A DNA stretch of 64,000 nt from Qipengyuania sp. YIM B01966 (GTDB lineage Bacteria; Pseudomonadota; Alphaproteobacteria; Sphingomonadales; Sphingomonadaceae). Each line of letters starts with the position of its first letter. Position 1 is the stretch's first letter. Under the pieces are notes generated by a model, which saw only the letters and a program-made list of their open reading frames with translations, made no database searches and was not told the origin of the DNA. Of the stretch, positions 1-64,000 are shown in pieces. The position numbers were made by a program, and so were the translations under genes. The DNA lies in the NCBI RefSeq assembly GCF_016461955.1, contig NZ_JADMNM010000008.1, positions 1-64,000 on the forward strand, written 5' to 3'.

Positions 1-125
1 CGCCAAATGTTCTGACGACGGACATTGGAGCGACTCAGATCAATATCTGCTCGCCTGTCCAAACCTAAAATTCCTAATGTGGTTTCCTATATTTGCTGAC
101 AAATTGGCGATCTCGGAGATTGAAC

Positions 126-821
126 TTGGCTTGTGCTCGCGGTGCTGCCTCACCGAACACCAACACTCAGCGGCGTCTGTTCGCTGCATCAGGCGGATAT
201 TGTCAAAATCCGGACTGCCTTCGGGAGCTTTTTATCGACGCGGACGGCCAAGCCGTGAACGTCGCAGAAATGGCCCATGTATTCGCAGCAAATGACGATG
301 GGCCCCGCGCCAATCCGGAACTTTCCAAGGAAGAAAGGGGAGCCTTCGAGAACCTGATCCTGCTTTGCGCGATCTGCCATACCATGATCGACAAGGCGCC
401 GGACGCCTTTCCCGACACGCGCATCCTCGAATGGAAACGCGAGCACGCCAAAAAGCTGGCGGCGGTATTCGGTGTTACGAAGTTCCCCGATCGTGCCGCT
501 GCGCGGGAAGCGATCGCCCCGCTGCTAGCCAAGAACCATGCGATCTTCAGTCAATATGGTCCTCACATTGAGGCTGCACGCGATCCGGAAAGCGGCGCGG
601 CCGAAACGTGGCGCCGCAAGATGCTCACCGGGATCCTGCCCAACAACAATCGCGTGCTGGCTCAGCTCGACGCGAACCGGCATTTGCTCTCCGAAGAGGA
701 ACTTAAAACCGTCGAGGCATTCCGCCAGCACGTCGACGACCTCGAAGCCGTCCACATCGGTGGTGCGAACGAAGATGCAAGCTGCTTCCCAGCGGGCATG
801 CAGACAATTTTGGAGAAATGA
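126..821 (+). CDS. HNH endonuclease-like protein, first gene of a three-gene island cassette
   Basis: Counting from a TTG at 93, a zinc-supported HNH core is visible: Cys37-x4-Cys42, then A-E-M-A-H with His62, Asn87, and C-A-I-C-H with Cys92, Cys95 and His96. This is the usual layout of a small HNH nuclease with two zinc-binding Cys pairs. The following 120 residues are helical, charged and unassigned. I prefer the TTG at 126 (231 aa) because GGAG at 115-118 lies 7 nt upstream of it; the TTG at 93 lacks such a site. The stop overlaps the next start (ATGA), so the genes should be translationally coupled. The cassette lies next to an integrase and tRNA-Leu. Nuclease chemistry is inferred from motifs; the target is unknown. 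Confidence 0.8.
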   Translation: MACARGAASPNTNTQRRLFAASGGYCQNPDCLRELFIDADGQAVNVAEMAHVFAANDDGPRANPELSKEERGAFENLILLCAICHTMIDKAPDAFPDTRILEWKREHAKKLAAVFGVTKFPDRAAAREAIAPLLAKNHAIFSQYGPHIEAARDPESGAAETWRRKMLTGILPNNNRVLAQLDANRHLLSEEELKTVEAFRQHVDDLEAVHIGGANEDASCFPAGMQTILEK

Positions 822-1468
822 TCGTGGCCGGCAGCGTTACAGATTGGGTCGAAGCCCACGTCGATGATCAATCGGGCTACAAAGTAGTGGGGCGGACCGC
901 AGAGGATTTCCTGATAATCGATGATGGCAAGGGCAATACCGGCACCGTTGCTGTAATCGGCGCCAAGCCGATGGTCGAAGCGGGTGACGTTGCCCCCGTA
1001 CTAGCGATGGCGACCAAGCCGGATTTCATCATCAATGTGCCATCGAGCTCTATCTGGACCGGTGATGCTATCGCTCTGGCGCAAGGCGTGCCGGCGGGCT
1101 TCGGAACGTTCGGGGAACTCGGGAAGGCAGTACGACAAGGCGACCTGACCGGCTACCGAAACAAGGAGTTCGCCTTCTTCGAGGACGCGATCGGCCAGCA
1201 CTCTAATGTTAGGCAAGTCTCGCGGCTGTACGAGTCTGTATTCGTCGCCCACCGCAAAAGGGGCGGCGACCTAACTATCGCTCTCATAGATGCGTATAAC
1301 CTCAGTGCGGAAGACCTCCGCAACGCACGCAAGATGGTCGGCGCCTTCGACATCGCGTTGAAAATGTCGAGCTACGGCAAGGTGACCGATGCAGCACGAA
1401 ACGCAGCAGACTCGATGGGGGCTGAGGCCATGATGTTCGGTGACCTCATGCGACGCCTCGCTAAGTGA
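818..1468 (+). CDS. Unrecognised 216-aa protein, middle gene of the HNH/nucleotidyltransferase cassette
   Basis: I do not recognise this family. The first half looks beta-rich, with short hydrophobic strands around K-P-D-F-I-I-N-V-P near residue 70 followed by a W-T-G segment. The second half is strongly helical and rich in Arg, Ala and Met. There is no signal peptide or membrane segment, so it should be cytoplasmic. No clear RX4-6H HEPN motif is present, although that is the usual partner of an MNT nucleotidyltransferase. It overlaps the HNH gene by 4 nt (ATGA, with GGAG just upstream) and the nucleotidyltransferase by 4 nt (GTGA). The three are therefore likely made together and may form a complex. 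Function is unknown. Confidence 0.75.
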   Translation: MIVAGSVTDWVEAHVDDQSGYKVVGRTAEDFLIIDDGKGNTGTVAVIGAKPMVEAGDVAPVLAMATKPDFIINVPSSSIWTGDAIALAQGVPAGFGTFGELGKAVRQGDLTGYRNKEFAFFEDAIGQHSNVRQVSRLYESVFVAHRKRGGDLTIALIDAYNLSAEDLRNARKMVGAFDIALKMSSYGKVTDAARNAADSMGAEAMMFGDLMRRLAK

Positions 1469-1755
1469 CCCGCGCCCAAAATGTAGATGCACTCGTAGTT
1501 TTGGCCGGGCAGCTCGGAGCGGTCGCAGCAGGGACGGAATGGTACCTGTTCGGCTCAATGGATCGGGAGGAGGAGTTTTGCTCCGATGTTGACCTTCTGA
1601 TTTTGTGTGGAACTGCGGCGCAGGCAGACGCCTTGCGTGCAGCGATCGATCCTGATCAACTTGGCCGCCCCATCGATCTATCCTTGATGACATTTGAGGA
1701 GGAGCGCGAGATCAGCGCCGTCAAGCTTCAGGCCGCACGGAAAATTTACCCCTAA
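1465..1755 (+). CDS. Small MNT-type nucleotidyltransferase
   Basis: This 96-aa protein has the minimal polymerase-beta-like nucleotidyltransferase signature. L-F-G-S occurs at residues 28-31, S-D-V-D-L carries Asp41 and Asp43, and P-I-D-L carries the third acidic residue, Asp71. The length is normal for MNT-domain proteins, which are often antitoxins that AMPylate or otherwise modify a HEPN toxin. Here the neighbour is not a recognisable HEPN protein. Translation starts at a GTG that overlaps the previous stop (GTGA). No independent Shine-Dalgarno is evident, which fits coupling. All three catalytic Asp residues are present, so activity is plausible. Substrate and partner are unknown. Confidence 0.82.
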   Translation: MTRAQNVDALVVLAGQLGAVAAGTEWYLFGSMDREEEFCSDVDLLILCGTAAQADALRAAIDPDQLGRPIDLSLMTFEEEREISAVKLQAARKIYP

Positions 1756-1942
1756 GCGAACTAGCGGACTCTATCGGGCTTTCGGGCGGGGGGGATTTGT
1801 CCAGTACGATTGCACTCGGCTCGCAAAACCAACCTAGCGCTCGTTCGTGAAGCGGATCGCAGTTGCTTAGCATACGTCCGCTTTAAGGTTCGCTCGGAGC
1901 TAGACCGAACGACGATATTTGGGGCGCGAAGCTGCCTCTGCA
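1756..1942. other. Gap between convergent cassette and integrase genes
   Basis: These 187 bases lie between the 3' ends of the nucleotidyltransferase and integrase genes. I see no convincing ORF, no clean intrinsic terminator and no copy of the tRNA-Leu 3' end. Confidence 0.5.
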
Positions 1943-3157
1943 TCACTTTACGATGAGGCGAGCCGCTTCGCGTCGCCGAAGCTCATCAAGATAATCGCTC
2001 CACCATTGCGCCATCTTTACGCGTTCATCCCAGTAGTTCCCGCGATTGTAGACGCCCCGAATAGCGTTGCTGTCGCCGTGGGCCAGAGCACGTTCGATTG
2101 CGTCTGGGTGCCAAAGCCCGCTCTCGTTGAGCATGGTCGAGGCCGTTGAGCGCAGGCCATGCGCTGTCACTTCATCCTTGGTGAACCCCATACGCCGGAA
2201 TGCCGCGTTGATTGTATTCTCGCTCATGGGACGTTGACGCGTATGGAACGCCGGGAAGATGTAGCCCTTGCTCCCGGTAATTGGTTTGAGCTCTCGCAAC
2301 AGGTCCAACACTTGGCGTGATAGCGGCACCACATGGGCCCGCCGCGCCTTCATCTTGCCTTCCGGTATTGTCCAGGTGGCCTTGTCCCAATCGATCTCGT
2401 TCCACTCGCCGTGGCGAAGCTCACCGGGTCGCACAAAGACATGGGGTGCGATCTTCAGCGCGAACTTCGTCGCCGGGTAACATTCGAAATCATCGATAGC
2501 ACGGAGCAGCCCGCCCAACTTCTCTGGTTCGAGGATCGCCGCGTAGTGCCGTGCTTTGGGCGTGACCAGTGCACCCTGCAGGATCGAAGTCGGATCGGTT
2601 TGGCACTGGCCAAGCGCAGCTCCATACCGGAACACCCGGCTTGCGAAGGAGCGGCACTTCTTCGCTGTCTCGAGATTACCTTTGGCTTCGAGTTTCTTGA
2701 GCGCCGCCAGCATCAACTGCGGATCGACATCGTTGATTGGCATATTGCCGATCGCTGGCTTGAGCAGTTCAAGGAACCAGCGCGCCTTGCGCAGCGTGGC
2801 CTCTGCCCTGCCTTCGGGCACCATCTTCTCGTCGATGTACTTATTGGCGATGACCTCGAAGGTGTTCTCCGCACCTAGCTTGATCCTGGCCTTCTTGCGC
2901 TTACGCTCCAGCATTGGATCGATGCCATCGGAAACCTTGAGCCGTGCTCGGTCGCGAAGCTGGCGCGCTTGCGACAAGCTGATCTCAGGGAACGCGCCGA
3001 TGGGCAGCTTCTTCTCCTTACCGCCAAAGCGGTACTTGAAATACCAGAGCTTGGAGCCGTTCGGCTTCACCAAAAGCAGCAGCCCCCGCGAGTCGTATTT
3101 CTTGTATGACTTGTCGGCAGCCCGGAAGCCTTTGATTTCCTGCACATTGAGGCTCAT
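1943..3157 (-). CDS. P4-type tyrosine recombinase/integrase
   Basis: This 404-aa protein has an N-terminal DUF4102-like arm-binding region (residues 1-90, including K-L-W-Y-F-K-Y-R-F-G-G-K), a core-binding domain (about 100-200) and a C-terminal catalytic domain. The catalytic set is complete: Arg243 in V-R-P-G-E-L-R, a Lys near 268-270, H-G-L-R with His333 and Arg336, His360 in L-A-H, and the nucleophile Tyr370 in V-Y-N-R. It therefore looks active. Family members integrate islands into the 3' ends of tRNA genes. The tRNA-Leu gene begins 178 bp beyond its start codon, with repeats in the gap. GAGG lies 8 nt before the ATG. The island extends leftward out of the window. Confidence 0.95.
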   Translation of the reverse strand: MSLNVQEIKGFRAADKSYKKYDSRGLLLLVKPNGSKLWYFKYRFGGKEKKLPIGAFPEISLSQARQLRDRARLKVSDGIDPMLERKRKKARIKLGAENTFEVIANKYIDEKMVPEGRAEATLRKARWFLELLKPAIGNMPINDVDPQLMLAALKKLEAKGNLETAKKCRSFASRVFRYGAALGQCQTDPTSILQGALVTPKARHYAAILEPEKLGGLLRAIDDFECYPATKFALKIAPHVFVRPGELRHGEWNEIDWDKATWTIPEGKMKARRAHVVPLSRQVLDLLRELKPITGSKGYIFPAFHTRQRPMSENTINAAFRRMGFTKDEVTAHGLRSTASTMLNESGLWHPDAIERALAHGDSNAIRGVYNRGNYWDERVKMAQWWSDYLDELRRREAARLIVK

Positions 3158-3247
3158 TTGGGGGCCTCACTTTCGTGCGATTTGGGGGCTTTTGAGCTGG
3201 AGCCCCCAGCCGAGGCCCCCAGAGACGTTGGAACAAAGCGGAACAAA
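3157..3247. repeat. Repeats between integrase and tRNA-Leu (candidate arm-type or operator sites)
   Basis: TTTGGGGGC occurs at 3157-3165 and 3181-3189. Its near complement GCCCCCAG occurs at 3202-3209 and 3215-3222. The four G5 blocks form two direct and two inverted copies within 66 bp. The first copy touches the integrase start codon. A second short direct repeat, GGAACAAA, lies at 3230-3237 and 3240-3247. Placement next to int and the presumed attachment site suggests integrase or excisionase arm sites, or autoregulation. That function is inference. Confidence 0.55.
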
Positions 3248-3334
3248 ACAAGACCTCGCTTTCTGCGCTAGAGGTCAAGAATGGCAGAATTCCGCCGTTT
3301 CTGCAATGTTTTGGAACGTTCTGATGAGAACAAA

Positions 3335-3421
3335 TGGTGCCCAGAAGAGGACTCGAACCTCCACGCCCTTGCGAGCGCCGCCACCTGAAGACGGTGCGTC
3401 TACCAATTCCGCCATCTGGGC
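3335..3421 (-). tRNA. tRNA-Leu (anticodon CAG)
   Basis: On the minus strand an 87-nt class II tRNA can be folded. The acceptor arms are GCCCAGA and TCTGGGC, followed by A73 and an encoded CCA. The D-arm contains GGCGGAATTGGTAGACGC. The anticodon stem CCGTC/GGCGG encloses TTCAGGT, giving CAG. A long variable arm and a T-arm with GGTTCGAGTCC follow. The integrase lies directly downstream of its 3' end, so this is the probable attachment gene. The tRNA remains intact. Confidence 0.95.
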
Positions 3422-3546
3422 ACACAGCGGCTCGGCAAAGGCGCCGGGAACCGCGGGTAGGGGCGCGCAACTAGGAAGTCTGGGCCAGCCTGTCAACGCC
3501 CATTGCACCGCGTCCGGAAGGTTGCCCTGAGGCAGGGGATGAGGCA

Positions 3547-4548
3547 ATGGCTGGTCGTGGTTCAACGGCTTCGGCCTCAAGGCTAAAGAGTTTGGCGAAG
3601 ATGGCGCGCAACAATCCTCTCGACGGCAAACTGGTGGTGCTGTTCGGCGGCGGCGGGTTCGTCGGGACCCACGTGGCGCAGGCACTGCTCGCGCGCGGGG
3701 CGCGCTTGCGGATCGCGGGGCGCAGTGCTGGCGACGCCTGGTCGCTGAAGCCGCTCGCCAATCTCGGGCAGATGCAATTTGCCCCCTGCGATGTTCGCCA
3801 TCGGGGCAGTGTTGCAGCCGCACTCGCCGGGGCCGATGCCGCTGTCAATCTGGTCGGCAGCTTCCACGGTGACCTGATGGCGCTGATGGGCGCCGGTGCG
3901 GGGAATATCGCTGAGGCCGCCGCCGCAGCGGGCGTGGAAAGCCTTGTGCAGGTGAGCGCCATCGGCGCCGATGCCGGCTCTCCTTCGCGCTATGCCCAGG
4001 CCAAGGCGGCCGGCGAGGCGGCGGTTCAATCCGCGTTTCCGAGCGCGACGATCATCCGCCCTTCGGTGCTGTTCGGGCAGCAGGCCGGGCTCATCCCGCT
4101 GATCGCGGGCATGGTGCGGACCTGGCCGATCGTTCCGGTGTTCGCCCCGCATGCGCCGCTCCGCGCGCTGTTCGTCGGCGATGCCGCCGGCGCGATCGTC
4201 CATGCGCTGGCCGATCCGTTGGCGCATGGCGGAAAGATCTACGAAATCGCCGGGCCCGAGGATCTGACGATGCTTGGCCTGCACGATGAGGTCGCCCGCC
4301 TGCAAGGGCGCAAGAGGCTGTTTCCGCAAGTGCCCGATGCACTGTCGGCGCTCATGACCAAACTCCCGCTCGTACCGCTGTCCAGCGACCAGTGGGAAAT
4401 GCTCAAGGCGGGTAATGTACCCAGCGGCCAATATCCGGGGATCGAGGCGCTGGGCGTCGAGCCGAAACCAATCGGCCTGTTCCTCGACCGCTGGATGACC
4501 CGCTATCGCCGCCACGGCCGTTTCAGCGACCATCTGCGGACCGCTTGA
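3547..4548 (+). CDS. NDUFA9-like NAD(P)-binding protein (atypical SDR)
   Basis: This atypical short-chain dehydrogenase has a Rossmann glycine motif at residues 34-40 (G-G-G-G-F-V-G, counted from the ATG at 3547). It matches the bacterial group related to complex I subunit NDUFA9. The following L-L-A-R-G-A-R and N-L-V-G-S segments belong to the nucleotide-binding fold. The canonical SDR Tyr-x3-Lys is represented only by a Y-A-Q-A-K segment. The family usually starts near the glycine motif, so the ATG at 3601 (315 aa) is a credible alternative; the extra 18 residues resemble a weak N-terminal extension. It may act in membrane or respiratory complex upkeep, but substrate and role are unproven. 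Confidence 0.85.
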   Translation: MAGRGSTASASRLKSLAKMARNNPLDGKLVVLFGGGGFVGTHVAQALLARGARLRIAGRSAGDAWSLKPLANLGQMQFAPCDVRHRGSVAAALAGADAAVNLVGSFHGDLMALMGAGAGNIAEAAAAAGVESLVQVSAIGADAGSPSRYAQAKAAGEAAVQSAFPSATIIRPSVLFGQQAGLIPLIAGMVRTWPIVPVFAPHAPLRALFVGDAAGAIVHALADPLAHGGKIYEIAGPEDLTMLGLHDEVARLQGRKRLFPQVPDALSALMTKLPLVPLSSDQWEMLKAGNVPSGQYPGIEALGVEPKPIGLFLDRWMTRYRRHGRFSDHLRTA

Positions 4549-4554
4549 GGCAAG

Positions 4555-5082
4555 CTAGGCTTCGTCTCCGCCATCTTCGAGCCGGCGACGCGCCGCATCG
4601 CCGGGATCGACGGGCGCCTGGAGCACCAGCGGCTCAACCCGCAGCACCGCGCCTGCATGGCCGGTAATCCGCACCCGCGCCCCGGCGGCGAGCGGTGGGC
4701 CATCGGCCAGCCATTCGCCATCACCCACCCTCACGCGGCCGGTTCCGCCCTCCTCGATGGCCTGAACGACGGTGGCGGTTTGGCCGGTCAACCGTGCGCC
4801 GCGATTGTTCATATGGGGGTCGCTGCTGGCGATAGGCTGTTCAATATAGAAGCGATTCGCGGCATATGCGGTGATCAACGACAGCACGGTGAAGCTGACA
4901 ATCTGGATCGGTAGCGAGGGATCCAGGGCAAAGGTGATCGCGCCGGTCAGGAATGCGGCCACCGCCAGCCAGATCAGATAGACGCCGGGCACCAGCAGTT
5001 CGAGCGCGGCCAGAGCCAGTCCGATGGTCAGCCAGATCCAGTGCGCGTCGATGGATGCGAGATCGTCCATCGGCAGGCTCAA
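4555..5082 (-). CDS. NfeD family membrane protein
   Basis: Two to three hydrophobic segments (about residues 14-52 and 60-75) precede a soluble C-terminal OB-fold-like domain. That domain contains G-Q-T-A-T-V and a basic-hydrophobic G-A-R-V-R-I-T-G pattern. This is the short NfeD architecture, without the ClpP-like protease domain. NfeD proteins are regularly encoded beside SPFH proteins and are thought to assist them in membrane microdomains. Here the start overlaps the stop of the paraslipin gene by 4 nt (ATGA), so the two form one transcriptional and translational unit. Confidence 0.9.
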
Positions 5083-6107
5083 CCCTGCCCGCCGCTGCGC
5101 GGGACACTGGGACGCGGCGCGCCGCTGGTAGACCGTGACGGCACCTGCACATCGCCCGGACCCGGCTCGGGCAGGCGCGGTGCGGCCGAGGTCGCGCCGT
5201 CCTGCGGCCCGACAACTTCGCGCAGCAGCTCGCCCACCCCGCCAAGCGAGCCGATCAACTGCGTCGCTTCGACCGGGAACAGAATGGTCTTGGCATTGGG
5301 GCTGGTGGCGAATTTGCCGACCGCCTTGGTATATTCCTGCGCGATGAAGTAGTTGATCGCCTGACTGCCCGACGTGGCGATCGCGTCGGATACGACCTGC
5401 GTGGCGCGGGCTTCAGCCTCGGCGGCGCGTTCGCGAGCTTCGGCGTCGCGGAAGGCGGCTTCCTTCTTGCCTTCGGCCGATAGGATCGCACTCTGCTTCT
5501 CGCCCTCGGCGCGCAGGATGCGGCTCGCGCGTTCGCCCTCGGCCTCGAGGATTTCGGCACGCTTCAGCCGTTCGGCTTTCATCTGGCGGGCCATCGCCTC
5601 GGAAATGTCCAGCGGCGGGCGGATGTCCTTGATCTCGACGCGGGTGATCTTGACACCCCAGGGCGAGGTTGCGTGATCGACCACCCCGAGCAGCCGGGCA
5701 TTGATCTCGTCGCGCTTGGACAGCGTCTCGTCGAGGTCCATGCTGCCCATCACCGTGCGCAGATTGGTCGTCGTGATGGCCATGATCGCGGCGTAGAGAT
5801 TGTGCACCTCGTACGCGGCCTTGCCGGCGTCGAGCACCTGGAAAAACACCACTGCATCGACGCCGACCATGGCGTTGTCCTTGGTGATGATTTCCTGCCC
5901 AGGAATGTCGAGCACCTGCTCCATCATGTTGATCTTGTGCCCGACCCGGTCAACGAAGGGGGTGATCAGATGGAGGCCCGGATCGGCGGCCTTGGTGAAC
6001 CGGCCGAACCGTTCGATCGTATAGACAAACCCTTGCTTCACGACCCGCACCGCCATCAGCAGGAACAGGACCAGCAGCAGCAACAATCCGATCAGGAAGA
6101 AATCCAT
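5079..6107 (-). CDS. SPFH/band-7 paraslipin (QmcA-like)
   Basis: An N-terminal membrane anchor (residues 1-18, Leu-rich) is followed by an SPFH domain containing F-G-R-F-T-K and [10 protein letters not shown] long Ala/Glu-rich coiled coil (about 190-265) has repeated A-E-G-E-K and A-E-A motifs. Such proteins oligomerise on the inner membrane and often modulate proteases. I chose the ATG at 6107 because GGAGAG lies just upstream and the protein then begins directly with the anchor; an in-frame ATG at 6161 would add 18 unlikely residues. It is the first gene of a two-gene unit with nfeD. Confidence 0.92.
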
Positions 6108-6200
6108 CGCTTCACTCTCCACCAGGAAGCCGCATGATAGAAGGCTGCCGAAAGCGGGCAAGGAAAACCGGACCGCCGCGCGCCGCCGACCGACGAGCGG

Positions 6201-7061
6201 CTATAAGCCGGCGTAGAGCGCCAGCTTGCGGGCAAAGGCGCGGTCGGCCTCGGCGGCGTGATAGGACGGGCTGTCGGGTACGGTCCAGCCATGGTCGGCG
6301 GCATAAACCTCGACCTCCGCTTCTCGCCCTGCGGCGGCGGCGGCAGCCTCCAGCGCCGGGCGCACAGCGGGGTCGCGGGCATGGTCGTCCTGCCCGATGG
6401 CAAACAGATAGTGCGCCCGCGCCGCGCCCAACAGCGCGTGCGGGCTGTCGGCGCCTTCGCGCACCAGACCGCCGCCGTGGAAGCTTGCCACAGCGCCGAC
6501 GCGGGACGGCACGGCGGCCGCGCTCCACACGGCGAGCGGGCCGCCCATGCAATATCCCTCGACCCCCACCCCCCGACGCAGATCGACGCTTGGTTGCCGA
6601 TCCAGCCACGCAATCGCGGCCTCGGCATCTCTGCTCACCGCCGGACGGGTGAGCTTGTCCCGCCACGGGCCGACCAGAAGGAAGCCGTCGCGCTCGCGGA
6701 AATCCGCGAAGCTGGCGAATTGCGGCGCCGGCTGGTCACGGTAGAAGGGGTTGAGCACCAGCACCGCATAGCCGGCAGCCGCCATGCGCCGCGCCATCGC
6801 GCCAAACGCGTCGCGCAGCGACGCGATGTCGGGCCAGACGAGGATTGCCGGATGCCGACCCCGTCCCGGCCGGACGAACAGCGCATCCATCATTCCTGAC
6901 GGGGTGGCGATCCGCTCGCGGCTTTCAGCAAGGCCAGCGTCGGTCAGCAGCAGGCTCGCGCAGCCCGCCAGCGCGAGGCTCGCGGCGGTGCCCGCGCTGG
7001 CTGCGGCGAACTGGCGCCGGGTCAGTCTGGCCTGGCGGTGATGGACGTCCTCTTCGCACAT
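6201..7061 (-). CDS. Tat-exported dienelactone hydrolase family protein
   Basis: This alpha/beta hydrolase has the dienelactone hydrolase triad: Cys171 in G-Y-C-M-G-G, an Asp at 225-226 in G-Q-D-D-H, and His257 in A-D-H-G-W. The N terminus has a twin-arginine motif (T-R-R-Q-F, residues 14-18), a hydrophobic stretch and a lipobox-like L-A-G-C ending at Cys34. It is therefore probably exported folded and perhaps lipid-anchored. Family members open lactone or ester rings, but the natural substrate cannot be read from sequence. It is transcribed alone, divergently from the aldehyde dehydrogenase. Confidence 0.88.
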   Translation of the reverse strand: MCEEDVHHRQARLTRRQFAAASAGTAASLALAGCASLLLTDAGLAESRERIATPSGMMDALFVRPGRGRHPAILVWPDIASLRDAFGAMARRMAAAGYAVLVLNPFYRDQPAPQFASFADFRERDGFLLVGPWRDKLTRPAVSRDAEAAIAWLDRQPSVDLRRGVGVEGYCMGGPLAVWSAAAVPSRVGAVASFHGGGLVREGADSPHALLGAARAHYLFAIGQDDHARDPAVRPALEAAAAAAGREAEVEVYAADHGWTVPDSPSYHAAEADRAFARKLALYAGL

Positions 7062-7215
7062 GAGCCAGGTCTCTTTCTGTTCGTCCGCCGTAGCCTAGGC
7101 GCAGCCGGCAGGTTGGCAAGTGGCGCTGGGGGCGACCGCTTGATAGGTTGCGGGCAACAACGCAAAAAACGAATCGATGCGGCAATGTCCGCTCGGCGGT
7201 GCAAGGAGAGCACGA

Positions 7216-8640
7216 ATGACCAAGCCCTATGCCAATCTCATCGGTGGCGAGATGATCTCGACCACAGCGACGATGGACGTCGTCAACCCGGCAACCGAGG
7301 AGGTGATCGGCACCGTCCCCGCTTGCGGCAAGGACGAGCTTGACCGGGCGGTGGCTGCGGCGCGCACCGCGTTCAGGAGCTGGTCGAAAACGCCGATCGA
7401 ACAGCGCCGGGCGGTGATCCAGGCGATCTCGGCAACGATCAAGGAAAATGCCGACGAGCTGCACCGCCTGCTCACCGCCGAACAGGGCAAGCCGCATCAA
7501 CAGGCCATTGGCGAGATTATCGGCGCTTCGATGATGGCGGGCGCGCAATCGACGCTCGAGCTCGATGACGAGGTGAACGAGGACAGCGACGCGCGCATCA
7601 GCCGAACCCGGCGGGTGCCAGTGGGCGTGGTCGGCGGGATCGTGCCGTGGAACTTCCCGGTGATGATGGCGGTGCAGAAGATCGTGCCCGCGCTGCTGTC
7701 GGGCTGCACCATCGTGCTCAAGCCCTCCCCCTTCACGCCGCTGACCACGCTGCGGCTGGCCGAGTTGATCAAGGATGTCGTGCCCGCTGGCACCGTCAAC
7801 ATCATTACCGGCGAGGACAGTCTGGGGCCGCTCATCACCAGCCACCCCGGTATCGACAAGATCACCTTCACCGGCTCGACCGCGACGGGCAAGAAGATCA
7901 TGGAAGGCGCGAGCCGCGATCTGAAACGCATCACGCTCGAACTGGGCGGCAACGACGCCTCGATCGTGCTCCCCGATGCCGATGTCGAAAAGGTCGCCGA
8001 GCAACTGTTCTGGTCGAGCTTCACCAATGCCGGGCAGATCTGTGTCGCCGCCAAGCGGGTCTATATCCACGAGGATATCTATGACGAACTGAGCAAGGCG
8101 ATTGCCGATTATGCCCGCACCGTGAAGGTCGGCGACGGGGCGCAACAGGGCACCGGCGTGGGGCCAGTGCAGAACCGCAAGCAATTCGAACGGGTCTGCG
8201 AACTGATCCAGGATGCCAAGGACCAGGGTTACCAGTTCCTGCTGGGCGGCGATGTCGATCCCAGCGGAACAGGCTATTTTGTGCCGATCACGATCCTGGA
8301 CAATCCGCCCGAGGATGCCCGCATCGTCGCCGAAGAGCAGTTCGGACCGGTCATGCCGCTGATGAAGTTTTCTACCGATGAGGAAGTGATCGAGCGCGCG
8401 AACGCATCGGATTATGGCCTTGCCGGTGCGGTCTGGACCAAGGACACCGACCGCGGCGTGCGGATTGCCGAGCAGCTCGAAACCGGCACGGTGTGGATCA
8501 ACGAATACATGCACCTCTCACCATTCGTCCCGTTTGGCGGGCACAAGCAGTCGGGCTTTGGTGCCGAATATGGCAAGGAAGGGCTGCTCGAATTCACCTA
8601 TCCGCAGGTAATCACGGTGCGCAAGAACGCGGCGGTCTGA
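7216..8640 (+). CDS. NAD(P)-dependent aldehyde dehydrogenase
   Basis: This 474-aa protein has the full aldehyde dehydrogenase fold. P-W-N-F-P places the oxyanion Asn at 146, F-T-G-S-T binds NAD around 218-222, Glu242 lies in E-L-G-G-N-D, and the nucleophile Cys276 in G-Q-I-C. These enzymes oxidise aldehydes to acids through a thiohemiacetal. The substrate class cannot be assigned securely. The start at 7216 is preceded by AAGGAGAG at 8 nt spacing; an in-frame ATG at 7177 lacks this. It stands alone and ends before a hairpin shared with the convergent stress gene. Confidence 0.93.
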   Translation: MTKPYANLIGGEMISTTATMDVVNPATEEVIGTVPACGKDELDRAVAAARTAFRSWSKTPIEQRRAVIQAISATIKENADELHRLLTAEQGKPHQQAIGEIIGASMMAGAQSTLELDDEVNEDSDARISRTRRVPVGVVGGIVPWNFPVMMAVQKIVPALLSGCTIVLKPSPFTPLTTLRLAELIKDVVPAGTVNIITGEDSLGPLITSHPGIDKITFTGSTATGKKIMEGASRDLKRITLELGGNDASIVLPDADVEKVAEQLFWSSFTNAGQICVAAKRVYIHEDIYDELSKAIADYARTVKVGDGAQQGTGVGPVQNRKQFERVCELIQDAKDQGYQFLLGGDVDPSGTGYFVPITILDNPPEDARIVAEEQFGPVMPLMKFSTDEEVIERANASDYGLAGAVWTKDTDRGVRIAEQLETGTVWINEYMHLSPFVPFGGHKQSGFGAEYGKEGLLEFTYPQVITVRKNAAV

Positions 8641-8652
8641 TACCATAAGCAA

Positions 8653-8678
8653 GGGGCGGCATCTCGCGATGCCGCCCC
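8653..8678. terminator. Hairpin between convergent genes
   Basis: Perfect 10-bp arms GGGGCGGCAT and ATGCCGCCCC enclose a 6-nt loop between the aldehyde dehydrogenase and the stress-protein gene. No long T-run follows on either strand, so termination is likely but not textbook. Confidence 0.6.
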
Positions 8679-8717
8679 CCAAATTCCCCCTGGTGCGACC
8701 CTGGGAGAGATGGCCGA

Positions 8718-9404
8718 TTAGAGCTCGTTGCCGCGATTGCCCAGCTGTTCGCCGGTCTGCTGCTGCGCTTCACCCTTGCGCTCCTGCGCTAGGCCCGACT
8801 GGTGCAAGCTTTCGCTGCCGACAGCCGAACCGACCGCCTGCTTGACTTTCCCGATGGCTTCATTGGCCATCCCGGAAGCCTTGTAGCTGGTTTCGCCCGG
8901 GCCGTTGCCGATATCTGTCCGACGATAGGAGCGATAGCGGGTCGACGTAGTGTCGGTGTCCCGATCGTAATACCGCGAGCCCGCAACGGTCCCTGCAGCG
9001 GCGCTGGCGGGAGCGTTCCAGCCCGAACTGCGCCATTCGGAGGCCTTGGTATCGATATCTTCAGCGTTCGACTGCTCGATGATATCGCGGGCCTGCTGGG
9101 CCATCTGATCGTCGACGGTGACAGTGAGGACCGCGCCGCCGCGATGCACACCTTCTTCATAGGCGTGCCGATCTTCGTCGGGGATGAGATAATCATCGCT
9201 GCTGTGGTCGGCGCTCGCCCAGAAACCGCGATCTTCAGCACTGGAATAATGTCCGGCACGATAATTGGTGGAGCCGCTGTGATAGAGGCCGCCGCTGCTG
9301 TGGGTATCAGCGTTGTCCTTGACGATGCCGAGTTCACGCAGACGGTTCTGCACGCGTTCGGCCTCTTCGCGGCTGTCATAATAAGCGGTGATTACTTGCG
9401 ACAT
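8718..9404 (-). CDS. General-stress-17M-like / CsbD-like stress protein
   Basis: Residues 1-110 resemble the general stress protein 17M domain: an N-terminal V-I-T-A-Y-Y-D-S-R-E-E-A-E strand-helix start, and later a G-G-A-V-L-T-V-T-V-D strand. A Ser/Tyr/Asp-rich hydrophilic linker follows. The last 50 residues (N-E-A-I-G-K-V-K-Q-A-V-G and Q-E-R-K-G-E-A-Q-Q) match a CsbD-like helical domain. No signal peptide is evident. Both parts are typical of proteins induced by envelope or osmotic stress, but no biochemical activity is established. An OmpA-domain gene lies upstream on the same strand, about 80 bp away. Confidence 0.8.
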   Translation of the reverse strand: MSQVITAYYDSREEAERVQNRLRELGIVKDNADTHSSGGLYHSGSTNYRAGHYSSAEDRGFWASADHSSDDYLIPDEDRHAYEEGVHRGGAVLTVTVDDQMAQQARDIIEQSNAEDIDTKASEWRSSGWNAPASAAAGTVAGSRYYDRDTDTTSTRYRSYRRTDIGNGPGETSYKASGMANEAIGKVKQAVGSAVGSESLHQSGLAQERKGEAQQQTGEQLGNRGNEL

Positions 9405-9484
9405 GGCAATTTCCTTTCCCGTAGAAGAGACCCGGCCGGGGCGCGTGGTTAGGGGGAGGCCCCGGCCGAGTTGGTGTACTGAAT

Positions 9485-10132
9485 TTAGCGTGCGGTAACC
9501 CGCATCTCGACCTTGCGGTTACCAGCCGTAGCGGTGGCACCCGTTTCACCCACCGCAGCGGTGGTGATCTGGTTGGCAGCGGCGCCCGCCTTGACGATCG
9601 CGTCGCGAACCGCATTGGCCCGATCCGCCGACAGCTTCTGATTGGCGGCGGCATCGCCCGACGGATCAGCCGTACCAGTGAGCGCAACGCGGGCATTCGG
9701 ATAGCGCTTCAGCACAGCGGCAACGTCGGCGATCTCGCTGTTGCTGTCAGCCGAAAGTGCGGACGAACCCGAAGCAAAGGTCACCTTGTCGAACGTATAG
9801 GCGCGGCCGATGGGATCCTGCGAGGCAAGATACCGGTCGAGTTCTGCACCGCTATAGGCGGCGGTGGTCGCCACCGTGCCAGCGGCAGTGCCGTTGGTCA
9901 TCGCAGCGGCAGGCGTCGTTTCGGTCGCAGTCGGCGCGAGCGTTTCTTCGGCTACCGGTTCGACAACGCGGTCTTCGTCATTATCGCGCGTCAGCAGCCA
10001 CAGGAGACCCAGCAGCAACAGCGCGCCGAGCACCCAGGGCAACCAGCCCATGCCGCCACGGTCGCGATCTGGCGCGTCCTTGATCGTGGAATGACCGTGT
10101 ACGTCGCGGTCGTTGTTATGCGGATCGACCAT
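9485..10132 (-). CDS. OmpA-domain membrane protein
   Basis: A hydrophilic N terminus (about 30 residues) precedes one transmembrane helix (about 31-45, W-L-P-W-V-L-G-A-L-L-L-L-G). A Thr/Ala-rich linker leads to a C-terminal OmpA-like peptidoglycan-binding domain. The domain shows F-A-S-G-S-S-A-L, then L-T-G-T-A-D-P-S-G with the usual acidic residue, and K-L-S-A-D-R-A-N-A-V-R. It should be anchored in the inner membrane and reach the cell wall. It sits upstream of the stress-protein gene on the same strand, which suggests an envelope-stress context. Confidence 0.88.
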   Translation of the reverse strand: MVDPHNNDRDVHGHSTIKDAPDRDRGGMGWLPWVLGALLLLGLLWLLTRDNDEDRVVEPVAEETLAPTATETTPAAAMTNGTAAGTVATTAAYSGAELDRYLASQDPIGRAYTFDKVTFASGSSALSADSNSEIADVAAVLKRYPNARVALTGTADPSGDAAANQKLSADRANAVRDAIVKAGAAANQITTAAVGETGATATAGNRKVEMRVTAR

Positions 10133-10266
10133 GCTGTTCTCCTCACCAAAGCATTGCAGAAGGTTGCGAAAACCGCAGACCCCGATTGCTAATGGGTGAA
10201 CAAGACAATGGTTCCGGAGCTAAAGAAAGGAAATCTCGCCAGTTTTCGGTTGCGCACTGCAACCTG

Positions 10267-11277
10267 TCACCGTTGGGTGAGCGCGGCCTCGCATTCGGCC
10301 AGCAGGCGATCAACGATGACCGCGGCCCGCTCTTCTTCGGTCACCATGCCGACCGACTGGCCAGCCATCAGCGATCCGTTCTCGATATCGCCGTCGATAA
10401 CCGCCCGCCGCAGCGCTCCGGCCCAGTAATGTTCGATCTGCAACTGCGCTTCGATCATCTCGACATTGCCGGAATCAAGCAATTCGGCGACCTCGCGCTG
10501 TTTGGCGGTAAACGCCTCGGTGCCCTTGTTACGCAGCGCGCGCACGGGGATCACCGGCAGGCGCGGATCGACCTGCACGCTGACCACCGCGTCGCGTGCA
10601 TTGGCGCGGAAGAACGCCTGCTTGAACGCCGGATGGGCGATGCTCTCGCTGGCGCAGGCGAAGCGGGTGCCGAGTTGGACGCCGACCGCGCCCATTTCGA
10701 GATAGCCGGCAATCGCCTCGCCCCGGCCGATGCCGCCGGCAACGAACACCAGATGGTCGGTGGCGAGCGCGGGCAGGAACTCCTGCGCCAATACGCTGGT
10801 CGAAACAGGGCCGATATGACCGCCCGCCTCCATCCCCTCGATCACCAGCGCGTCACCGCCCGAACGCAGCAGCTTCTTCGCCAGCGCCAGCGTGGGCGCA
10901 AAGACGATCACCTTGGCGCCGCCCGCCTTTATCGCTTCGACACTGCCCTTGGGCGGAATGCCGCCCGCCAGCACCACATGGCTGACCCGGTGGCGGGTGC
11001 AGACCGCGATCAGCTGCGGCAATTGCGGGTGCATGGTGATGAGGTTGACGCCAAAGGGCTTCGCGGTCAGCGCCGCGGTCGCAGCGATTTCGGCATCGAG
11101 CAGCTCGGGCGTCATCGCGCCGCAAGCGATCACACCGAACCCGCCGGCATTCGAGATCGCGCTGACCAGATGGCGCTCGCTCACCCAGCTCATCGCGCCG
11201 CACATGATCGCATATTCGCTGCCGAGGAATGCGGCGCCGCGCTCCATCAACGCGGCGGTCTTTGGATAGGCTGTCAT
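10267..11277 (-). CDS. Nitronate monooxygenase / 2-nitropropane dioxygenase family FMN enzyme
   Basis: This 336-aa TIM-barrel flavoprotein has characteristic glycine-rich FMN-binding segments: G-A-M-S-W-V, I-S-N-A-G-G-F-G-V-I, E-G-M-E-A-G-G-H-I-G and V-A-G-G-I-G-R-G. Family members oxidise nitronates or, in other branches, reduce enoyl substrates, so the exact substrate is uncertain. I start it at the ATG at 11277, where homology begins (M-T-A-Y-P-K-T); the upstream in-frame ATG at 11421 would add a low-complexity leader. It is monocistronic and divergent from a secreted protein. Confidence 0.88.
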   Translation of the reverse strand: MTAYPKTAALMERGAAFLGSEYAIMCGAMSWVSERHLVSAISNAGGFGVIACGAMTPELLDAEIAATAALTAKPFGVNLITMHPQLPQLIAVCTRHRVSHVVLAGGIPPKGSVEAIKAGGAKVIVFAPTLALAKKLLRSGGDALVIEGMEAGGHIGPVSTSVLAQEFLPALATDHLVFVAGGIGRGEAIAGYLEMGAVGVQLGTRFACASESIAHPAFKQAFFRANARDAVVSVQVDPRLPVIPVRALRNKGTEAFTAKQREVAELLDSGNVEMIEAQLQIEHYWAGALRRAVIDGDIENGSLMAGQSVGMVTEEERAAVIVDRLLAECEAALTQR

Positions 11278-11483
11278 CCGCGCCGCTGTAAGCAAGCCCG
11301 CCGCGGCGAACAAGGCGCACGACCGGCAAAGTATAACAGACGCGTTCCAAAACGTGACAAATCCCGAACGGAATAAGATTGGCTGTTCCTTGGTGGGAAG
11401 ATTGCGATATGTTGACTTCACCGACGTTCAGGCGGGGCAGGCGGCATACCGGCGCGGTCCCATGAGAAAGAAGGGGGAAAGCA

Positions 11484-12131
11484 ATGGGATCTTGGATCAA
11501 ATCCGGCGTTTTTGCCGCAGCGGCGCTGATGGCTGGCTGGGCCGGCACAGCGCAGGCCGAAACGTACCGCGTTAACGCCAATTCAACCGACACGATCAGC
11601 CTCAACATCTGCAATCCGCAGGTTCAGGTGACGGTCGATGGCGACAATGACACCGACCTCGATTTCTGGGTCTATGATTCAAACGGCAACCTGGTGCACC
11701 AGGATACCGACACGACCGATATCACCTTCTTCACGGTGTCGGGCGGCGGAGGCTGCCGCAACTATTCGCTGCGGGTGCAGAACCTGGGCAGCGTGTACAA
11801 CCAGTACACCGTGACGATGGTCAACCAGGGTGGCGGCAATGCGGTCAGCCAGGGCAATTCGGGCGACGGCCGCAACCGGCAGATGACCATCCGCAACTAT
11901 ACCGGCGAAACGATCATGATCCTGCGCTGGTCCAACTCGGGCGCCGGCAGCTGGGGCCCCGATCGCCTCGGCAGCTCGCAGACCATCGCCGCCGGCTCGC
12001 AGGTCACGATGAATGTCGATGACGGCTCGGGCGCATGCAATTTCGATTTCCGCGCCGAAACCTCGAGCAGCCGGAACATCGAACGGCGCGGCATCAATGT
12101 CTGCAGCGAAAGCTATGTGACGTTCAACTGA
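11484..12131 (+). CDS. Secreted protein of unknown function
   Basis: A clear Sec signal peptide (A-A-A-L-M-A-G-W-A-G-T-A-Q-A, cleavage about residue 25) precedes a 190-residue mature part. It is rich in Asn, Thr, Gly and Ser, with alternating beta-strand patterns. The first half resembles a pre-peptidase-like jelly-roll (D-T-D-L-D-F-W-V-Y-D). The second half contains R-N-Y-T-G-E-T-I and ends N-V-C-S-E-S-Y-V-T-F-N. Four Cys residues are visible in the mature part, so two disulfides are possible. A strong AAGGGGGAAAG ribosome site precedes the ATG. I recognise no catalytic motif; an extracellular binding role is only a guess. Confidence 0.8.
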   Translation: MGSWIKSGVFAAAALMAGWAGTAQAETYRVNANSTDTISLNICNPQVQVTVDGDNDTDLDFWVYDSNGNLVHQDTDTTDITFFTVSGGGGCRNYSLRVQNLGSVYNQYTVTMVNQGGGNAVSQGNSGDGRNRQMTIRNYTGETIMILRWSNSGAGSWGPDRLGSSQTIAAGSQVTMNVDDGSGACNFDFRAETSSSRNIERRGINVCSESYVTFN

Positions 12132-12154
12132 TTGCCACGCGCAGTCACTAAAAC

Positions 12155-12187
12155 GCGCGGCCCGGGCAACCGGCGCCGCGCTTTTTT
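12155..12187 (+). terminator. Intrinsic terminator after the secreted-protein gene
   Basis: Arms GCGCGGC (12155-12161) and GCCGCGC (12175-12181) are followed at once by six T residues. Confidence 0.8.
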
Positions 12188-12261
12188 CTATGCACCCTCT
12201 GGACTTGGAGGCGGTTGGCGACAACACAGCAGCCATCACCCGACTCCCGAGGGAACACACC

Positions 12262-14331
12262 ATGTCAGCACGTCTTGCGCTTCTTGCCGCAGCCTCTTTC
12301 GCCGCGATCGGTTTTGCCACCCCCGCCGCCGCCGAGGAGGGGATGTGGACCTTCGACAATTTCCCGGCCGAACGGATGCGCGAGCAATATGGCTGGGCGC
12401 CCGACCAGCAATGGCTCGACCGCGTGCGCGCCGGCGCGGTGCGGCTGACGGGAGGGTGCTCGGCCAGCTTCGTCTCGCCGCGCGGCCTGATCCTGACCAA
12501 CCACCATTGCATCGCCTCGTGCCTGTTCGACAATTCGAGCGACACGGCGGACTATCTGGACCGCGGCCACGTCGCCAATCGGCTCGAGGACGAACTGCCC
12601 TGCCCTGGACAGCAGGCCGAGATCGTCACCAGCATCACTGACGTGACGGCCGACATCAAGGGCGCGATCGGCACGCTGGCCGGCAAGGCGCTGACCGATG
12701 CACGCGATGCGCGGATCGCCGCGATCGAGGCCGCCGGCTGCACCGACCGTGCGACCACCCGCTGCCAGGTCGTCACCCTGTTCGGCGGTGGGCAGTACAA
12801 GCTCTACACCTATCGCAAATATTCCGACATCCGGCTGGTCTGGGCAGGCGAGGACCGCGCCGCGACGTTCGGCGGCGATCCCGACAATTTCAATTTCCCG
12901 CGCTATTCGCTCGATGCGGCTTTCCTGCGCGCTTATGAAAACGACCGGCCGGTTGCCACACCGCAGCATCTGCGCTGGAACCCGCGCGCGCCGCAGGCCG
13001 GCGAAGTGACCTTTGTGGTCGGCAATCCGGGGTCAACTTCGCGCCTGTTCACGCAGAGCCAGCTGGCCTTTGAACGCGAGGTGCGCCTGCCGGTGACCGT
13101 GGCGACGACCTCCGAACTGCGCGGTCGGTTGATCCGCGCGATGGAGGAGAGCCCCCAGCACCACCGCGAAGGGCTCGATACGCTGAACGGCCTCGAAAAC
13201 TCGCTCAAGGTCCAGATTGGCCGCACCAAGGCGCTGGGCGATCCGGCGTTCACCCGCACGCTCGCCGATGCCGAGCGCGATCTGCGTGCGCGCAGCAGCG
13301 TCGGGGCTGCCGATCCGTGGGGCAGCGTCGAACAGGCGGTGACGGCGTATCGCGCGCTCTATCTGCCTTATCGCTTCACCGACCCGTCGGGCGACCTTTA
13401 CGCCTATGCCCAGACGCTGGTGATGGCCGCCGAAGAACGCGGCAAGCCCAATGGCGAGCGTCTGCCGGGCTTCACCGACAGCGCGTTGCCGCTCACGGAA
13501 AAGCGCCTGCTCGACCAGCGCCCGGTCTATCCCTGGCTCGACGAGTTGATGATGAGCTGGAGCCTCAGCAAGGCGCGCGAATATTTGGGGGCCGACGATC
13601 CCGATACCCGCCTGCTGCTTGGTCAGGAAAGCCCCGAGCAGCTGGCCCGCCGGCTGGTGACCGGCACCCGCCTCGCCGACCCGGCCTATCGCCGGCAATT
13701 GTGGGAAGGCGGCAGGGCTGCGATCGAGGCGTCGGACGATCCGATGATCCAATATGCCCGCCGGCTCGACCCGCGCCAGCGCGAACTGGAGCAGCAGGTC
13801 AAGCAACGCTATGCCGGGCCGCTGACCACCGCCGGCGCGCAGCTGGCCGATGCCCGCTTAGCAGCGTTCGGCGACACGCTCTATCCCGATGCGACCTTCA
13901 CCTTGCGGATCAGCTACGGCCGGGTGCAGGGCTGGACCGAGCGCGGGCAGGAGGTGCCGATTGCCACCACCATGGGCGGAACGTTCGACCGGGCGACCGG
14001 CAATGCGCCGTTCGACCTTGCCCCCGCCTTTGCCGCCAATCGCGCGGCGATCGATCCGGCCACGGCCTATAATTTCGTCACCACCAACGACATTATCGGC
14101 GGCAATTCGGGCAGCCCAGTGATCGACCGCGACGGGACGGTGATCGGCGCGGCCTTTGACGGCAACATCCACTCGCTCGGCGGCAATTACGGCTACGATC
14201 CGGCGCTCAACCGCACCGTGGTCGTCTCGACCGATGCGGTGCAGGAAGCACTGGAGAAGATTTATCCGGCCCCGGCGCTGGTGGCCGAACTGCGGGCCGC
14301 CCCGGCGCCGCGCCAGCGCCGCCGCCGCTAG
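12262..14331 (+). CDS. S46 family dipeptidyl-peptidase (DPP7/DPP11-like)
   Basis: This 689-aa secreted serine peptidase has a signal peptide ending at A-A-A-E (about residue 24) and a chymotrypsin-like catalytic set: His82 in T-N-H-H-C, Asp218 in R-Y-S-L-D, and Ser616 in G-N-S-G-S-P. A helical domain is inserted between the two barrels, as in DPP7 and DPP11. Those enzymes release dipeptides from N termini of extracellular peptides. The A-F-D-G-N segment after the Ser has Gly at the position I associate with DPP7-type hydrophobic P1 preference rather than DPP11; this is inference. The start at 12262 has GAGGGA upstream. Its stop shares CTAG with the convergent purT stop. Confidence 0.93.
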
Positions 14332-15494
14332 GCGTAGCTGATGCGGATGCGCGCAGCGGCCTCGGCGGCAATCCGCCGGGCCGCTGCGGTATCGCCGGCT
14401 GTCGCCAGCGCCACGCCCATCCGGCGATAGGGGCGCGCTGTCGGCTTGCCGAACAGCCGCACATCGACCGTGCCGCCAGGCACGGCGAGCGCCTCGGCCA
14501 GCCCGTCATAGCGCACCGTGTCACTATCGCGGTCGGCCAGGATCACGGCCGAGGCCGCCGGGCGCGCGCGCCTTTCGCCCGGTACCGGCAGGCCCAGCAG
14601 CGCGCGGGCGTGGAGATCGAATTCGGTCAGGTTCTGCGAGATCAGCGTCACCATCCCGGTATCATGCGGCCGGGGCGACAGGTCGGAAAAGACCACCCGC
14701 TCGCCGGCGACGAAGAATTCGACCCCGAACAGTCCCCAGCCGCCCAGCGCCGCGACCACCTTCTCGGCCATTGCCTGCGCCTGCTCGAGCGCGGCCGGCG
14801 CCATTGCCGCCGGCTGCCAGCTTTCCTGATAATCGCCGCGTTCCTGCCGGTGACTGATCGGCGGGCAGAAGGTGATGCCGGCCTTGTGCGCCACGGTCAG
14901 CAGGGTGATCTCGTAATCGAAGGCGATGAACTCCTCGACGATCACCCGCGCCGTATCGCCGCGCATATTGGCCACGGCATAATCCCACGCCGCCTGCATC
15001 CCGGCCGCATCGCGCACCGTGCTCTGCCCCTTGCCGCTGGACGACATGACCGGCTTCACGATGCAGGGAAAGCCGGTATGCGCGGCCGCGGCCTCTGCTT
15101 CGGCGAGGCTTTCGGCAAAGCGGTAACGCGAGGTTTCGAGGCCCAGTTCCTCGGCCGCCAACCGGCGGATCGCATCGCGGTTCATCGTCATCTGCGCGGC
15201 ACGGGCTGACGGGACGACGCGGTGTCCGTCGCCCTCGAGTTCGGCCAACACCTCGGTGCGGATGGCCTCGATCTCGGGCACGATGTAATCGGGCCGGTGG
15301 CGTTCCACCGCGCGGCGCAGCGCCGCCCCGTCGAGCATCGAGAACACCTCGCGCGCATCGGCCAGTTGCATGGCGGGGGCATTGTCATAAGCGTCGCAGG
15401 CGATCACCCGCGCGCCCAGCCGCTTGGCCGAGATGGTGAATTCGCGGCCCAGCTCGCCTGAACCGAGCAGCATGACGGTGGCAATGAAGCTCAT
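14328..15494 (-). CDS. purT: Formate-dependent phosphoribosylglycinamide formyltransferase
   Basis: This 388-aa ATP-grasp enzyme converts GAR and formate to formyl-GAR in purine synthesis, bypassing folate. Diagnostic segments are L-G-S-G-E-L-G-R-E near the start, [10 protein letters not shown], the ATP-grasp loop [10 protein letters not shown], and [11 protein letters not shown] for metal and substrate binding. Length is normal for PurT. It appears to be monocistronic. Its TAG overlaps the convergent S46 peptidase TAG by 4 nt. Confidence 0.96.
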
Positions 15495-15531
15495 GCGCGG
15501 GCCTTAACCGGCCGGGCTAGGCGCGCCAAGC

Positions 15532-16407
15532 TCAGGCGGCGCGGTTGATCGTGCGGGCAGCCAGGACGCCGCCGGCGCGCGCGCGGATCAGCGCCGCTTC
15601 GCCCGCGCGCAGGGTCGCGTCGAAATCGCCCGCAAACGGCACGCAGGCCGCGTGCATCCGCGCCAGCGCCGGGCCGCCCCCTTGCCGGGCGAGTTGGTTG
15701 AACCATTCGCACACCTGCTGCGCAGGGATCTGCGCCCGCGCGAGATCATGCAGGGGCATCAGCGCGGCGAACATGTCGGCCCCGATCCGCGCGAGGATGT
15801 GATCGCGCGCCATGCCCTGCCGCATCAGCTCTGCACAGCTGCGCAGCAACTCGTCGCAGGCGCGCGGGCCGTGCGCGAAATTCAGCGCACGGAAACGTTC
15901 GAGATCGAACAGCGCCAACACCCCGCCTTGGCCGCTGTCGATCAGATGCGCGAGCATCGCCTGGAAGGCATGACGGTTGGCGAGCCCGGTCAGCGGGTCG
16001 GTCATGCCGGCGACGAAGGCGGCATCCTCCAACTCGCGCAGATCGTCGATTGAGCGCAACAGCGCAACAAACCCCCTTGCCCGACCGACCGGCAGCGCGC
16101 GCAGCCGATACCAGCAGCGCCGTCCGTCCGCTGTGCGCAGCGGCAGGTCGAGATCGGGCGGCGCCACACGCGCCGACGGCCGCTCGGCCAGATAGGCGCG
16201 GATGCGTCCGGCGAAGCGCGGTTCGGCAAGGTCCGCCAGCGTCGGGGGAAACAGCATATCGGCAAGCTGCACCCCGAGCGCAGCAAGCCCGTCGCTGGCC
16301 CGGACAATCCGGCCTCCCGCATCGATCCGCAGCACGATATCCCGTGCAGACCCCGTCAAAAGCCGCAAGAAAGCCGCGCCTTCGCGCGCCGTGAATTCGT
16401 ATCCCAT
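15532..16407 (-). CDS. PAS-GGDEF protein with a degenerate GGDEF motif
   Basis: An N-terminal PAS-like sensor (about residues 10-120, with V-L-R-I-D-A-G-G-R-I-V) is joined to a GGDEF domain (about 130-290) bearing D-P-L-T-G-L-A-N-R and F-D-L-E-R-F. The signature itself reads G-A-D-M-F at 209-213. The catalytic Glu is replaced by Met and the second Gly by Ala, and no RxxD inhibitory site precedes it. Diguanylate cyclase activity is therefore unlikely; a GTP- or c-di-GMP-sensing or scaffold role is more plausible. The ATG at 16407 is preferred over 16497. A PilZ-XRE gene lies upstream on the same strand. Confidence 0.85.
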   Translation of the reverse strand: MGYEFTAREGAAFLRLLTGSARDIVLRIDAGGRIVRASDGLAALGVQLADMLFPPTLADLAEPRFAGRIRAYLAERPSARVAPPDLDLPLRTADGRRCWYRLRALPVGRARGFVALLRSIDDLRELEDAAFVAGMTDPLTGLANRHAFQAMLAHLIDSGQGGVLALFDLERFRALNFAHGPRACDELLRSCAELMRQGMARDHILARIGADMFAALMPLHDLARAQIPAQQVCEWFNQLARQGGGPALARMHAACVPFAGDFDATLRAGEAALIRARAGGVLAARTINRAA

Positions 16408-16526
16408 CGAACCGATTGCCCCCGGTTGCAGTACGATGGAGATCGAACCGAAGTACGCCTGTTGTGTTAACCAGGCTAACTTCGATTCGCCCTTCACTGT
16501 TAACCATGAATTATTTTTCGCAGCAA

Positions 16527-17162
16527 TCAGTATTCGACCATGATGCGCACCCGCTCTCCAGAAATACCCAGTGCTTCGGCCACCATTCGGCGCGCCCGGC
16601 CGATGATTTCTGCAGCCGGGTCGGCCCGCGCGCTTTCCGTCAACGAGCTGGCATCCACCCCGAACAGCGCGGCGATTTCGTCGAACCGCTGCGGAACCGG
16701 GCGCGCCTTGTCATGCTCCCACGCCCAGACCGTGGGCTTGCTGACCGACAAGCGCTGTGCCACCTCATCGAGCGTCATCCCGCTGACGAGGCGCAGCCGG
16801 TGCAGCCGTTCACCCAGCGTGCCTGCCGGCGGCAGCGCCTCGGTAACCGGCGGCGCGCTGCGCAGTTCGGCGGCGCTCAACACCGCCTCACGCAACGGCT
16901 GGGCAAACTGGCAGCCGTAGAATTCACCGCTCTGCCAGACGATCTCGGCCGCGACCACACCCGCTTCGGGCAGGACCAGTTCGATCGTCTCGCCTTCGCT
17001 GAGCGGAGCGGGGCTCTGCATCAGCAGCCCGGTGGCAGAGGCATTGTGGATCAGCACGTTAGCTGCCTCGCCCGAAGGCAACGCGCCGCTGGTGGCGAGG
17101 CGCAGTTGACGCCTCACTCCCTGTCGCTGATCCGCCTGATCGAGATGCGCCCGTATCACCAT
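16527..17162 (-). CDS. PilZ-XRE helix-turn-helix fusion protein
   Basis: Residues 15-90 form a PilZ-like domain with R-R-Q-L-R and N-A-S-A-T-G, the usual (D/N)xSxxG. Both parts of the canonical c-di-GMP-binding signature are thus recognisable, though divergent. Residues 117-170 are an XRE-type HTH (M-T-L-D-E-V-A-Q-R-L-S-V-S-K-P-T-V-W-A-W-E). A C-terminal helix follows. The fusion suggests a DNA-binding protein whose activity may respond to c-di-GMP. The next gene downstream on the same strand is a GGDEF-domain protein, which strengthens the signalling context. Ligand binding is inferred. Confidence 0.82.
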   Translation of the reverse strand: MVIRAHLDQADQRQGVRRQLRLATSGALPSGEAANVLIHNASATGLLMQSPAPLSEGETIELVLPEAGVVAAEIVWQSGEFYGCQFAQPLREAVLSAAELRSAPPVTEALPPAGTLGERLHRLRLVSGMTLDEVAQRLSVSKPTVWAWEHDKARPVPQRFDEIAALFGVDASSLTESARADPAAEIIGRARRMVAEALGISGERVRIMVEY

Positions 17163-17234
17163 CTGCCGCTCCTTGTGCGGCAGCAGCGTTCGCGGGGCGG
17201 GGTTAATTTCCGGTAAGCGCGGGCGTGGCGCGCC

Positions 17235-18527
17235 TCAACCCTCTTCCGCCGCATCGAGGCCGTAGGCGGTGTGCAGCACTCGCACGGCCAGTTCGGTCTC
17301 GTCCTCGTCCACCATCACGCTGACTTTGATCTCGCTGGTCGAGATCGCCTGGATGTTGATCCCGCGATCGGCCAGCGCCCGGAACATCGTGCTGGCAACG
17401 CCCGCATGGCTCTTCATGCCGACGCCGACCACGCTGATCTTGGCGATGTTGCTGTCGGTGATGATGCGGTTGTACCCGATATCCTCGCGGCGATCCTCCA
17501 GCAGCGCCTGCGCGCGCGGCAGATCGGTCTGCGGCACGGTGAAGGTCACATCAGTCTCACCCTTGTCGCGGCCGACGTTCTGGATGATCATGTCGACATT
17601 GATGCTGGCGCCGGCCAACGGCTCGAAGATGGTCGCCACCGCGCCCGGCTTGTCGGGCACGCGGGTGAGGATGATCTTGGCCTCGTTCTTGTCATGCGCG
17701 ATGCCGGTGACGTGCTGGCGTTCCATTTCGCCATCCTCCAAGAGTTGGTTCATCTCCTCTTCCGAAACGATCATCGTCCCCGGAAGATCATCGGCCGGCG
17801 TCGCGCCATCATCAATGAAGCTGGAGAGCACCTGCACGCGCACCCCTTCCTTCATCGCCAGCCCGACCGATCGCGTTTGCAGCACCTTGGCCCCGACGCT
17901 CGCCAGTTCGAGCATTTCCTCGTAGGTTACCGCCTTCAGCTTGCGCGCGCGGGCGACGATGCGCGGGTCGGTGGTATAGACCCCGTCGACATCGGTGTAG
18001 ATATCGCAGCGGTCCGCCCCCACCGCCGCAGCAACCGCGACTGCAGATGTGTCGGAACCGCCGCGACCCAGCGTGGTCACGCGGCCATCGTCGGCCATGC
18101 CCTGAAAGCCGGGAATGACGGCAATCTCGCCGCGTTCGAGCGAGGCGATCAGCGCCGCACTGTCGATCTCGCCGATGCGCGCCTTGGCATGGGCGTCGCT
18201 GGTGCGGATCGGCAATTGCCAGCCAAGCCAGCTGCGCGCCGCACAGCCGAGCGATTGTAGCGTAAGCGCCAGCAGACCCGAGGTGACCTGCTCGCCGCTG
18301 GCGACGACCACGTCATATTCCGCCGGGTCGTACAGCGCATTGGCCTCGCGGCAGAAATTTACCAGCCGGTCGGTTTCGCCGGCCATCGCCGAGACGACCA
18401 CGACCACCTCGTCGCGGGTGCCATCGGGCTTGGGCGCAGCCTGGCGGCGCACGATATTGGCCACCCGGCGGATGCGCTCGGTCCCGGCCATCGACGTACC
18501 GCCGAATTTCATCACGATCCGTGCCAA
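17235..18527 (-). CDS. lysC: Aspartate kinase
   Basis: This 430-aa enzyme phosphorylates aspartate as the first step to lysine, threonine, methionine and diaminopimelate. The kinase domain opens with K-F-G-G-T-S and contains G-F-Q-G-M and T-L-G-R-G-G-S-D-T-S. Two ACT domains follow (V-P-D-K-P-G-A-V and V-G-V-G-M-K-S-H-A-G-V-A), the usual feedback-control module. I take the TTG at 18527 as the start (M-A-R-I-V-M-K-F-G-G), because the in-frame ATG at 18608 would run into the divergent ubiG start. An internal start giving the separate beta subunit known for some orthologues is possible but not shown. Confidence 0.95.
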   Translation of the reverse strand: MARIVMKFGGTSMAGTERIRRVANIVRRQAAPKPDGTRDEVVVVVSAMAGETDRLVNFCREANALYDPAEYDVVVASGEQVTSGLLALTLQSLGCAARSWLGWQLPIRTSDAHAKARIGEIDSAALIASLERGEIAVIPGFQGMADDGRVTTLGRGGSDTSAVAVAAAVGADRCDIYTDVDGVYTTDPRIVARARKLKAVTYEEMLELASVGAKVLQTRSVGLAMKEGVRVQVLSSFIDDGATPADDLPGTMIVSEEEMNQLLEDGEMERQHVTGIAHDKNEAKIILTRVPDKPGAVATIFEPLAGASINVDMIIQNVGRDKGETDVTFTVPQTDLPRAQALLEDRREDIGYNRIITDSNIAKISVVGVGMKSHAGVASTMFRALADRGINIQAISTSEIKVSVMVDEDETELAVRVLHTAYGLDAAEEG

Positions 18528-18592
18528 GGCTGGGCGTGCCCCTTCGCTCAAAGCTGCCGCTGGCTTGCGGCTGTCGCGGCTGTTAGGGTTGC

Positions 18593-19330
18593 ATGATGAG
18601 CGATGCAAGCCGTCAGACAGCGACGATCCGCCCTGAAGAGGCCGCCCATTTCGGCCGTCTGGCGGGGGATTGGTGGGATCCCAAGGGATCGTCCGCGATG
18701 CTTCACCGGCTCAACCCGGTCCGGTTGGGCTTCATCCGCGCGGCGATCGACCGGCATTGGGCCACAGGCTCGGTCGCGCGGCCGCTGGCGGGAAAGCGCG
18801 CGCTCGATGTCGGCTGCGGCGCTGGCCTGCTGGCCGAACCATTGGCGCGGCTGGGGGCAGATGTCACCGGGGTCGATGCAGCTGCGGAGAATGTCGCGGC
18901 GGCCCTCGCCCATGCGGCGGCGATGGGGCTTGCCATCACCTATCACGCGGGCGAACTGGCCGAGCTGGGACTGGGGCACTTCGATCTCGTCACCTGCCTT
19001 GAGGTGATCGAGCACGTCGCGGACAAGGCCGCTTTCGTCCGTCTGCTTGCCAGCCATCTCGCGCCCGGCGGAATGATGATCCTGTCGACGCCCAACCGAA
19101 CGACCCGCTCGCGGTTGCTGATGGTGGAAGGCGCCGAATTGCTGGGGTTGATCCCGCGCGGCACCCATCAGTGGGACGATTTCATCACCCCGGACGAGTT
19201 GAGCGCTATCCTGGCGTCTGAAGGCTTCACCGTCACCGCCAGGAGCGGCATCGCCTTCACCCCTGGGCGCGGGCTGCACCTGTCGGACGATCTGGCGTTG
19301 AACTACATTCTCAGCGCCGAGCGGCGCTGA
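18593..19330 (+). CDS. ubiG: Ubiquinone biosynthesis O-methyltransferase
   Basis: UbiG performs both O-methylations in ubiquinone synthesis using S-adenosylmethionine. The 245-aa sequence has the family start (H-F-G-R-L-A-G-D-W-W-D-P-K-G), SAM motif I L-D-V-G-C-G-A-G-L-L, and V-T-C-L-E-V-I-E-H-V as motif II. G-T-H-Q-W-D-D-F-I lies near the end. Two adjacent ATG codons (18593 and 18596) could start it. It diverges from lysC, and its 3' end overlaps the convergent phosphodiesterase gene by 20 nt. Confidence 0.95.
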   Translation: MMSDASRQTATIRPEEAAHFGRLAGDWWDPKGSSAMLHRLNPVRLGFIRAAIDRHWATGSVARPLAGKRALDVGCGAGLLAEPLARLGADVTGVDAAAENVAAALAHAAAMGLAITYHAGELAELGLGHFDLVTCLEVIEHVADKAAFVRLLASHLAPGGMMILSTPNRTTRSRLLMVEGAELLGLIPRGTHQWDDFITPDELSAILASEGFTVTARSGIAFTPGRGLHLSDDLALNYILSAERR

Positions 19331-20348
19331 CCGCTCCAGCCGGATCGTCAGTGAAGATGCCGGCCACGCCTGCTGCGCGTAGTAAGGCGATCAGGCCACC
19401 CATATTGCCCGCTGCACCCTCTTCCCCTGCGCTGCGTAAGGCGGGCGGGAGGAAGGCGTTCTCCTTGCGTACGGTCCATGCATGAACAGCCAGCCCGGCA
19501 TGTGCGGCATCGGCCACCAGCGGCGTCGGGGCGCCATCGGTGCGCAGGACCAGCCGCAGATCGGCCCCGACCCCGTCGGCATAGATGGCGATCTCGGCAA
19601 GGCCGGCAGGCGTGAGCATTTCGGCATAGCGCAGCGCGGGTTCGTCCGCCGGGCCGCCATCAGCCGCGACCAGCTGGATCAACGGCACCTCGACCATCCG
19701 GTCAAGCCGGCGCAGCGGGCCGACCTCGAAACACTGGATGAACAGCGCGGCATCGGCCCCCGCCAGTCCGGCTCGGCGCAGTTCGGTGACCAGCAAATCG
19801 ACCACGTCAAAGCCCTGCTGCATCAGAAACGTCGGATGCTTGAGCTCGGGATAAAGGCCGATACGCCGCCCCGTTTCAGCCTCCTTGGCGCGGACCAGCT
19901 GAACGATCTCGGCAAAGGTGGGCACCGCGTCGAGGCCATCAAATCGCGCATTGCCCGGGCGCAGGCCGGGAAGGCGCTCGCGTGCGCGCAAGGTGCGTAA
20001 TTCGGCGAGGGTGAAATCCTCCACAAACCACCCGCTGACCAGCGTGCCGTCAATCGTCGCCGAGCGGCGGCGCGCGGCGAACTCGGGGCGGTCGGCAATG
20101 TCGGTCGTGCCCGAAATCTCGTTCTCGTGCCGCGCGACGAGGATATTGTCCTTGGTCACCACCAGATCGGGTTCGATGTAGTCGGCGCCCTGGTCGATGG
20201 CCCGCTCATACGCCGCCAGCGTGTGTTCGGGCCGTTCGCCACTGGCGCCGCGATGCGCGATGATCAGGACCGGTGCCGGCTCCGCAGCGCCGAGAACGGG
20301 GAGCGCGCCCAGCAACGCTGCGAGCATCACGAAAAAGCTGCGGACCAT
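19311..20348 (-). CDS. Periplasmic glycerophosphodiester phosphodiesterase
   Basis: A signal peptide (residues 1-22, F-V-M-L-A-A-L-L-G-A-L-P-V-L-G-A-A) precedes a GDPD TIM barrel. Conserved active-site segments are I-A-H-R-G-A-S-G-E-R-P-E-H-T near residue 30 and Y-I-E-P-D-L-V-V-T-K-D near 57. L-Y-P-E-L-K-H-P follows near 165. It should hydrolyse glycerophosphodiesters to glycerol-3-phosphate and an alcohol in the periplasm. The start overlaps the upstream ArsC-like gene by 22 nt, so it is the last gene of the yebC-DUF3147-ruvC-arsC run. Confidence 0.93.
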   Translation of the reverse strand: MVRSFFVMLAALLGALPVLGAAEPAPVLIIAHRGASGERPEHTLAAYERAIDQGADYIEPDLVVTKDNILVARHENEISGTTDIADRPEFAARRRSATIDGTLVSGWFVEDFTLAELRTLRARERLPGLRPGNARFDGLDAVPTFAEIVQLVRAKEAETGRRIGLYPELKHPTFLMQQGFDVVDLLVTELRRAGLAGADAALFIQCFEVGPLRRLDRMVEVPLIQLVAADGGPADEPALRYAEMLTPAGLAEIAIYADGVGADLRLVLRTDGAPTPLVADAAHAGLAVHAWTVRKENAFLPPALRSAGEEGAAGNMGGLIALLRAAGVAGIFTDDPAGAVSAARR

Positions 20349-20674
20349 CCATCCTCCGAAAAGCCGACCAGCAGGGCCCCATCATGTTCGACCACCGGGC
20401 GCCTGATCATGCTGGGCTCGCGCGTCATCAGCATGACAGCGCGGCCCGCATCAATCCCCTCGCGCTCGGCCTCGGGCAGCTTGCGGAAGGTGGTGCCGCG
20501 GCGGTTGAGCAGCGCCTCGTGGCCGACCTCGGCAATCCAGCGCGTCAGCCGCGCGGGATCGGCGCCCTCTTTCTTGTAGTCGTGAAAAGTGTAGGCGAGG
20601 CCGCGCGCATCGAGCCAGGCGCGGGCGCGCTTGACGGTGTCACAGTTGGGGATGCCGTAGAGCTGGATGGTCAT
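20327..20674 (-). CDS. ArsC/Spx-family (YffB-like) reductase
   Basis: This 115-aa thioredoxin-fold protein has a single N-terminal Cys in G-I-P-N-C-D-T-V-K-R-A and the late signature L-L-N-R-R-G-T-T-F-R. V-M-L-M-T-R-E-P-S-M-I-R-R-P-V-V completes the fold. This pattern fits the YffB branch of the ArsC/Spx family rather than a proven arsenate reductase. It overlaps ruvC upstream by 4 nt (ATGA) and the phosphodiesterase downstream by 22 nt. Arsenate reduction should not be assumed. Confidence 0.88.
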   Translation of the reverse strand: MTIQLYGIPNCDTVKRARAWLDARGLAYTFHDYKKEGADPARLTRWIAEVGHEALLNRRGTTFRKLPEAEREGIDAGRAVMLMTREPSMIRRPVVEHDGALLVGFSEDGWSAAFS

Positions 20675-21156
20675 GGCGTTGTTGTCCGTGGAGATAAATG
20701 CGCGTCAGCAATCGCCACCGCCAGCGCATCGGCGGCGTCGGCGCCGGTAACGGTGATCCCGGGCAGCAATACGCGGAGCATCGCCTGCACCTGCCGCTTG
20801 TCCGCGCCGCCGGTGCCGACAACGCTTTTCTTGACCAGTCGCGCGGCATGTTCGGCCACTGGTAGCCCGGCCGCTCCGCAGGCCGCCAGCACCGCGCCGC
20901 GGGCCTGGGCCAGCTTCAGGGTCGATTGGGCGTTCTGGTTGACAAACACCTCCTCCACCGCCGCACGTTCAGGCCGGTAGTCGACAATGACCGCTTGAAT
21001 CGCCGCATAAAGCCCCGCCAGCCGTAACGGCATCGGCATCGCCGGCGCGCTCGGCACTTCGCCATGGGCGATATGCGCCAGCCGGCTCCCCTCGGCGCGG
21101 ATTACCCCCCAGCCGGTGCACGACAGCGACGGATCAAGGCCCAGGATCAGCGTCAG
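20671..21156 (-). CDS. ruvC: Crossover junction endodeoxyribonuclease RuvC, apparent CTG start
   Basis: RuvC resolves Holliday junctions. The acidic tetrad is visible: Asp in L-G-L-D-P-S, Glu in V-E-E-V-F-V-N-Q-N, and two Asp in G-A-D-A-A-D-A-L-A. Homology begins at codons CTG ACG CTG ATC CTG GGC. There is no ATG, GTG or TTG nearby upstream in frame, and the next internal GTG lies after the first catalytic Asp. The likely start is CTG at 21156, which overlaps the upstream TGA as CTGA, or CTG at 21150. The product is 161 or 159 aa. RuvA and RuvB are not adjacent. Confidence 0.9.
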   Translation of the reverse strand: MTLILGLDPSLSCTGWGVIRAEGSRLAHIAHGEVPSAPAMPMPLRLAGLYAAIQAVIVDYRPERAAVEEVFVNQNAQSTLKLAQARGAVLAACGAAGLPVAEHAARLVKKSVVGTGGADKRQVQAMLRVLLPGITVTGADAADALAVAIADAHLSPRTTTP

Positions 21157-21503
21157 ATCCGCAGGCCCAGACGCGGCGCCAGCCCGATCAAACCGAGGTA
21201 CAACGCCACTGTCAGCGCGCAGCCAAGGGTCAACGCTACCCAGAAATGCACACCGCTGCGCATCAGCGCCGGGATCACAAGGAACATCGGCAGGCTCGGC
21301 AGCACGTACCAGAATGTCGCACCCGCATGGATCGCCATGTTTTCGGCGTCGGGCCGCTGGAACCACAGGAATATCATGCCCAGTACCGACACCAGCGGTA
21401 GCGAGGCAACCAGCGCGGCCACCCCCGGCAGCCGCTTGCCGATCTCTCCGATCGCCGCGATCATCGCCCCGGCGAGCAGCGCCTTGGCGACAAGCTGAAG
21501 CAT
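21153..21503 (-). CDS. DUF3147-like small membrane protein
   Basis: This 116-aa protein has four hydrophobic segments (about residues 5-22, 28-47, 62-82 and 88-112) joined by short loops, including R-L-P-G-V-A-A-L-V-A-S-L-P-L-V-S. It matches small four-helix inner-membrane proteins of the DUF3147 type, whose function is unknown. Its start overlaps the yebC stop (TGATG), and its own TGA overlaps the CTG start of ruvC. Insertion of a membrane-protein gene between yebC and ruvC is notable but uninterpreted. Confidence 0.8.
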   Translation of the reverse strand: MLQLVAKALLAGAMIAAIGEIGKRLPGVAALVASLPLVSVLGMIFLWFQRPDAENMAIHAGATFWYVLPSLPMFLVIPALMRSGVHFWVALTLGCALTVALYLGLIGLAPRLGLRI

Positions 21504-22246
21504 CAGCCCAGTTTCGCCATCACGTCGTCGGACACTTCGTAATTGCCCCAGACGGTCTGCACATCGTCATCATCGTCGAGCGCGTCGATCAGCTTGAACA
21601 GCGTCTGCGCGTCGCTTTCGGCGACATCGACCGTCAGACCCGGCTTCCACGCCAACTTAACGCCGTCGGCCTCGCCCAGCACCCCTTCGAGCGCGGCGGC
21701 GACCTCGTGCAAGGCTTCCATATCGGTCCAGATCGCATGGCCGTCGGCACTGCTCTCGACATCGTCGGCGCCTGCCTCGATCGCGGCTTCGAGCACCTTG
21801 TCCTCATCGCCCGCGCCGGCCGGATATTCGATCAGCCCCTTGCGCTCGAAACCATGGCTGACCGCGCCCGAGGCGCCGAGGTTGCCACCATTCTTGGCAA
21901 AGGCGGTGCGGACATTGGTGGCGGTGCGATTGCGATTGTCGGTCAGCGCCTCGACGATCAGCGCCACCCCGCCCGGGCCGTAGCCTTCGTAGCGGATTTC
22001 CTCGTAATTCTCGCCATCACCCTTCGATGCCTTGTCGATCGCGCGCTGGATATTGTCCTTGGGCATCGACTGCGCCTTGGCGTTGTTGACCGCCAGCCGC
22101 AGGCGCGGGTTCATGTCAGGGTCGGGCGCGCCCATTTTGGCCGCGACGGTGATCTCGCGGCTGAGCTTGGAGAACATCGCGCTGCGCTTCTTGTCCTGCG
22201 CGCCCTTGCGATGCATGATGTTCTTGAATTTGGAATGGCCTGCCAT
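21503..22246 (-). CDS. yebC: YebC/PmpR family regulator
   Basis: This 247-aa protein opens with the diagnostic [14 protein letters not shown]. It continues with [11 protein letters not shown] and an acidic C terminus (A-L-D-D-D-D-D-V-Q). YebC proteins act as transcription regulators and, in recent work on some members, as ribosome-associated factors that relieve proline stalling. The ATG at 22246 is chosen because homology starts there; an in-frame ATG at 22396 is too far upstream. It is the first gene of the overlapping run ending in the phosphodiesterase gene. Confidence 0.96.
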
Positions 22247-22295
22247 GGCGGGTAACGCGTCCTTCGGGATGAATTGTCGAAGGGCGCATAGCCGC

Positions 22296-23063
22296 ATGGA
22301 GGGGCAAGTCTCAAGTAGCGAACGCGCAGGTATAGTGCCGCGCCCAGGGCTGTCCGCAGCACCCGCCAGCGTTCGGGGCTTCTGGCCGTTCCTCAAGGCG
22401 CCGGCTCTGCCCGACCGCCCGGCGAGATTGAGCGGGGCTGCGCTTACCTCGACCGTCAGGCTTCTGCTGCTCGACCTGGCGCTGCTCGCGCCGATCGTGC
22501 TCGTCGCCGGACTGGCGCAGATGGCGGGCTACCAACTGCCCGACAATGTCTTTGCCAACATGCCGCTGACCGGCCCGCTGATCACACTGATAGTGATCGG
22601 TGCGCCGCTAATGGAGGAATTGCTGTTCCGCTCGTGGCTGTCGGGCCGGCCGCAGCACATTGCGCCGCCGCTGCTGATCGTGGCGGCGCTGGCAGCGTTG
22701 ATCCTGCTCGGCCCGGCGCAACCGCTCGCCGGTGGGGCGACGGCGCTGACCGCGCTGGTGGTAGCCGGCATCGCCGCCTGGCGCTGGCGCGGGCGAAATC
22801 CGCTGCCGTTCTTCCGCCGCCACTTCCGGTGGTTCTACCTCGCCGCCACCGCCGCCTTCGCCAGCGTACACCTGACCAATTACACCGAGGGCACGGCGCT
22901 GTTCCTGTTGCCGCTGGTGATCCCGCAATTCCTCACCGGGCTGGTGCTCGGCTATGTGCGGGTCCGCAACGGATTGTGGAGCGCGATCCTGCTCCACGCG
23001 CTGCATAACGGCGTGATTGTCGGCGCGGTGCTGCTGGCGACCCGCGCTGCCGGGGTACACTAG
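22296..23063 (+). CDS. CPBP-family intramembrane glutamic endopeptidase
   Basis: This membrane protein of about 255 aa with several hydrophobic helices carries the CPBP (Abi) motifs. E-E-L-L-F-R is the catalytic EExxxR, F-A-S-V-H-L supplies the second-motif His, and L-L-H-A-L-H-N the last His/Asn group. Relatives cleave prenylated or other membrane substrates, or act in bacteriocin immunity. The target here is unknown. The start at 22296 is chosen for spacing from the divergent yebC promoter region; the first 35 residues are poorly conserved, so the start is uncertain. Confidence 0.85.
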
Positions 23064-23080
23064 GGGCAGTTCCCGCTGGC

Positions 23081-24100
23081 TTATCCGTTCACTACGGTTC
23101 CGCCATTGGGATGCAGCACCTGCCCCGACATGTATGACGAATCCTCGCAGGCGAGAAACAGGAAGCTGGGTGCCACTTCGTTTGGCTGACCAGGCCGGCC
23201 CATCGGGCTGTCATCGCCAAAATTTGCCACCTTTTCGGGCGGTGCCCCTCCGGCCGGGTTGAGCGGGGTCCAGATCGGCCCGGGTGCAACCCCATTCACG
23301 CGGATACCGTGTTCGATCAGGTTTTCGCTGAGCGAGCGGGTGAAAGCGGTGATAGCGCCCTTGGTCGAACTGTAATCGAGCAACTCGCCCGAGCCCTGAT
23401 AGCTCGTGATTGAGGTACAATTGATGATGGCCGCCCCGCGTTTGAGATGAGGGCGCGCGGCCTGCGTCAGATAGAACATCGAATAGATGTTTGACTGAAA
23501 CGTGCGCTGCAGTTGCTGCGGGGTGATAGCGGTGATCTCCGCATTAGGATGCTGCTCACCGGCATTGTTGACCAGCACGTCAAGCCCGCCGAACGCCTTC
23601 ACCACCGCATCGACCAGCTTCTTGCAGACCTTCGGATCACCCAGGTCACCGGCAAAGCGCATCGCGCGGGCGCCTTCCGCTTCACAGGCGCGCTGTGTTT
23701 CGCGCGCGTCCTGTTCTTCTGAAAGATAGGAGATCGCAACCGCCGCGCCCTCGCGGGCAAAAAGCACCGCGACCGCCCGCCCGATGCCGGAATCGCCGCC
23801 GGTCACCAGCGCCACTTTCCCCTCAAGCCGACCCGAGCCGGGATAACGCGGTTCAAATTGTGGCTGTTCGGCAAGTTCGGCTTCACTACCCGGCAGACCC
23901 GAAGGGATTTCGGCGACCACCGGGCCGGATTTCGATCCGCGCTTCTTGTTTGGGTCGCCCGTGCCGCGCCGCTTGGCCTTCGCCGCTTCCGCCTTCTTGG
24001 CGGACGGGGCGACCTTGCGTGCGGCCTCGTCGTTCTTGCCGGATTTGGCGGCCTTTGCGGCGCCTTTTTTTGCCGGGGCGGATTTTGCTTGCTTGGCCAT
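23081..24100 (-). CDS. SDR oxidoreductase with a Lys/Ala-rich N-terminal tail
   Basis: Residues about 90-339 are a classical short-chain dehydrogenase: T-G-G-D-S-G-I-G-R, N-N-A-G, and catalytic Ser, Tyr and Lys in N-C-T-S-I-T-S and D-Y-S-S-T-K. The closest relatives by pattern are the YhdF/YghA-like stress SDRs. Residues 1-60 are unusual: a K/A-rich tail (A-P-A-K-K-G-A-A-K-A-A-K, A-K-A-K-R-R) that looks like histone H1 or an alphaproteobacterial basic tail. It may bind DNA or polyanions. Substrate is unknown. Confidence 0.88.
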   Translation of the reverse strand: MAKQAKSAPAKKGAAKAAKSGKNDEAARKVAPSAKKAEAAKAKRRGTGDPNKKRGSKSGPVVAEIPSGLPGSEAELAEQPQFEPRYPGSGRLEGKVALVTGGDSGIGRAVAVLFAREGAAVAISYLSEEQDARETQRACEAEGARAMRFAGDLGDPKVCKKLVDAVVKAFGGLDVLVNNAGEQHPNAEITAITPQQLQRTFQSNIYSMFYLTQAARPHLKRGAAIINCTSITSYQGSGELLDYSSTKGAITAFTRSLSENLIEHGIRVNGVAPGPIWTPLNPAGGAPPEKVANFGDDSPMGRPGQPNEVAPSFLFLACEDSSYMSGQVLHPNGGTVVNG

Positions 24101-24170
24101 GTGGGCGCACCTTGCGTTCGACGAGAGGGTTCCTCCTCCAATCGCCCGCGCGCCGCGGCGTTCCCGGCAG

Positions 24171-24407
24171 TTACCCCAGACCGAGCGCCGCCTTGTAGGT
24201 GTCGAGCACCATTTCCATTTCCGCCCGGTCGTCGGGTTTCATCTTCCTCAGGCGAACAATCTGGCGCATGATCTTGGCATCGTAACCGACCGCCTTGGCC
24301 TCGGCATAGACGTCGCGGATATCATCGGCGATGCCCTTCTTTTCTTCTTCAAGGCGCTCGATGCGCTCGATCAGCAGGCGCAGGCGGTCGTCTGTGGCAT
24401 CGGCCAT
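24171..24407 (-). CDS. gapR: GapR-like nucleoid-associated protein (DUF2312)
   Basis: This 78-aa helical protein matches the DUF2312/GapR family. [15 protein letters not shown] is followed by [10 protein letters not shown] and I-V-R-L-R-K-M. GapR forms tetramers around overtwisted DNA ahead of replication and transcription in alphaproteobacteria. Its presence also supports the taxonomic placement. It lies divergently from pyk. Confidence 0.93.
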
Positions 24408-24555
24408 TATCGTCTAGGCTCCGGTATTGGGTGAATCGGTTGGCGGTCCGATAGCGCCCCCGGCCGCAGCAGCAAGGCGCCAGCGGCGCCCATCCACAGA
24501 CCGCCAGCCTTTGGCCGACCTTGTGTTGCAACACCGCTCTGGCATAGGCGGCCCC

Positions 24556-26019
24556 ATGGCCCAGCCCACCCGCTTTTCCCCGCGCGACCGCAAGGTCAAG
24601 ATCCTCGCCACCATCGGCCCCGCCAGCCGCGAGCCGGAGATGATCCGCCGGCTGCTCAAGGCCGGCGTCGATGCCTTCCGCGTCAATATGAGCCACGGCG
24701 AACATGCCGGCCATGCCGAAACTATCGCCCGGATCCGCGAGGCGGAAAAGGAGTTTGGCCGGCCGGTGGCGATCCTGGCGGACCTTCAGGGGCCCAAACT
24801 GCGGGTGGGCAGCTTCGAAGGCGGCAAGGCGTTCATCCGCCACGGGGCGCATTTCACCTTCGACCGCGATCCAGCGCCGGGCGACGACACCCGCGTCTGC
24901 CTGCCGCATCCCGAACTGTTCGGCGTGCTGCACAAGGGCCAGCGCCTGCTGATCGACGATGGCAAGCTGCGCCTGGTGGTGATCCGCGCCGAGCCTGACC
25001 GCGTGCTGTGCAGCGCCGAGGTGGGCGGGTTCATCATGGATAGGAAGGGCGTCAACATCCCGGATGCGGTGGTGCCGGTGCCCGCGCTGACCGACAAGGA
25101 TCGCCGCGATCTCGATTTCGCGCTGGAGCACGGGGCTGACTGGATCGCGCTCTCTTTCGTCCAGCGACCCGAAGATGTCGCCGAAGCGCGCAAGATTATC
25201 GGCGCGCGGGCCGCTTTGATGGCCAAGATCGAGAAGCCGGCGGCAATCTCGCGGCTGGCCGAGATCATCGAACTGGCCGACGGGATCATGGTCGCACGCG
25301 GCGATCTGGGGGTGGAACTCAACGCCTTCGAGGTGCCGCCGTTGCAGAAACGGATCGTTTCCATGACCCGGACCTCGGGCAAGCCGGTGGTGGTGGCGAC
25401 CCAGATGCTCGAGTCCATGATCAGCAGCCCCGCCCCCACCCGGGCCGAGGTGTCTGACGTCGCCAACGCCGTCTATGACGGGGCCGATGCGGTGATGCTG
25501 TCGGCCGAAACGGCGGCCGGGCAATGGCCGGTCGAAGCGGTGACGATCATGGACCGGATCGCCGGCGAGGTGGAACGCGATTCGGGCTATCGCCGGCAGG
25601 TCAGCTATACCGATATTCTGCCCGACCGGACTACCGCCGATGCGCTCGCCCATGCCTGCGCGAGCATTGCCGAAACGGTGACGGTCGCCGGCATCGTCGT
25701 GTTCACCGGCTCCGGCTCGACCGCGCGGCGCGTGGCGCGCGAACGGCCGGCGGTGCCGATGCTGGTGCTGGCCCCTGCGCTCAAAACCGCACGCCGACTG
25801 GTTTTGCTATGGGGCGCGCACGCGGTGCACACCCGCGATATCGGCAGTTTTGAAGAGATGATCGCCAAGGGCAAGCGGATGGCGCTGCGCCACGGTTTCG
25901 GCCAGGCGGGCAGCAAGCTGATCGCGCTGGCCGGCGTACCCTTCGGAACGCCGGGCAGCACCAACCTGCTCCATGTGGTGACGCTCAGCGGCGACGAACT
26001 CGAGCGCCTGGGCCACTAG
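24556..26019 (+). CDS. pyk: Pyruvate kinase
   Basis: This 487-aa glycolytic enzyme has the expected start (K-I-L-A-T-I-G-P-A-S), catalytic M-A-K-I-E-K-P, M-V-A-R-G-D-L-G-V-E, and a C-terminal effector domain with S-G-S-T-A-R-R. It transfers phosphate from phosphoenolpyruvate to ADP. The start at 24556 gives M-A-Q-P-T-R-F-S-P-R-D-R-K; the in-frame upstream ATG at 24427 lies in the divergent promoter region. It is monocistronic and convergent with the nnrD gene. Confidence 0.96.
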   Translation: MAQPTRFSPRDRKVKILATIGPASREPEMIRRLLKAGVDAFRVNMSHGEHAGHAETIARIREAEKEFGRPVAILADLQGPKLRVGSFEGGKAFIRHGAHFTFDRDPAPGDDTRVCLPHPELFGVLHKGQRLLIDDGKLRLVVIRAEPDRVLCSAEVGGFIMDRKGVNIPDAVVPVPALTDKDRRDLDFALEHGADWIALSFVQRPEDVAEARKIIGARAALMAKIEKPAAISRLAEIIELADGIMVARGDLGVELNAFEVPPLQKRIVSMTRTSGKPVVVATQMLESMISSPAPTRAEVSDVANAVYDGADAVMLSAETAAGQWPVEAVTIMDRIAGEVERDSGYRRQVSYTDILPDRTTADALAHACASIAETVTVAGIVVFTGSGSTARRVARERPAVPMLVLAPALKTARRLVLLWGAHAVHTRDIGSFEEMIAKGKRMALRHGFGQAGSKLIALAGVPFGTPGSTNLLHVVTLSGDELERLGH

Positions 26020-26025
26020 CGCGTA

Positions 26026-26943
26026 TCAAGCAAAACCCCGCATCAGCGAGGGAATCAGCGGTGGCAACTCGCGGGCCAGAAATCCCAGCGGCCCTTGCTG
26101 TTCGGCAAGCCGCCGCCCGGCCTCTCCGTGAAGCCATACCCCCCAAGCTGCCGCGCTGACCGGCGGCTGACCGCGCGCCAGCAGTGCGCCGATTATTCCG
26201 GCCAGAACATCGCCTGAGCCACCTGTGGCGAGCCCCGGCCCGCCGCCAGCGAAGCACAGCGTCGGCTCGCCAGGCGCGGCAAGCAACGTGATCGCGCCCT
26301 TGGCGAGGACGAGTTGCCCGGTCGCCTTGACTGCCGATGTCAACATTACCGCCTGTTCATCCGGCGACGGGGCGTCGTCGGCGTCCAGCAAGGCCGCGAG
26401 TTCACCCGGATGCGAGGTGATGACGCACGGAACGCTAGCCTTTCGCAACGCCGCGTGGCGTTCGCTGCAAGCGCGGATCGCGGCGGCGTCTATCACCAGC
26501 GCCTGACCGCGTTTGAGCGTAGCGAACGCTGCATCGAGCAATGTTCCCGCTGCCTCGCTATCCCCCATGCCGGGTCCGAGCACCAGACAGTCGCAGCGTT
26601 CCATCGCGTTACCAAGCTGCTCGGCGGAAGAGCGCGCAGGTTCCCCCTTTTCGCCTTCGGCAAGCGCAATGATCCCGGCTTCGGGCACGGCCATGCCCAG
26701 CGGGATGGCCAGGCATTCAGGGGTCGCGAGCTGAACCTTGCCAGCACCGGCGCGAAAGGCAGCTTCGCCCGTCAGGCGCAGGGCCCCCGCCGAAAGCCGG
26801 CTGCCGCCAACTACCAGAACCGTGCCGCGGCGGTTCTTGTCGGTATCGTGCGCGACGCCGATCAACGGATGGGAAGCCAGCCATGCGCGATCAAGCGGAA
26901 CGGTGGCAGCCTGCGCCACTGATTTTTTAGCCACGCGCGGCAA
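26026..26943 (-). CDS. nnrD: ADP-dependent NAD(P)H-hydrate dehydratase-like protein
   Basis: This is a ribokinase-fold YjeF C-terminal domain without the N-terminal epimerase domain. Diagnostic parts are G-T-V-L-V-V-G-G-S, V-L-G-P-G-M-G, P-C-V-I-T-S-H-P-G-E-L and G-G-S-G-D-V-L-A-G-I. The enzyme repairs hydrated NADH and NADPH. An epimerase partner gene is not next to it. Its start overlaps the upstream histidine-phosphatase gene by 17 nt, so the two are cotranscribed. Confidence 0.9.
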   Translation of the reverse strand: MPRVAKKSVAQAATVPLDRAWLASHPLIGVAHDTDKNRRGTVLVVGGSRLSAGALRLTGEAAFRAGAGKVQLATPECLAIPLGMAVPEAGIIALAEGEKGEPARSSAEQLGNAMERCDCLVLGPGMGDSEAAGTLLDAAFATLKRGQALVIDAAAIRACSERHAALRKASVPCVITSHPGELAALLDADDAPSPDEQAVMLTSAVKATGQLVLAKGAITLLAAPGEPTLCFAGGGPGLATGGSGDVLAGIIGALLARGQPPVSAAAWGVWLHGEAGRRLAEQQGPLGFLARELPPLIPSLMRGFA

Positions 26944-27688
26944 CCATCCGGTCGGGTTCGGCCGTTACCGGAGTAGCATCCTCGACCATCGGCGCGGTTA
27001 TGTTGTAGGCCGCCAGCTTCAACCCGCCATCCTTGCCCGCCCCGGGATCGAAGCGATATTCGGTCACCGCACAATTGCCGACATCGCCTTCTCGGTCGAT
27101 CGCGAGAATTTCCGCTTCCGACAGGTTTTCGATCACATAGCGCATGCACAAGACGACCACCTGATGCGCCACGATCATCACCTTGCGGCCACCATAATGG
27201 AGCGACACGGTATCGAGCAGGGAGCGGAGGCGGAAGATCACGTCGCACCAGCTCTCGCCGCCAGGGGGACGGTGATAAAACTTGCCCAGCAAGCGGCGGA
27301 ATTCCGCCTGGTCAGGCTGAAAATGCGCCACGCCGCCCGTTGTCAGCCCGTCGAGAATGCCAAACTCCTTTTCGCGCAGGCGCTCGTCGGTGCAGATGCA
27401 TTCGTCGGGATCGCAGCCGCCATTCGCCCGAAAGATTTCGGCCGTCTGCTGCGCGCGCACATAGGGCGAGGCGAGGACGACGTCGGGCACCTCGCCTTTG
27501 CCGGCAAACCATTTGCCGAGAGAAGCTGCCTGCTCGCGGCCGAGATCGGATAAAGGGACATCGACATCGCGGTCGACGAGATCGATCCGCAAGGCGCCAC
27601 TCTCATGCGCCGCGTCACGCGCGACATTGCCCGCGCTTTGCCCATGGCGGACGATCCATAGAGTTTCAGGCCAGCGCGGGGTCATCAT
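26927..27688 (-). CDS. Histidine phosphatase family protein
   Basis: The phosphoglycerate-mutase-like fold is shown by L-W-I-V-R-H-G-Q-S-A-G-N with the nucleophilic His near residue 15. L-S-D-L-G-R-E-Q-A and P-G-G-E-S-W-C-D-V follow, and V-A-H-Q-V-V carries the second His. These proteins remove phosphate from small molecules or sugars; the substrate is not evident. Two consecutive ATG codons (27688 and 27685) could start it. It overlaps nnrD downstream. Confidence 0.9.
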   Translation of the reverse strand: MMTPRWPETLWIVRHGQSAGNVARDAAHESGALRIDLVDRDVDVPLSDLGREQAASLGKWFAGKGEVPDVVLASPYVRAQQTAEIFRANGGCDPDECICTDERLREKEFGILDGLTTGGVAHFQPDQAEFRRLLGKFYHRPPGGESWCDVIFRLRSLLDTVSLHYGGRKVMIVAHQVVVLCMRYVIENLSEAEILAIDREGDVGNCAVTEYRFDPGAGKDGGLKLAAYNITAPMVEDATPVTAEPDRMVAARG

Positions 27689-27695
27689 GCGCCCC

Positions 27696-28139
27696 TTACT
27701 TGCCCGGCTGCACCGTCCAGGCCGGGGGCTCGTCGCGCCCTGCTTCCTCGTCAGCGTCAGCCTCTTCCTTCGTTTTCTGCACGGTATCGGCCGCGTGATG
27801 GACGGGTGCGTAAATGGCGTAGAGCTTCATCGGCTCGTCGCCTTCGTTGATGACATCATGCCATGTCCCCGCCGGAACCATGATCGCCCAGTCATCCGCG
27901 ACAGCCTGTTCGAACGTCAGATTGTCTTTGGCCGGGCCCATCACGCATTTGCCCTTCCCCGCCTCGAGACGGAGAAATTGATCGGTTTCCTCGTGGACCT
28001 CCAGCCCGACCGATTCGCCGACCGGAATGGACATATAGGTGACCTGGAGATAGCGCCCGGTCCACGCGACAGTACGATAGTTGTCGTTTGCCTTGGTTTC
28101 GGCTTCGATATCGAGGGCGGTCGGTTCTTTCTCGCGCAT
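27696..28139 (-). CDS. Cupin-domain protein
   Basis: This 147-aa protein has a single cupin barrel. V-G-L-E-V-H-E-E-T-D-Q-F-L-R-L-E-A-G gives motif 1 (His and Glu as metal ligands) and V-P-A-G-T-W-H-D-V-I-N gives motif 2. The C-terminal 30 residues are acidic and probably disordered. It is likely a metal-binding isomerase or dioxygenase-like protein of unknown substrate. It lies 7 nt upstream of the histidine-phosphatase gene and is likely cotranscribed with it. Confidence 0.88.
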   Translation of the reverse strand: MREKEPTALDIEAETKANDNYRTVAWTGRYLQVTYMSIPVGESVGLEVHEETDQFLRLEAGKGKCVMGPAKDNLTFEQAVADDWAIMVPAGTWHDVINEGDEPMKLYAIYAPVHHAADTVQKTKEEADADEEAGRDEPPAWTVQPGK

Positions 28140-28200
28140 GGCTCACTCCGGTTGCAGGGTTCCTCAAGATAACGCAGCGGACGCCAGCCGTTCCCGACTG

Positions 28201-29553
28201 TCACATCCCCGCCGCAATTCGCAGCCTTGCGCGGGCTTCATCTGCCCCGATCAGCGGCAGCAATTCACCCATGTCCGGCCCGTGGTCGCGCCCGGTCAGC
28301 GCCTGACGCAGTGGCAGGAACAGAGGCTTGCCCTTGCGGCCGGTGGCCTGTTTCAGCGCGCTGGTCAGCGCGGGCCACGGGTCATCGGTCCATACCAGCG
28401 CATCCGCTGCCTGGGCGAGGAAGGTGCGATCCTCGGGCGGGAAATCCGGCTGTTCGATAGGTCCGGTGATGACTTTCCACCATTCGCCTGCCTCACACAG
28501 CATGGTGAGATTGGGGCGGATGGCGTGCCACGCGGCTGCATCCATCCCTGCCGGCAGCCGCGCCGCGACCTCGGCAAACTCTGCTCGGTGCAGGAGAGCA
28601 GCGTTGATGCGCACCAGCTCCGCATCGTCGAACCGCGCAGGTGCGCGGCCGAAATCCGCCAGTTCGAACCCCGCCGCAAGCGCCTCCATCTCGTGGTGCG
28701 GCTCGACCGGCTGCGACGTGCCGATCCGTGCGAGGAGCGAGGTCAGCGCCATGGGTTCGAAGCCTGCCGCGCGCAACTCATCCACGCCGAGCGAGCCGAG
28801 CCGCTTGGACAGCTTGCCCTCCGCGCCCACCAGCAGCGCCTCATGCGCGAAACAGGGCAGGGTTTTTGCTGCACCGAAGCCCGCTTCAAAAAGTGCGGTA
28901 AATATCTGAATCTGCAAAGCCGTGTTGGATACGTGGTCCTCTCCGCGCAGCACATGGGTGACGCCCATGTCGATGTCGTCCACCGCGCTTGGCAACATAT
29001 ATAACCACGAGCCATCCGCGCGGCGGATCACCGGATCGGACAGTTGTGCCGGATCGAAATGCTGCGGTCCGCGAATGGCATCGTCCCAGACGATCGGCGC
29101 ATCTTGGTCGAGCTTGAACCGCCAATGCGGCGCGATGCCCGCAGCTTCCTTTTCCGCGCGCTCCGCATCACTCAGCGCCAGCGCTGCGCGGTCGTAGATC
29201 GGGGGGAGCCCGCGCCCGAGCAGCACCTTGCGCTTGAGGTCGAGTTCCTGCGCCGTTTCATAGGCCGGGTAAATCCGCCCCGCCGCGCGCAGAGCATCAA
29301 ACGCACGGCTGTAGAGGTCCAGCCGCTCCGATTGTCGCGCCTCGCCATCAGGGTTGAGACCCAGCCAGGCCAGATCCTCGCGGATGGCGCTGACGAACCG
29401 CTCCTCGCTGCGCGCCGCGTCGGTATCGTCGATCCGCAAAAGGAACGTCCCGCCATGCTTCTTGGCCAGCAGGTAATTGTGCAGCGCGGTGCGGATGTTG
29501 CCGACATGGAGCCGGCCGGTCGGAGCCGGCGCAAAACGGGTGGTGATCGTCAT
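28201..29553 (-). CDS. gltX: Glutamate-tRNA ligase
   Basis: This 450-aa class I synthetase has R-F-A-P-A-P-T-G-R-L-H-V-G-N as its HIGH-type motif at residues 16-19 and K-L-S-K-R as its KMSKS-type motif. The glutamyl-specific L-R-I-D-D-T-D-A-A-R-S-E-E-R segment is present. The zinc-binding Cys group of some GltX enzymes is absent. Alphaproteobacteria often carry two gltX copies with divided tRNA specificities; which this is cannot be decided here. It appears to be monocistronic. Confidence 0.94.
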   Translation of the reverse strand: MTITTRFAPAPTGRLHVGNIRTALHNYLLAKKHGGTFLLRIDDTDAARSEERFVSAIREDLAWLGLNPDGEARQSERLDLYSRAFDALRAAGRIYPAYETAQELDLKRKVLLGRGLPPIYDRAALALSDAERAEKEAAGIAPHWRFKLDQDAPIVWDDAIRGPQHFDPAQLSDPVIRRADGSWLYMLPSAVDDIDMGVTHVLRGEDHVSNTALQIQIFTALFEAGFGAAKTLPCFAHEALLVGAEGKLSKRLGSLGVDELRAAGFEPMALTSLLARIGTSQPVEPHHEMEALAAGFELADFGRAPARFDDAELVRINAALLHRAEFAEVAARLPAGMDAAAWHAIRPNLTMLCEAGEWWKVITGPIEQPDFPPEDRTFLAQAADALVWTDDPWPALTSALKQATGRKGKPLFLPLRQALTGRDHGPDMGELLPLIGADEARARLRIAAGM

Positions 29554-29580
29554 GCGCGCCGCTCTAGCGCGGCGGCTGCC

Positions 29581-30453
29581 TTATTGCGAGAACAGCAGCA
29601 CACTGCGCCCGCCGCCGCTGAGCAGGATGCCGTTGCTGGCGGTGAGTGTAGCGGTATCGGCGGCGTCGATCGCCGCAACCATGCGCGCTTCCGGTTCAGA
29701 TAAGGGTGCCGCGCAGGGTGTCGGCTTCGGCGCGATATCGATGGTAATGGCCGGGGTGCGCTCGGTCATCAGCCGCCCATCCCGATGGCGATAATGCCAG
29801 GCGATTTGCTGGCAATTGTCGAACTCAATCCGGTCGCGGCCGATTTCGAGCGCCAGCCCGCGCCTTCCGCCTAGCTCGCCGCCATCGATCCCCGCCACCC
29901 GATAGTGCCCGGCGAGTGACACCGAATGCGCGGACGACATCTGCGATGGTGACGCCACGGGCGCGTTGAGGTCGGCCGAGGATGGCGCGTCCGGCTGTCG
30001 TGGCAGGTCGGGCAAGCGCCGCAACACCAGCGAACGGCCTCCGCCCGATAAACGCAAGGTACCCTCAGGGGCGCGATCAACCCGGTCCGCGGCGGCGACC
30101 ACGTCCCACATGTCGAGCAATTCGCGCGGGAAACCGATGTCGCACACCGCGCGTGGCTCCGCGTCAATTGGGGGCAATTGGCGAAAGCTGGTGCCTGAAG
30201 CCATATAGCGCGCGCTCTGCCCGGCGCAGGCCGGTTCCCACCAGATACGCCCGGCATCGGCCATCAGGTCGATCCCGAAGCCTGGCGTCCCGGTCTTGCC
30301 GTCGAGTTCGACCAGCCGCCAACGTCCGGCAATGCTCGTCTGCGGCGCGGCGACGGGAGCGGGAGGCTCGGGCGCCGCTTCGGGCGTGGCCGGGGCGCAC
30401 GCGGCAAGCAGGATCGCCAGAGCAAGTGGCACAGGAGGCATGAGGCGGATCAT
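29581..30453 (-). CDS. Lipoprotein with two META/HslJ-like repeats
   Basis: A lipoprotein signal ends L-L-A-A-C with Cys19 when the ATG at 30453 is used. The mature part has two related halves: I-A-G-R-W-R-L-V-E-L-D-G and L-A-G-H-Y-R-V-A-G-I-D-G, each ending in a S-G-G-G-R-S-(L/V)-(V/L)-L strand. That is a duplicated META/HslJ-like fold. It should be tethered to the outer membrane or in the periplasm; no enzymatic residues are evident. Longer in-frame ATG starts up to 30756 lack a signal sequence and are rejected. It lies downstream of rpoC on the same strand, beyond a terminator. Confidence 0.78.
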   Translation of the reverse strand: MIRLMPPVPLALAILLAACAPATPEAAPEPPAPVAAPQTSIAGRWRLVELDGKTGTPGFGIDLMADAGRIWWEPACAGQSARYMASGTSFRQLPPIDAEPRAVCDIGFPRELLDMWDVVAAADRVDRAPEGTLRLSGGGRSLVLRRLPDLPRQPDAPSSADLNAPVASPSQMSSAHSVSLAGHYRVAGIDGGELGGRRGLALEIGRDRIEFDNCQQIAWHYRHRDGRLMTERTPAITIDIAPKPTPCAAPLSEPEARMVAAIDAADTATLTASNGILLSGGGRSVLLFSQ

Positions 30454-30473
30454 ACCAGCCGTCCCGGCCATGC

Positions 30474-30503
30474 AAAAGCCCCGCCGGATCGCTCCGGCGG
30501 GGC
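30474..30503 (-). terminator. Intrinsic terminator of rpoBC
   Basis: On the minus strand, 11-bp arms (GCCCCGCCGGA and its complement) with a 4-nt loop are followed by TTTT. It lies 27 bp beyond the rpoC stop. Confidence 0.85.
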
Positions 30504-30530
30504 CTCTGGTGATTGCACTGGTGGAGAAGC

Positions 30531-34862
<4,332 letters not shown>

Positions 34863-34875
34863 TTTTCGCTCCATC

Positions 34876-34969
34876 CCCCTCCCGCTGGCGGGAGGGGTTA
34901 GGGGTGGGTCTGTTCAAGGTGGACCCGGATAAAAGGCCCACCCCCGGCCCCTCCCGCGCACGGGAGGGG
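34876..34969. repeat. Double palindrome between rpoB and rpoC
   Basis: Two copies of a hairpin with arms CCCCTCCCG/CGGGAGGGG lie at 34876-34897 and 34948-34969, each with a 4-nt loop. Inside them, GGGGTGGG (34901-34908) pairs with CCCACCCC (34937-34944). The left and right halves of about 33 bp are inverted copies of each other. This is the structure of a REP/BIME-like dispersed element. It lies within the rpoBC transcript. Confidence 0.8.
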
Positions 34970-34976
34970 AGACAAA

Positions 34977-39194
<4,218 letters not shown>

Positions 39195-39416
39195 GGAGGA
39201 GATCAGCCTCTTGTCAGAAATGTGGTGCGCCGGGATACAGGCGCCTGGAAATTGCCGGTGCGTGAGGAAGCCTCGCCGGACGCAGACAGGCCGCGCACGG
39301 CCCGATCCCCAGAGGGAGGGCGTGAGCAGCCAGCATCGCGTGTCGAGGAACCCGTTTCCATCCCGGTCAGCACGCGCGCCCGCGGCCGACTTGCTCGAAA
39401 CGGCAGTTCGGGCGGC

Positions 39417-39445
39417 GCTATAGTGCGCGCATCCTCTCGTGTCAA
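39417..39445 (-). promoter_or_regulatory. rpoB promoter
   Basis: On the minus strand TTGACA (39445-39440) and TATAGC (39422-39417) are spaced 17 bp apart, a near-consensus housekeeping promoter. It would give an untranslated leader of about 215 nt before rpoB. This gives rpoBC its own promoter, independent of rplJL. Confidence 0.75.
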
Positions 39446-39502
39446 ACGCCCGTCCTGCTCTGACCGACCAGCTCGCCAATCACGCCTAACGATAAGACAT
39501 AC

Positions 39503-39560
39503 ATCGCTTTTCGATATTATCGTTTGACAGTAAGAGGGACCCGCATTATCGATTTTCGAT
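39503..39560 (+). promoter_or_regulatory. Promoter with paired operator-like sites upstream of the small peptide/DUF2975/XRE unit
   Basis: Two copies of an imperfect palindrome, ATCG(A/C)TTTTCGAT, lie at 39503-39515 and 39548-39560, 45 bp apart. The second copy is a perfect ATCGA-TTT-TCGAT. A -35 box TTGACA (39524-39529) lies between them. A weak -10 (TATCGA at 39547-39552, 17-bp spacer) overlaps the second copy. A repressor binding both sites would block the promoter. The obvious candidate is the XRE protein encoded in this unit. Confidence 0.65.
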
Positions 39561-39583
39561 ATCGAACATATCGGAGAACAATC

Positions 39584-39709
39584 ATGCTCAGCCTCACGCA
39601 ACATTTTACCGCCGCTATCGCAGCGATCTTCATCGTGACCGCGACATTCGTCCCGGTGCTGACCGTCCCGCCTGCCCCTGCCGCATCGGCGACGCTCAAC
39701 CTCGCCTGA
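39584..39709 (+). CDS. Short hydrophobic peptide, first gene of the DUF2975 unit
   Basis: This is a 41-aa peptide with one hydrophobic helix (residues 9-28, A-A-I-A-A-I-F-I-V-T-A-T-F-V) and a Pro/Ala-rich C terminus. It looks like a signal peptide with a very short mature part or a single-pass membrane peptide. GGAG lies 7 nt upstream of the ATG. It ends 25 nt before the DUF2975 gene and shares its promoter. Function is unknown. Confidence 0.6.
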   Translation: MLSLTQHFTAAIAAIFIVTATFVPVLTVPPAPAASATLNLA

Positions 39710-39734
39710 CCATAGACCTTGAGGAGACCACGCG

Positions 39735-40283
39735 ATGTCCATTCTTACCCGTGACCCGCTGCTCGCCTTTGCGCGCGGGCTGCTTTATTTCCTACTTGCC
39801 GTGCTTGGCTTTGCCGCCGCGATGCTCATCCTTGCGGCAATCATCGTTCCGTTTGCCGGCGACCGGATCGTGTCCGAAATGGCAAGAGAAGGCATCGCCA
39901 ACGGCCGGACGCTGGTGCCCGCCCTGTCTGTCCTGCTACTTGCGATTGGGGGCCTACTCGGGCTGGCGATGTATTTCATGCGGCAGCTCCTGGCGATCGT
40001 TGTCAGCGTGAGTGAAGGCGATCCTTTCGTCCCGGCGAATGCCGAGCGCCTGTCGCGGATGGGCTGGACCGCGCTGACCGGCCACCTGCTCGCGCTGCCC
40101 GTCGGCGCGCTGGTCTTGTGGTTCACGCACGAGGTCAAGGACGGGGCCAATGGCAAGCTCGTGATCGAGGACCACATCTCGATTTCGTTGAGCGGCATCA
40201 TGCTGATCCTGACCCTGTTCATCCTGGCCCGCGTGTTCCGTCAGGGGGCGATGATGCGGGCCGAACTGGAAGGGACCGTCTGA
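39735..40283 (+). CDS. DUF2975 membrane protein
   Basis: This 182-aa protein has four predicted membrane helices: about residues 15-38, 52-77, 105-125 and 150-170. It matches the DUF2975 family by arrangement and by the E-G-D-P-F-V segment after the second helix. These proteins are almost always paired with a small YozG-like XRE regulator, as here, where the stop and the next start overlap (TGATG). The role is unknown; the pairing may form a regulated membrane stress module. AGGAGA precedes the start. Confidence 0.85.
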   Translation: MSILTRDPLLAFARGLLYFLLAVLGFAAAMLILAAIIVPFAGDRIVSEMAREGIANGRTLVPALSVLLLAIGGLLGLAMYFMRQLLAIVVSVSEGDPFVPANAERLSRMGWTALTGHLLALPVGALVLWFTHEVKDGANGKLVIEDHISISLSGIMLILTLFILARVFRQGAMMRAELEGTV

Positions 40284-40534
40284 TGGCCCCGCCCGACACC
40301 CCCCGGACCGAAGGTGATGGCATCGTGATCAAACTCGATGACTTGCTCTACGACCGGCGTATGACGCTGACCGAGCTGGCCGAGCGGGTCGGGATCACGC
40401 TGGCCAACCTGTCGATCCTCAAGACCGGCAAGGCCAAGGCGATCCGCTTTTCAACGCTGGAGGCGATCTGCCGCGAACTCGACTGCCAGCCAGGTGACCT
40501 GCTGGGCTACGCACCCGCCGGCAAAAACGGGTAG
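40283..40534 (+). CDS. YozG-like XRE transcriptional regulator
   Basis: This 83-aa protein is essentially one HTH domain: M-T-L-T-E-L-A-E-R-V-G-I-T-L-A-N-L-S-I-L then R-F-S-T-L-E-A-I-C-R-E-L-D-C-Q-P-G-D-L-L. The C-terminal pattern is the YozG/YdaS-like signature. It overlaps the DUF2975 stop by 1 nt. It probably represses its own unit through the paired palindromes at 39503-39560. That target is inferred from position. Confidence 0.88.
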   Translation: MAPPDTPRTEGDGIVIKLDDLLYDRRMTLTELAERVGITLANLSILKTGKAKAIRFSTLEAICRELDCQPGDLLGYAPAGKNG

Positions 40535-40604
40535 AAAGGCTGACGGCGCCGGGAACAAAGTTTAATTGTGGCGATTTAAAGGCACCCACTAGGGAGAATT
40601 GACG

Positions 40605-40985
40605 ATGAAAAAGATTGCTCTGACCGCCGCCCCGATCGCGCTTGCTTTCGGCCTCGCTGCTTGCGATTCGACCCCCGAAACCGCCGACCCCGCGGCGACG
40701 GACACCACCACCGAGATGGCCGCTCCGGCCGACACGGGTACCACCACGGCGACCACCGGCGCGACCGCCACGACCGGCGCCGCCGGCACCACCGGCACCG
40801 CCAACGCCAATCCCAACGGCGTCGCCGCGGGCGAAACCACCCGCCAGGCTGCTGAGCGTCTCGACGAAACCGCCGAGAACTTGGAAGAGCGCGCCGACCG
40901 CGTCGAGGGCGTGAACGAAGCCGAAGCCGACCGCCTCGAAGCGGCGGCCAAGGCGCGGCAGGAAACCCGCGACCAGCTGCGCTAA
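40605..40985 (+). CDS. Thr/Ala-rich lipoprotein of unknown function
   Basis: A lipoprotein signal (L-A-F-G-L-A-A-C) is followed by a low-complexity Thr/Ala/Gly segment (about residues 25-70) and then a helical E-R-L-D-E-T-A-E-N-L-E-E-R coiled region. The pattern suggests an outer-membrane-tethered protein with a flexible linker. AGGGAG precedes the ATG at 40605. A hairpin terminator lies 55 bp past its end. Confidence 0.75.
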   Translation: MKKIALTAAPIALAFGLAACDSTPETADPAATDTTTEMAAPADTGTTTATTGATATTGAAGTTGTANANPNGVAAGETTRQAAERLDETAENLEERADRVEGVNEAEADRLEAAAKARQETRDQLR

Positions 40986-41324
40986 ACCGGTGCCGCGCGG
41001 GGTTGCCAGCGTGGCTTGACCCCGGCCGGAGTTCTGCTAGAGGCCCGCCCGACCGGCGGGCCTCTTTGCGTCTGCACGGTCATCCGTCCGAGACAGCTGC
41101 TGCACCGGGTCTGCCGGCGCTTAATCCGCAGCCTAGACGGGGAAACGAGATTATCCGCTGCCATCGTGCAGCGGCGCGCCGGTGACGGCACTCCTCCTTC
41201 CCTATCGACGGACTCGCCCGCCCTCGCACGGCCGTCCGGCCACGCGCGGCGGACAATAGTGAGCCGGCCGCGGCGCCGCGCCCTGTGCGGGGCGGCAACG
41301 CGGTCATTTGTGAAGGAGTACGGC
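40986..41324 (+). promoter_or_regulatory. Gap with promoter, hairpin and long leader before rplJ
   Basis: This 339-bp region has no credible gene. A promoter-like pair, TTGACC at 41016-41021 and TAGAGG at 41038-41043 (16-bp spacer), lies upstream. A perfect 10-bp hairpin at 41040-41064 followed by TTT overlaps its -10 box; it may terminate the upstream lipoprotein gene. The remaining 260 nt would form an rplJ leader, possibly an L10 autoregulatory site. I cannot confirm that fold. Confidence 0.5.
41040..41067 (+). terminator. Hairpin terminator after the lipoprotein gene
   Basis: Arms GAGGCCCGCC and GGCGGGCCTC enclose a 5-nt loop, followed by TTT. The T-run is short. Confidence 0.6.
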
Positions 41325-41840
41325 ATGGATCGTTCGCAGAAAACCGAATCGGTCGCCGAGCTTAACGAGGTCTTCGGCCGGGCAGGCGTGGTGGTTGTCA
41401 CCCGCAACCTGGGCCTGTCGGTGGCGCAATCCACCGATCTGCGCGCGAAGATGCGGGAAGCAGGGGCGTCCTACAAGGTTGCGAAGAACCGCCTCGCCAA
41501 GCTCGCCCTCAAGGACACCGATTACACCGGGCTGGATGAGTATCTCACCGGCCCGACCGCCCTCGCTTATTCCGAGGATCCGGTGGCAGCCGCCAAGGCT
41601 GCGGTGGAATTCGCCAAGACGAACGACAAGCTCGAAATCGTCGGCGGTTCGATGGGCAGCCAGGTGCTCGACTCAGCCGGGATCAAGGCGCTTGCCTCGA
41701 TGCCGAGCCTCGACGAGCTGCGCGGCACGCTGATCGGCCTCATCAACGCCCCGGCGACCAAGATCGCCCGGGTCGTCAACGAGCCGGCAGCCAAGCTGGC
41801 CCGTGTCTTCGGTGCCTATGGCGCCAAGGAAGCGGCGTAA
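41325..41840 (+). CDS. rplJ: Ribosomal protein L10
   Basis: This 171-aa protein anchors the L7/L12 stalk on the 50S subunit. N-R-N-L-G-L-like and Y-K-V-A-K-N-R-L-A motifs and the C-terminal helix match L10. GAAGGAG precedes the ATG at 41325; longer in-frame reading upstream is leader sequence. It forms an operon with rplL, 68 nt downstream. In most bacteria rpoBC follows directly; here it does not. Confidence 0.97.
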
Positions 41841-41908
41841 GCGGTTTTTCGCCCGAAAAGCGACAATTCGGGGCAGGTGCCCCAGCCAGTTGAATGGAGT
41901 GACAGATC

Positions 41909-42286
41909 ATGGCCGATGTAGCCAAGCTTGTTGAAGAACTTTCGAAGCTGACCGTCATGGAAGCCGCCGAGCTTGCCAAGGCGCTGGAAGAAGAGTGGGG
42001 CGTTTCCGCCGCGGCCGCCGTGGCCGTTGCTGGCCCGGCCGGTGGCGGCGCTGCTGCCGAAGCGGTTGAGGAAAAGGACGAATTCGACGTCATCCTGACC
42101 GGTGACGGCGGCAAGAAGATCCAGGTGATCAAGGAAGTCCGCGCGATCACCGGCCTCGGTCTGACCGAAGCCAAGGCGCTGGTCGAAGGCGCGCCCAAGC
42201 CGATCAAGGAAGGCGTGAACAAGGCCGAAGCCGAAGAAGTGAAGAAGAAGATCGAAGAAGCCGGCGGCACCGTCGAGCTGAAGTAA
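41909..42286 (+). CDS. rplL: Ribosomal protein L7/L12
   Basis: This 125-aa stalk protein has an N-terminal dimerisation helix ([16 protein letters not shown]), an Ala/Gly hinge (A-G-G-G-A-A-A-E) and a C-terminal factor-binding domain ([19 protein letters not shown]). It ends before a good intrinsic terminator, which isolates it from any downstream gene. Confidence 0.98.
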
Positions 42287-42319
42287 GCCAACCAGGCACA
42301 TCTTCGCTTTTTGCACGAG

Positions 42320-42348
42320 GGGCGGTCCGGCAACGGGCCGCCCTTTTT
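42320..42348 (+). terminator. Intrinsic terminator of rplJL
   Basis: GGGCGGTCC (42320-42328) pairs with GGGCCGCCC (42335-42343, one G-T pair) and is followed by five T residues. Confidence 0.85.
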
Positions 42349-42438
42349 GCTGCGCGGGGTGACAAAGGCGACAGTGGTGTTAACGTCGGGATTATCGTAT
42401 AATCTATTGGATTAACGTGATTTTCCCGCGCATTTTCT

Positions 42439-42728
42439 GTCGCCCCGGATTTGATCCGGGGCCCCGCTTGAGCTTCGGAGGGCAGCTGGACCCCGGGCCA
42501 AGCCCGGGGTGACGGGGGTTGGGCAGGCGCTTGGCGGATGACAAAGGCGACACCTGTGTCAACTTTGCGAGGCGAGCGGTTTTGATCCGAAGGCATGGCG
42601 ATCGCGGCCAGAGAAGCTGGACCCCGGGTCAGGCCCTGGGTGACGGGGTGGGGCGTTAGAGCGGCGGATGCGACATTTGCATCCCCATCCTTGTCGCCCC
42701 GGACCTGATCAGGGACCCCGCTGGGTCT
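42439..42728. repeat. Mosaic of palindromic repeats
   Basis: The left block has arms GTCGCCCCGGATTTGATCC... (42439-42469) and AGCTGGACCCCGGGCC...GTGACGG (42484-42515). The right block reuses the same two arms in the opposite order (42615-42646 and 42692-42728), so the whole reads L-R-R'-L'. This is the classic GTCGCCCCGGA / GGACCCCG repeat of sphingomonads. Confidence 0.75.
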
Positions 42729-42801
42729 GCGTCAGGTGGGTCGGACGATGGCAAAGAGCGCCTATCAGCCTAACACCGCGTCGGCCCTGTACGACAGTGC
42801 C

Positions 42802-43260
42802 CTATTTCAGCGTTTTCATATAGGCGATGATCGCCTGCCGCGCGGCGGGGTCGGGCAGGCCCGGATAGGCCATCTTGCTGCCCGGCACGACCTCGCGCGG
42901 TTTTTCGAGATAACGGTCGAGCGTCGCCTCGTCCCAGGTCAGACCGGCGGTCTTCATTGCCTCCGAAAATGCATAATCGGGGATTTCGCCCGATCTGGTC
43001 CCGAAGACCCCATGCAGCGAGGGGCCGACGCCGTGTTTGCCCGCCTCGACCGAATGGCAGGCGCGGCACTGGGCAAAGGCCGCCGGCGCGGCGCCCGCTG
43101 CGGCCATGGGCGCGGTCGGAGAGGCGGCTGGCGGTGTGGCCGTCTGCGCCATCGCCGCCGCGCCGGTCGCGGGTGCGGCGGGCGCCTCTGCCGGGCTACC
43201 GCAAGCGACCAGCGGTGCGCTGATGGCAAATGCAACGATAAACGCCCTGATGCTGTGCAT
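42802..43260 (-). CDS. Lipid-anchored class I cytochrome c
   Basis: The lipobox-like L-V-A-C ends at Cys20 and an Ala/Pro linker follows. The c-type heme site C-R-A-C-H lies at residues 65-69, with K-M-A-Y-P supplying the axial Met near 130. It should be a membrane-tethered periplasmic electron carrier of the small cytochrome c family. GGGAGAG lies before the ATG at 43260. Its redox partners are not adjacent. Confidence 0.9.
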   Translation of the reverse strand: MHSIRAFIVAFAISAPLVACGSPAEAPAAPATGAAAMAQTATPPAASPTAPMAAAGAAPAAFAQCRACHSVEAGKHGVGPSLHGVFGTRSGEIPDYAFSEAMKTAGLTWDEATLDRYLEKPREVVPGSKMAYPGLPDPAARQAIIAYMKTLK

Positions 43261-43326
43261 GGCACTCTCCCTGTTCCGCGCACCCGCTAGCACAGGTTGC
43301 CGGCGCTGTCGTTGATCGGCAGCAAG

Positions 43327-43878
43327 CTACAGCCGGTAATTCAGCCTTACGCCCATCATGTCGATACCCGGGTTCTGCTCGTTATTGAACAGCCGCGCGC
43401 CGCTGATATGCACCCAGCTCGCTTCGACCGAAACGCGCTCAGACAGCCGCGTGCCGACCGCCAGTTCGGGCGAAAACAGCACCCGGCTGCCGAGATCGGT
43501 GCGCATCCCGCTATCCGGATCGACCCGCAATTCGGGCGCATTGTGCACCACCAGCCCGACGCCGGGGGGCAGATAGACCGGGCCGAGGCGCGCTTTCCAG
43601 CTGAGCCCGGCCCCGACGAAGCTGGTTTCGCCATGCATGTTGACCGAGGCGAACAATTGCGGCGCCGGGCTGCCGATGGCGGATAGCGCCTCGATCCCGT
43701 CAAACCGGTAGCCGGCCTGGATATCGGCCCCGCCCTCGCCCGTGTCGAAGGTGAACGGGGTTTCGACCCCGTGGGCATAAAGCCCGCCATAGAGCTCGCC
43801 GGCATGGGCGGGCGCGGCGGAGAAGATGATGGCAGAGCCAGCAACGGCGGTGGCGACGCGCAAGGCTGATCTGGTCAT
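43327..43878 (-). CDS. Acyloxyacyl hydrolase (PagL-like) outer-membrane protein
   Basis: This 183-aa protein has a signal peptide (to A-H-A-G, about residue 26) and a beta-barrel pattern of alternating hydrophobic strands. Near the end, V-H-I-S-G-A-R-L-F-N-N-E-Q-N-P-G-I-D carries the His-x-Ser and downstream acidic residues used by PagL lipid A 3-O-deacylases, and the last residues are L-N-Y-R-L. I start it at the ATG at 43878. Sphingomonads largely replace LPS with glycosphingolipids, so the true substrate is an open point. Confidence 0.8.
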   Translation of the reverse strand: MTRSALRVATAVAGSAIIFSAAPAHAGELYGGLYAHGVETPFTFDTGEGGADIQAGYRFDGIEALSAIGSPAPQLFASVNMHGETSFVGAGLSWKARLGPVYLPPGVGLVVHNAPELRVDPDSGMRTDLGSRVLFSPELAVGTRLSERVSVEASWVHISGARLFNNEQNPGIDMMGVRLNYRL

Positions 43879-43968
43879 GGGCCGCGCTGTGGCGGCGCCA
43901 TGCTTGCCGCAAGCTGAAGCGCCTCGGCCCTTTCCCGCAGGCGGACAAGGCTCTACCGCCCGCGCGTC

Positions 43969-45357
43969 ATGGCATCCTTCATCCCCCCGGCCCGCAGCGG
44001 TACCTGGCGCAGCGAGCTGCTGGCGGTGTTGGCGCTCGGCTGGCCGCTGGCGCTGGCCAATCTGCTGCAGATGCTGGTCCACGCGGTCGATGTGATGTTT
44101 GTCGCCCGGCTGGGCGAGCGCGAGCTGGCCGCGGCCTCGCTCGGCGTGGCGCTGTTCGGCCTCGTCATGTGGGCGCTGTCGGGCCTGACGGGGATCGTCG
44201 CGGCGCTGATTGCCGAAGAACTCGGGCGCAAGAAGCACGCGGTGCGCGAGGTGCGGCGCAGCGTGCGCATGGCGCTGTGGCTGGCAGTGGGTGCGGGCCT
44301 CGCGGGAATGGCACTGTGCGGCCTCGGCGGCGAGGCGCTGATGCGCGCGTCCGGGCAGGAACCGGACATTGCGGCACGCACCGGCGATTTTCTGCGGATC
44401 ATCCAGTTCGCGATGATCCCGATGGTCGCGGCCAGCGTGCTGCGCAATTTCGTCAGCGCGCTCGGCCGGCCGATCTTTGCCACCGCGATCACCGGCATCG
44501 CGCTCGCCGCCAGCCTGCTGTTCAATTACGCCTTCGTGTTCGGCAATCTCGGCGCGCCGGCGCTGGGGCTGGAGGGCTCGGCGCTGGCGAGCGTGCTGAC
44601 CGCGCTGGTGCAGCTGGCGAGCTATGTCAGTGCGATCCTGATCGACCGGCGGCTGCGGCGTTATCGCATCTTCGGCAATTGGTGGCGGCCCGAATGGGTG
44701 CGCCTGCGCACGCTGGTCCGGCTGGGCCTGCCAGTAATGGTCATTATCCTTGCCGAAGCGGGGCTGTTTTCGGGCGCGGCGCTGCTGATGGGGCGGATCG
44801 GCGCGTCCGAACTGGCCGGGCACACGGTCGCGTTGCAGATCGCTGCGCTTGCCTTTCAGGTGCCGTTCGGGATCGGGCAGGCGACCACCATCCGCGTCGG
44901 CTATCATTACGGCGCGGGCGACCGGCTGGCGCTGGGGCGCGCGGGCTGGGGCGGGATCATCCTTGGCGGCACGTTCATGCTGACCACCGCCGCCGCGATG
45001 GTGCTGGCGCCCTTGTGGCTCCTTCGCATCTACGTCGATCCGGCAGCGCGGGCCAATGCGGCTATGGTCGGCTTTGCGCTGCAATTCATGGTCGTGGCCG
45101 CCGCGTTCCAGCTGGTCGACGGCATCCAGGCGGTCGCGGCGAGCGCGTTGCGGGGCCTGCAGGACACGCGCATCCCGATGCTGATCGCGATCTTTTCCTA
45201 TTGGGTGCCGGGTTTTGGCACCGCGATCTGGCTGGGCTTCTATACGCCGCTTGCCGGGACCGGCATCTGGATCGGGCTGGCCGTCGGGCTGGTGTTCGCC
45301 GCCGCGCTTTTGACCTGGCGCTGGCACCGGCGAGAGGCGCTGGCGCTGGTCCCTTAG
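43969..45357 (+). CDS. MATE-family efflux transporter
   Basis: This 462-aa inner-membrane protein has about twelve hydrophobic helices in two related halves. It carries typical MATE segments such as G-W-P-L-A-L-A-N-L-L-Q, F-V-A-R-L-G-E-R-E-L-A-A-A-S and Q-D-T-R-I-P. Transporters of this family export cationic compounds using Na+ or H+ gradients. The start at 43969 lies 90 bp from the divergent PagL-like gene. Substrate is unknown. Confidence 0.93.
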   Translation: MASFIPPARSGTWRSELLAVLALGWPLALANLLQMLVHAVDVMFVARLGERELAAASLGVALFGLVMWALSGLTGIVAALIAEELGRKKHAVREVRRSVRMALWLAVGAGLAGMALCGLGGEALMRASGQEPDIAARTGDFLRIIQFAMIPMVAASVLRNFVSALGRPIFATAITGIALAASLLFNYAFVFGNLGAPALGLEGSALASVLTALVQLASYVSAILIDRRLRRYRIFGNWWRPEWVRLRTLVRLGLPVMVIILAEAGLFSGAALLMGRIGASELAGHTVALQIAALAFQVPFGIGQATTIRVGYHYGAGDRLALGRAGWGGIILGGTFMLTTAAAMVLAPLWLLRIYVDPAARANAAMVGFALQFMVVAAAFQLVDGIQAVAASALRGLQDTRIPMLIAIFSYWVPGFGTAIWLGFYTPLAGTGIWIGLAVGLVFAAALLTWRWHRREALALVP

Positions 45358-45393
45358 GCGCCGCGGCCCGGCACATTTTTCCCGCCGTAGCGG

Positions 45394-45422
45394 TTGACTC
45401 GCCGGCGCGCCATTCACATATG
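45394..45422 (+). promoter_or_regulatory. groESL promoter
   Basis: TTGACT (45394-45399) and CATATG (45417-45422) are spaced 17 bp. Transcription would start just before the CIRCE operator. Confidence 0.6.
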
Positions 45423-45430
45423 GACCTCGC

Positions 45431-45455
45431 TGGCACTCCCCCCGGGCGAGTGCCA
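45431..45455 (+). promoter_or_regulatory. CIRCE operator (HrcA site) of groESL
   Basis: TGGCACTC (45431-45438), a 9-nt spacer and GAGTGCCA (45448-45455) make a perfect CIRCE inverted repeat in the leader. It predicts repression by HrcA, relieved on heat shock. HrcA is not encoded in this window. Confidence 0.93.
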
Positions 45456-45493
45456 AGTGCACCATTCACACTCTATCGAAAGAGGCACATATC

Positions 45494-45781
45494 ATGGCAT
45501 TTCGTCCGCTGCACGACCGCGTGCTGGTCCGCCGCATCGAAGCCGAGGAAAAGACCGCCGGCGGCATCATCATCCCCGACAACGCCAAGGAAAAGCCGAG
45601 CGAAGGCGAAGTCATTTCCGTGGGTTCGGGCACCAAGGCCGAAGATGGCAAGATCACCCCGCTCGACGTCAAGGCCGGCGACCGCGTGTTGTTTGGCAAA
45701 TGGTCGGGCACCGAAGTCAAGCTCGACGGCGAAGACCTGCTGATCATGAAGGAAAGCGACATCATGGGGATCATCGGCTGA
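45494..45781 (+). CDS. groES: Co-chaperonin GroES
   Basis: This 95-aa protein opens [12 protein letters not shown] and contains the mobile loop [11 protein letters not shown]. It ends I-M-G-I-I-G. The seven-mer caps GroEL. It is followed by groEL after 56 nt and shares the promoter and CIRCE site. Confidence 0.98.
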
Positions 45782-45819
45782 TCCAGCCGCCCATCGCTTA
45801 CCTCCCCCTCAACTTCTGA

Positions 45820-47478
<1,659 letters not shown>

Positions 47479-47503
47479 GCCCCGCACTTCGCATCCGAAA
47501 AGG

Positions 47504-47534
47504 AGCCGGGAGGGGAAACCTTCCCGGCTTTTTT
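47504..47534 (+). terminator. Intrinsic terminator of groESL
   Basis: AGCCGGGA (47504-47511) pairs with TCCCGGCT (47522-47529) and is followed by T residues to 47534. Confidence 0.85.
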
Positions 47535-47546
47535 CGTTCGCCCGCC

Positions 47547-47963
47547 ATGGAGCAGCACAGTACGATCCTCGCCTTCCGGACCAGCGGCGCGGGCCTTTAT
47601 CCGATCACGCATGACGTGGCGCAATGGACCGCTGAGGCAGCGTTCGCGTCCGGGCTCCTCACGCTGTTCTGCCGCCACACTTCGGCCTCGCTGACGATTC
47701 AGGAAAACGCCTCGCCCGAGGTGCTGGACGACATTGGCGCATGGCTCGACCGGCTGGCGCCGGAGGGCGCTGGATACGCCCATGCCGACGAAGGGCCCGA
47801 CGATATGCCAGCGCATCTCAAAGCGGTGCTGACCGGCGTGTCGCTCGCTATCCCGCTCGTTGGCGGGCGGCTGGCTCTCGGCCAGTGGCAGGGCATCTTT
47901 CTGGCCGAACATCGCCGCGCGCCGCACCGGCGCGAAGTGGCACTGCATCTCGTCGGGGCATAA
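47547..47963 (+). CDS. YjbQ family secondary thiamine-phosphate synthase-like protein
   Basis: This 138-aa protein matches YjbQ. F-C-R-H-T-S-A-S-L-T-I-Q-E-N-A is followed by D-M-P-A-H-L-K-A-V and L-G-Q-W-Q-G-I-F-L-A-E-H-R. YjbQ can perform a weak thiamine-phosphate synthase reaction, but its physiological role is unsettled. It starts 13 nt after the groESL terminator. Confidence 0.92.
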   Translation: MEQHSTILAFRTSGAGLYPITHDVAQWTAEAAFASGLLTLFCRHTSASLTIQENASPEVLDDIGAWLDRLAPEGAGYAHADEGPDDMPAHLKAVLTGVSLAIPLVGGRLALGQWQGIFLAEHRRAPHRREVALHLVGA

Positions 47964-48039
47964 GCTGCGGTTTTCGCTTGCCGGGGGAAAGAAGCGGCAT
48001 AGGATACGCGCCGGGTCGGATAAGGGAGGGAGCCGCACG

Positions 48040-49276
48040 ATGCTGCGCACCCGAATTCTGTTCGCCGGCCTGACACTTGCTCTCCCCGCGGCGGCGCCTG
48101 CCCTGGCGCGACCCGCCGAGCCAGTACCGCGCCATGCGACCCCGGCAGAAGATGCGGCCTTTACCGCCTGGGTTGCCGCCAACGCCACGCCGATCAGCGC
48201 CGCCGGCCCGACCGAAGCCGACGTCGCGCCCATAGTCGCGCGGCTGGCCGGCGCCAGCATCGTCGCATAGGCGAGGCGACGCATGGCACGCACGAGGATC
48301 AGGCGTTCAAGGCCGAACTGATCAAGGCGCTGGTGCGCACCGGACAGGTGCGGCTGCTGCTGATGAAGAGCAATCTGGCGCCCAATGCGCGGCTTGACGA
48401 CTATGTCCGCGCCGGGATCGGCGACCCGGCCGATGCGCTGCGCGACCTCAGCCAGTTCCGCAACGTCAAGGGCGACGAATTTGCCGGGCTGGTCCTGTGG
48501 ATGCGGGCCTGGAACCTGGCGCACCCGGACGACATGGTCCGCATCGCAGGCTTCGACGCGCAGGATAGCGGCCGCGACGCGGACATTGCGTTGACCTACC
48601 TCGCCGCGCGTGACGCCGCGGTCGCCGGGCTGAGCATTTTCGAGCACGGGCTGGACCCGCCGGAAGGGATGAACCGGGCGGAATATTACGGTCGGCGCGA
48701 CAGGGCGATGGCGCGCATCGCTCTCAGGATGCAGCAGCGCACCGGAAAAGGCGCGGTCATCTGGGCGCACGATCTGCACGTGATCGACCGGCTGGACCCA
48801 CCCTTTGCCGCGATGAGCGGCTATCGCTCGCTTGGGATGGAGCTCGAGGATGCGCTGGGTGCCGGCTATCGCAGCATCGGTTTCAGCTTTACCGACGCGA
48901 TCGTGCGGACCACCCCGGCGCGAACGGGCCAACAGCTGGCACAGGTCCGGGTCAATGATCAACTGGTGCCGCTCCCCAATAGCGGGCCGGACACGGTTGG
49001 CGCGCTGTTCGCAGCGGCGCTTCCGGGACGGCAGGCGGCCTGGATCGACATGGACCGCCTCCGCGCCGAACCTGCGCTCGCCGGGTTCCGCACAGCCTGG
49101 AAATTCTGGCCGGCCGAAGGGTGGCTTGTGTTCGCGGACAATTGGCAGAAGGATTTTGCCGCACCGCCTTCATCTGGACACCCGGGTTCGACATGGTTGT
49201 CTGGCACCGGCAGGCGACGCCGCAGCGCCGCTGGCCCGACCTGCCACGTCAGCCCGACCTGCCCACCGACGATTGA
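48040..49276 (+). pseudogene. Erythromycin-esterase family protein, two frameshifts
   Basis: A signal-peptide ORF (M-L-R-T-R-I-L-F, ATG at 48040) runs to a TAG after S-I-V-A at 48270. The family motif G-E-A-T-H-G-T-H-E-D immediately continues in the -1 frame. The -1 frame then carries the body of the enzyme (W-A-H-D-L-H-V, R-S-L-G-M) to N-W-Q-K-D-F near 49155. After that a second -1 shift is needed to read F-I-W-T-P-G-F-D-M-V-V-W-H to the TGA at 49276. Each break fits one missing base; the second falls in a T-run. Unless both are sequencing errors, the gene is inactive. Related enzymes hydrolyse macrolide esters, but this branch's substrate is unknown. Confidence 0.85.
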
Positions 49277-49337
49277 GCGGGCACCTTGGCGGGCGGTACG
49301 CGTTGAGCCGACAGGTGTTCAGCCAACAGGAGCTTTC

Positions 49338-49745
49338 ATGAAACTGCCCGCCAATGCCCATGTCGCCGTCGTCGATGGCACCCAGTTCCGGTTCTTCAGG
49401 AATGTCGGCGAAGCCAATGCAATCAAGCTGCAGGGGATCGAAGCGAAGGACATCGAAACCAACAACAAGAGTGCGGGCGTGCGCGATCACGAGGCGACGG
49501 ACCGGCTCGATGGCGGGCGCCAAATGGAGGAGTTGAGCCACGCGGCGGGCGTTGCCGACAAGCTCAACCACCTCGCCGTGACCAACAAGCTCGACAAGGT
49601 GGTAATCATCGCCGACCCGTCGAGCCTGGGCGAAATGCGCCGGCATTATCATACCGAATTGCAGGCCGCGCTAGTCGGCGAGATCGACAAGACGCTGACG
49701 AATTCGCCGGTCGAGGATATCATCCGCGCGATCGAAAACGCCTGA
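49338..49745 (+). CDS. Host-attachment family protein
   Basis: This 135-aa protein matches the host-attachment (baeRF-like) family. A-H-V-A-V-V-D-G-T-Q-F-R-F-F is followed by D-K-V-V-I-I-A-D-P-S-S-L-G-E-M-R-R-H-Y, ending with the usual L-T-N-S-P-V-E-D-I. ACAGGAGC precedes the ATG at 49338. A longer open frame starting at 48333 joins it to the broken esterase and is an artefact. Function is uncertain despite the name. Confidence 0.9.
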   Translation: MKLPANAHVAVVDGTQFRFFRNVGEANAIKLQGIEAKDIETNNKSAGVRDHEATDRLDGGRQMEELSHAAGVADKLNHLAVTNKLDKVVIIADPSSLGEMRRHYHTELQAALVGEIDKTLTNSPVEDIIRAIENA

Positions 49746-49764
49746 CCCATCGGGCAAGCGCAGG

Positions 49765-49798
49765 AAGGGCGGCCGGGCTGATGCCGGGCCGCCCTTTT
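49765..49798 (+). terminator. Terminator after the host-attachment gene
   Basis: GGGCGGCC (49767-49774) pairs with GGCCGCCC (49787-49794), followed by TTTT. Confidence 0.8.
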
Positions 49799-49818
49799 GT
49801 CGTTTGTGTGCCGAGCCT

Positions 49819-52572
49819 TTAGAAGTCGAGGCTGACCCGGCCGTAGAGATACCGCCCGTTGAAGCCGAAGGGCGAGAAGATCGAGAACGGGATATATTGC
49901 TGGTTCGCCGGGTAGAGCCCACCGATCGTCGCCGGGCGTGGACCGTAGGGCGAACGGTCAGGATAGATGTCGAACACATTATCTGCCCCCAGCGCGATGC
50001 TGAGGCGCTCGGCAAGGTTCAGCCGCAGCTCGAGGTCGGTGATCCATTTGGGCCGCAAGAAGATATCGTCCGGCCCGTAATCAGTGAGGCTGGTCGGCGC
50101 GGCGATCGGATTGGCCGAACCGGGCGAGGTGACCTTGCCAAAACGCGTGGTGCGTGCCGTAATCCCGAACATCCCGACATCGCCATCGAGGCTGAGGACC
50201 ACTTTGTCGCGCGGTTGCCCTTCGGTAAAGCGCAGCCCTTCGACCCGGCCGAACAGGATCAGGCCGGGGATGGTCGCCAGGGGCCCCAGCTCGTTCTTGC
50301 GTTCGAGGATCTGCTGGTCGTTATAATTATATGCTGCAGTCAGGTTCCAGCGGCCAACGCCTTCCACCGGCAACCGCCAGTTGAGCACCGCATCGACCCC
50401 TTGCGTGCGGGTGTCGAGGCCGTTGACGAAGAACCGCGCCGCGCCGACCGAATTGAACCCGCCGGCGTCGAGCACCGCCTTGACCGCGGCGTTGACCGCC
50501 GCCGTGCCGCTGCCCGCCGCGCCGAGATTTTCGGTCAGCACGATCCGGTCGTTGATGCGGATATTGTAATAATCGACCGTCAGCGTCAGGCCATTGAGCG
50601 GGCTGGCAGTGAACCCGGCCGACAGGTTGAAGCTTTTTTCCGGGCGCAGATCCTGCGAGCCGAGCGCGCGCGCGACCGGGCTGCCAACCGCCAGCGTGCT
50701 GATATCGACCGGCACCCCGCCGATGAAATTGGTCGAGGTGGTGGTGAAATATTGCTGGTGCAGCGACGGCGCGCGGAACCCGTTCGAGACCGAGCCGCGC
50801 ACCGCGAACCCGGGCGTCAGTTCGAACCGCGCGGCAAACTTGCCCGTCACCGTGCTGCCGAAATCCGAATAATTCTCGTACCGGCCGGCCAGCGTGGTGG
50901 TCAGGCCTGCGAAAGGTTCGGTATCGAACTCGATATAGGCCGCGACATTGTGCCGGCCTTCATCCGTCGCGCTGCCCGCCGGAATGCCGGGGAAACCTTG
51001 CGCGCCCGCGCCCGCCGTGCGGCCGGGGAACGAGCAGATCCCGCTGGTTGCATTGAACACGCCGGTCTGGGCCGCGCAATTGACGGCCGTGGTCGCAAAG
51101 GAGGCGCGGAAATACGGCCCGATGGCATAGGATTGCAGATCGCCCGGGCGGATGGTGAAGTTTTCGGAGCGGTATTCCGCCCCCACCGCCACGGTCAGCG
51201 GCGCGGCAAAGCCGACTTCGTATTCATGGCTGAGGTCGAGATTGGCGATCCACTGCCGGTAGCCCAGCCCGCCGGCATCGAACGCGCGCTGCGATTGCGG
51301 GCCGAAGCTGGTGTTGAGCGAGTTTTCCACCCGATAGTCGAAAGTGTTCTTGCCCCAGCTCAGCGACAGATCGCCGCGCCAGCCGCCCAATTCGGTTCGC
51401 ACGCCAATGGTCGCAGCGCGGTCGGTCAGGTCCGACTGGATGAACGGCAGGAAACCGTCCGGCGTCAGCCCGACGAAATTGGCGTTGCTGGGCGATTGGT
51501 TGGGCGCCAGCACGGAAAAGTCGCGATTGGCCGCCGCATTGGCCTGGCGGTAATTGGCCGCCGAGATTGAATCGCGCTGGTTGAAGCTGGCAAAGGCATA
51601 CAGTTCCGCCGCCTCGCCCAGCGGGATTCCGGCATTGGCGAACAGGATGAAATCGTCCGCCTGCGGATCGCCGAAGCGGAATTGCAGCCGGTCGAAGCTC
51701 GCCTCGCGCGGGTCGAACGTCGTGCTGGTCGGGCGGATGTAATTGGGCCTGAGATCATAGCCCTGGCGGTTGGTATAACCGCGATGGCGATATTCGCCGG
51801 TCAGGTTGAGATAGCCACCGCTGCTGCCGAAAAAGGGCAGGCCGACATTGGCCGCCACCGCATAGCTTTCGCCGTCGCGCGCCTTGCGCTCGCCAGTGCT
51901 GGTTGCGGCGAGATAGCGGCCGTCCGCCGGGTCGAGCACCGGCTGCCCGCCGACCAATTGCAGGCCGGCAATTTCGGCCACATCGTTTATGGTCGTGTGA
52001 TAGCGGCCATAGGACGCGCTGGCCCGCCCGCCTTCGCCCGCAGCCTTGAGGCGGATGTTGATCACCCCGGCGATCGCGTCCGACCCATATTGCGACGAGG
52101 CGCCGTCGCGCAGCACCTCGATCCGGTCGATCGCCAGCGCGGGGATCGAGTTCATATCGACCGCCGCCGAGCCGCGCCCGACCGTGCCGTTGATGTTGAG
52201 CAGCGCCGAGACATGGCGCCGCTTGCCATTGACCAGCACCAGCGTCTGATCGGGCGCGAGCCCGCGCAAGGTCGCCGGGCGCAGCGCATCGGACCCGTCG
52301 GCGATCGCCGGTTGCGGGAAGTTGAAGCTTGGCACTAGCCGATTGAGCACGCGGTTGGTTTCGACCTGCCCGCCATTCTGGATCGCATCGGCGCTCAGCA
52401 CGTCGACCGGCACCGGCGAATCTTCCACCGTCCGGGCACTGGCGCGGGTTCCGGTGACGATGATGGTCGGCTGGTCCTGCGCCGTCTCAGACGTGTCCTG
52501 CGCATGGGCCGGCACAGCCAGCGCGAGCGGCGAAAGGGTAGCGAGCAGGCTGAAGCGGCGGGCGGCGGTCAT
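49819..52572 (-). CDS. TonB-dependent outer-membrane receptor
   Basis: This 917-aa protein has a signal peptide (to A-H-A-Q, residue about 24), a TonB box-like segment, and a plug domain with V-P-V-D-V-L-S-A-D-A-I and R-D-G-A-S-S-Q-Y-G-S-D-A-I-A-G-V-I-N. A long 22-strand barrel follows, ending in L-Y-G-R-V-S-L-D-F. Receptors of this kind import large nutrients such as siderophores or glycans. No neighbouring gene points to a substrate. GGGAGAA precedes the ATG at 52572. Confidence 0.95.
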   Translation of the reverse strand: MTAARRFSLLATLSPLALAVPAHAQDTSETAQDQPTIIVTGTRASARTVEDSPVPVDVLSADAIQNGGQVETNRVLNRLVPSFNFPQPAIADGSDALRPATLRGLAPDQTLVLVNGKRRHVSALLNINGTVGRGSAAVDMNSIPALAIDRIEVLRDGASSQYGSDAIAGVINIRLKAAGEGGRASASYGRYHTTINDVAEIAGLQLVGGQPVLDPADGRYLAATSTGERKARDGESYAVAANVGLPFFGSSGGYLNLTGEYRHRGYTNRQGYDLRPNYIRPTSTTFDPREASFDRLQFRFGDPQADDFILFANAGIPLGEAAELYAFASFNQRDSISAANYRQANAAANRDFSVLAPNQSPSNANFVGLTPDGFLPFIQSDLTDRAATIGVRTELGGWRGDLSLSWGKNTFDYRVENSLNTSFGPQSQRAFDAGGLGYRQWIANLDLSHEYEVGFAAPLTVAVGAEYRSENFTIRPGDLQSYAIGPYFRASFATTAVNCAAQTGVFNATSGICSFPGRTAGAGAQGFPGIPAGSATDEGRHNVAAYIEFDTEPFAGLTTTLAGRYENYSDFGSTVTGKFAARFELTPGFAVRGSVSNGFRAPSLHQQYFTTTSTNFIGGVPVDISTLAVGSPVARALGSQDLRPEKSFNLSAGFTASPLNGLTLTVDYYNIRINDRIVLTENLGAAGSGTAAVNAAVKAVLDAGGFNSVGAARFFVNGLDTRTQGVDAVLNWRLPVEGVGRWNLTAAYNYNDQQILERKNELGPLATIPGLILFGRVEGLRFTEGQPRDKVVLSLDGDVGMFGITARTTRFGKVTSPGSANPIAAPTSLTDYGPDDIFLRPKWITDLELRLNLAERLSIALGADNVFDIYPDRSPYGPRPATIGGLYPANQQYIPFSIFSPFGFNGRYLYGRVSLDF

Positions 52573-52679
52573 CGGCGGTTCTCCCTCTGTCGAGGGATGA
52601 CTAGCACCTTGCCGCGACATGAACAGCCGGGACGACACGAATGTTTCTTAACTGTGACGGTGCTGCAACGCACAGGTTG

Positions 52680-53966
52680 TTACGCGAACAGCCCCCTCCG
52701 CGGTCCTAAATAACCGAACAGATAGGCGCCGACCTTCCGCATCTGGATCTCCTCGGCTCCTTCGGTAATGCGGTAGCGGCGGTGGTGGCGGTAGATATGT
52801 TCGAACGGCTTATGCCGCGAATAGCCGATCCCGCCATGGACCTGCATCGCTCGGTCGGCCGCTTCGCAGACCAGCCGGTTCGCCCAGTAGTTGCACATGC
52901 TGACCTTGTCGGAGATCGTCCGTTCGATGTCCTCGTGGGGCAGGCGATCCATCTCCCACGCGGTTTTGTAGATCAGCAGGCGCAGCATCTCGCATTGGGT
53001 GGCGAGTTCGACCAGCGGGAACTGGATCGCCTGGTTGCGCGCGAGTTCCTCGCCAAAGGGCTTCCGCTGCCGGGCGTAGCGCACGCTTTCCTCGATACAA
53101 TAGGTCGCCGCGCCGAGGCTGCTGGCGGCCTGGCGGACGCGGTTCTGGTGGACGAAGCTCTGCGCCAAAGCGAGCCCGCGCCCTTCCTCACCCAGCATCG
53201 CGCTGGTTGGCACCCAGACGTTCGTCAGCGACAGGCGCGGATGGTCGGTCGGCATATTGAAGGTCCACAGCCATTCCTCGATCTCGAGGCCGGGCGTGGG
53301 ATTGGGCACCAGCAGGCAGGTGATCCCGCGCGCATCGCCCGCCGCACCGCTGGTGCGGGCGAACACCGCGCAATGCGTCGCGTGGTGCATCCCGGTGATC
53401 CACATCTTTTCGCCAACGATCCGCCAGCCGGCCACGCCGTCGCGTGTTTCGGGCACTGCGCGCGTTTCAATATGCGTCGCGTCGCTGCCGTGATCGGGTT
53501 CGGTCAGGCCGAACGCCACCCGCCTTTCCCGCGCAAAGCCGCCGGCGATGAACTCCTCCTGCTGTTCGGCCGTGCCAAAGGTTTCGAACATCGCCACGAA
53601 GGGGAAATTGCCGACGATCGAATGTTCGTTCTGGAGATCGTTGTGGAGGCCCAGCCCGCGCTGGGCGAAGCGGTCGCGGATCACCGCCATCCACAGGTTT
53701 GACCCGTCCTGCCCGCCATATTTCTTGGGCGCGGAAAAGCGCCAGTGGCCCGCGGCGTCGGCGCGTCGGCTGGCTTCGCGCAACAGCGCCTCCCACTCGG
53801 CGCGGGGAAGGCCGCCGCGCTCCCAATCGGTGCGGGAATGTTCCCGGCGATGGTCGAAGAAGCGTATGTTGTCATCCGCCTGTTCGAGCGGGACGATCTC
53901 GGCCTCGATGAAGCGGACCAGTTCGGCGTAATAGGCTTCGAGATCAGCGGGGACGGTGAAATCCAT
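52680..53966 (-). CDS. Acyl-CoA dehydrogenase family protein
   Basis: This 428-aa flavoprotein has the acyl-CoA dehydrogenase layout. F-G-L-T-E-P-D-H-G-S-D is the substrate and FAD segment, W-I-T-G is present, and Q-V-H-G-G-I-G-Y-S lies near the end. It starts at the ATG at 53966, overlapping the upstream phosphotransferase stop (TGATG). Acyl-CoA dehydrogenase and aminoglycoside-phosphotransferase-like genes are paired, or fused as in mammalian ACAD10/11, in a fatty-acid or hydroxy-acid degradation route; the pairing here supports that. Confidence 0.93.
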   Translation of the reverse strand: MDFTVPADLEAYYAELVRFIEAEIVPLEQADDNIRFFDHRREHSRTDWERGGLPRAEWEALLREASRRADAAGHWRFSAPKKYGGQDGSNLWMAVIRDRFAQRGLGLHNDLQNEHSIVGNFPFVAMFETFGTAEQQEEFIAGGFARERRVAFGLTEPDHGSDATHIETRAVPETRDGVAGWRIVGEKMWITGMHHATHCAVFARTSGAAGDARGITCLLVPNPTPGLEIEEWLWTFNMPTDHPRLSLTNVWVPTSAMLGEEGRGLALAQSFVHQNRVRQAASSLGAATYCIEESVRYARQRKPFGEELARNQAIQFPLVELATQCEMLRLLIYKTAWEMDRLPHEDIERTISDKVSMCNYWANRLVCEAADRAMQVHGGIGYSRHKPFEHIYRHHRRYRITEGAEEIQMRKVGAYLFGYLGPRRGLFA

Positions 53967-55291
53967 CAGTCTTCTCCTTCCCACAGCGCCCGCGCCGCGG
54001 CGAGGGCGGGATATTTGGGCACGTCGGCCGCGAGCTTGTCCAGCGCATCGCGGCGCAGCTGCGCGATGGCGGTGCCGGCGGCGTCATCGCTGCGTCCCGC
54101 CAGCAACGCATCGGCGAGCGCCCGGTCGCGCACGTTAGGGGCGATGCGATGCTCGCGCGCCGCCATGCCCAGCGCATTGCGGGCGACGGCGAGCTGGAAC
54201 CGGTCATGCCCGCTGACTTTGTCCTTCAGGCTGGCGAGCCATTCGCCCACAGCCTCGGCCAGTTCGGCTGCGCTCGCTTCGCCCGTTTCCGCGGCGGCTG
54301 CCTTGGCCGGCGGCGGCGCGATACCGGGCGCCAATTCGCCATCGAGCAGCATCAGCAAATCGAGCTCATTCTCGCTCGTCCGGCGCGAGATGACCACGCG
54401 TTCGAGCATCCGGTCCTGCCCGTCGCGCCAGACCTGCGCCTGCCTCAGGCAGCCAAGCGCCCACCAGACAGTGCGATAGACGCTCCAGAAGCGGAACCGC
54501 CCAAGATCCACCGTGCGCCCGCCGGCGGCGTCGTAGGCGGCAAAATAATCGTCCAGCGCCCCCAGCCCCAGCGCCGGGCGGTCATAGCGGGCGAACCTCC
54601 AGACGGCCATGCAGCCGAACGCAAGGTCCTCGTGCCAGTCGCCGAGATGGGCCAGCTCCCAATCGAGCACGCCCGTCAGCCGGCCATCATCGACCAGCAG
54701 ATTGCCCAATCGGAAATCGCCGTGGTTCAGCACCGGCTCGGCCGGCGGCGGGCAATTATCCCGCAGCCAGCGAAGGCCCAGTGCGATGATGGGCCGGTCG
54801 CCGCCCGTCGCCTCGAACTGACGCACCAGCTCGGCGACTCCCGCGCGGTAATCCAGCGTTGGGACCGCTTCCGGCAGAGCGGCGGGGGAGAGCGCATGAA
54901 TCCGCGCCAACTGCCCGGCACATTCAGCCAGCAGCGCCGGCCCGTCCGCTGTGCCGAGAATAGAGCCCGGATCGGCGGTGCCGGGCAAAGCGCGCATCAG
55001 GAAACCGCTGCCGAGGGCGTCGCTGTCTTCCAGGACGCCGATGATTTCGGGCGCGCACACCCCGCCCGCACGCGCGGCGCGGATGATCGCAGCCTCCTCC
55101 GCATGGCCGAACGGACGGCCGGCCATGAAGGCGGGCGACGGCGCGCGGCGCAGCACGTAATCCGCGCCGCCGGAGCTGATGCACCAGCTTTCCATCGTCG
55201 CCCCGCCGGTGAGCCGGGTGACGGCGCTGGCCGGCGGCAGACCTAACCGGGCCAGCATCGGCCTCAGAAGCGCGCTCAGCTGTGCAGCCAT
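53966..55291 (-). CDS. ACAD10/11-type phosphotransferase family protein
   Basis: This 441-aa protein has an aminoglycoside-phosphotransferase-like kinase core. Y-V-L-R-R-A-P-S occurs early, then L-N-H-G-D-F-R-L-G-N-L-L and L-D-W-E-L-A-H-L-G-D for catalysis and Mg binding. A helical C-terminal extension of about 120 residues follows. ACAD10/11-type kinases phosphorylate 4-hydroxyacyl-CoAs. The start at 55291 (M-A-A-Q) has AGGGG at good spacing, while the ATG at 55297 abuts that site. It is coupled to the dehydrogenase downstream. Confidence 0.9.
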   Translation of the reverse strand: MAAQLSALLRPMLARLGLPPASAVTRLTGGATMESWCISSGGADYVLRRAPSPAFMAGRPFGHAEEAAIIRAARAGGVCAPEIIGVLEDSDALGSGFLMRALPGTADPGSILGTADGPALLAECAGQLARIHALSPAALPEAVPTLDYRAGVAELVRQFEATGGDRPIIALGLRWLRDNCPPPAEPVLNHGDFRLGNLLVDDGRLTGVLDWELAHLGDWHEDLAFGCMAVWRFARYDRPALGLGALDDYFAAYDAAGGRTVDLGRFRFWSVYRTVWWALGCLRQAQVWRDGQDRMLERVVISRRTSENELDLLMLLDGELAPGIAPPPAKAAAAETGEASAAELAEAVGEWLASLKDKVSGHDRFQLAVARNALGMAAREHRIAPNVRDRALADALLAGRSDDAAGTAIAQLRRDALDKLAADVPKYPALAAARALWEGED

Positions 55292-55466
55292 TGCCATCCC
55301 CTGCCCTGCTCGATCGCGATGCTGCCCTGCCCGGCACGGGCGGGCAAGCGGCCCCCCCGGATTTTCCCGTATATCGAAGCTGCGCCACGGCCTGTCGCTT
55401 GGCCGCTTGCCGCCGCGGCCGCCCGAGTTAACCAAGGGGCAAGCAAGCTTGGGATAGATCGGGGTA

Positions 55467-56471
55467 ATGAAACGGGGACTGATCGGGCGGCTGACCGCCG
55501 CATTGGCACTCGGCGCGGCGAGCATTGCCCCCGCGCACGCGCAGAGCGTCGAATCGCATTTCGACAACGTGCTGGGGAGCGAATTGCGCGCGCCGCGCGA
55601 TCTGACCGCGCGTTACGATACACCTCTGGCGCAGCGGGTGGCGATGCTCGCCGCCGGCGATCAGGGGCGGATCGGCGTGGCCGCGATCGACCTTACTTCG
55701 GGGCAGATGATCTCGATCCTCGGCGATCAGCGCTTCCCGATGGCCAGCACCAGCAAGATCGCCATCGCCGCGACCTTCATGGAAGGGGTCGAACAGGGCC
55801 GCTGGACGCTGTCGAGCGAATTTCCGCTGCTCATCCCGGTCCAGTCGCCGCGTTTTTCGAGCGCGCGGGCGCCGGTGCGGCCGGGCTCGTACATGACCGC
55901 TTACGACCTTATCGACCTGATGATCACCCGCAGCTCCAACCCTGCTACCGATGCGCTGCTGGCCGCGGTCGGCGGTCCGGCGGCAGTCAATGACTGGGCG
56001 CGGCGCAACGGGATCACCGATTTCACGCTGACCCGCGATATTGCCACCCTGGTGCGTGACGATGGCGAGGTCGATCCTGCCAACCGGATCGATATTCGCG
56101 ACAGCGCAACGCCGATGGCGATGGCGCAATTGCTGGCCGGGCTGCACCAGGGACGCTTCCTGTCGGCCCGCAGCCGGCAGGTGATCCTCGACGCGATGGA
56201 GCGCTGCAAGACCGGTACGCGCCGCATCCCGGCCCTGCTGCCGCTCACCGCGCGGGTCCAGCACAAGACCGGATCGCTCAACAACACGTCGAGCGACATC
56301 GGCATCTTCCGGCTGGCCGACGGGCGGCCGATCGCGGTGGCAATCTATGTTACCGGGCAGGGCACGCGGCTCAACCGCGAACGCCGCATCGCCGAAATTG
56401 CCCGCGGCATCTATGACGGCTATTCGACCTTCAGCGGCACCGGCGCCGCTTGGGTCCGCGCCAGCCAGTAA
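55467..56471 (+). CDS. Class A beta-lactamase-like secreted serine hydrolase
   Basis: This 334-aa protein has a signal peptide (to A-H-A-Q, about residue 26) and class A features: S-T-S-K (Ser94, Lys97), an S-S-N box at 156-158 in place of SDN, and K-T-G at 267-269. The omega-loop region reads D-I-A-T-L-V-R-D-D with no E-x-x-L-N, so the Glu166 base needed for fast deacylation appears missing or displaced. True carbapenem or penicillin hydrolysis is therefore doubtful; a DD-peptidase or penicillin-binding role is possible. It diverges from the phosphotransferase gene. Confidence 0.85.
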   Translation: MKRGLIGRLTAALALGAASIAPAHAQSVESHFDNVLGSELRAPRDLTARYDTPLAQRVAMLAAGDQGRIGVAAIDLTSGQMISILGDQRFPMASTSKIAIAATFMEGVEQGRWTLSSEFPLLIPVQSPRFSSARAPVRPGSYMTAYDLIDLMITRSSNPATDALLAAVGGPAAVNDWARRNGITDFTLTRDIATLVRDDGEVDPANRIDIRDSATPMAMAQLLAGLHQGRFLSARSRQVILDAMERCKTGTRRIPALLPLTARVQHKTGSLNNTSSDIGIFRLADGRPIAVAIYVTGQGTRLNRERRIAEIARGIYDGYSTFSGTGAAWVRASQ

Positions 56472-56492
56472 GGTCGCCGCCCGCTTCCCAAC

Positions 56493-56528
56493 AAAAAGGG
56501 GCGGCACCTCGCGGTACCGCCCCTCTTT
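56493..56528. terminator. Bidirectional terminator between convergent genes
   Basis: AGGGGCGG (56497-56504) pairs with CCGCCCCT (56517-56524), with A5 before and T4 after, so it can serve both genes. Confidence 0.8.
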
Positions 56529-56550
56529 TGTAACTAACGCAAGCTGAGGA

Positions 56551-56856
56551 TTAGTCAGCCTTGGCTTCGGCCTTCGTTTCGTTCTGCAGTTCGGCTTCGG
56601 CAGCGGCCGCACCGGCCTGAGCAGCGTCGCCAGCGTTGGCGGCGGCAGTCGCGGTGGCGTCGGCAGCGTTCTCAACCGCAACGGCGGTGTCGGTGGCAGC
56701 TTCTTCAACCGCAGCGCCAGCAGCTTCGGCGTTCGCTTCGGTGTCGGCAGCAGCCGATTCAGCGGTTTCGGCAGCAGCGTTTTCGGTCTGCTCCGAGCAA
56801 GCGGCGAGGGTCAGGGCGCTGGCAGCGGCGGCAGCGGCAAGAACGATCTTACGCAT
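56551..56856 (-). CDS. Ala/Glu-rich lipoprotein
   Basis: A lipoprotein signal ends L-T-L-A-A-C. The mature 80 residues are almost entirely Ala, Glu, Asp, Asn and Thr, with a repeating A-x-E-A pattern typical of a long helix or disordered rod. It is likely an outer-membrane-tethered protein of unknown role, of the same general type as the lipoprotein at 40605. GAGGAC lies upstream of the ATG. Confidence 0.75.
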   Translation of the reverse strand: MRKIVLAAAAAASALTLAACSEQTENAAAETAESAAADTEANAEAAGAAVEEAATDTAVAVENAADATATAAANAGDAAQAGAAAAEAELQNETKAEAKAD

Positions 56857-57063
56857 AATATATGTGTCCTCGATCAGAGATCCGCAGCGGACCGTAGCCC
56901 GCTACGCGAAACCCCAAAGGTGGGCTTCTGATGGCTAAATAGTGGCAGCTTTGTGGCAGCGCAAGCGAATTGCGACCCGTTCCGCCACATTTTTACCTTA
57001 ATCTGTCCAATCAGGCGGTTAACGCGCATGACCGGGGCGGTCCAGCCTGCTAGCAGGCGGTCA

Positions 57064-59904
57064 ATGGCAGACAAGCAGCATCTCTATCTGGTGGACGGTT
57101 CGGCCTATATCTTCCGCGCCTATCACCGCCTTCCGCCGCTCACTAACCCCGAGGGTACCCCGGTCGGGGCGGTCTATGGCTATACCACCATGCTGTGGAA
57201 GCTGGCCGACGATCTCGACCAGGCCGACGGGCCGACGCATCTGGCGGTGATTCTCGACAAGGGAGCAACCAGCTTCCGCAACGCGCTATACGATCAGTAC
57301 AAGGCCAACCGGCCCGAACCGCCGGCCGATCTGGTGCCGCAATTCCCGCTGATCCGCGATGCCACCCGCGCCTTCAGCCTGCCCTGTATCGAGGAAGACA
57401 ATCTCGAGGCGGACGATCTGATCGCGTCTTATGCCCGCGAGGCGACGCGGATCGGCTGGGATGTGACCATCGTCAGTTCCGACAAGGATCTGATGCAGCT
57501 GGTCGGCCGCTGCAGTGAAGGCGGCGGCTGCATCGATATGCTCGACACGATGAAAAACCAGCGCATCGGCATCCCCGAGGTCGTCGAGAAGTTCGGGGTC
57601 GAACCCGATCTGGTGGGCGATGTGCTGGCGCTGATGGGCGACAGCGTCGATAATGTGCCGGGCATTTACGGCATCGGCCCCAAAACCGCCAGCAAGCTGA
57701 TCCAGGATCATGGCTCGCTCGTTGCGGCGCTCGATGCGGCCGAAGCGATGAAGCCCTCCAAGCTGCGCGACAGACTGATCGAAGGGCGCGAAATGGCGCT
57801 GCTCAGCCGCGAACTGGTCCAGCTCAAGGAAGATTGCGACCTGCCCGTCCCGCTCGCCGACATGAAGCTGGATGGCGTGCCACCCGAGCCGCTCGCCGGT
57901 TTCCTCACCCGCCATGGCTTCACCAGCCTGCTCAAGCGGCTGGAAGCGGGCAATGGCAGCCCGGAGCGGCGCACCGACCTCAACCCGGTGAAGCACGGTA
58001 CCCCCGGCGCGCCGGCCGGTCCCGGCGGCAACCGCCAGCCCCTCCCCGATATGCCGCCAGTCGATCGCAGCGTGTACGAGACTGTGACCGACGAGGATCG
58101 CCTACTCCACTGGAGCGCGCGGGCCTTTGCCGCGCGGCGAGTGGCGATCGATACCGAGACCAGCGCGCTCGACGCCATGCGGGCGGAGCTGACCGGGATC
58201 AGCCTCGCGCTCGGCCCGGGCGATGCCTGCTACATCCCGTTCGGCCATGGCGGCAGCGACCTCTTATCCGAACGCCCGCCGCAACTGTCGCTGGACCGCG
58301 CGCTCGAAATACTACGCCCGCTGCTCGAAGCGGACGAGGTGCTCAAGATCGGGCAGAACATCAAATACGACATCAACATCCTCGCCCGGCACGGCGTGAC
58401 CCTCGCCCCGGTCGATGACACGATGATCATCAGCTTCGCGCTCGATGCCGGCCGCAGCCTCGAGGGGATCGGCGGCGGACACGGGATGGACGAGCTGAGC
58501 GAGCGGCATCTTGGCCATACCACGCTGACCTTCAAGGATATCTGCGGCAGCGGCAGGAAGGCGATCGCGTTCGGCGAGGTGCCGCTCGACCGCGCGACCG
58601 AATATGCCGCCGAGGATGCCGAAGTGACCTGGCGGTTGCACCGGGTGCTCGCTCCGCGGCTGGCCGATGAGGGCGGCACGCGGGTCTATCAGCGCGTCGA
58701 CCGGCCATTGATCCCGGTGGTCGCCCAGATGGAGCGCCACGGCATCAAGGTCGACCGGGCGCGGCTCGGCAGCCTGTCCGACGAATTCGCCCGCGAAATA
58801 ACCCGCATCGAGCGCGAGGTGTGGGATTGCTGCGGGGTCGAATTCACCATCGGCAGCCCCAAGCAATTGGGCGACGTGCTCTTCGACAAGCTCGGCTACA
58901 AGGGCGGGCGCAAGGGCAAGAGCGGCCAATATTCGACCGATCAGGCGATCCTCGAAGGGCTCGCCGCGCAAGGGGCCGAGGTCGCGACCAAGGTGCTCGA
59001 ATGGCGCCAGCTGTCGAAACTCAAATCGACCTATACCGATGCGTTGCAGGCGGCGATCAACCCCGCGACGGGGCGCGTCCACACCAGCTACAGCCTGGTC
59101 GGCGCGCAGACCGGGCGGCTGTCCTCGACCGATCCCAACCTGCAGAACATCCCCATCCGCACCGAAATCGGGCGCCAGATCCGCGACGCCTTTGTGGCCG
59201 AGCCGGGCAATGTCCTGCTCGCCGCCGACTATTCGCAGATCGAACTGCGCCTCGCCGCGCACATGGCCGATGTGCCGCAGCTGAAAGAGGCTTTCGCCAG
59301 CGGCGAGGACATCCACGCGCGCACCGCGATGGAGATGTTCGGCCTGGTCGACCGCGACACGCGGGCGCGCGCCAAGACGGTCAATTTTGCGATCCTCTAC
59401 GGCATCAGCCGCTGGGGTCTGGGCGGGCGGCTGGGGATCGAGGCAGACGAGGCGCAGGCGATCATCGACACCTATTTCCAGCGCTTTCCCGGCATCCAGC
59501 ATTATATCCATGCGACGCTCGAAAGCGTGCGCGCGCGTGGCTATTCGGAGACTTTGTTCGGCCGCAAGACGTGGTTTCCGCGGATCAATTCGAAGAACCC
59601 CAACGAACGCGCAGGCAGCGAACGCGCGGCAATCAACGCCCCGATCCAGGGCACCAGCGCTGACATCATCAAGCGGGCCATGGCGCGGATGGGCCCTGCC
59701 CTCGCCGAAGCCGGATTGCGCCACGTGCGAATGCTGCTTCAGGTGCATGACGAACTGGTGTTCGAATTGCCCGAAGGCGATGTTGCCGCTGCCACGCCGG
59801 TGATCGAACAGGTCATGGCTGGCGCGGCATTGCCGGCCGTCACGCTCGACGTGCCGCTCGGTATCGATATCGGCACCGGAGCCAGCTGGGGCGCCGCGCA
59901 TTGA
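57064..59904 (+). CDS. polA: DNA polymerase I
   Basis: This 946-aa enzyme has all three domains. The 5' nuclease region opens L-V-D-G-S-A-Y. The proofreading domain keeps its acidic set (V-A-I-D-T-E-T and A-E-D-A-E-V-T). The polymerase has motif A at Asp722 in A-D-Y-S-Q-I-E-L-R, motif B R-A-K-T-V-N-F-A-I-L-Y-G, and motif C at Asp896 in V-H-D-E-L-V-F. It removes RNA primers and fills repair gaps. I use the ATG at 57064. Its stop overlaps the downstream kinase start (TTGA). Confidence 0.98.
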   Translation: MADKQHLYLVDGSAYIFRAYHRLPPLTNPEGTPVGAVYGYTTMLWKLADDLDQADGPTHLAVILDKGATSFRNALYDQYKANRPEPPADLVPQFPLIRDATRAFSLPCIEEDNLEADDLIASYAREATRIGWDVTIVSSDKDLMQLVGRCSEGGGCIDMLDTMKNQRIGIPEVVEKFGVEPDLVGDVLALMGDSVDNVPGIYGIGPKTASKLIQDHGSLVAALDAAEAMKPSKLRDRLIEGREMALLSRELVQLKEDCDLPVPLADMKLDGVPPEPLAGFLTRHGFTSLLKRLEAGNGSPERRTDLNPVKHGTPGAPAGPGGNRQPLPDMPPVDRSVYETVTDEDRLLHWSARAFAARRVAIDTETSALDAMRAELTGISLALGPGDACYIPFGHGGSDLLSERPPQLSLDRALEILRPLLEADEVLKIGQNIKYDINILARHGVTLAPVDDTMIISFALDAGRSLEGIGGGHGMDELSERHLGHTTLTFKDICGSGRKAIAFGEVPLDRATEYAAEDAEVTWRLHRVLAPRLADEGGTRVYQRVDRPLIPVVAQMERHGIKVDRARLGSLSDEFAREITRIEREVWDCCGVEFTIGSPKQLGDVLFDKLGYKGGRKGKSGQYSTDQAILEGLAAQGAEVATKVLEWRQLSKLKSTYTDALQAAINPATGRVHTSYSLVGAQTGRLSSTDPNLQNIPIRTEIGRQIRDAFVAEPGNVLLAADYSQIELRLAAHMADVPQLKEAFASGEDIHARTAMEMFGLVDRDTRARAKTVNFAILYGISRWGLGGRLGIEADEAQAIIDTYFQRFPGIQHYIHATLESVRARGYSETLFGRKTWFPRINSKNPNERAGSERAAINAPIQGTSADIIKRAMARMGPALAEAGLRHVRMLLQVHDELVFELPEGDVAAATPVIEQVMAGAALPAVTLDVPLGIDIGTGASWGAAH

Positions 59905-61193
59905 GCGGGCTGCCGCAATCTGCCCAGAGCAGCGCCCCCGCCCGGCGCCGGACCCTGTGGTTGATGGGCGCAACGCTGCTCACCATCGCCGCGTCGCTGG
60001 CGGTCGCGATGATCCTGATCTTCCGCACCGTCGAGGCAGAGCGCAGCGAACGCGCGCAGGTCGATCGCACCATCGCGATCCTCACGGAATTGCGCACCAT
60101 CAGTCAGGCCGCGATCAATGCGGAAACCGGACAGCGCGGATATATGCTGACGCTCGACCGCGCCTATCTCGAACCGTTCCACATCGGCCGCCAGCAATTC
60201 GGCCCGGCGGTCACGCGGCTGCGCAACCATCTGCGGCCGGTAGCTACCGAAGAGCAGCGCGCACTGCTTGACCGGATCGAACGCGAAGGGGGACGCAAGT
60301 TTGCCGATCTCGACGCGAGCGTCGCGCTGGTGCGCGATGGCCGTCTGATGGAGGCGCAACGCGGCCTGCTGACCGACGAAGGGCAGGCTGCGATGGTTCG
60401 CCTGCGCGATGCGGTCGCCCGGTTGGAGCGAATCGAGAACGACGTGCTCGACAGCGCGATCGCCGACGCCGACGGTGCGGAGGACATGCTGCTACCCCTG
60501 CTTGCCGCAGTCAGCCTGTTGATCGTCGTGGCGATGGTCTTCGGCTTCCTGATGATCGTGCGTACTGCGGGGGCGGAGGCTGCAGCAGCCCATGCTGCCG
60601 AATTGGAGGAGGCGCGCGACCGCGCCGATCTGCTTGCCCGCGAGCTCAATCACCGGGTCAAGAACCTCTTCGCGGTGATCCTTGCCATCGTTCGCATGAG
60701 CGCCCGCGACAAGCCCGAGGCAAAGCCGACCGTGGAGGCCATCGCTGAGCGGATTCACGCGCTGCTCAATGCGCACGAGGTAACCCAGGCTACCGGCGCC
60801 AAACAGGTCGCCTCTCTCGGTGCCTTGCTCGACAAGACGCTCGCCCCCTACCGCTCGGCCACAGCGCGCGCTGCCCTCAGCGGTCCGGAGGTTACGCTGA
60901 CCAACCAGCAGATCACGCCGCTGGGTTTGGTGCTCCACGAGTTGGCGACCAATGCGGTCAAATATGGATGCTGGGCCAAGGGGCGCGCGCTGGCGGTCGA
61001 CTGGCAGGTCGAGAACGGCATGCTTGCGCTTACCTGGCGCGAGGAATGCCCCGGCCTTCCTGCGGAGCCCGAACGGCAGGGGTTCGGCAGCCTGATGATG
61101 ACCAGTGCGGCCCGGCAGTTGCGCGGCACCGTAGAGCGGCGCTTCACCCCCGAGGGTGTCGAAGTCGATATCGCCTTCCCGCTGGCCAGCTGA
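59901..61193 (+). CDS. CHASE3-containing HWE/HisKA_2-type sensor histidine kinase
   Basis: A first membrane helix (about residues 18-40) precedes a periplasmic CHASE3-like domain with A-I-N-A-E-T-G-Q-R-G-Y. A second helix follows (about 195-217). The cytoplasmic kinase has a HisKA_2 start with phosphoacceptor His251 in E-L-N-H-R-V-K-N and N-box H-E-L-A-T-N-A-V-K-Y. HWE/HisKA_2 kinases feed response regulators or general-stress PhyR pathways in alphaproteobacteria; no response regulator is adjacent. The start is a TTG overlapping the polA TGA. Confidence 0.92.
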   Translation: MSGLPQSAQSSAPARRRTLWLMGATLLTIAASLAVAMILIFRTVEAERSERAQVDRTIAILTELRTISQAAINAETGQRGYMLTLDRAYLEPFHIGRQQFGPAVTRLRNHLRPVATEEQRALLDRIEREGGRKFADLDASVALVRDGRLMEAQRGLLTDEGQAAMVRLRDAVARLERIENDVLDSAIADADGAEDMLLPLLAAVSLLIVVAMVFGFLMIVRTAGAEAAAAHAAELEEARDRADLLARELNHRVKNLFAVILAIVRMSARDKPEAKPTVEAIAERIHALLNAHEVTQATGAKQVASLGALLDKTLAPYRSATARAALSGPEVTLTNQQITPLGLVLHELATNAVKYGCWAKGRALAVDWQVENGMLALTWREECPGLPAEPERQGFGSLMMTSAARQLRGTVERRFTPEGVEVDIAFPLAS

Positions 61194-61241
61194 GCGGCGC
61201 CATTGCCACGCCCCGGCACTTTTCCTAAGCCGCCCATACCC

Positions 61242-62279
61242 ATGCCGCTCGACATCCTGCCCCATCTCTCGCTGGACGAAATGCTCAGGGCTGCCGGGGG
61301 CGTCGCACTCGCGCTTGCGCTGGGTGGAGTGGCGCACAGGATTCTGTTTGCCGTGCTCGGCCGGCTTGCGCGCCTCTCGGCGAGCGACGCCGACGACCTC
61401 GCGCTAGACCGCATCCGGCAGCCGGCGCTGCTGCTGATGCTGGCACTTGCGTTCGCGCTCGCCGCCCCGCTCTCCCCGCTGCTGGAACAGGCACGCGAAC
61501 TGGCCGGCCCCTTCATAATCCCCGCGCTGGTCGGGTGGATTGCGCTCAATCTGGTGCGCGCGGGGGCCATCGCGCTCGAGCGGCAGGCTCAACTGGCCGA
61601 CGATCCGGCCGCGCTGCGCAGCCGGCATACGCGGATCGCGATCTTTTCCCGCACGGCAGCGGCGGCGATCGTGGTAGTGACGGCCGGGCTCTTGCTCCTC
61701 CGGATCCCCGGTGTGCGCGAAGTCGGGGTGACGCTGGTCGCCTCGGCCGGGCTCGCCGCACTGGCGGTGGGCGCAGCAGCCCAGCCGGCGCTGAAATCGC
61801 TGGTTGCGGGCCTGCAGATGGCGCTGACCGAACCGGTCCGCATCGGCGACCAGGTGGTGGTCGACGGGCATACCGGACGGGTCGAGGACATCCGCATGAG
61901 CTATGTCGTGATCCGGACCTGGGACGAGCGCGCCGTGGTCGTCCCGACCAGTTTTTTCATCGACCGTTCCTTCGAGAATTGGTCACGCAAGAACGAGGTG
62001 CTGAGCGGGGCGGTATTCCTCTATCTCGATCCCGTCGCAAAGATTGCGGCGATCCGTAAGGAAGCCGAGCGCTATATCGCCACGCGCCCCGAATGGGACG
62101 GCCGCACCGCCAGCGTCCACATGACCGACGCCAAGAGCGATTATGTCGAATTACGCATCGCGATGAGTTCGCACGCGATAAGCCAGCTGTTCACTTTGCG
62201 CGCCGCCGTGCGCGAACACATGATCGGCTGGCTGCGCGATGCCCAGCCCGAGGCGCTGATCCACCGGACCAGCGCCTGA
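61242..62279 (+). CDS. MscS-family mechanosensitive channel
   Basis: This 345-aa membrane protein has several N-terminal helices and the pore helix A-G-L-A-A-L-A-V-G-A-A-A-Q. The MscS cytoplasmic beta domain follows, with I-G-D-Q-V-V-V-D-G-H-T-G-R-V-E-D-I and V-V-V-P-T-S-F-F-I-D. It should release ions under membrane tension. The ATG at 61242 is used. It lies 48 bp beyond the kinase gene on the same strand and may be cotranscribed. Confidence 0.93.
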   Translation: MPLDILPHLSLDEMLRAAGGVALALALGGVAHRILFAVLGRLARLSASDADDLALDRIRQPALLLMLALAFALAAPLSPLLEQARELAGPFIIPALVGWIALNLVRAGAIALERQAQLADDPAALRSRHTRIAIFSRTAAAAIVVVTAGLLLLRIPGVREVGVTLVASAGLAALAVGAAAQPALKSLVAGLQMALTEPVRIGDQVVVDGHTGRVEDIRMSYVVIRTWDERAVVVPTSFFIDRSFENWSRKNEVLSGAVFLYLDPVAKIAAIRKEAERYIATRPEWDGRTASVHMTDAKSDYVELRIAMSSHAISQLFTLRAAVREHMIGWLRDAQPEALIHRTSA

Positions 62280-62306
62280 CTGCATAGCGACAGTGCGCGC
62301 CGGACG

Positions 62307-64000
62307 TCAGGAATGCTTGCGCTCGCGCGACGGGGCGACCATCCCTTCCTGGATAAAGCCGATCTGGCGCACCTCCATCGCCCGCGCCTTCAACTCGCCG
62401 CGCATCTTTTCATATTCCTCGGCCATCTTGGGCGTCACCGTGGCGCGCGAATCCGCCAGCGCGGCGGTAAAGTCGGCCGCCGTCACCTCGGTCACCTCGC
62501 TGCCGCCGCGATGGATCGCGTTGAGACCCGCGCGGCGGACCACGTCCTCCAGATCGGCGCCGGTGAAGCGTTCGGTTTCGGCCGCGATCCTGGCCAGATC
62601 GACATCTTTGGCCAGCGGCATCTTGCGCGTGTGAATGCCGAGAATATGTTCGCGCCCGGCGGCATCGGGCGGGCCGACATAGACCAGTTCGTCAAACCGC
62701 CCCGGCCGCAGCAGCGCCGGATCGACCAGCGTCGGCCGGTTGGTCGCACCGATCACCACCACCGATTGCAGTTCTTCGAGCCCGTCCATTTCGGCAAGGA
62801 TGGTGTTGACCACCCGTCCGGTCACTTGCGGTTCGCCCTGCCCGCTGCCGCGCGCGGGAACGAGGCTGTCGATCTCGTCGATGAACAGCACGCACGGCGC
62901 CACCGCGCGGGCGCGCTGGAACATCCGCGCGATCTGTTGCTCGCTCTCGCCATACCATTTGCTGAGCAGGTCCGAGCTTTTCATCGAGATGAAATTGGCC
63001 TCGGCCTCCTTGGCGACAGCCTTGGCCAGCAGCGTCTTACCGGTGCCGGGCGGGCCGTAGAGCAGGAACCCCTTGGCCGGGCGGATACCAAGCCGGCGGA
63101 AGGCCTCGGGGTTCTTGAGCGGCAGTTCGACCCCTTCCTTGAGCTTGCCGGTCGCTTCGCCGAGGCCGCCAATATCCTCCCAGCCGATATCGGGCATTTC
63201 GACCATCACTTCGCGCATAGCGGATGGCTGAATGCGCTTGGCGGCGGTGAGGAAATCCTCGCGCGTCACTTGCAGCTCGTCGAGCACGTCTTGCGGGATG
63301 GTCCGTTCGTCGAGGTCGAGTTTCGGCATGATCCGCCGCACCGCCTCGATCGCAGCCTCGCGGGTCAGCGCGGCAAGGTCGGCCCCGACAAAGCCGTAGG
63401 TCATCCGCGCCAGTTCCTTGAGGTCGACCTTGTCGCCCAGCGGCATCCCGCGCGTATGAATGCCGAGGATTTCGCGCCGGCCGTTTTCATCGGGCACGCC
63501 GATCACGATCTCGCGGTCGAACCGGCCGGGCCGGCGCAGCGCCTCGTCGAGCGCATCGGGCCGATTGGTCGCGGCGATGACCACGAGGTTGGAGCGTGCC
63601 TCCAGCCCGTCCATCAGCGTCAGGAGCTGGGCGACCAGGCGCTTTTCGGCTTCGCCCGGCACCTGGCTGCGCTTGGGCGTGATCGAATCGATTTCGTCGA
63701 TGAAGATGATCGCCGGGGCCGCCTTGGCCGCCTGCTCGAACACTTCGCGCAATCGCTTTTCGCTCTCGCCATAGCCGGAGCCCATGATTTCAGGGCCATT
63801 GATGGTGAAGAATTCGGCATCGGACTCGTTAGCCACGGCCTGCGCCAACCGGGTCTTGCCGGTGCCCGGCGGGCCGTGCAGCAGCACCCCGCGCGGCGGA
63901 TCGACGCCCAGCCGGGTGAACAGTTCGGGAAAGCGCAAAGGCAGTTCGACCATCTCGCGCAATTGCTGGATAGTGTCGCCCATCCCGCCGACATCGTCAT
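62307..64000 (-). CDS. CDC48/VCP-like AAA ATPase (partial at the window edge)
   Basis: Two AAA domains are visible. Each has a Walker A G-P-P-G-T-G-K-T and a Walker B with F-I-D-E-I-D-S, and arginine-finger regions R-R-P-G-R-F-D and L-R-P-G-R-F-D follow. The 5' end and the N-terminal substrate domain lie beyond the right edge, and the frame stays open to base 64000. CDC48 proteins unfold or extract proteins from complexes; bacterial members are less studied than archaeal and eukaryotic ones. The C terminus ends E-R-K-H-S. Confidence 0.93.
   Translation of the reverse strand, partial: DDVGGMGDTIQQLREMVELPLRFPELFTRLGVDPPRGVLLHGPPGTGKTRLAQAVANESDAEFFTINGPEIMGSGYGESEKRLREVFEQAAKAAPAIIFIDEIDSITPKRSQVPGEAEKRLVAQLLTLMDGLEARSNLVVIAATNRPDALDEALRRPGRFDREIVIGVPDENGRREILGIHTRGMPLGDKVDLKELARMTYGFVGADLAALTREAAIEAVRRIMPKLDLDERTIPQDVLDELQVTREDFLTAAKRIQPSAMREVMVEMPDIGWEDIGGLGEATGKLKEGVELPLKNPEAFRRLGIRPAKGFLLYGPPGTGKTLLAKAVAKEAEANFISMKSSDLLSKWYGESEQQIARMFQRARAVAPCVLFIDEIDSLVPARGSGQGEPQVTGRVVNTILAEMDGLEELQSVVVIGATNRPTLVDPALLRPGRFDELVYVGPPDAAGREHILGIHTRKMPLAKDVDLARIAAETERFTGADLEDVVRRAGLNAIHRGGSEVTEVTAADFTAALADSRATVTPKMAEEYEKMRGELKARAMEVRQIGFIQEGMVAPSRERKHS

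Follow-up and report, generated by a model that had tools for sequence, protein, structure and literature searches.

The window analysed here is the whole 64,000-nucleotide stretch at the start of contig NZ_JADMNM010000008.1 of Qipengyuania sp. YIM B01966. Between rpoB and rplJ it holds a short unit of three genes, for a small membrane peptide, a DUF2975 membrane protein and an XRE regulator. What might such a unit do at this address, and what controls it? The DUF2975/XRE pair is known already; the peptide gene and a defined operator are added here. Together with the promoter architecture and the conserved, predicted inner face of the membrane protein, they make a testable three-part circuit of what was an uncharacterised pair.

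The unit and its control region in the window

A first-pass annotation of the window had described two palindromes bracketing a TTGACA box, the second of them overlapping the -10 box, in front of a unit inserted between rpoBC and rplJL. Both palindromes were confirmed, at 39503-39515 and 39548-39560, with TTGACA (39524-39529) between them, and the second one does overlap the -10 box TATCGA (39547-39552). The features of the region are, in order:

39481-39493, unstranded: O0, upstream site at the relatives' consensus position; only the right half (CGAT) is left in the window genome
39503-39515, unstranded: O1, operator ATCGCTTTTCGAT; pattern match and relatives' consensus
39519-39531, unstranded: O2, operator ATCGTTTGACAGT over the -35 box, 16 bp after O1; relatives' consensus position
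39524-39529, forward strand: -35 box TTGACA, by eye
39547-39552, forward strand: -10 box TATCGA after a 17-bp spacer, from the sequence; family consensus TATTGA
39548-39560, unstranded: O3, operator ATCGATTTTCGAT over the -10 box, 45 bp from O1; pattern match
39570-39582, unstranded: O4, site ATCGGAGAACAAT holding the GGAG ribosome-binding site of the peptide gene; relatives' consensus position
39584-39709, forward strand: single-span membrane peptide, 41 aa, from the ORF list
39735-40283, forward strand: DUF2975 membrane protein, 182 aa (PF11188, 49.5 bits, cut-off 27)
40283-40534, forward strand: HTH_26 / YozG-type XRE regulator, 83 aa (PF13443, 79.1 bits, cut-off 22)

The pattern ATCGNTTTTCGAT has two matches in the whole 2.44 Mb genome (2,437,315 bases in 43 contigs), both at this promoter, and within the window two were observed against 0.02 expected from shuffled sequence. 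The O0 half site, O2 on the -35 box and O4 over the ribosome-binding site of the peptide had been overlooked: the two palindromes are part of a larger array of putative operators. O2 is partly decayed in the window, its right half being one base off AT[CT]GN5C[AG]AT.

The annotation had also proposed coupled starts for genes encoding a membrane peptide, a membrane protein of four helices and a minimal XRE repressor. All three genes were found, the peptide gene as an ORF and the other two by Pfam; an AlphaFold2 model shows the four helices of DUF2975. The coupling holds for the DUF2975/XRE junction, where stop and start share 1 nt (TGATG), but not for the peptide and DUF2975 genes, which do not overlap and are separated by a 25-nt gap containing GAGGAG (by eye). 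Upstream lies divergent rpoB, with its start at 39194, and downstream rplJ (from 41325) and then rplL, all three named from their sequences. A small Ala/Thr-rich lipoprotein-like ORF (40605-40985) sits between the XRE gene and rplJ. It adjoins the unit in only 2 of the 80 named loci described below (tblastn), and look-alikes, recognized by eye, persist at the empty sites of two genomes (G004, L198; G019, L208).

Conservation of the operator array and of the chromosomal position

We compared the control region across relatives. The first relatives came from 59 genomes searched (the window's own included), of which 15 have a DUF2975 protein. A family sample of 298 genomes was drawn evenly, and 133 of them carry DUF2975. 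For the named loci the best 80 of 438 were taken, which biases them towards close relatives. At least two AT[CT]GN5C[AG]AT sites were found upstream of DUF2975 in all 14 first relatives, 12 of which have a pair of sites 45-47 bp apart; the spacing is 17 bp between the two sites of L009, and 22 and 17 bp between the three of L010.

Among the named loci, a site pair 40-50 bp apart lies upstream of DUF2975 in 71 of 80, in 400-bp and 500-bp windows alike, and was not found in the other nine. The spacing is exactly 45 bp, the O1-O3 distance, in 53. Shuffled sequences gave a mean of 0.02 such loci and at most 1 of 80, and none of 1779 control tiles had the pair. Genome count, shuffles and control tiles rule out chance palindromes. 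A search for the palindrome at related DUF2975 loci had been suggested as the test of the original claim, and the 71 loci with a pair uphold it. The commonest site spacings over the 80 loci are 16, 45, 29, 67 and 22 bp (60, 53, 51, 22 and 21 pairs, respectively); 67 bp is the O1-O4 distance, and the 22-bp class includes O0-O1 and O3-O4. Read as putative binding sites, they describe an array of five positions, O0 to O4, in which O2 covers the -35 box, O3 the -10 box and O4 surrounds the ribosome-binding site. The consensus of 78 loci runs CATATCGTTTTTCGATATTATCGATTGACAATAAG, a variable stretch, CTTATTGAATATCGATAT and CATATnGGAGAnCGA, then ATG; note that this alignment was anchored on TTGAC, which is invariant there by construction.

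A composite O1+O2 pattern was searched in the 298 genomes of the family sample. It gave 70 matches, one in each of 70 genomes, and its reversed control gave none. Of these matches, 69 lie 41-402 bp from DUF2975 (limit 500 bp); the odd one, found in G216, begins 111 bases from the end of its contig nearest position 1, with DUF2975 on another contig, and was scored as non-adjacent. Thus, the array looks dedicated to the unit. A wider regulon for the full array is ruled out by the single match per matching genome and the 69 of 70 at the unit. The composite pattern has no match in the window's own genome, because O2 departs from the pattern there.

The proposed location between rpoBC and rplJL was right, and it is conserved: in 70 of the 80 named loci the unit stands between divergent rpoB (upstream) and rplJ (downstream). 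One or both of these genes were found within the fetched stretch in 77 loci and neither in L064, L067 and L092. Among the 14 first relatives, rplJ is on the same contig within ~3.1 kb in 11, the same 11 in which the peptide was detected; in the remaining three, rplJ lies on a different contig or at a distance of 1.4 Mb. Three genomes without DUF2975 (G004, G013 and G019) have divergent rpoB and rplJ, and the interval between the two genes matched neither DUF2975 nor XRE. The unit thus seems to be long established in the split rpoBC/rplJL neighbourhood and to have been lost from it several times. The empty site of G004 (L198) contains a lone ATCGGTTGACGAT, probably what remains of a lost unit's promoter.

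The comparison of rplJ flanks covered 30 of 57 rplJ matches. In six genomes from the family or order (L214, L215, L218, L221, L224 and L226), rplJ and rpoB are co-directional and in the usual order; in nine further genomes no rpoB match was found inside the 1.5-kb flanks of rplJ. In the window (34977-42286), rpoB is divergent from rplJ, as elsewhere in this clade, and the apparent breakpoint is where the unit lies.

The window DUF2975 protein had no match in 50,697 phage records and one weak match in 72,556 plasmids. This search and the fixed rpoB/rplJ position rule out a mobile or phage-borne element. One locus, L092, from a record labelled Planctomycetes bacterium Pla86, has the DUF2975/XRE pair and the same 45-bp operator pair, and no peptide was detected there; transfer between phyla or a sequence mix-up is possible.

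The three gene products

Behind the promoter, an ORF with a ribosome-binding site was found in 77 of the 80 named loci; one of these (L052) was dropped as not hydrophobic, leaving 76, and in 67 of them the peptide starts 59-63 nt after TTGAC. Peptide translations were analysed for the window and 73 other loci (L056, L067 and L094 were also omitted). Of these 74, 73 have a membrane-span-like stretch, 65 have K, R or H among the first ten residues, 68 end in LA, IA, LM or VA, and 54 have A-x-A after the span. In all 15 closest peptide pairs listed dN was lower than dS, an estimate that is rough for so short a gene. The sequences show constraint on the peptide at the protein level. A profile was built from 75 peptide sequences, the window's included. 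Searched in 40 relatives, all nine of its matches at E<1e-5 lie beside DUF2975, and five weaker ones (E 0.0019-0.0088) all lie away from it; the window peptide scores E 7.5e-8, being itself one row of the profile. Two different peptide ORFs in tandem occur between the promoter and DUF2975 in L009, L067 and L094; tandem peptides were sought in L009 and where DUF2975 is preceded by a gap of more than 90 nt. In L015-L017 (3 of the 14 first relatives) no peptide was detected, despite the presence of the gene pair and operators. Thus, the peptide is not obligatory.

The junction of the next two genes is tightly kept. At the DUF2975 stop, 74 named loci read TGATG and 6 read TAATG. In 77 of the 80 the XRE frame starts at this ATG (75 as judged by motif, and L052 and L080 on reading the sequence). 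The exceptions are L058 and L074, where the ATG begins a membrane-like ORF of 133 aa and XRE follows ~560 nt further down, and L083, where it begins a 30-aa ORF and XRE follows ~90 nt down. Short gene overlaps are said often to join subunits of one complex (PMC10666635). The stop/start coupling suggests a direct partnership of XRE and DUF2975. The only solved sequence matching the window XRE protein at E up to 0.01 is 3tyr (E 3.2e-5, residues 17-78). The likeness to this solved XRE regulator (3TYR/3TYS) is one of sequence. PDB 3TYR carries the COG label YozG in the accessible portion of PMC9239279, which gives neither a function nor a DNA site for it.

For the membrane protein, a Pfam scan (E up to 1) returned DUF2975, DUF6704 and DUF898. 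The AlphaFold2 model, made from 81 sequences, has a pLDDT of 92.3 and four long helices, and the region borders used below were chosen from it. The loop that joins helices 2 and 3 has a K/R count of 3.8 and the outer loops have 1.3 and 0.9, which fits a predicted topology with both N and C termini inside. The predicted outer loops are acidic, with net charges of -1.5 and -2.8; the C-terminal tail, with a net charge of -0.6, goes against this N-in/C-in assignment. Mean column identity is 0.37 and 0.23 in the outer loops and 0.69 and 0.82 in the inner loop and the tail; helices 1 and 2 (0.41 and 0.39) are close to the outer loops, the least conserved parts. Within residues 1-10, 88-111 and 161-182 there are 33 invariant or nearly invariant positions, which fall on the predicted inner face or in the adjacent membrane.

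XRE is by far the most conserved of the three products: over 67 loci the mean pairwise distance is 0.18 for XRE, 0.59 for DUF2975 and 0.70 for the peptide. In partial Mantel comparisons given rpoB distance (67 of the 80 loci), r was 0.27 for peptide and DUF2975 and 0.23 for peptide and XRE. Thus, co-variation of peptide and DUF2975 is weak and not specific.

Searches for a known DUF2975 fold in the PDB returned no convincing relative, and none that would point to a mechanism. The best Foldseek match had E 0.43, the best VIA-align matches (Z 9.6; BAR domains, designed bundles and others) may reflect a common helix arrangement only, and the DUF2975 profile against solved sequences gave one chain, at E 0.62. 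A first scan of contigs with one single protein as query found no relative. In each of two contigs (G202:C3 and G308:C1) two DUF2975 matches lie side by side.

DUF2975 is widespread beyond the family. PF11188 was found in 37 of 299 genomes of a wider phylum sample and, among 14 named control genomes, in five (Bacillus, Caulobacter, Bacteroides, Corynebacterium and Lactococcus), one of them Caulobacter vibrioides. An XRE gene adjoins DUF2975 in 21 of 23 loci fetched outside the family, and operators are weaker there (7 of 23 loci with the strict pattern vs 1 of 69 control tiles). A second family, f12, carries DUF2975 in 113 of 119 genomes. We analysed 24 of its loci; of the 36 collected, 10 were dropped where the C-terminal motif missed the frame and 2 belonged to f20. 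Some of the 24 are close relatives, and the L163 and L167 peptides are identical. An AT[CT]GN5C[AG]AT site lies within 450 bp upstream in 19 of 24, against 0 of 69 flank tiles. A hydrophobic ORF of 35-47 aa with a ribosome-binding site was found in 18 of 24; shuffles gave 0.11 of 24, and 4 of 166 flank tiles had one. All 18 peptides have a central P and 17 of them have [DE][RK]; in an alignment judged by eye they look unlike those of the first family. Operator and hydrophobic ORF thus indicate that the peptide-DUF2975-XRE architecture recurs in two families.

A candidate circuit and its alternatives

The unit contains a PF11188 protein and an adjacent, co-directional single-domain HTH_26 regulator, the composition of a DUF2975 + HTH_26 pair. 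YoaS is a DUF2975 protein. A YoaS-like/Xre pair is listed as a conserved association by Makarova et al. 2009 (PMC2701414), and the DUF2975/XRE pair appears as cppC/cppD of Streptomyces cacaoi in PMC7827011. The likeness to the YoaS-like/YozG-type pair is that the same two protein families stand side by side; unlike the plain YoaS/YozG pair, this unit has a leading peptide gene, an array of up to five sites and the rpoB-rplJ address.

Conserved, dedicated sites imply that the XRE protein binds the array, and autoregulation of the unit by this protein is strongly implied. The unit probably forms a small membrane-signalling circuit, with signalling steps that we infer. We give an even chance to an autoregulated circuit in which XRE represses, DUF2975 controls XRE and the peptide acts on DUF2975. 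The YozG-type regulator would bind the 13-bp sites over the -35 box, the -10 box and the ribosome-binding site and keep its own unit low. DUF2975 in the inner membrane may contact XRE through its inner face (the loop at ~83-111 and the tail RVFR.GA.MR.DLEGTV) and, by holding or inactivating it at the membrane, would induce the unit. The single-span peptide, made first and fast-evolving, and the variable DUF2975 outer loops would jointly provide the input; as a ligand, gate or toxin, the peptide might set the capture of the repressor by DUF2975, the weakest step of the model. The full array would confine the action of the circuit to itself.

A homeostatic unit, possible if somewhat unlikely, would show the same operators. 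Here DUF2975 would be an effector, such as a small channel, a permease or an envelope-stress protein, without signalling to XRE; the peptide would be its small regulatory subunit and XRE would merely cap the level. The loci L015-L017, with no peptide detected, are in keeping with such a unit, and so is the description of the YoaS-like partner of Xre as 'a membrane protein, likely permease' by Makarova et al. (PMC2701414). It fits less well with the strongest DUF2975 conservation on the predicted inner face and tail, and with the stop/start coupling in 77 of 80 loci, which suggests a direct partnership of the regulator with the membrane protein.

Could the unit instead be of a toxin-immunity or toxin-antitoxin-like kind, the peptide (or DUF2975) harming the membrane when over-made and XRE and DUF2975, as immunity protein, restraining it? 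A small hydrophobic peptide before a membrane protein, a regulator that is likely self-repressing, the tandem peptide ORFs of L009, L067 and L094 and the patchy presence of DUF2975 (133 of 298 genomes) all speak for it. Yet the fixed position, without a phage match and with one weak plasmid match, is not the mobile pattern of addiction modules, some units lack a detected peptide, and Xre-membrane protein pairs were left off the type II list in PMC2701414; we consider this reading quite improbable. The least probable reading, a very unlikely one, is that the small ORF is a cis-acting leader that tunes DUF2975 translation and whose product is inert. Its place as first ORF, a start 59-63 nt after TTGAC at 67 of the 76 loci and the overlap of O4 with its ribosome-binding site would fit a leader. 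It is hard to reconcile with dN below dS in the 15 closest pairs listed (rough for a short gene), with the conserved span (73/74) and ends (LA, IA, LM or VA, 68/74), with duplicated peptide copies, or with a different, equally hydrophobic peptide in the second family.

We take the SdpI-family membrane protein and the SdpR-family repressor to be the families that define the Sdp system. The Pfam scan (E up to 1) gave no match to the SdpI family, and the regulator's best match was HTH_26; the unit is not classed as SdpC-SdpI-SdpR because no family is common to both. The likeness, in the proposed model only, consists in an autorepressor, a sequestering polytopic membrane protein and a small peptide signal; the unit differs in its DUF2975 and XRE/HTH_26 proteins, in having the peptide in the same operon and in its rpoB and rplJL neighbours. 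In the Bacillus subtilis system (PMC1626106), the membrane protein senses the toxin or ligand and then sequesters the autorepressor. A tentative and rather unlikely reading would be a peptide-sensing or peptide-toxin/immunity circuit of Alphaproteobacteria, in which a fast-evolving, lineage-specific peptide, membrane-bound or secreted, is both product and ligand of a DUF2975 protein acting on a near-invariant XRE autorepressor. If so, SdpC/I/R-like logic would have been built from unrelated parts and kept at one chromosomal address across much of one family, with another peptide in the second.

A type II toxin-antitoxin system, which pairs two small soluble proteins, one of them a toxin, was rejected, the partner being a four-helix DUF2975 membrane protein. 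Makarova et al. had excluded Xre-membrane protein pairs on the ground that no type II system with a membrane component was known (PMC2701414). For comparison there are natural loci that have or lack the peptide, and natural empty sites. In the full-text library searched, no paper gave a function for the DUF2975/XRE pair or dealt with the peptide. In that literature, two papers name DUF2975 once each, within gene lists, and a Mycoplasma paper assigns a restriction-system regulator to the YozG subfamily.
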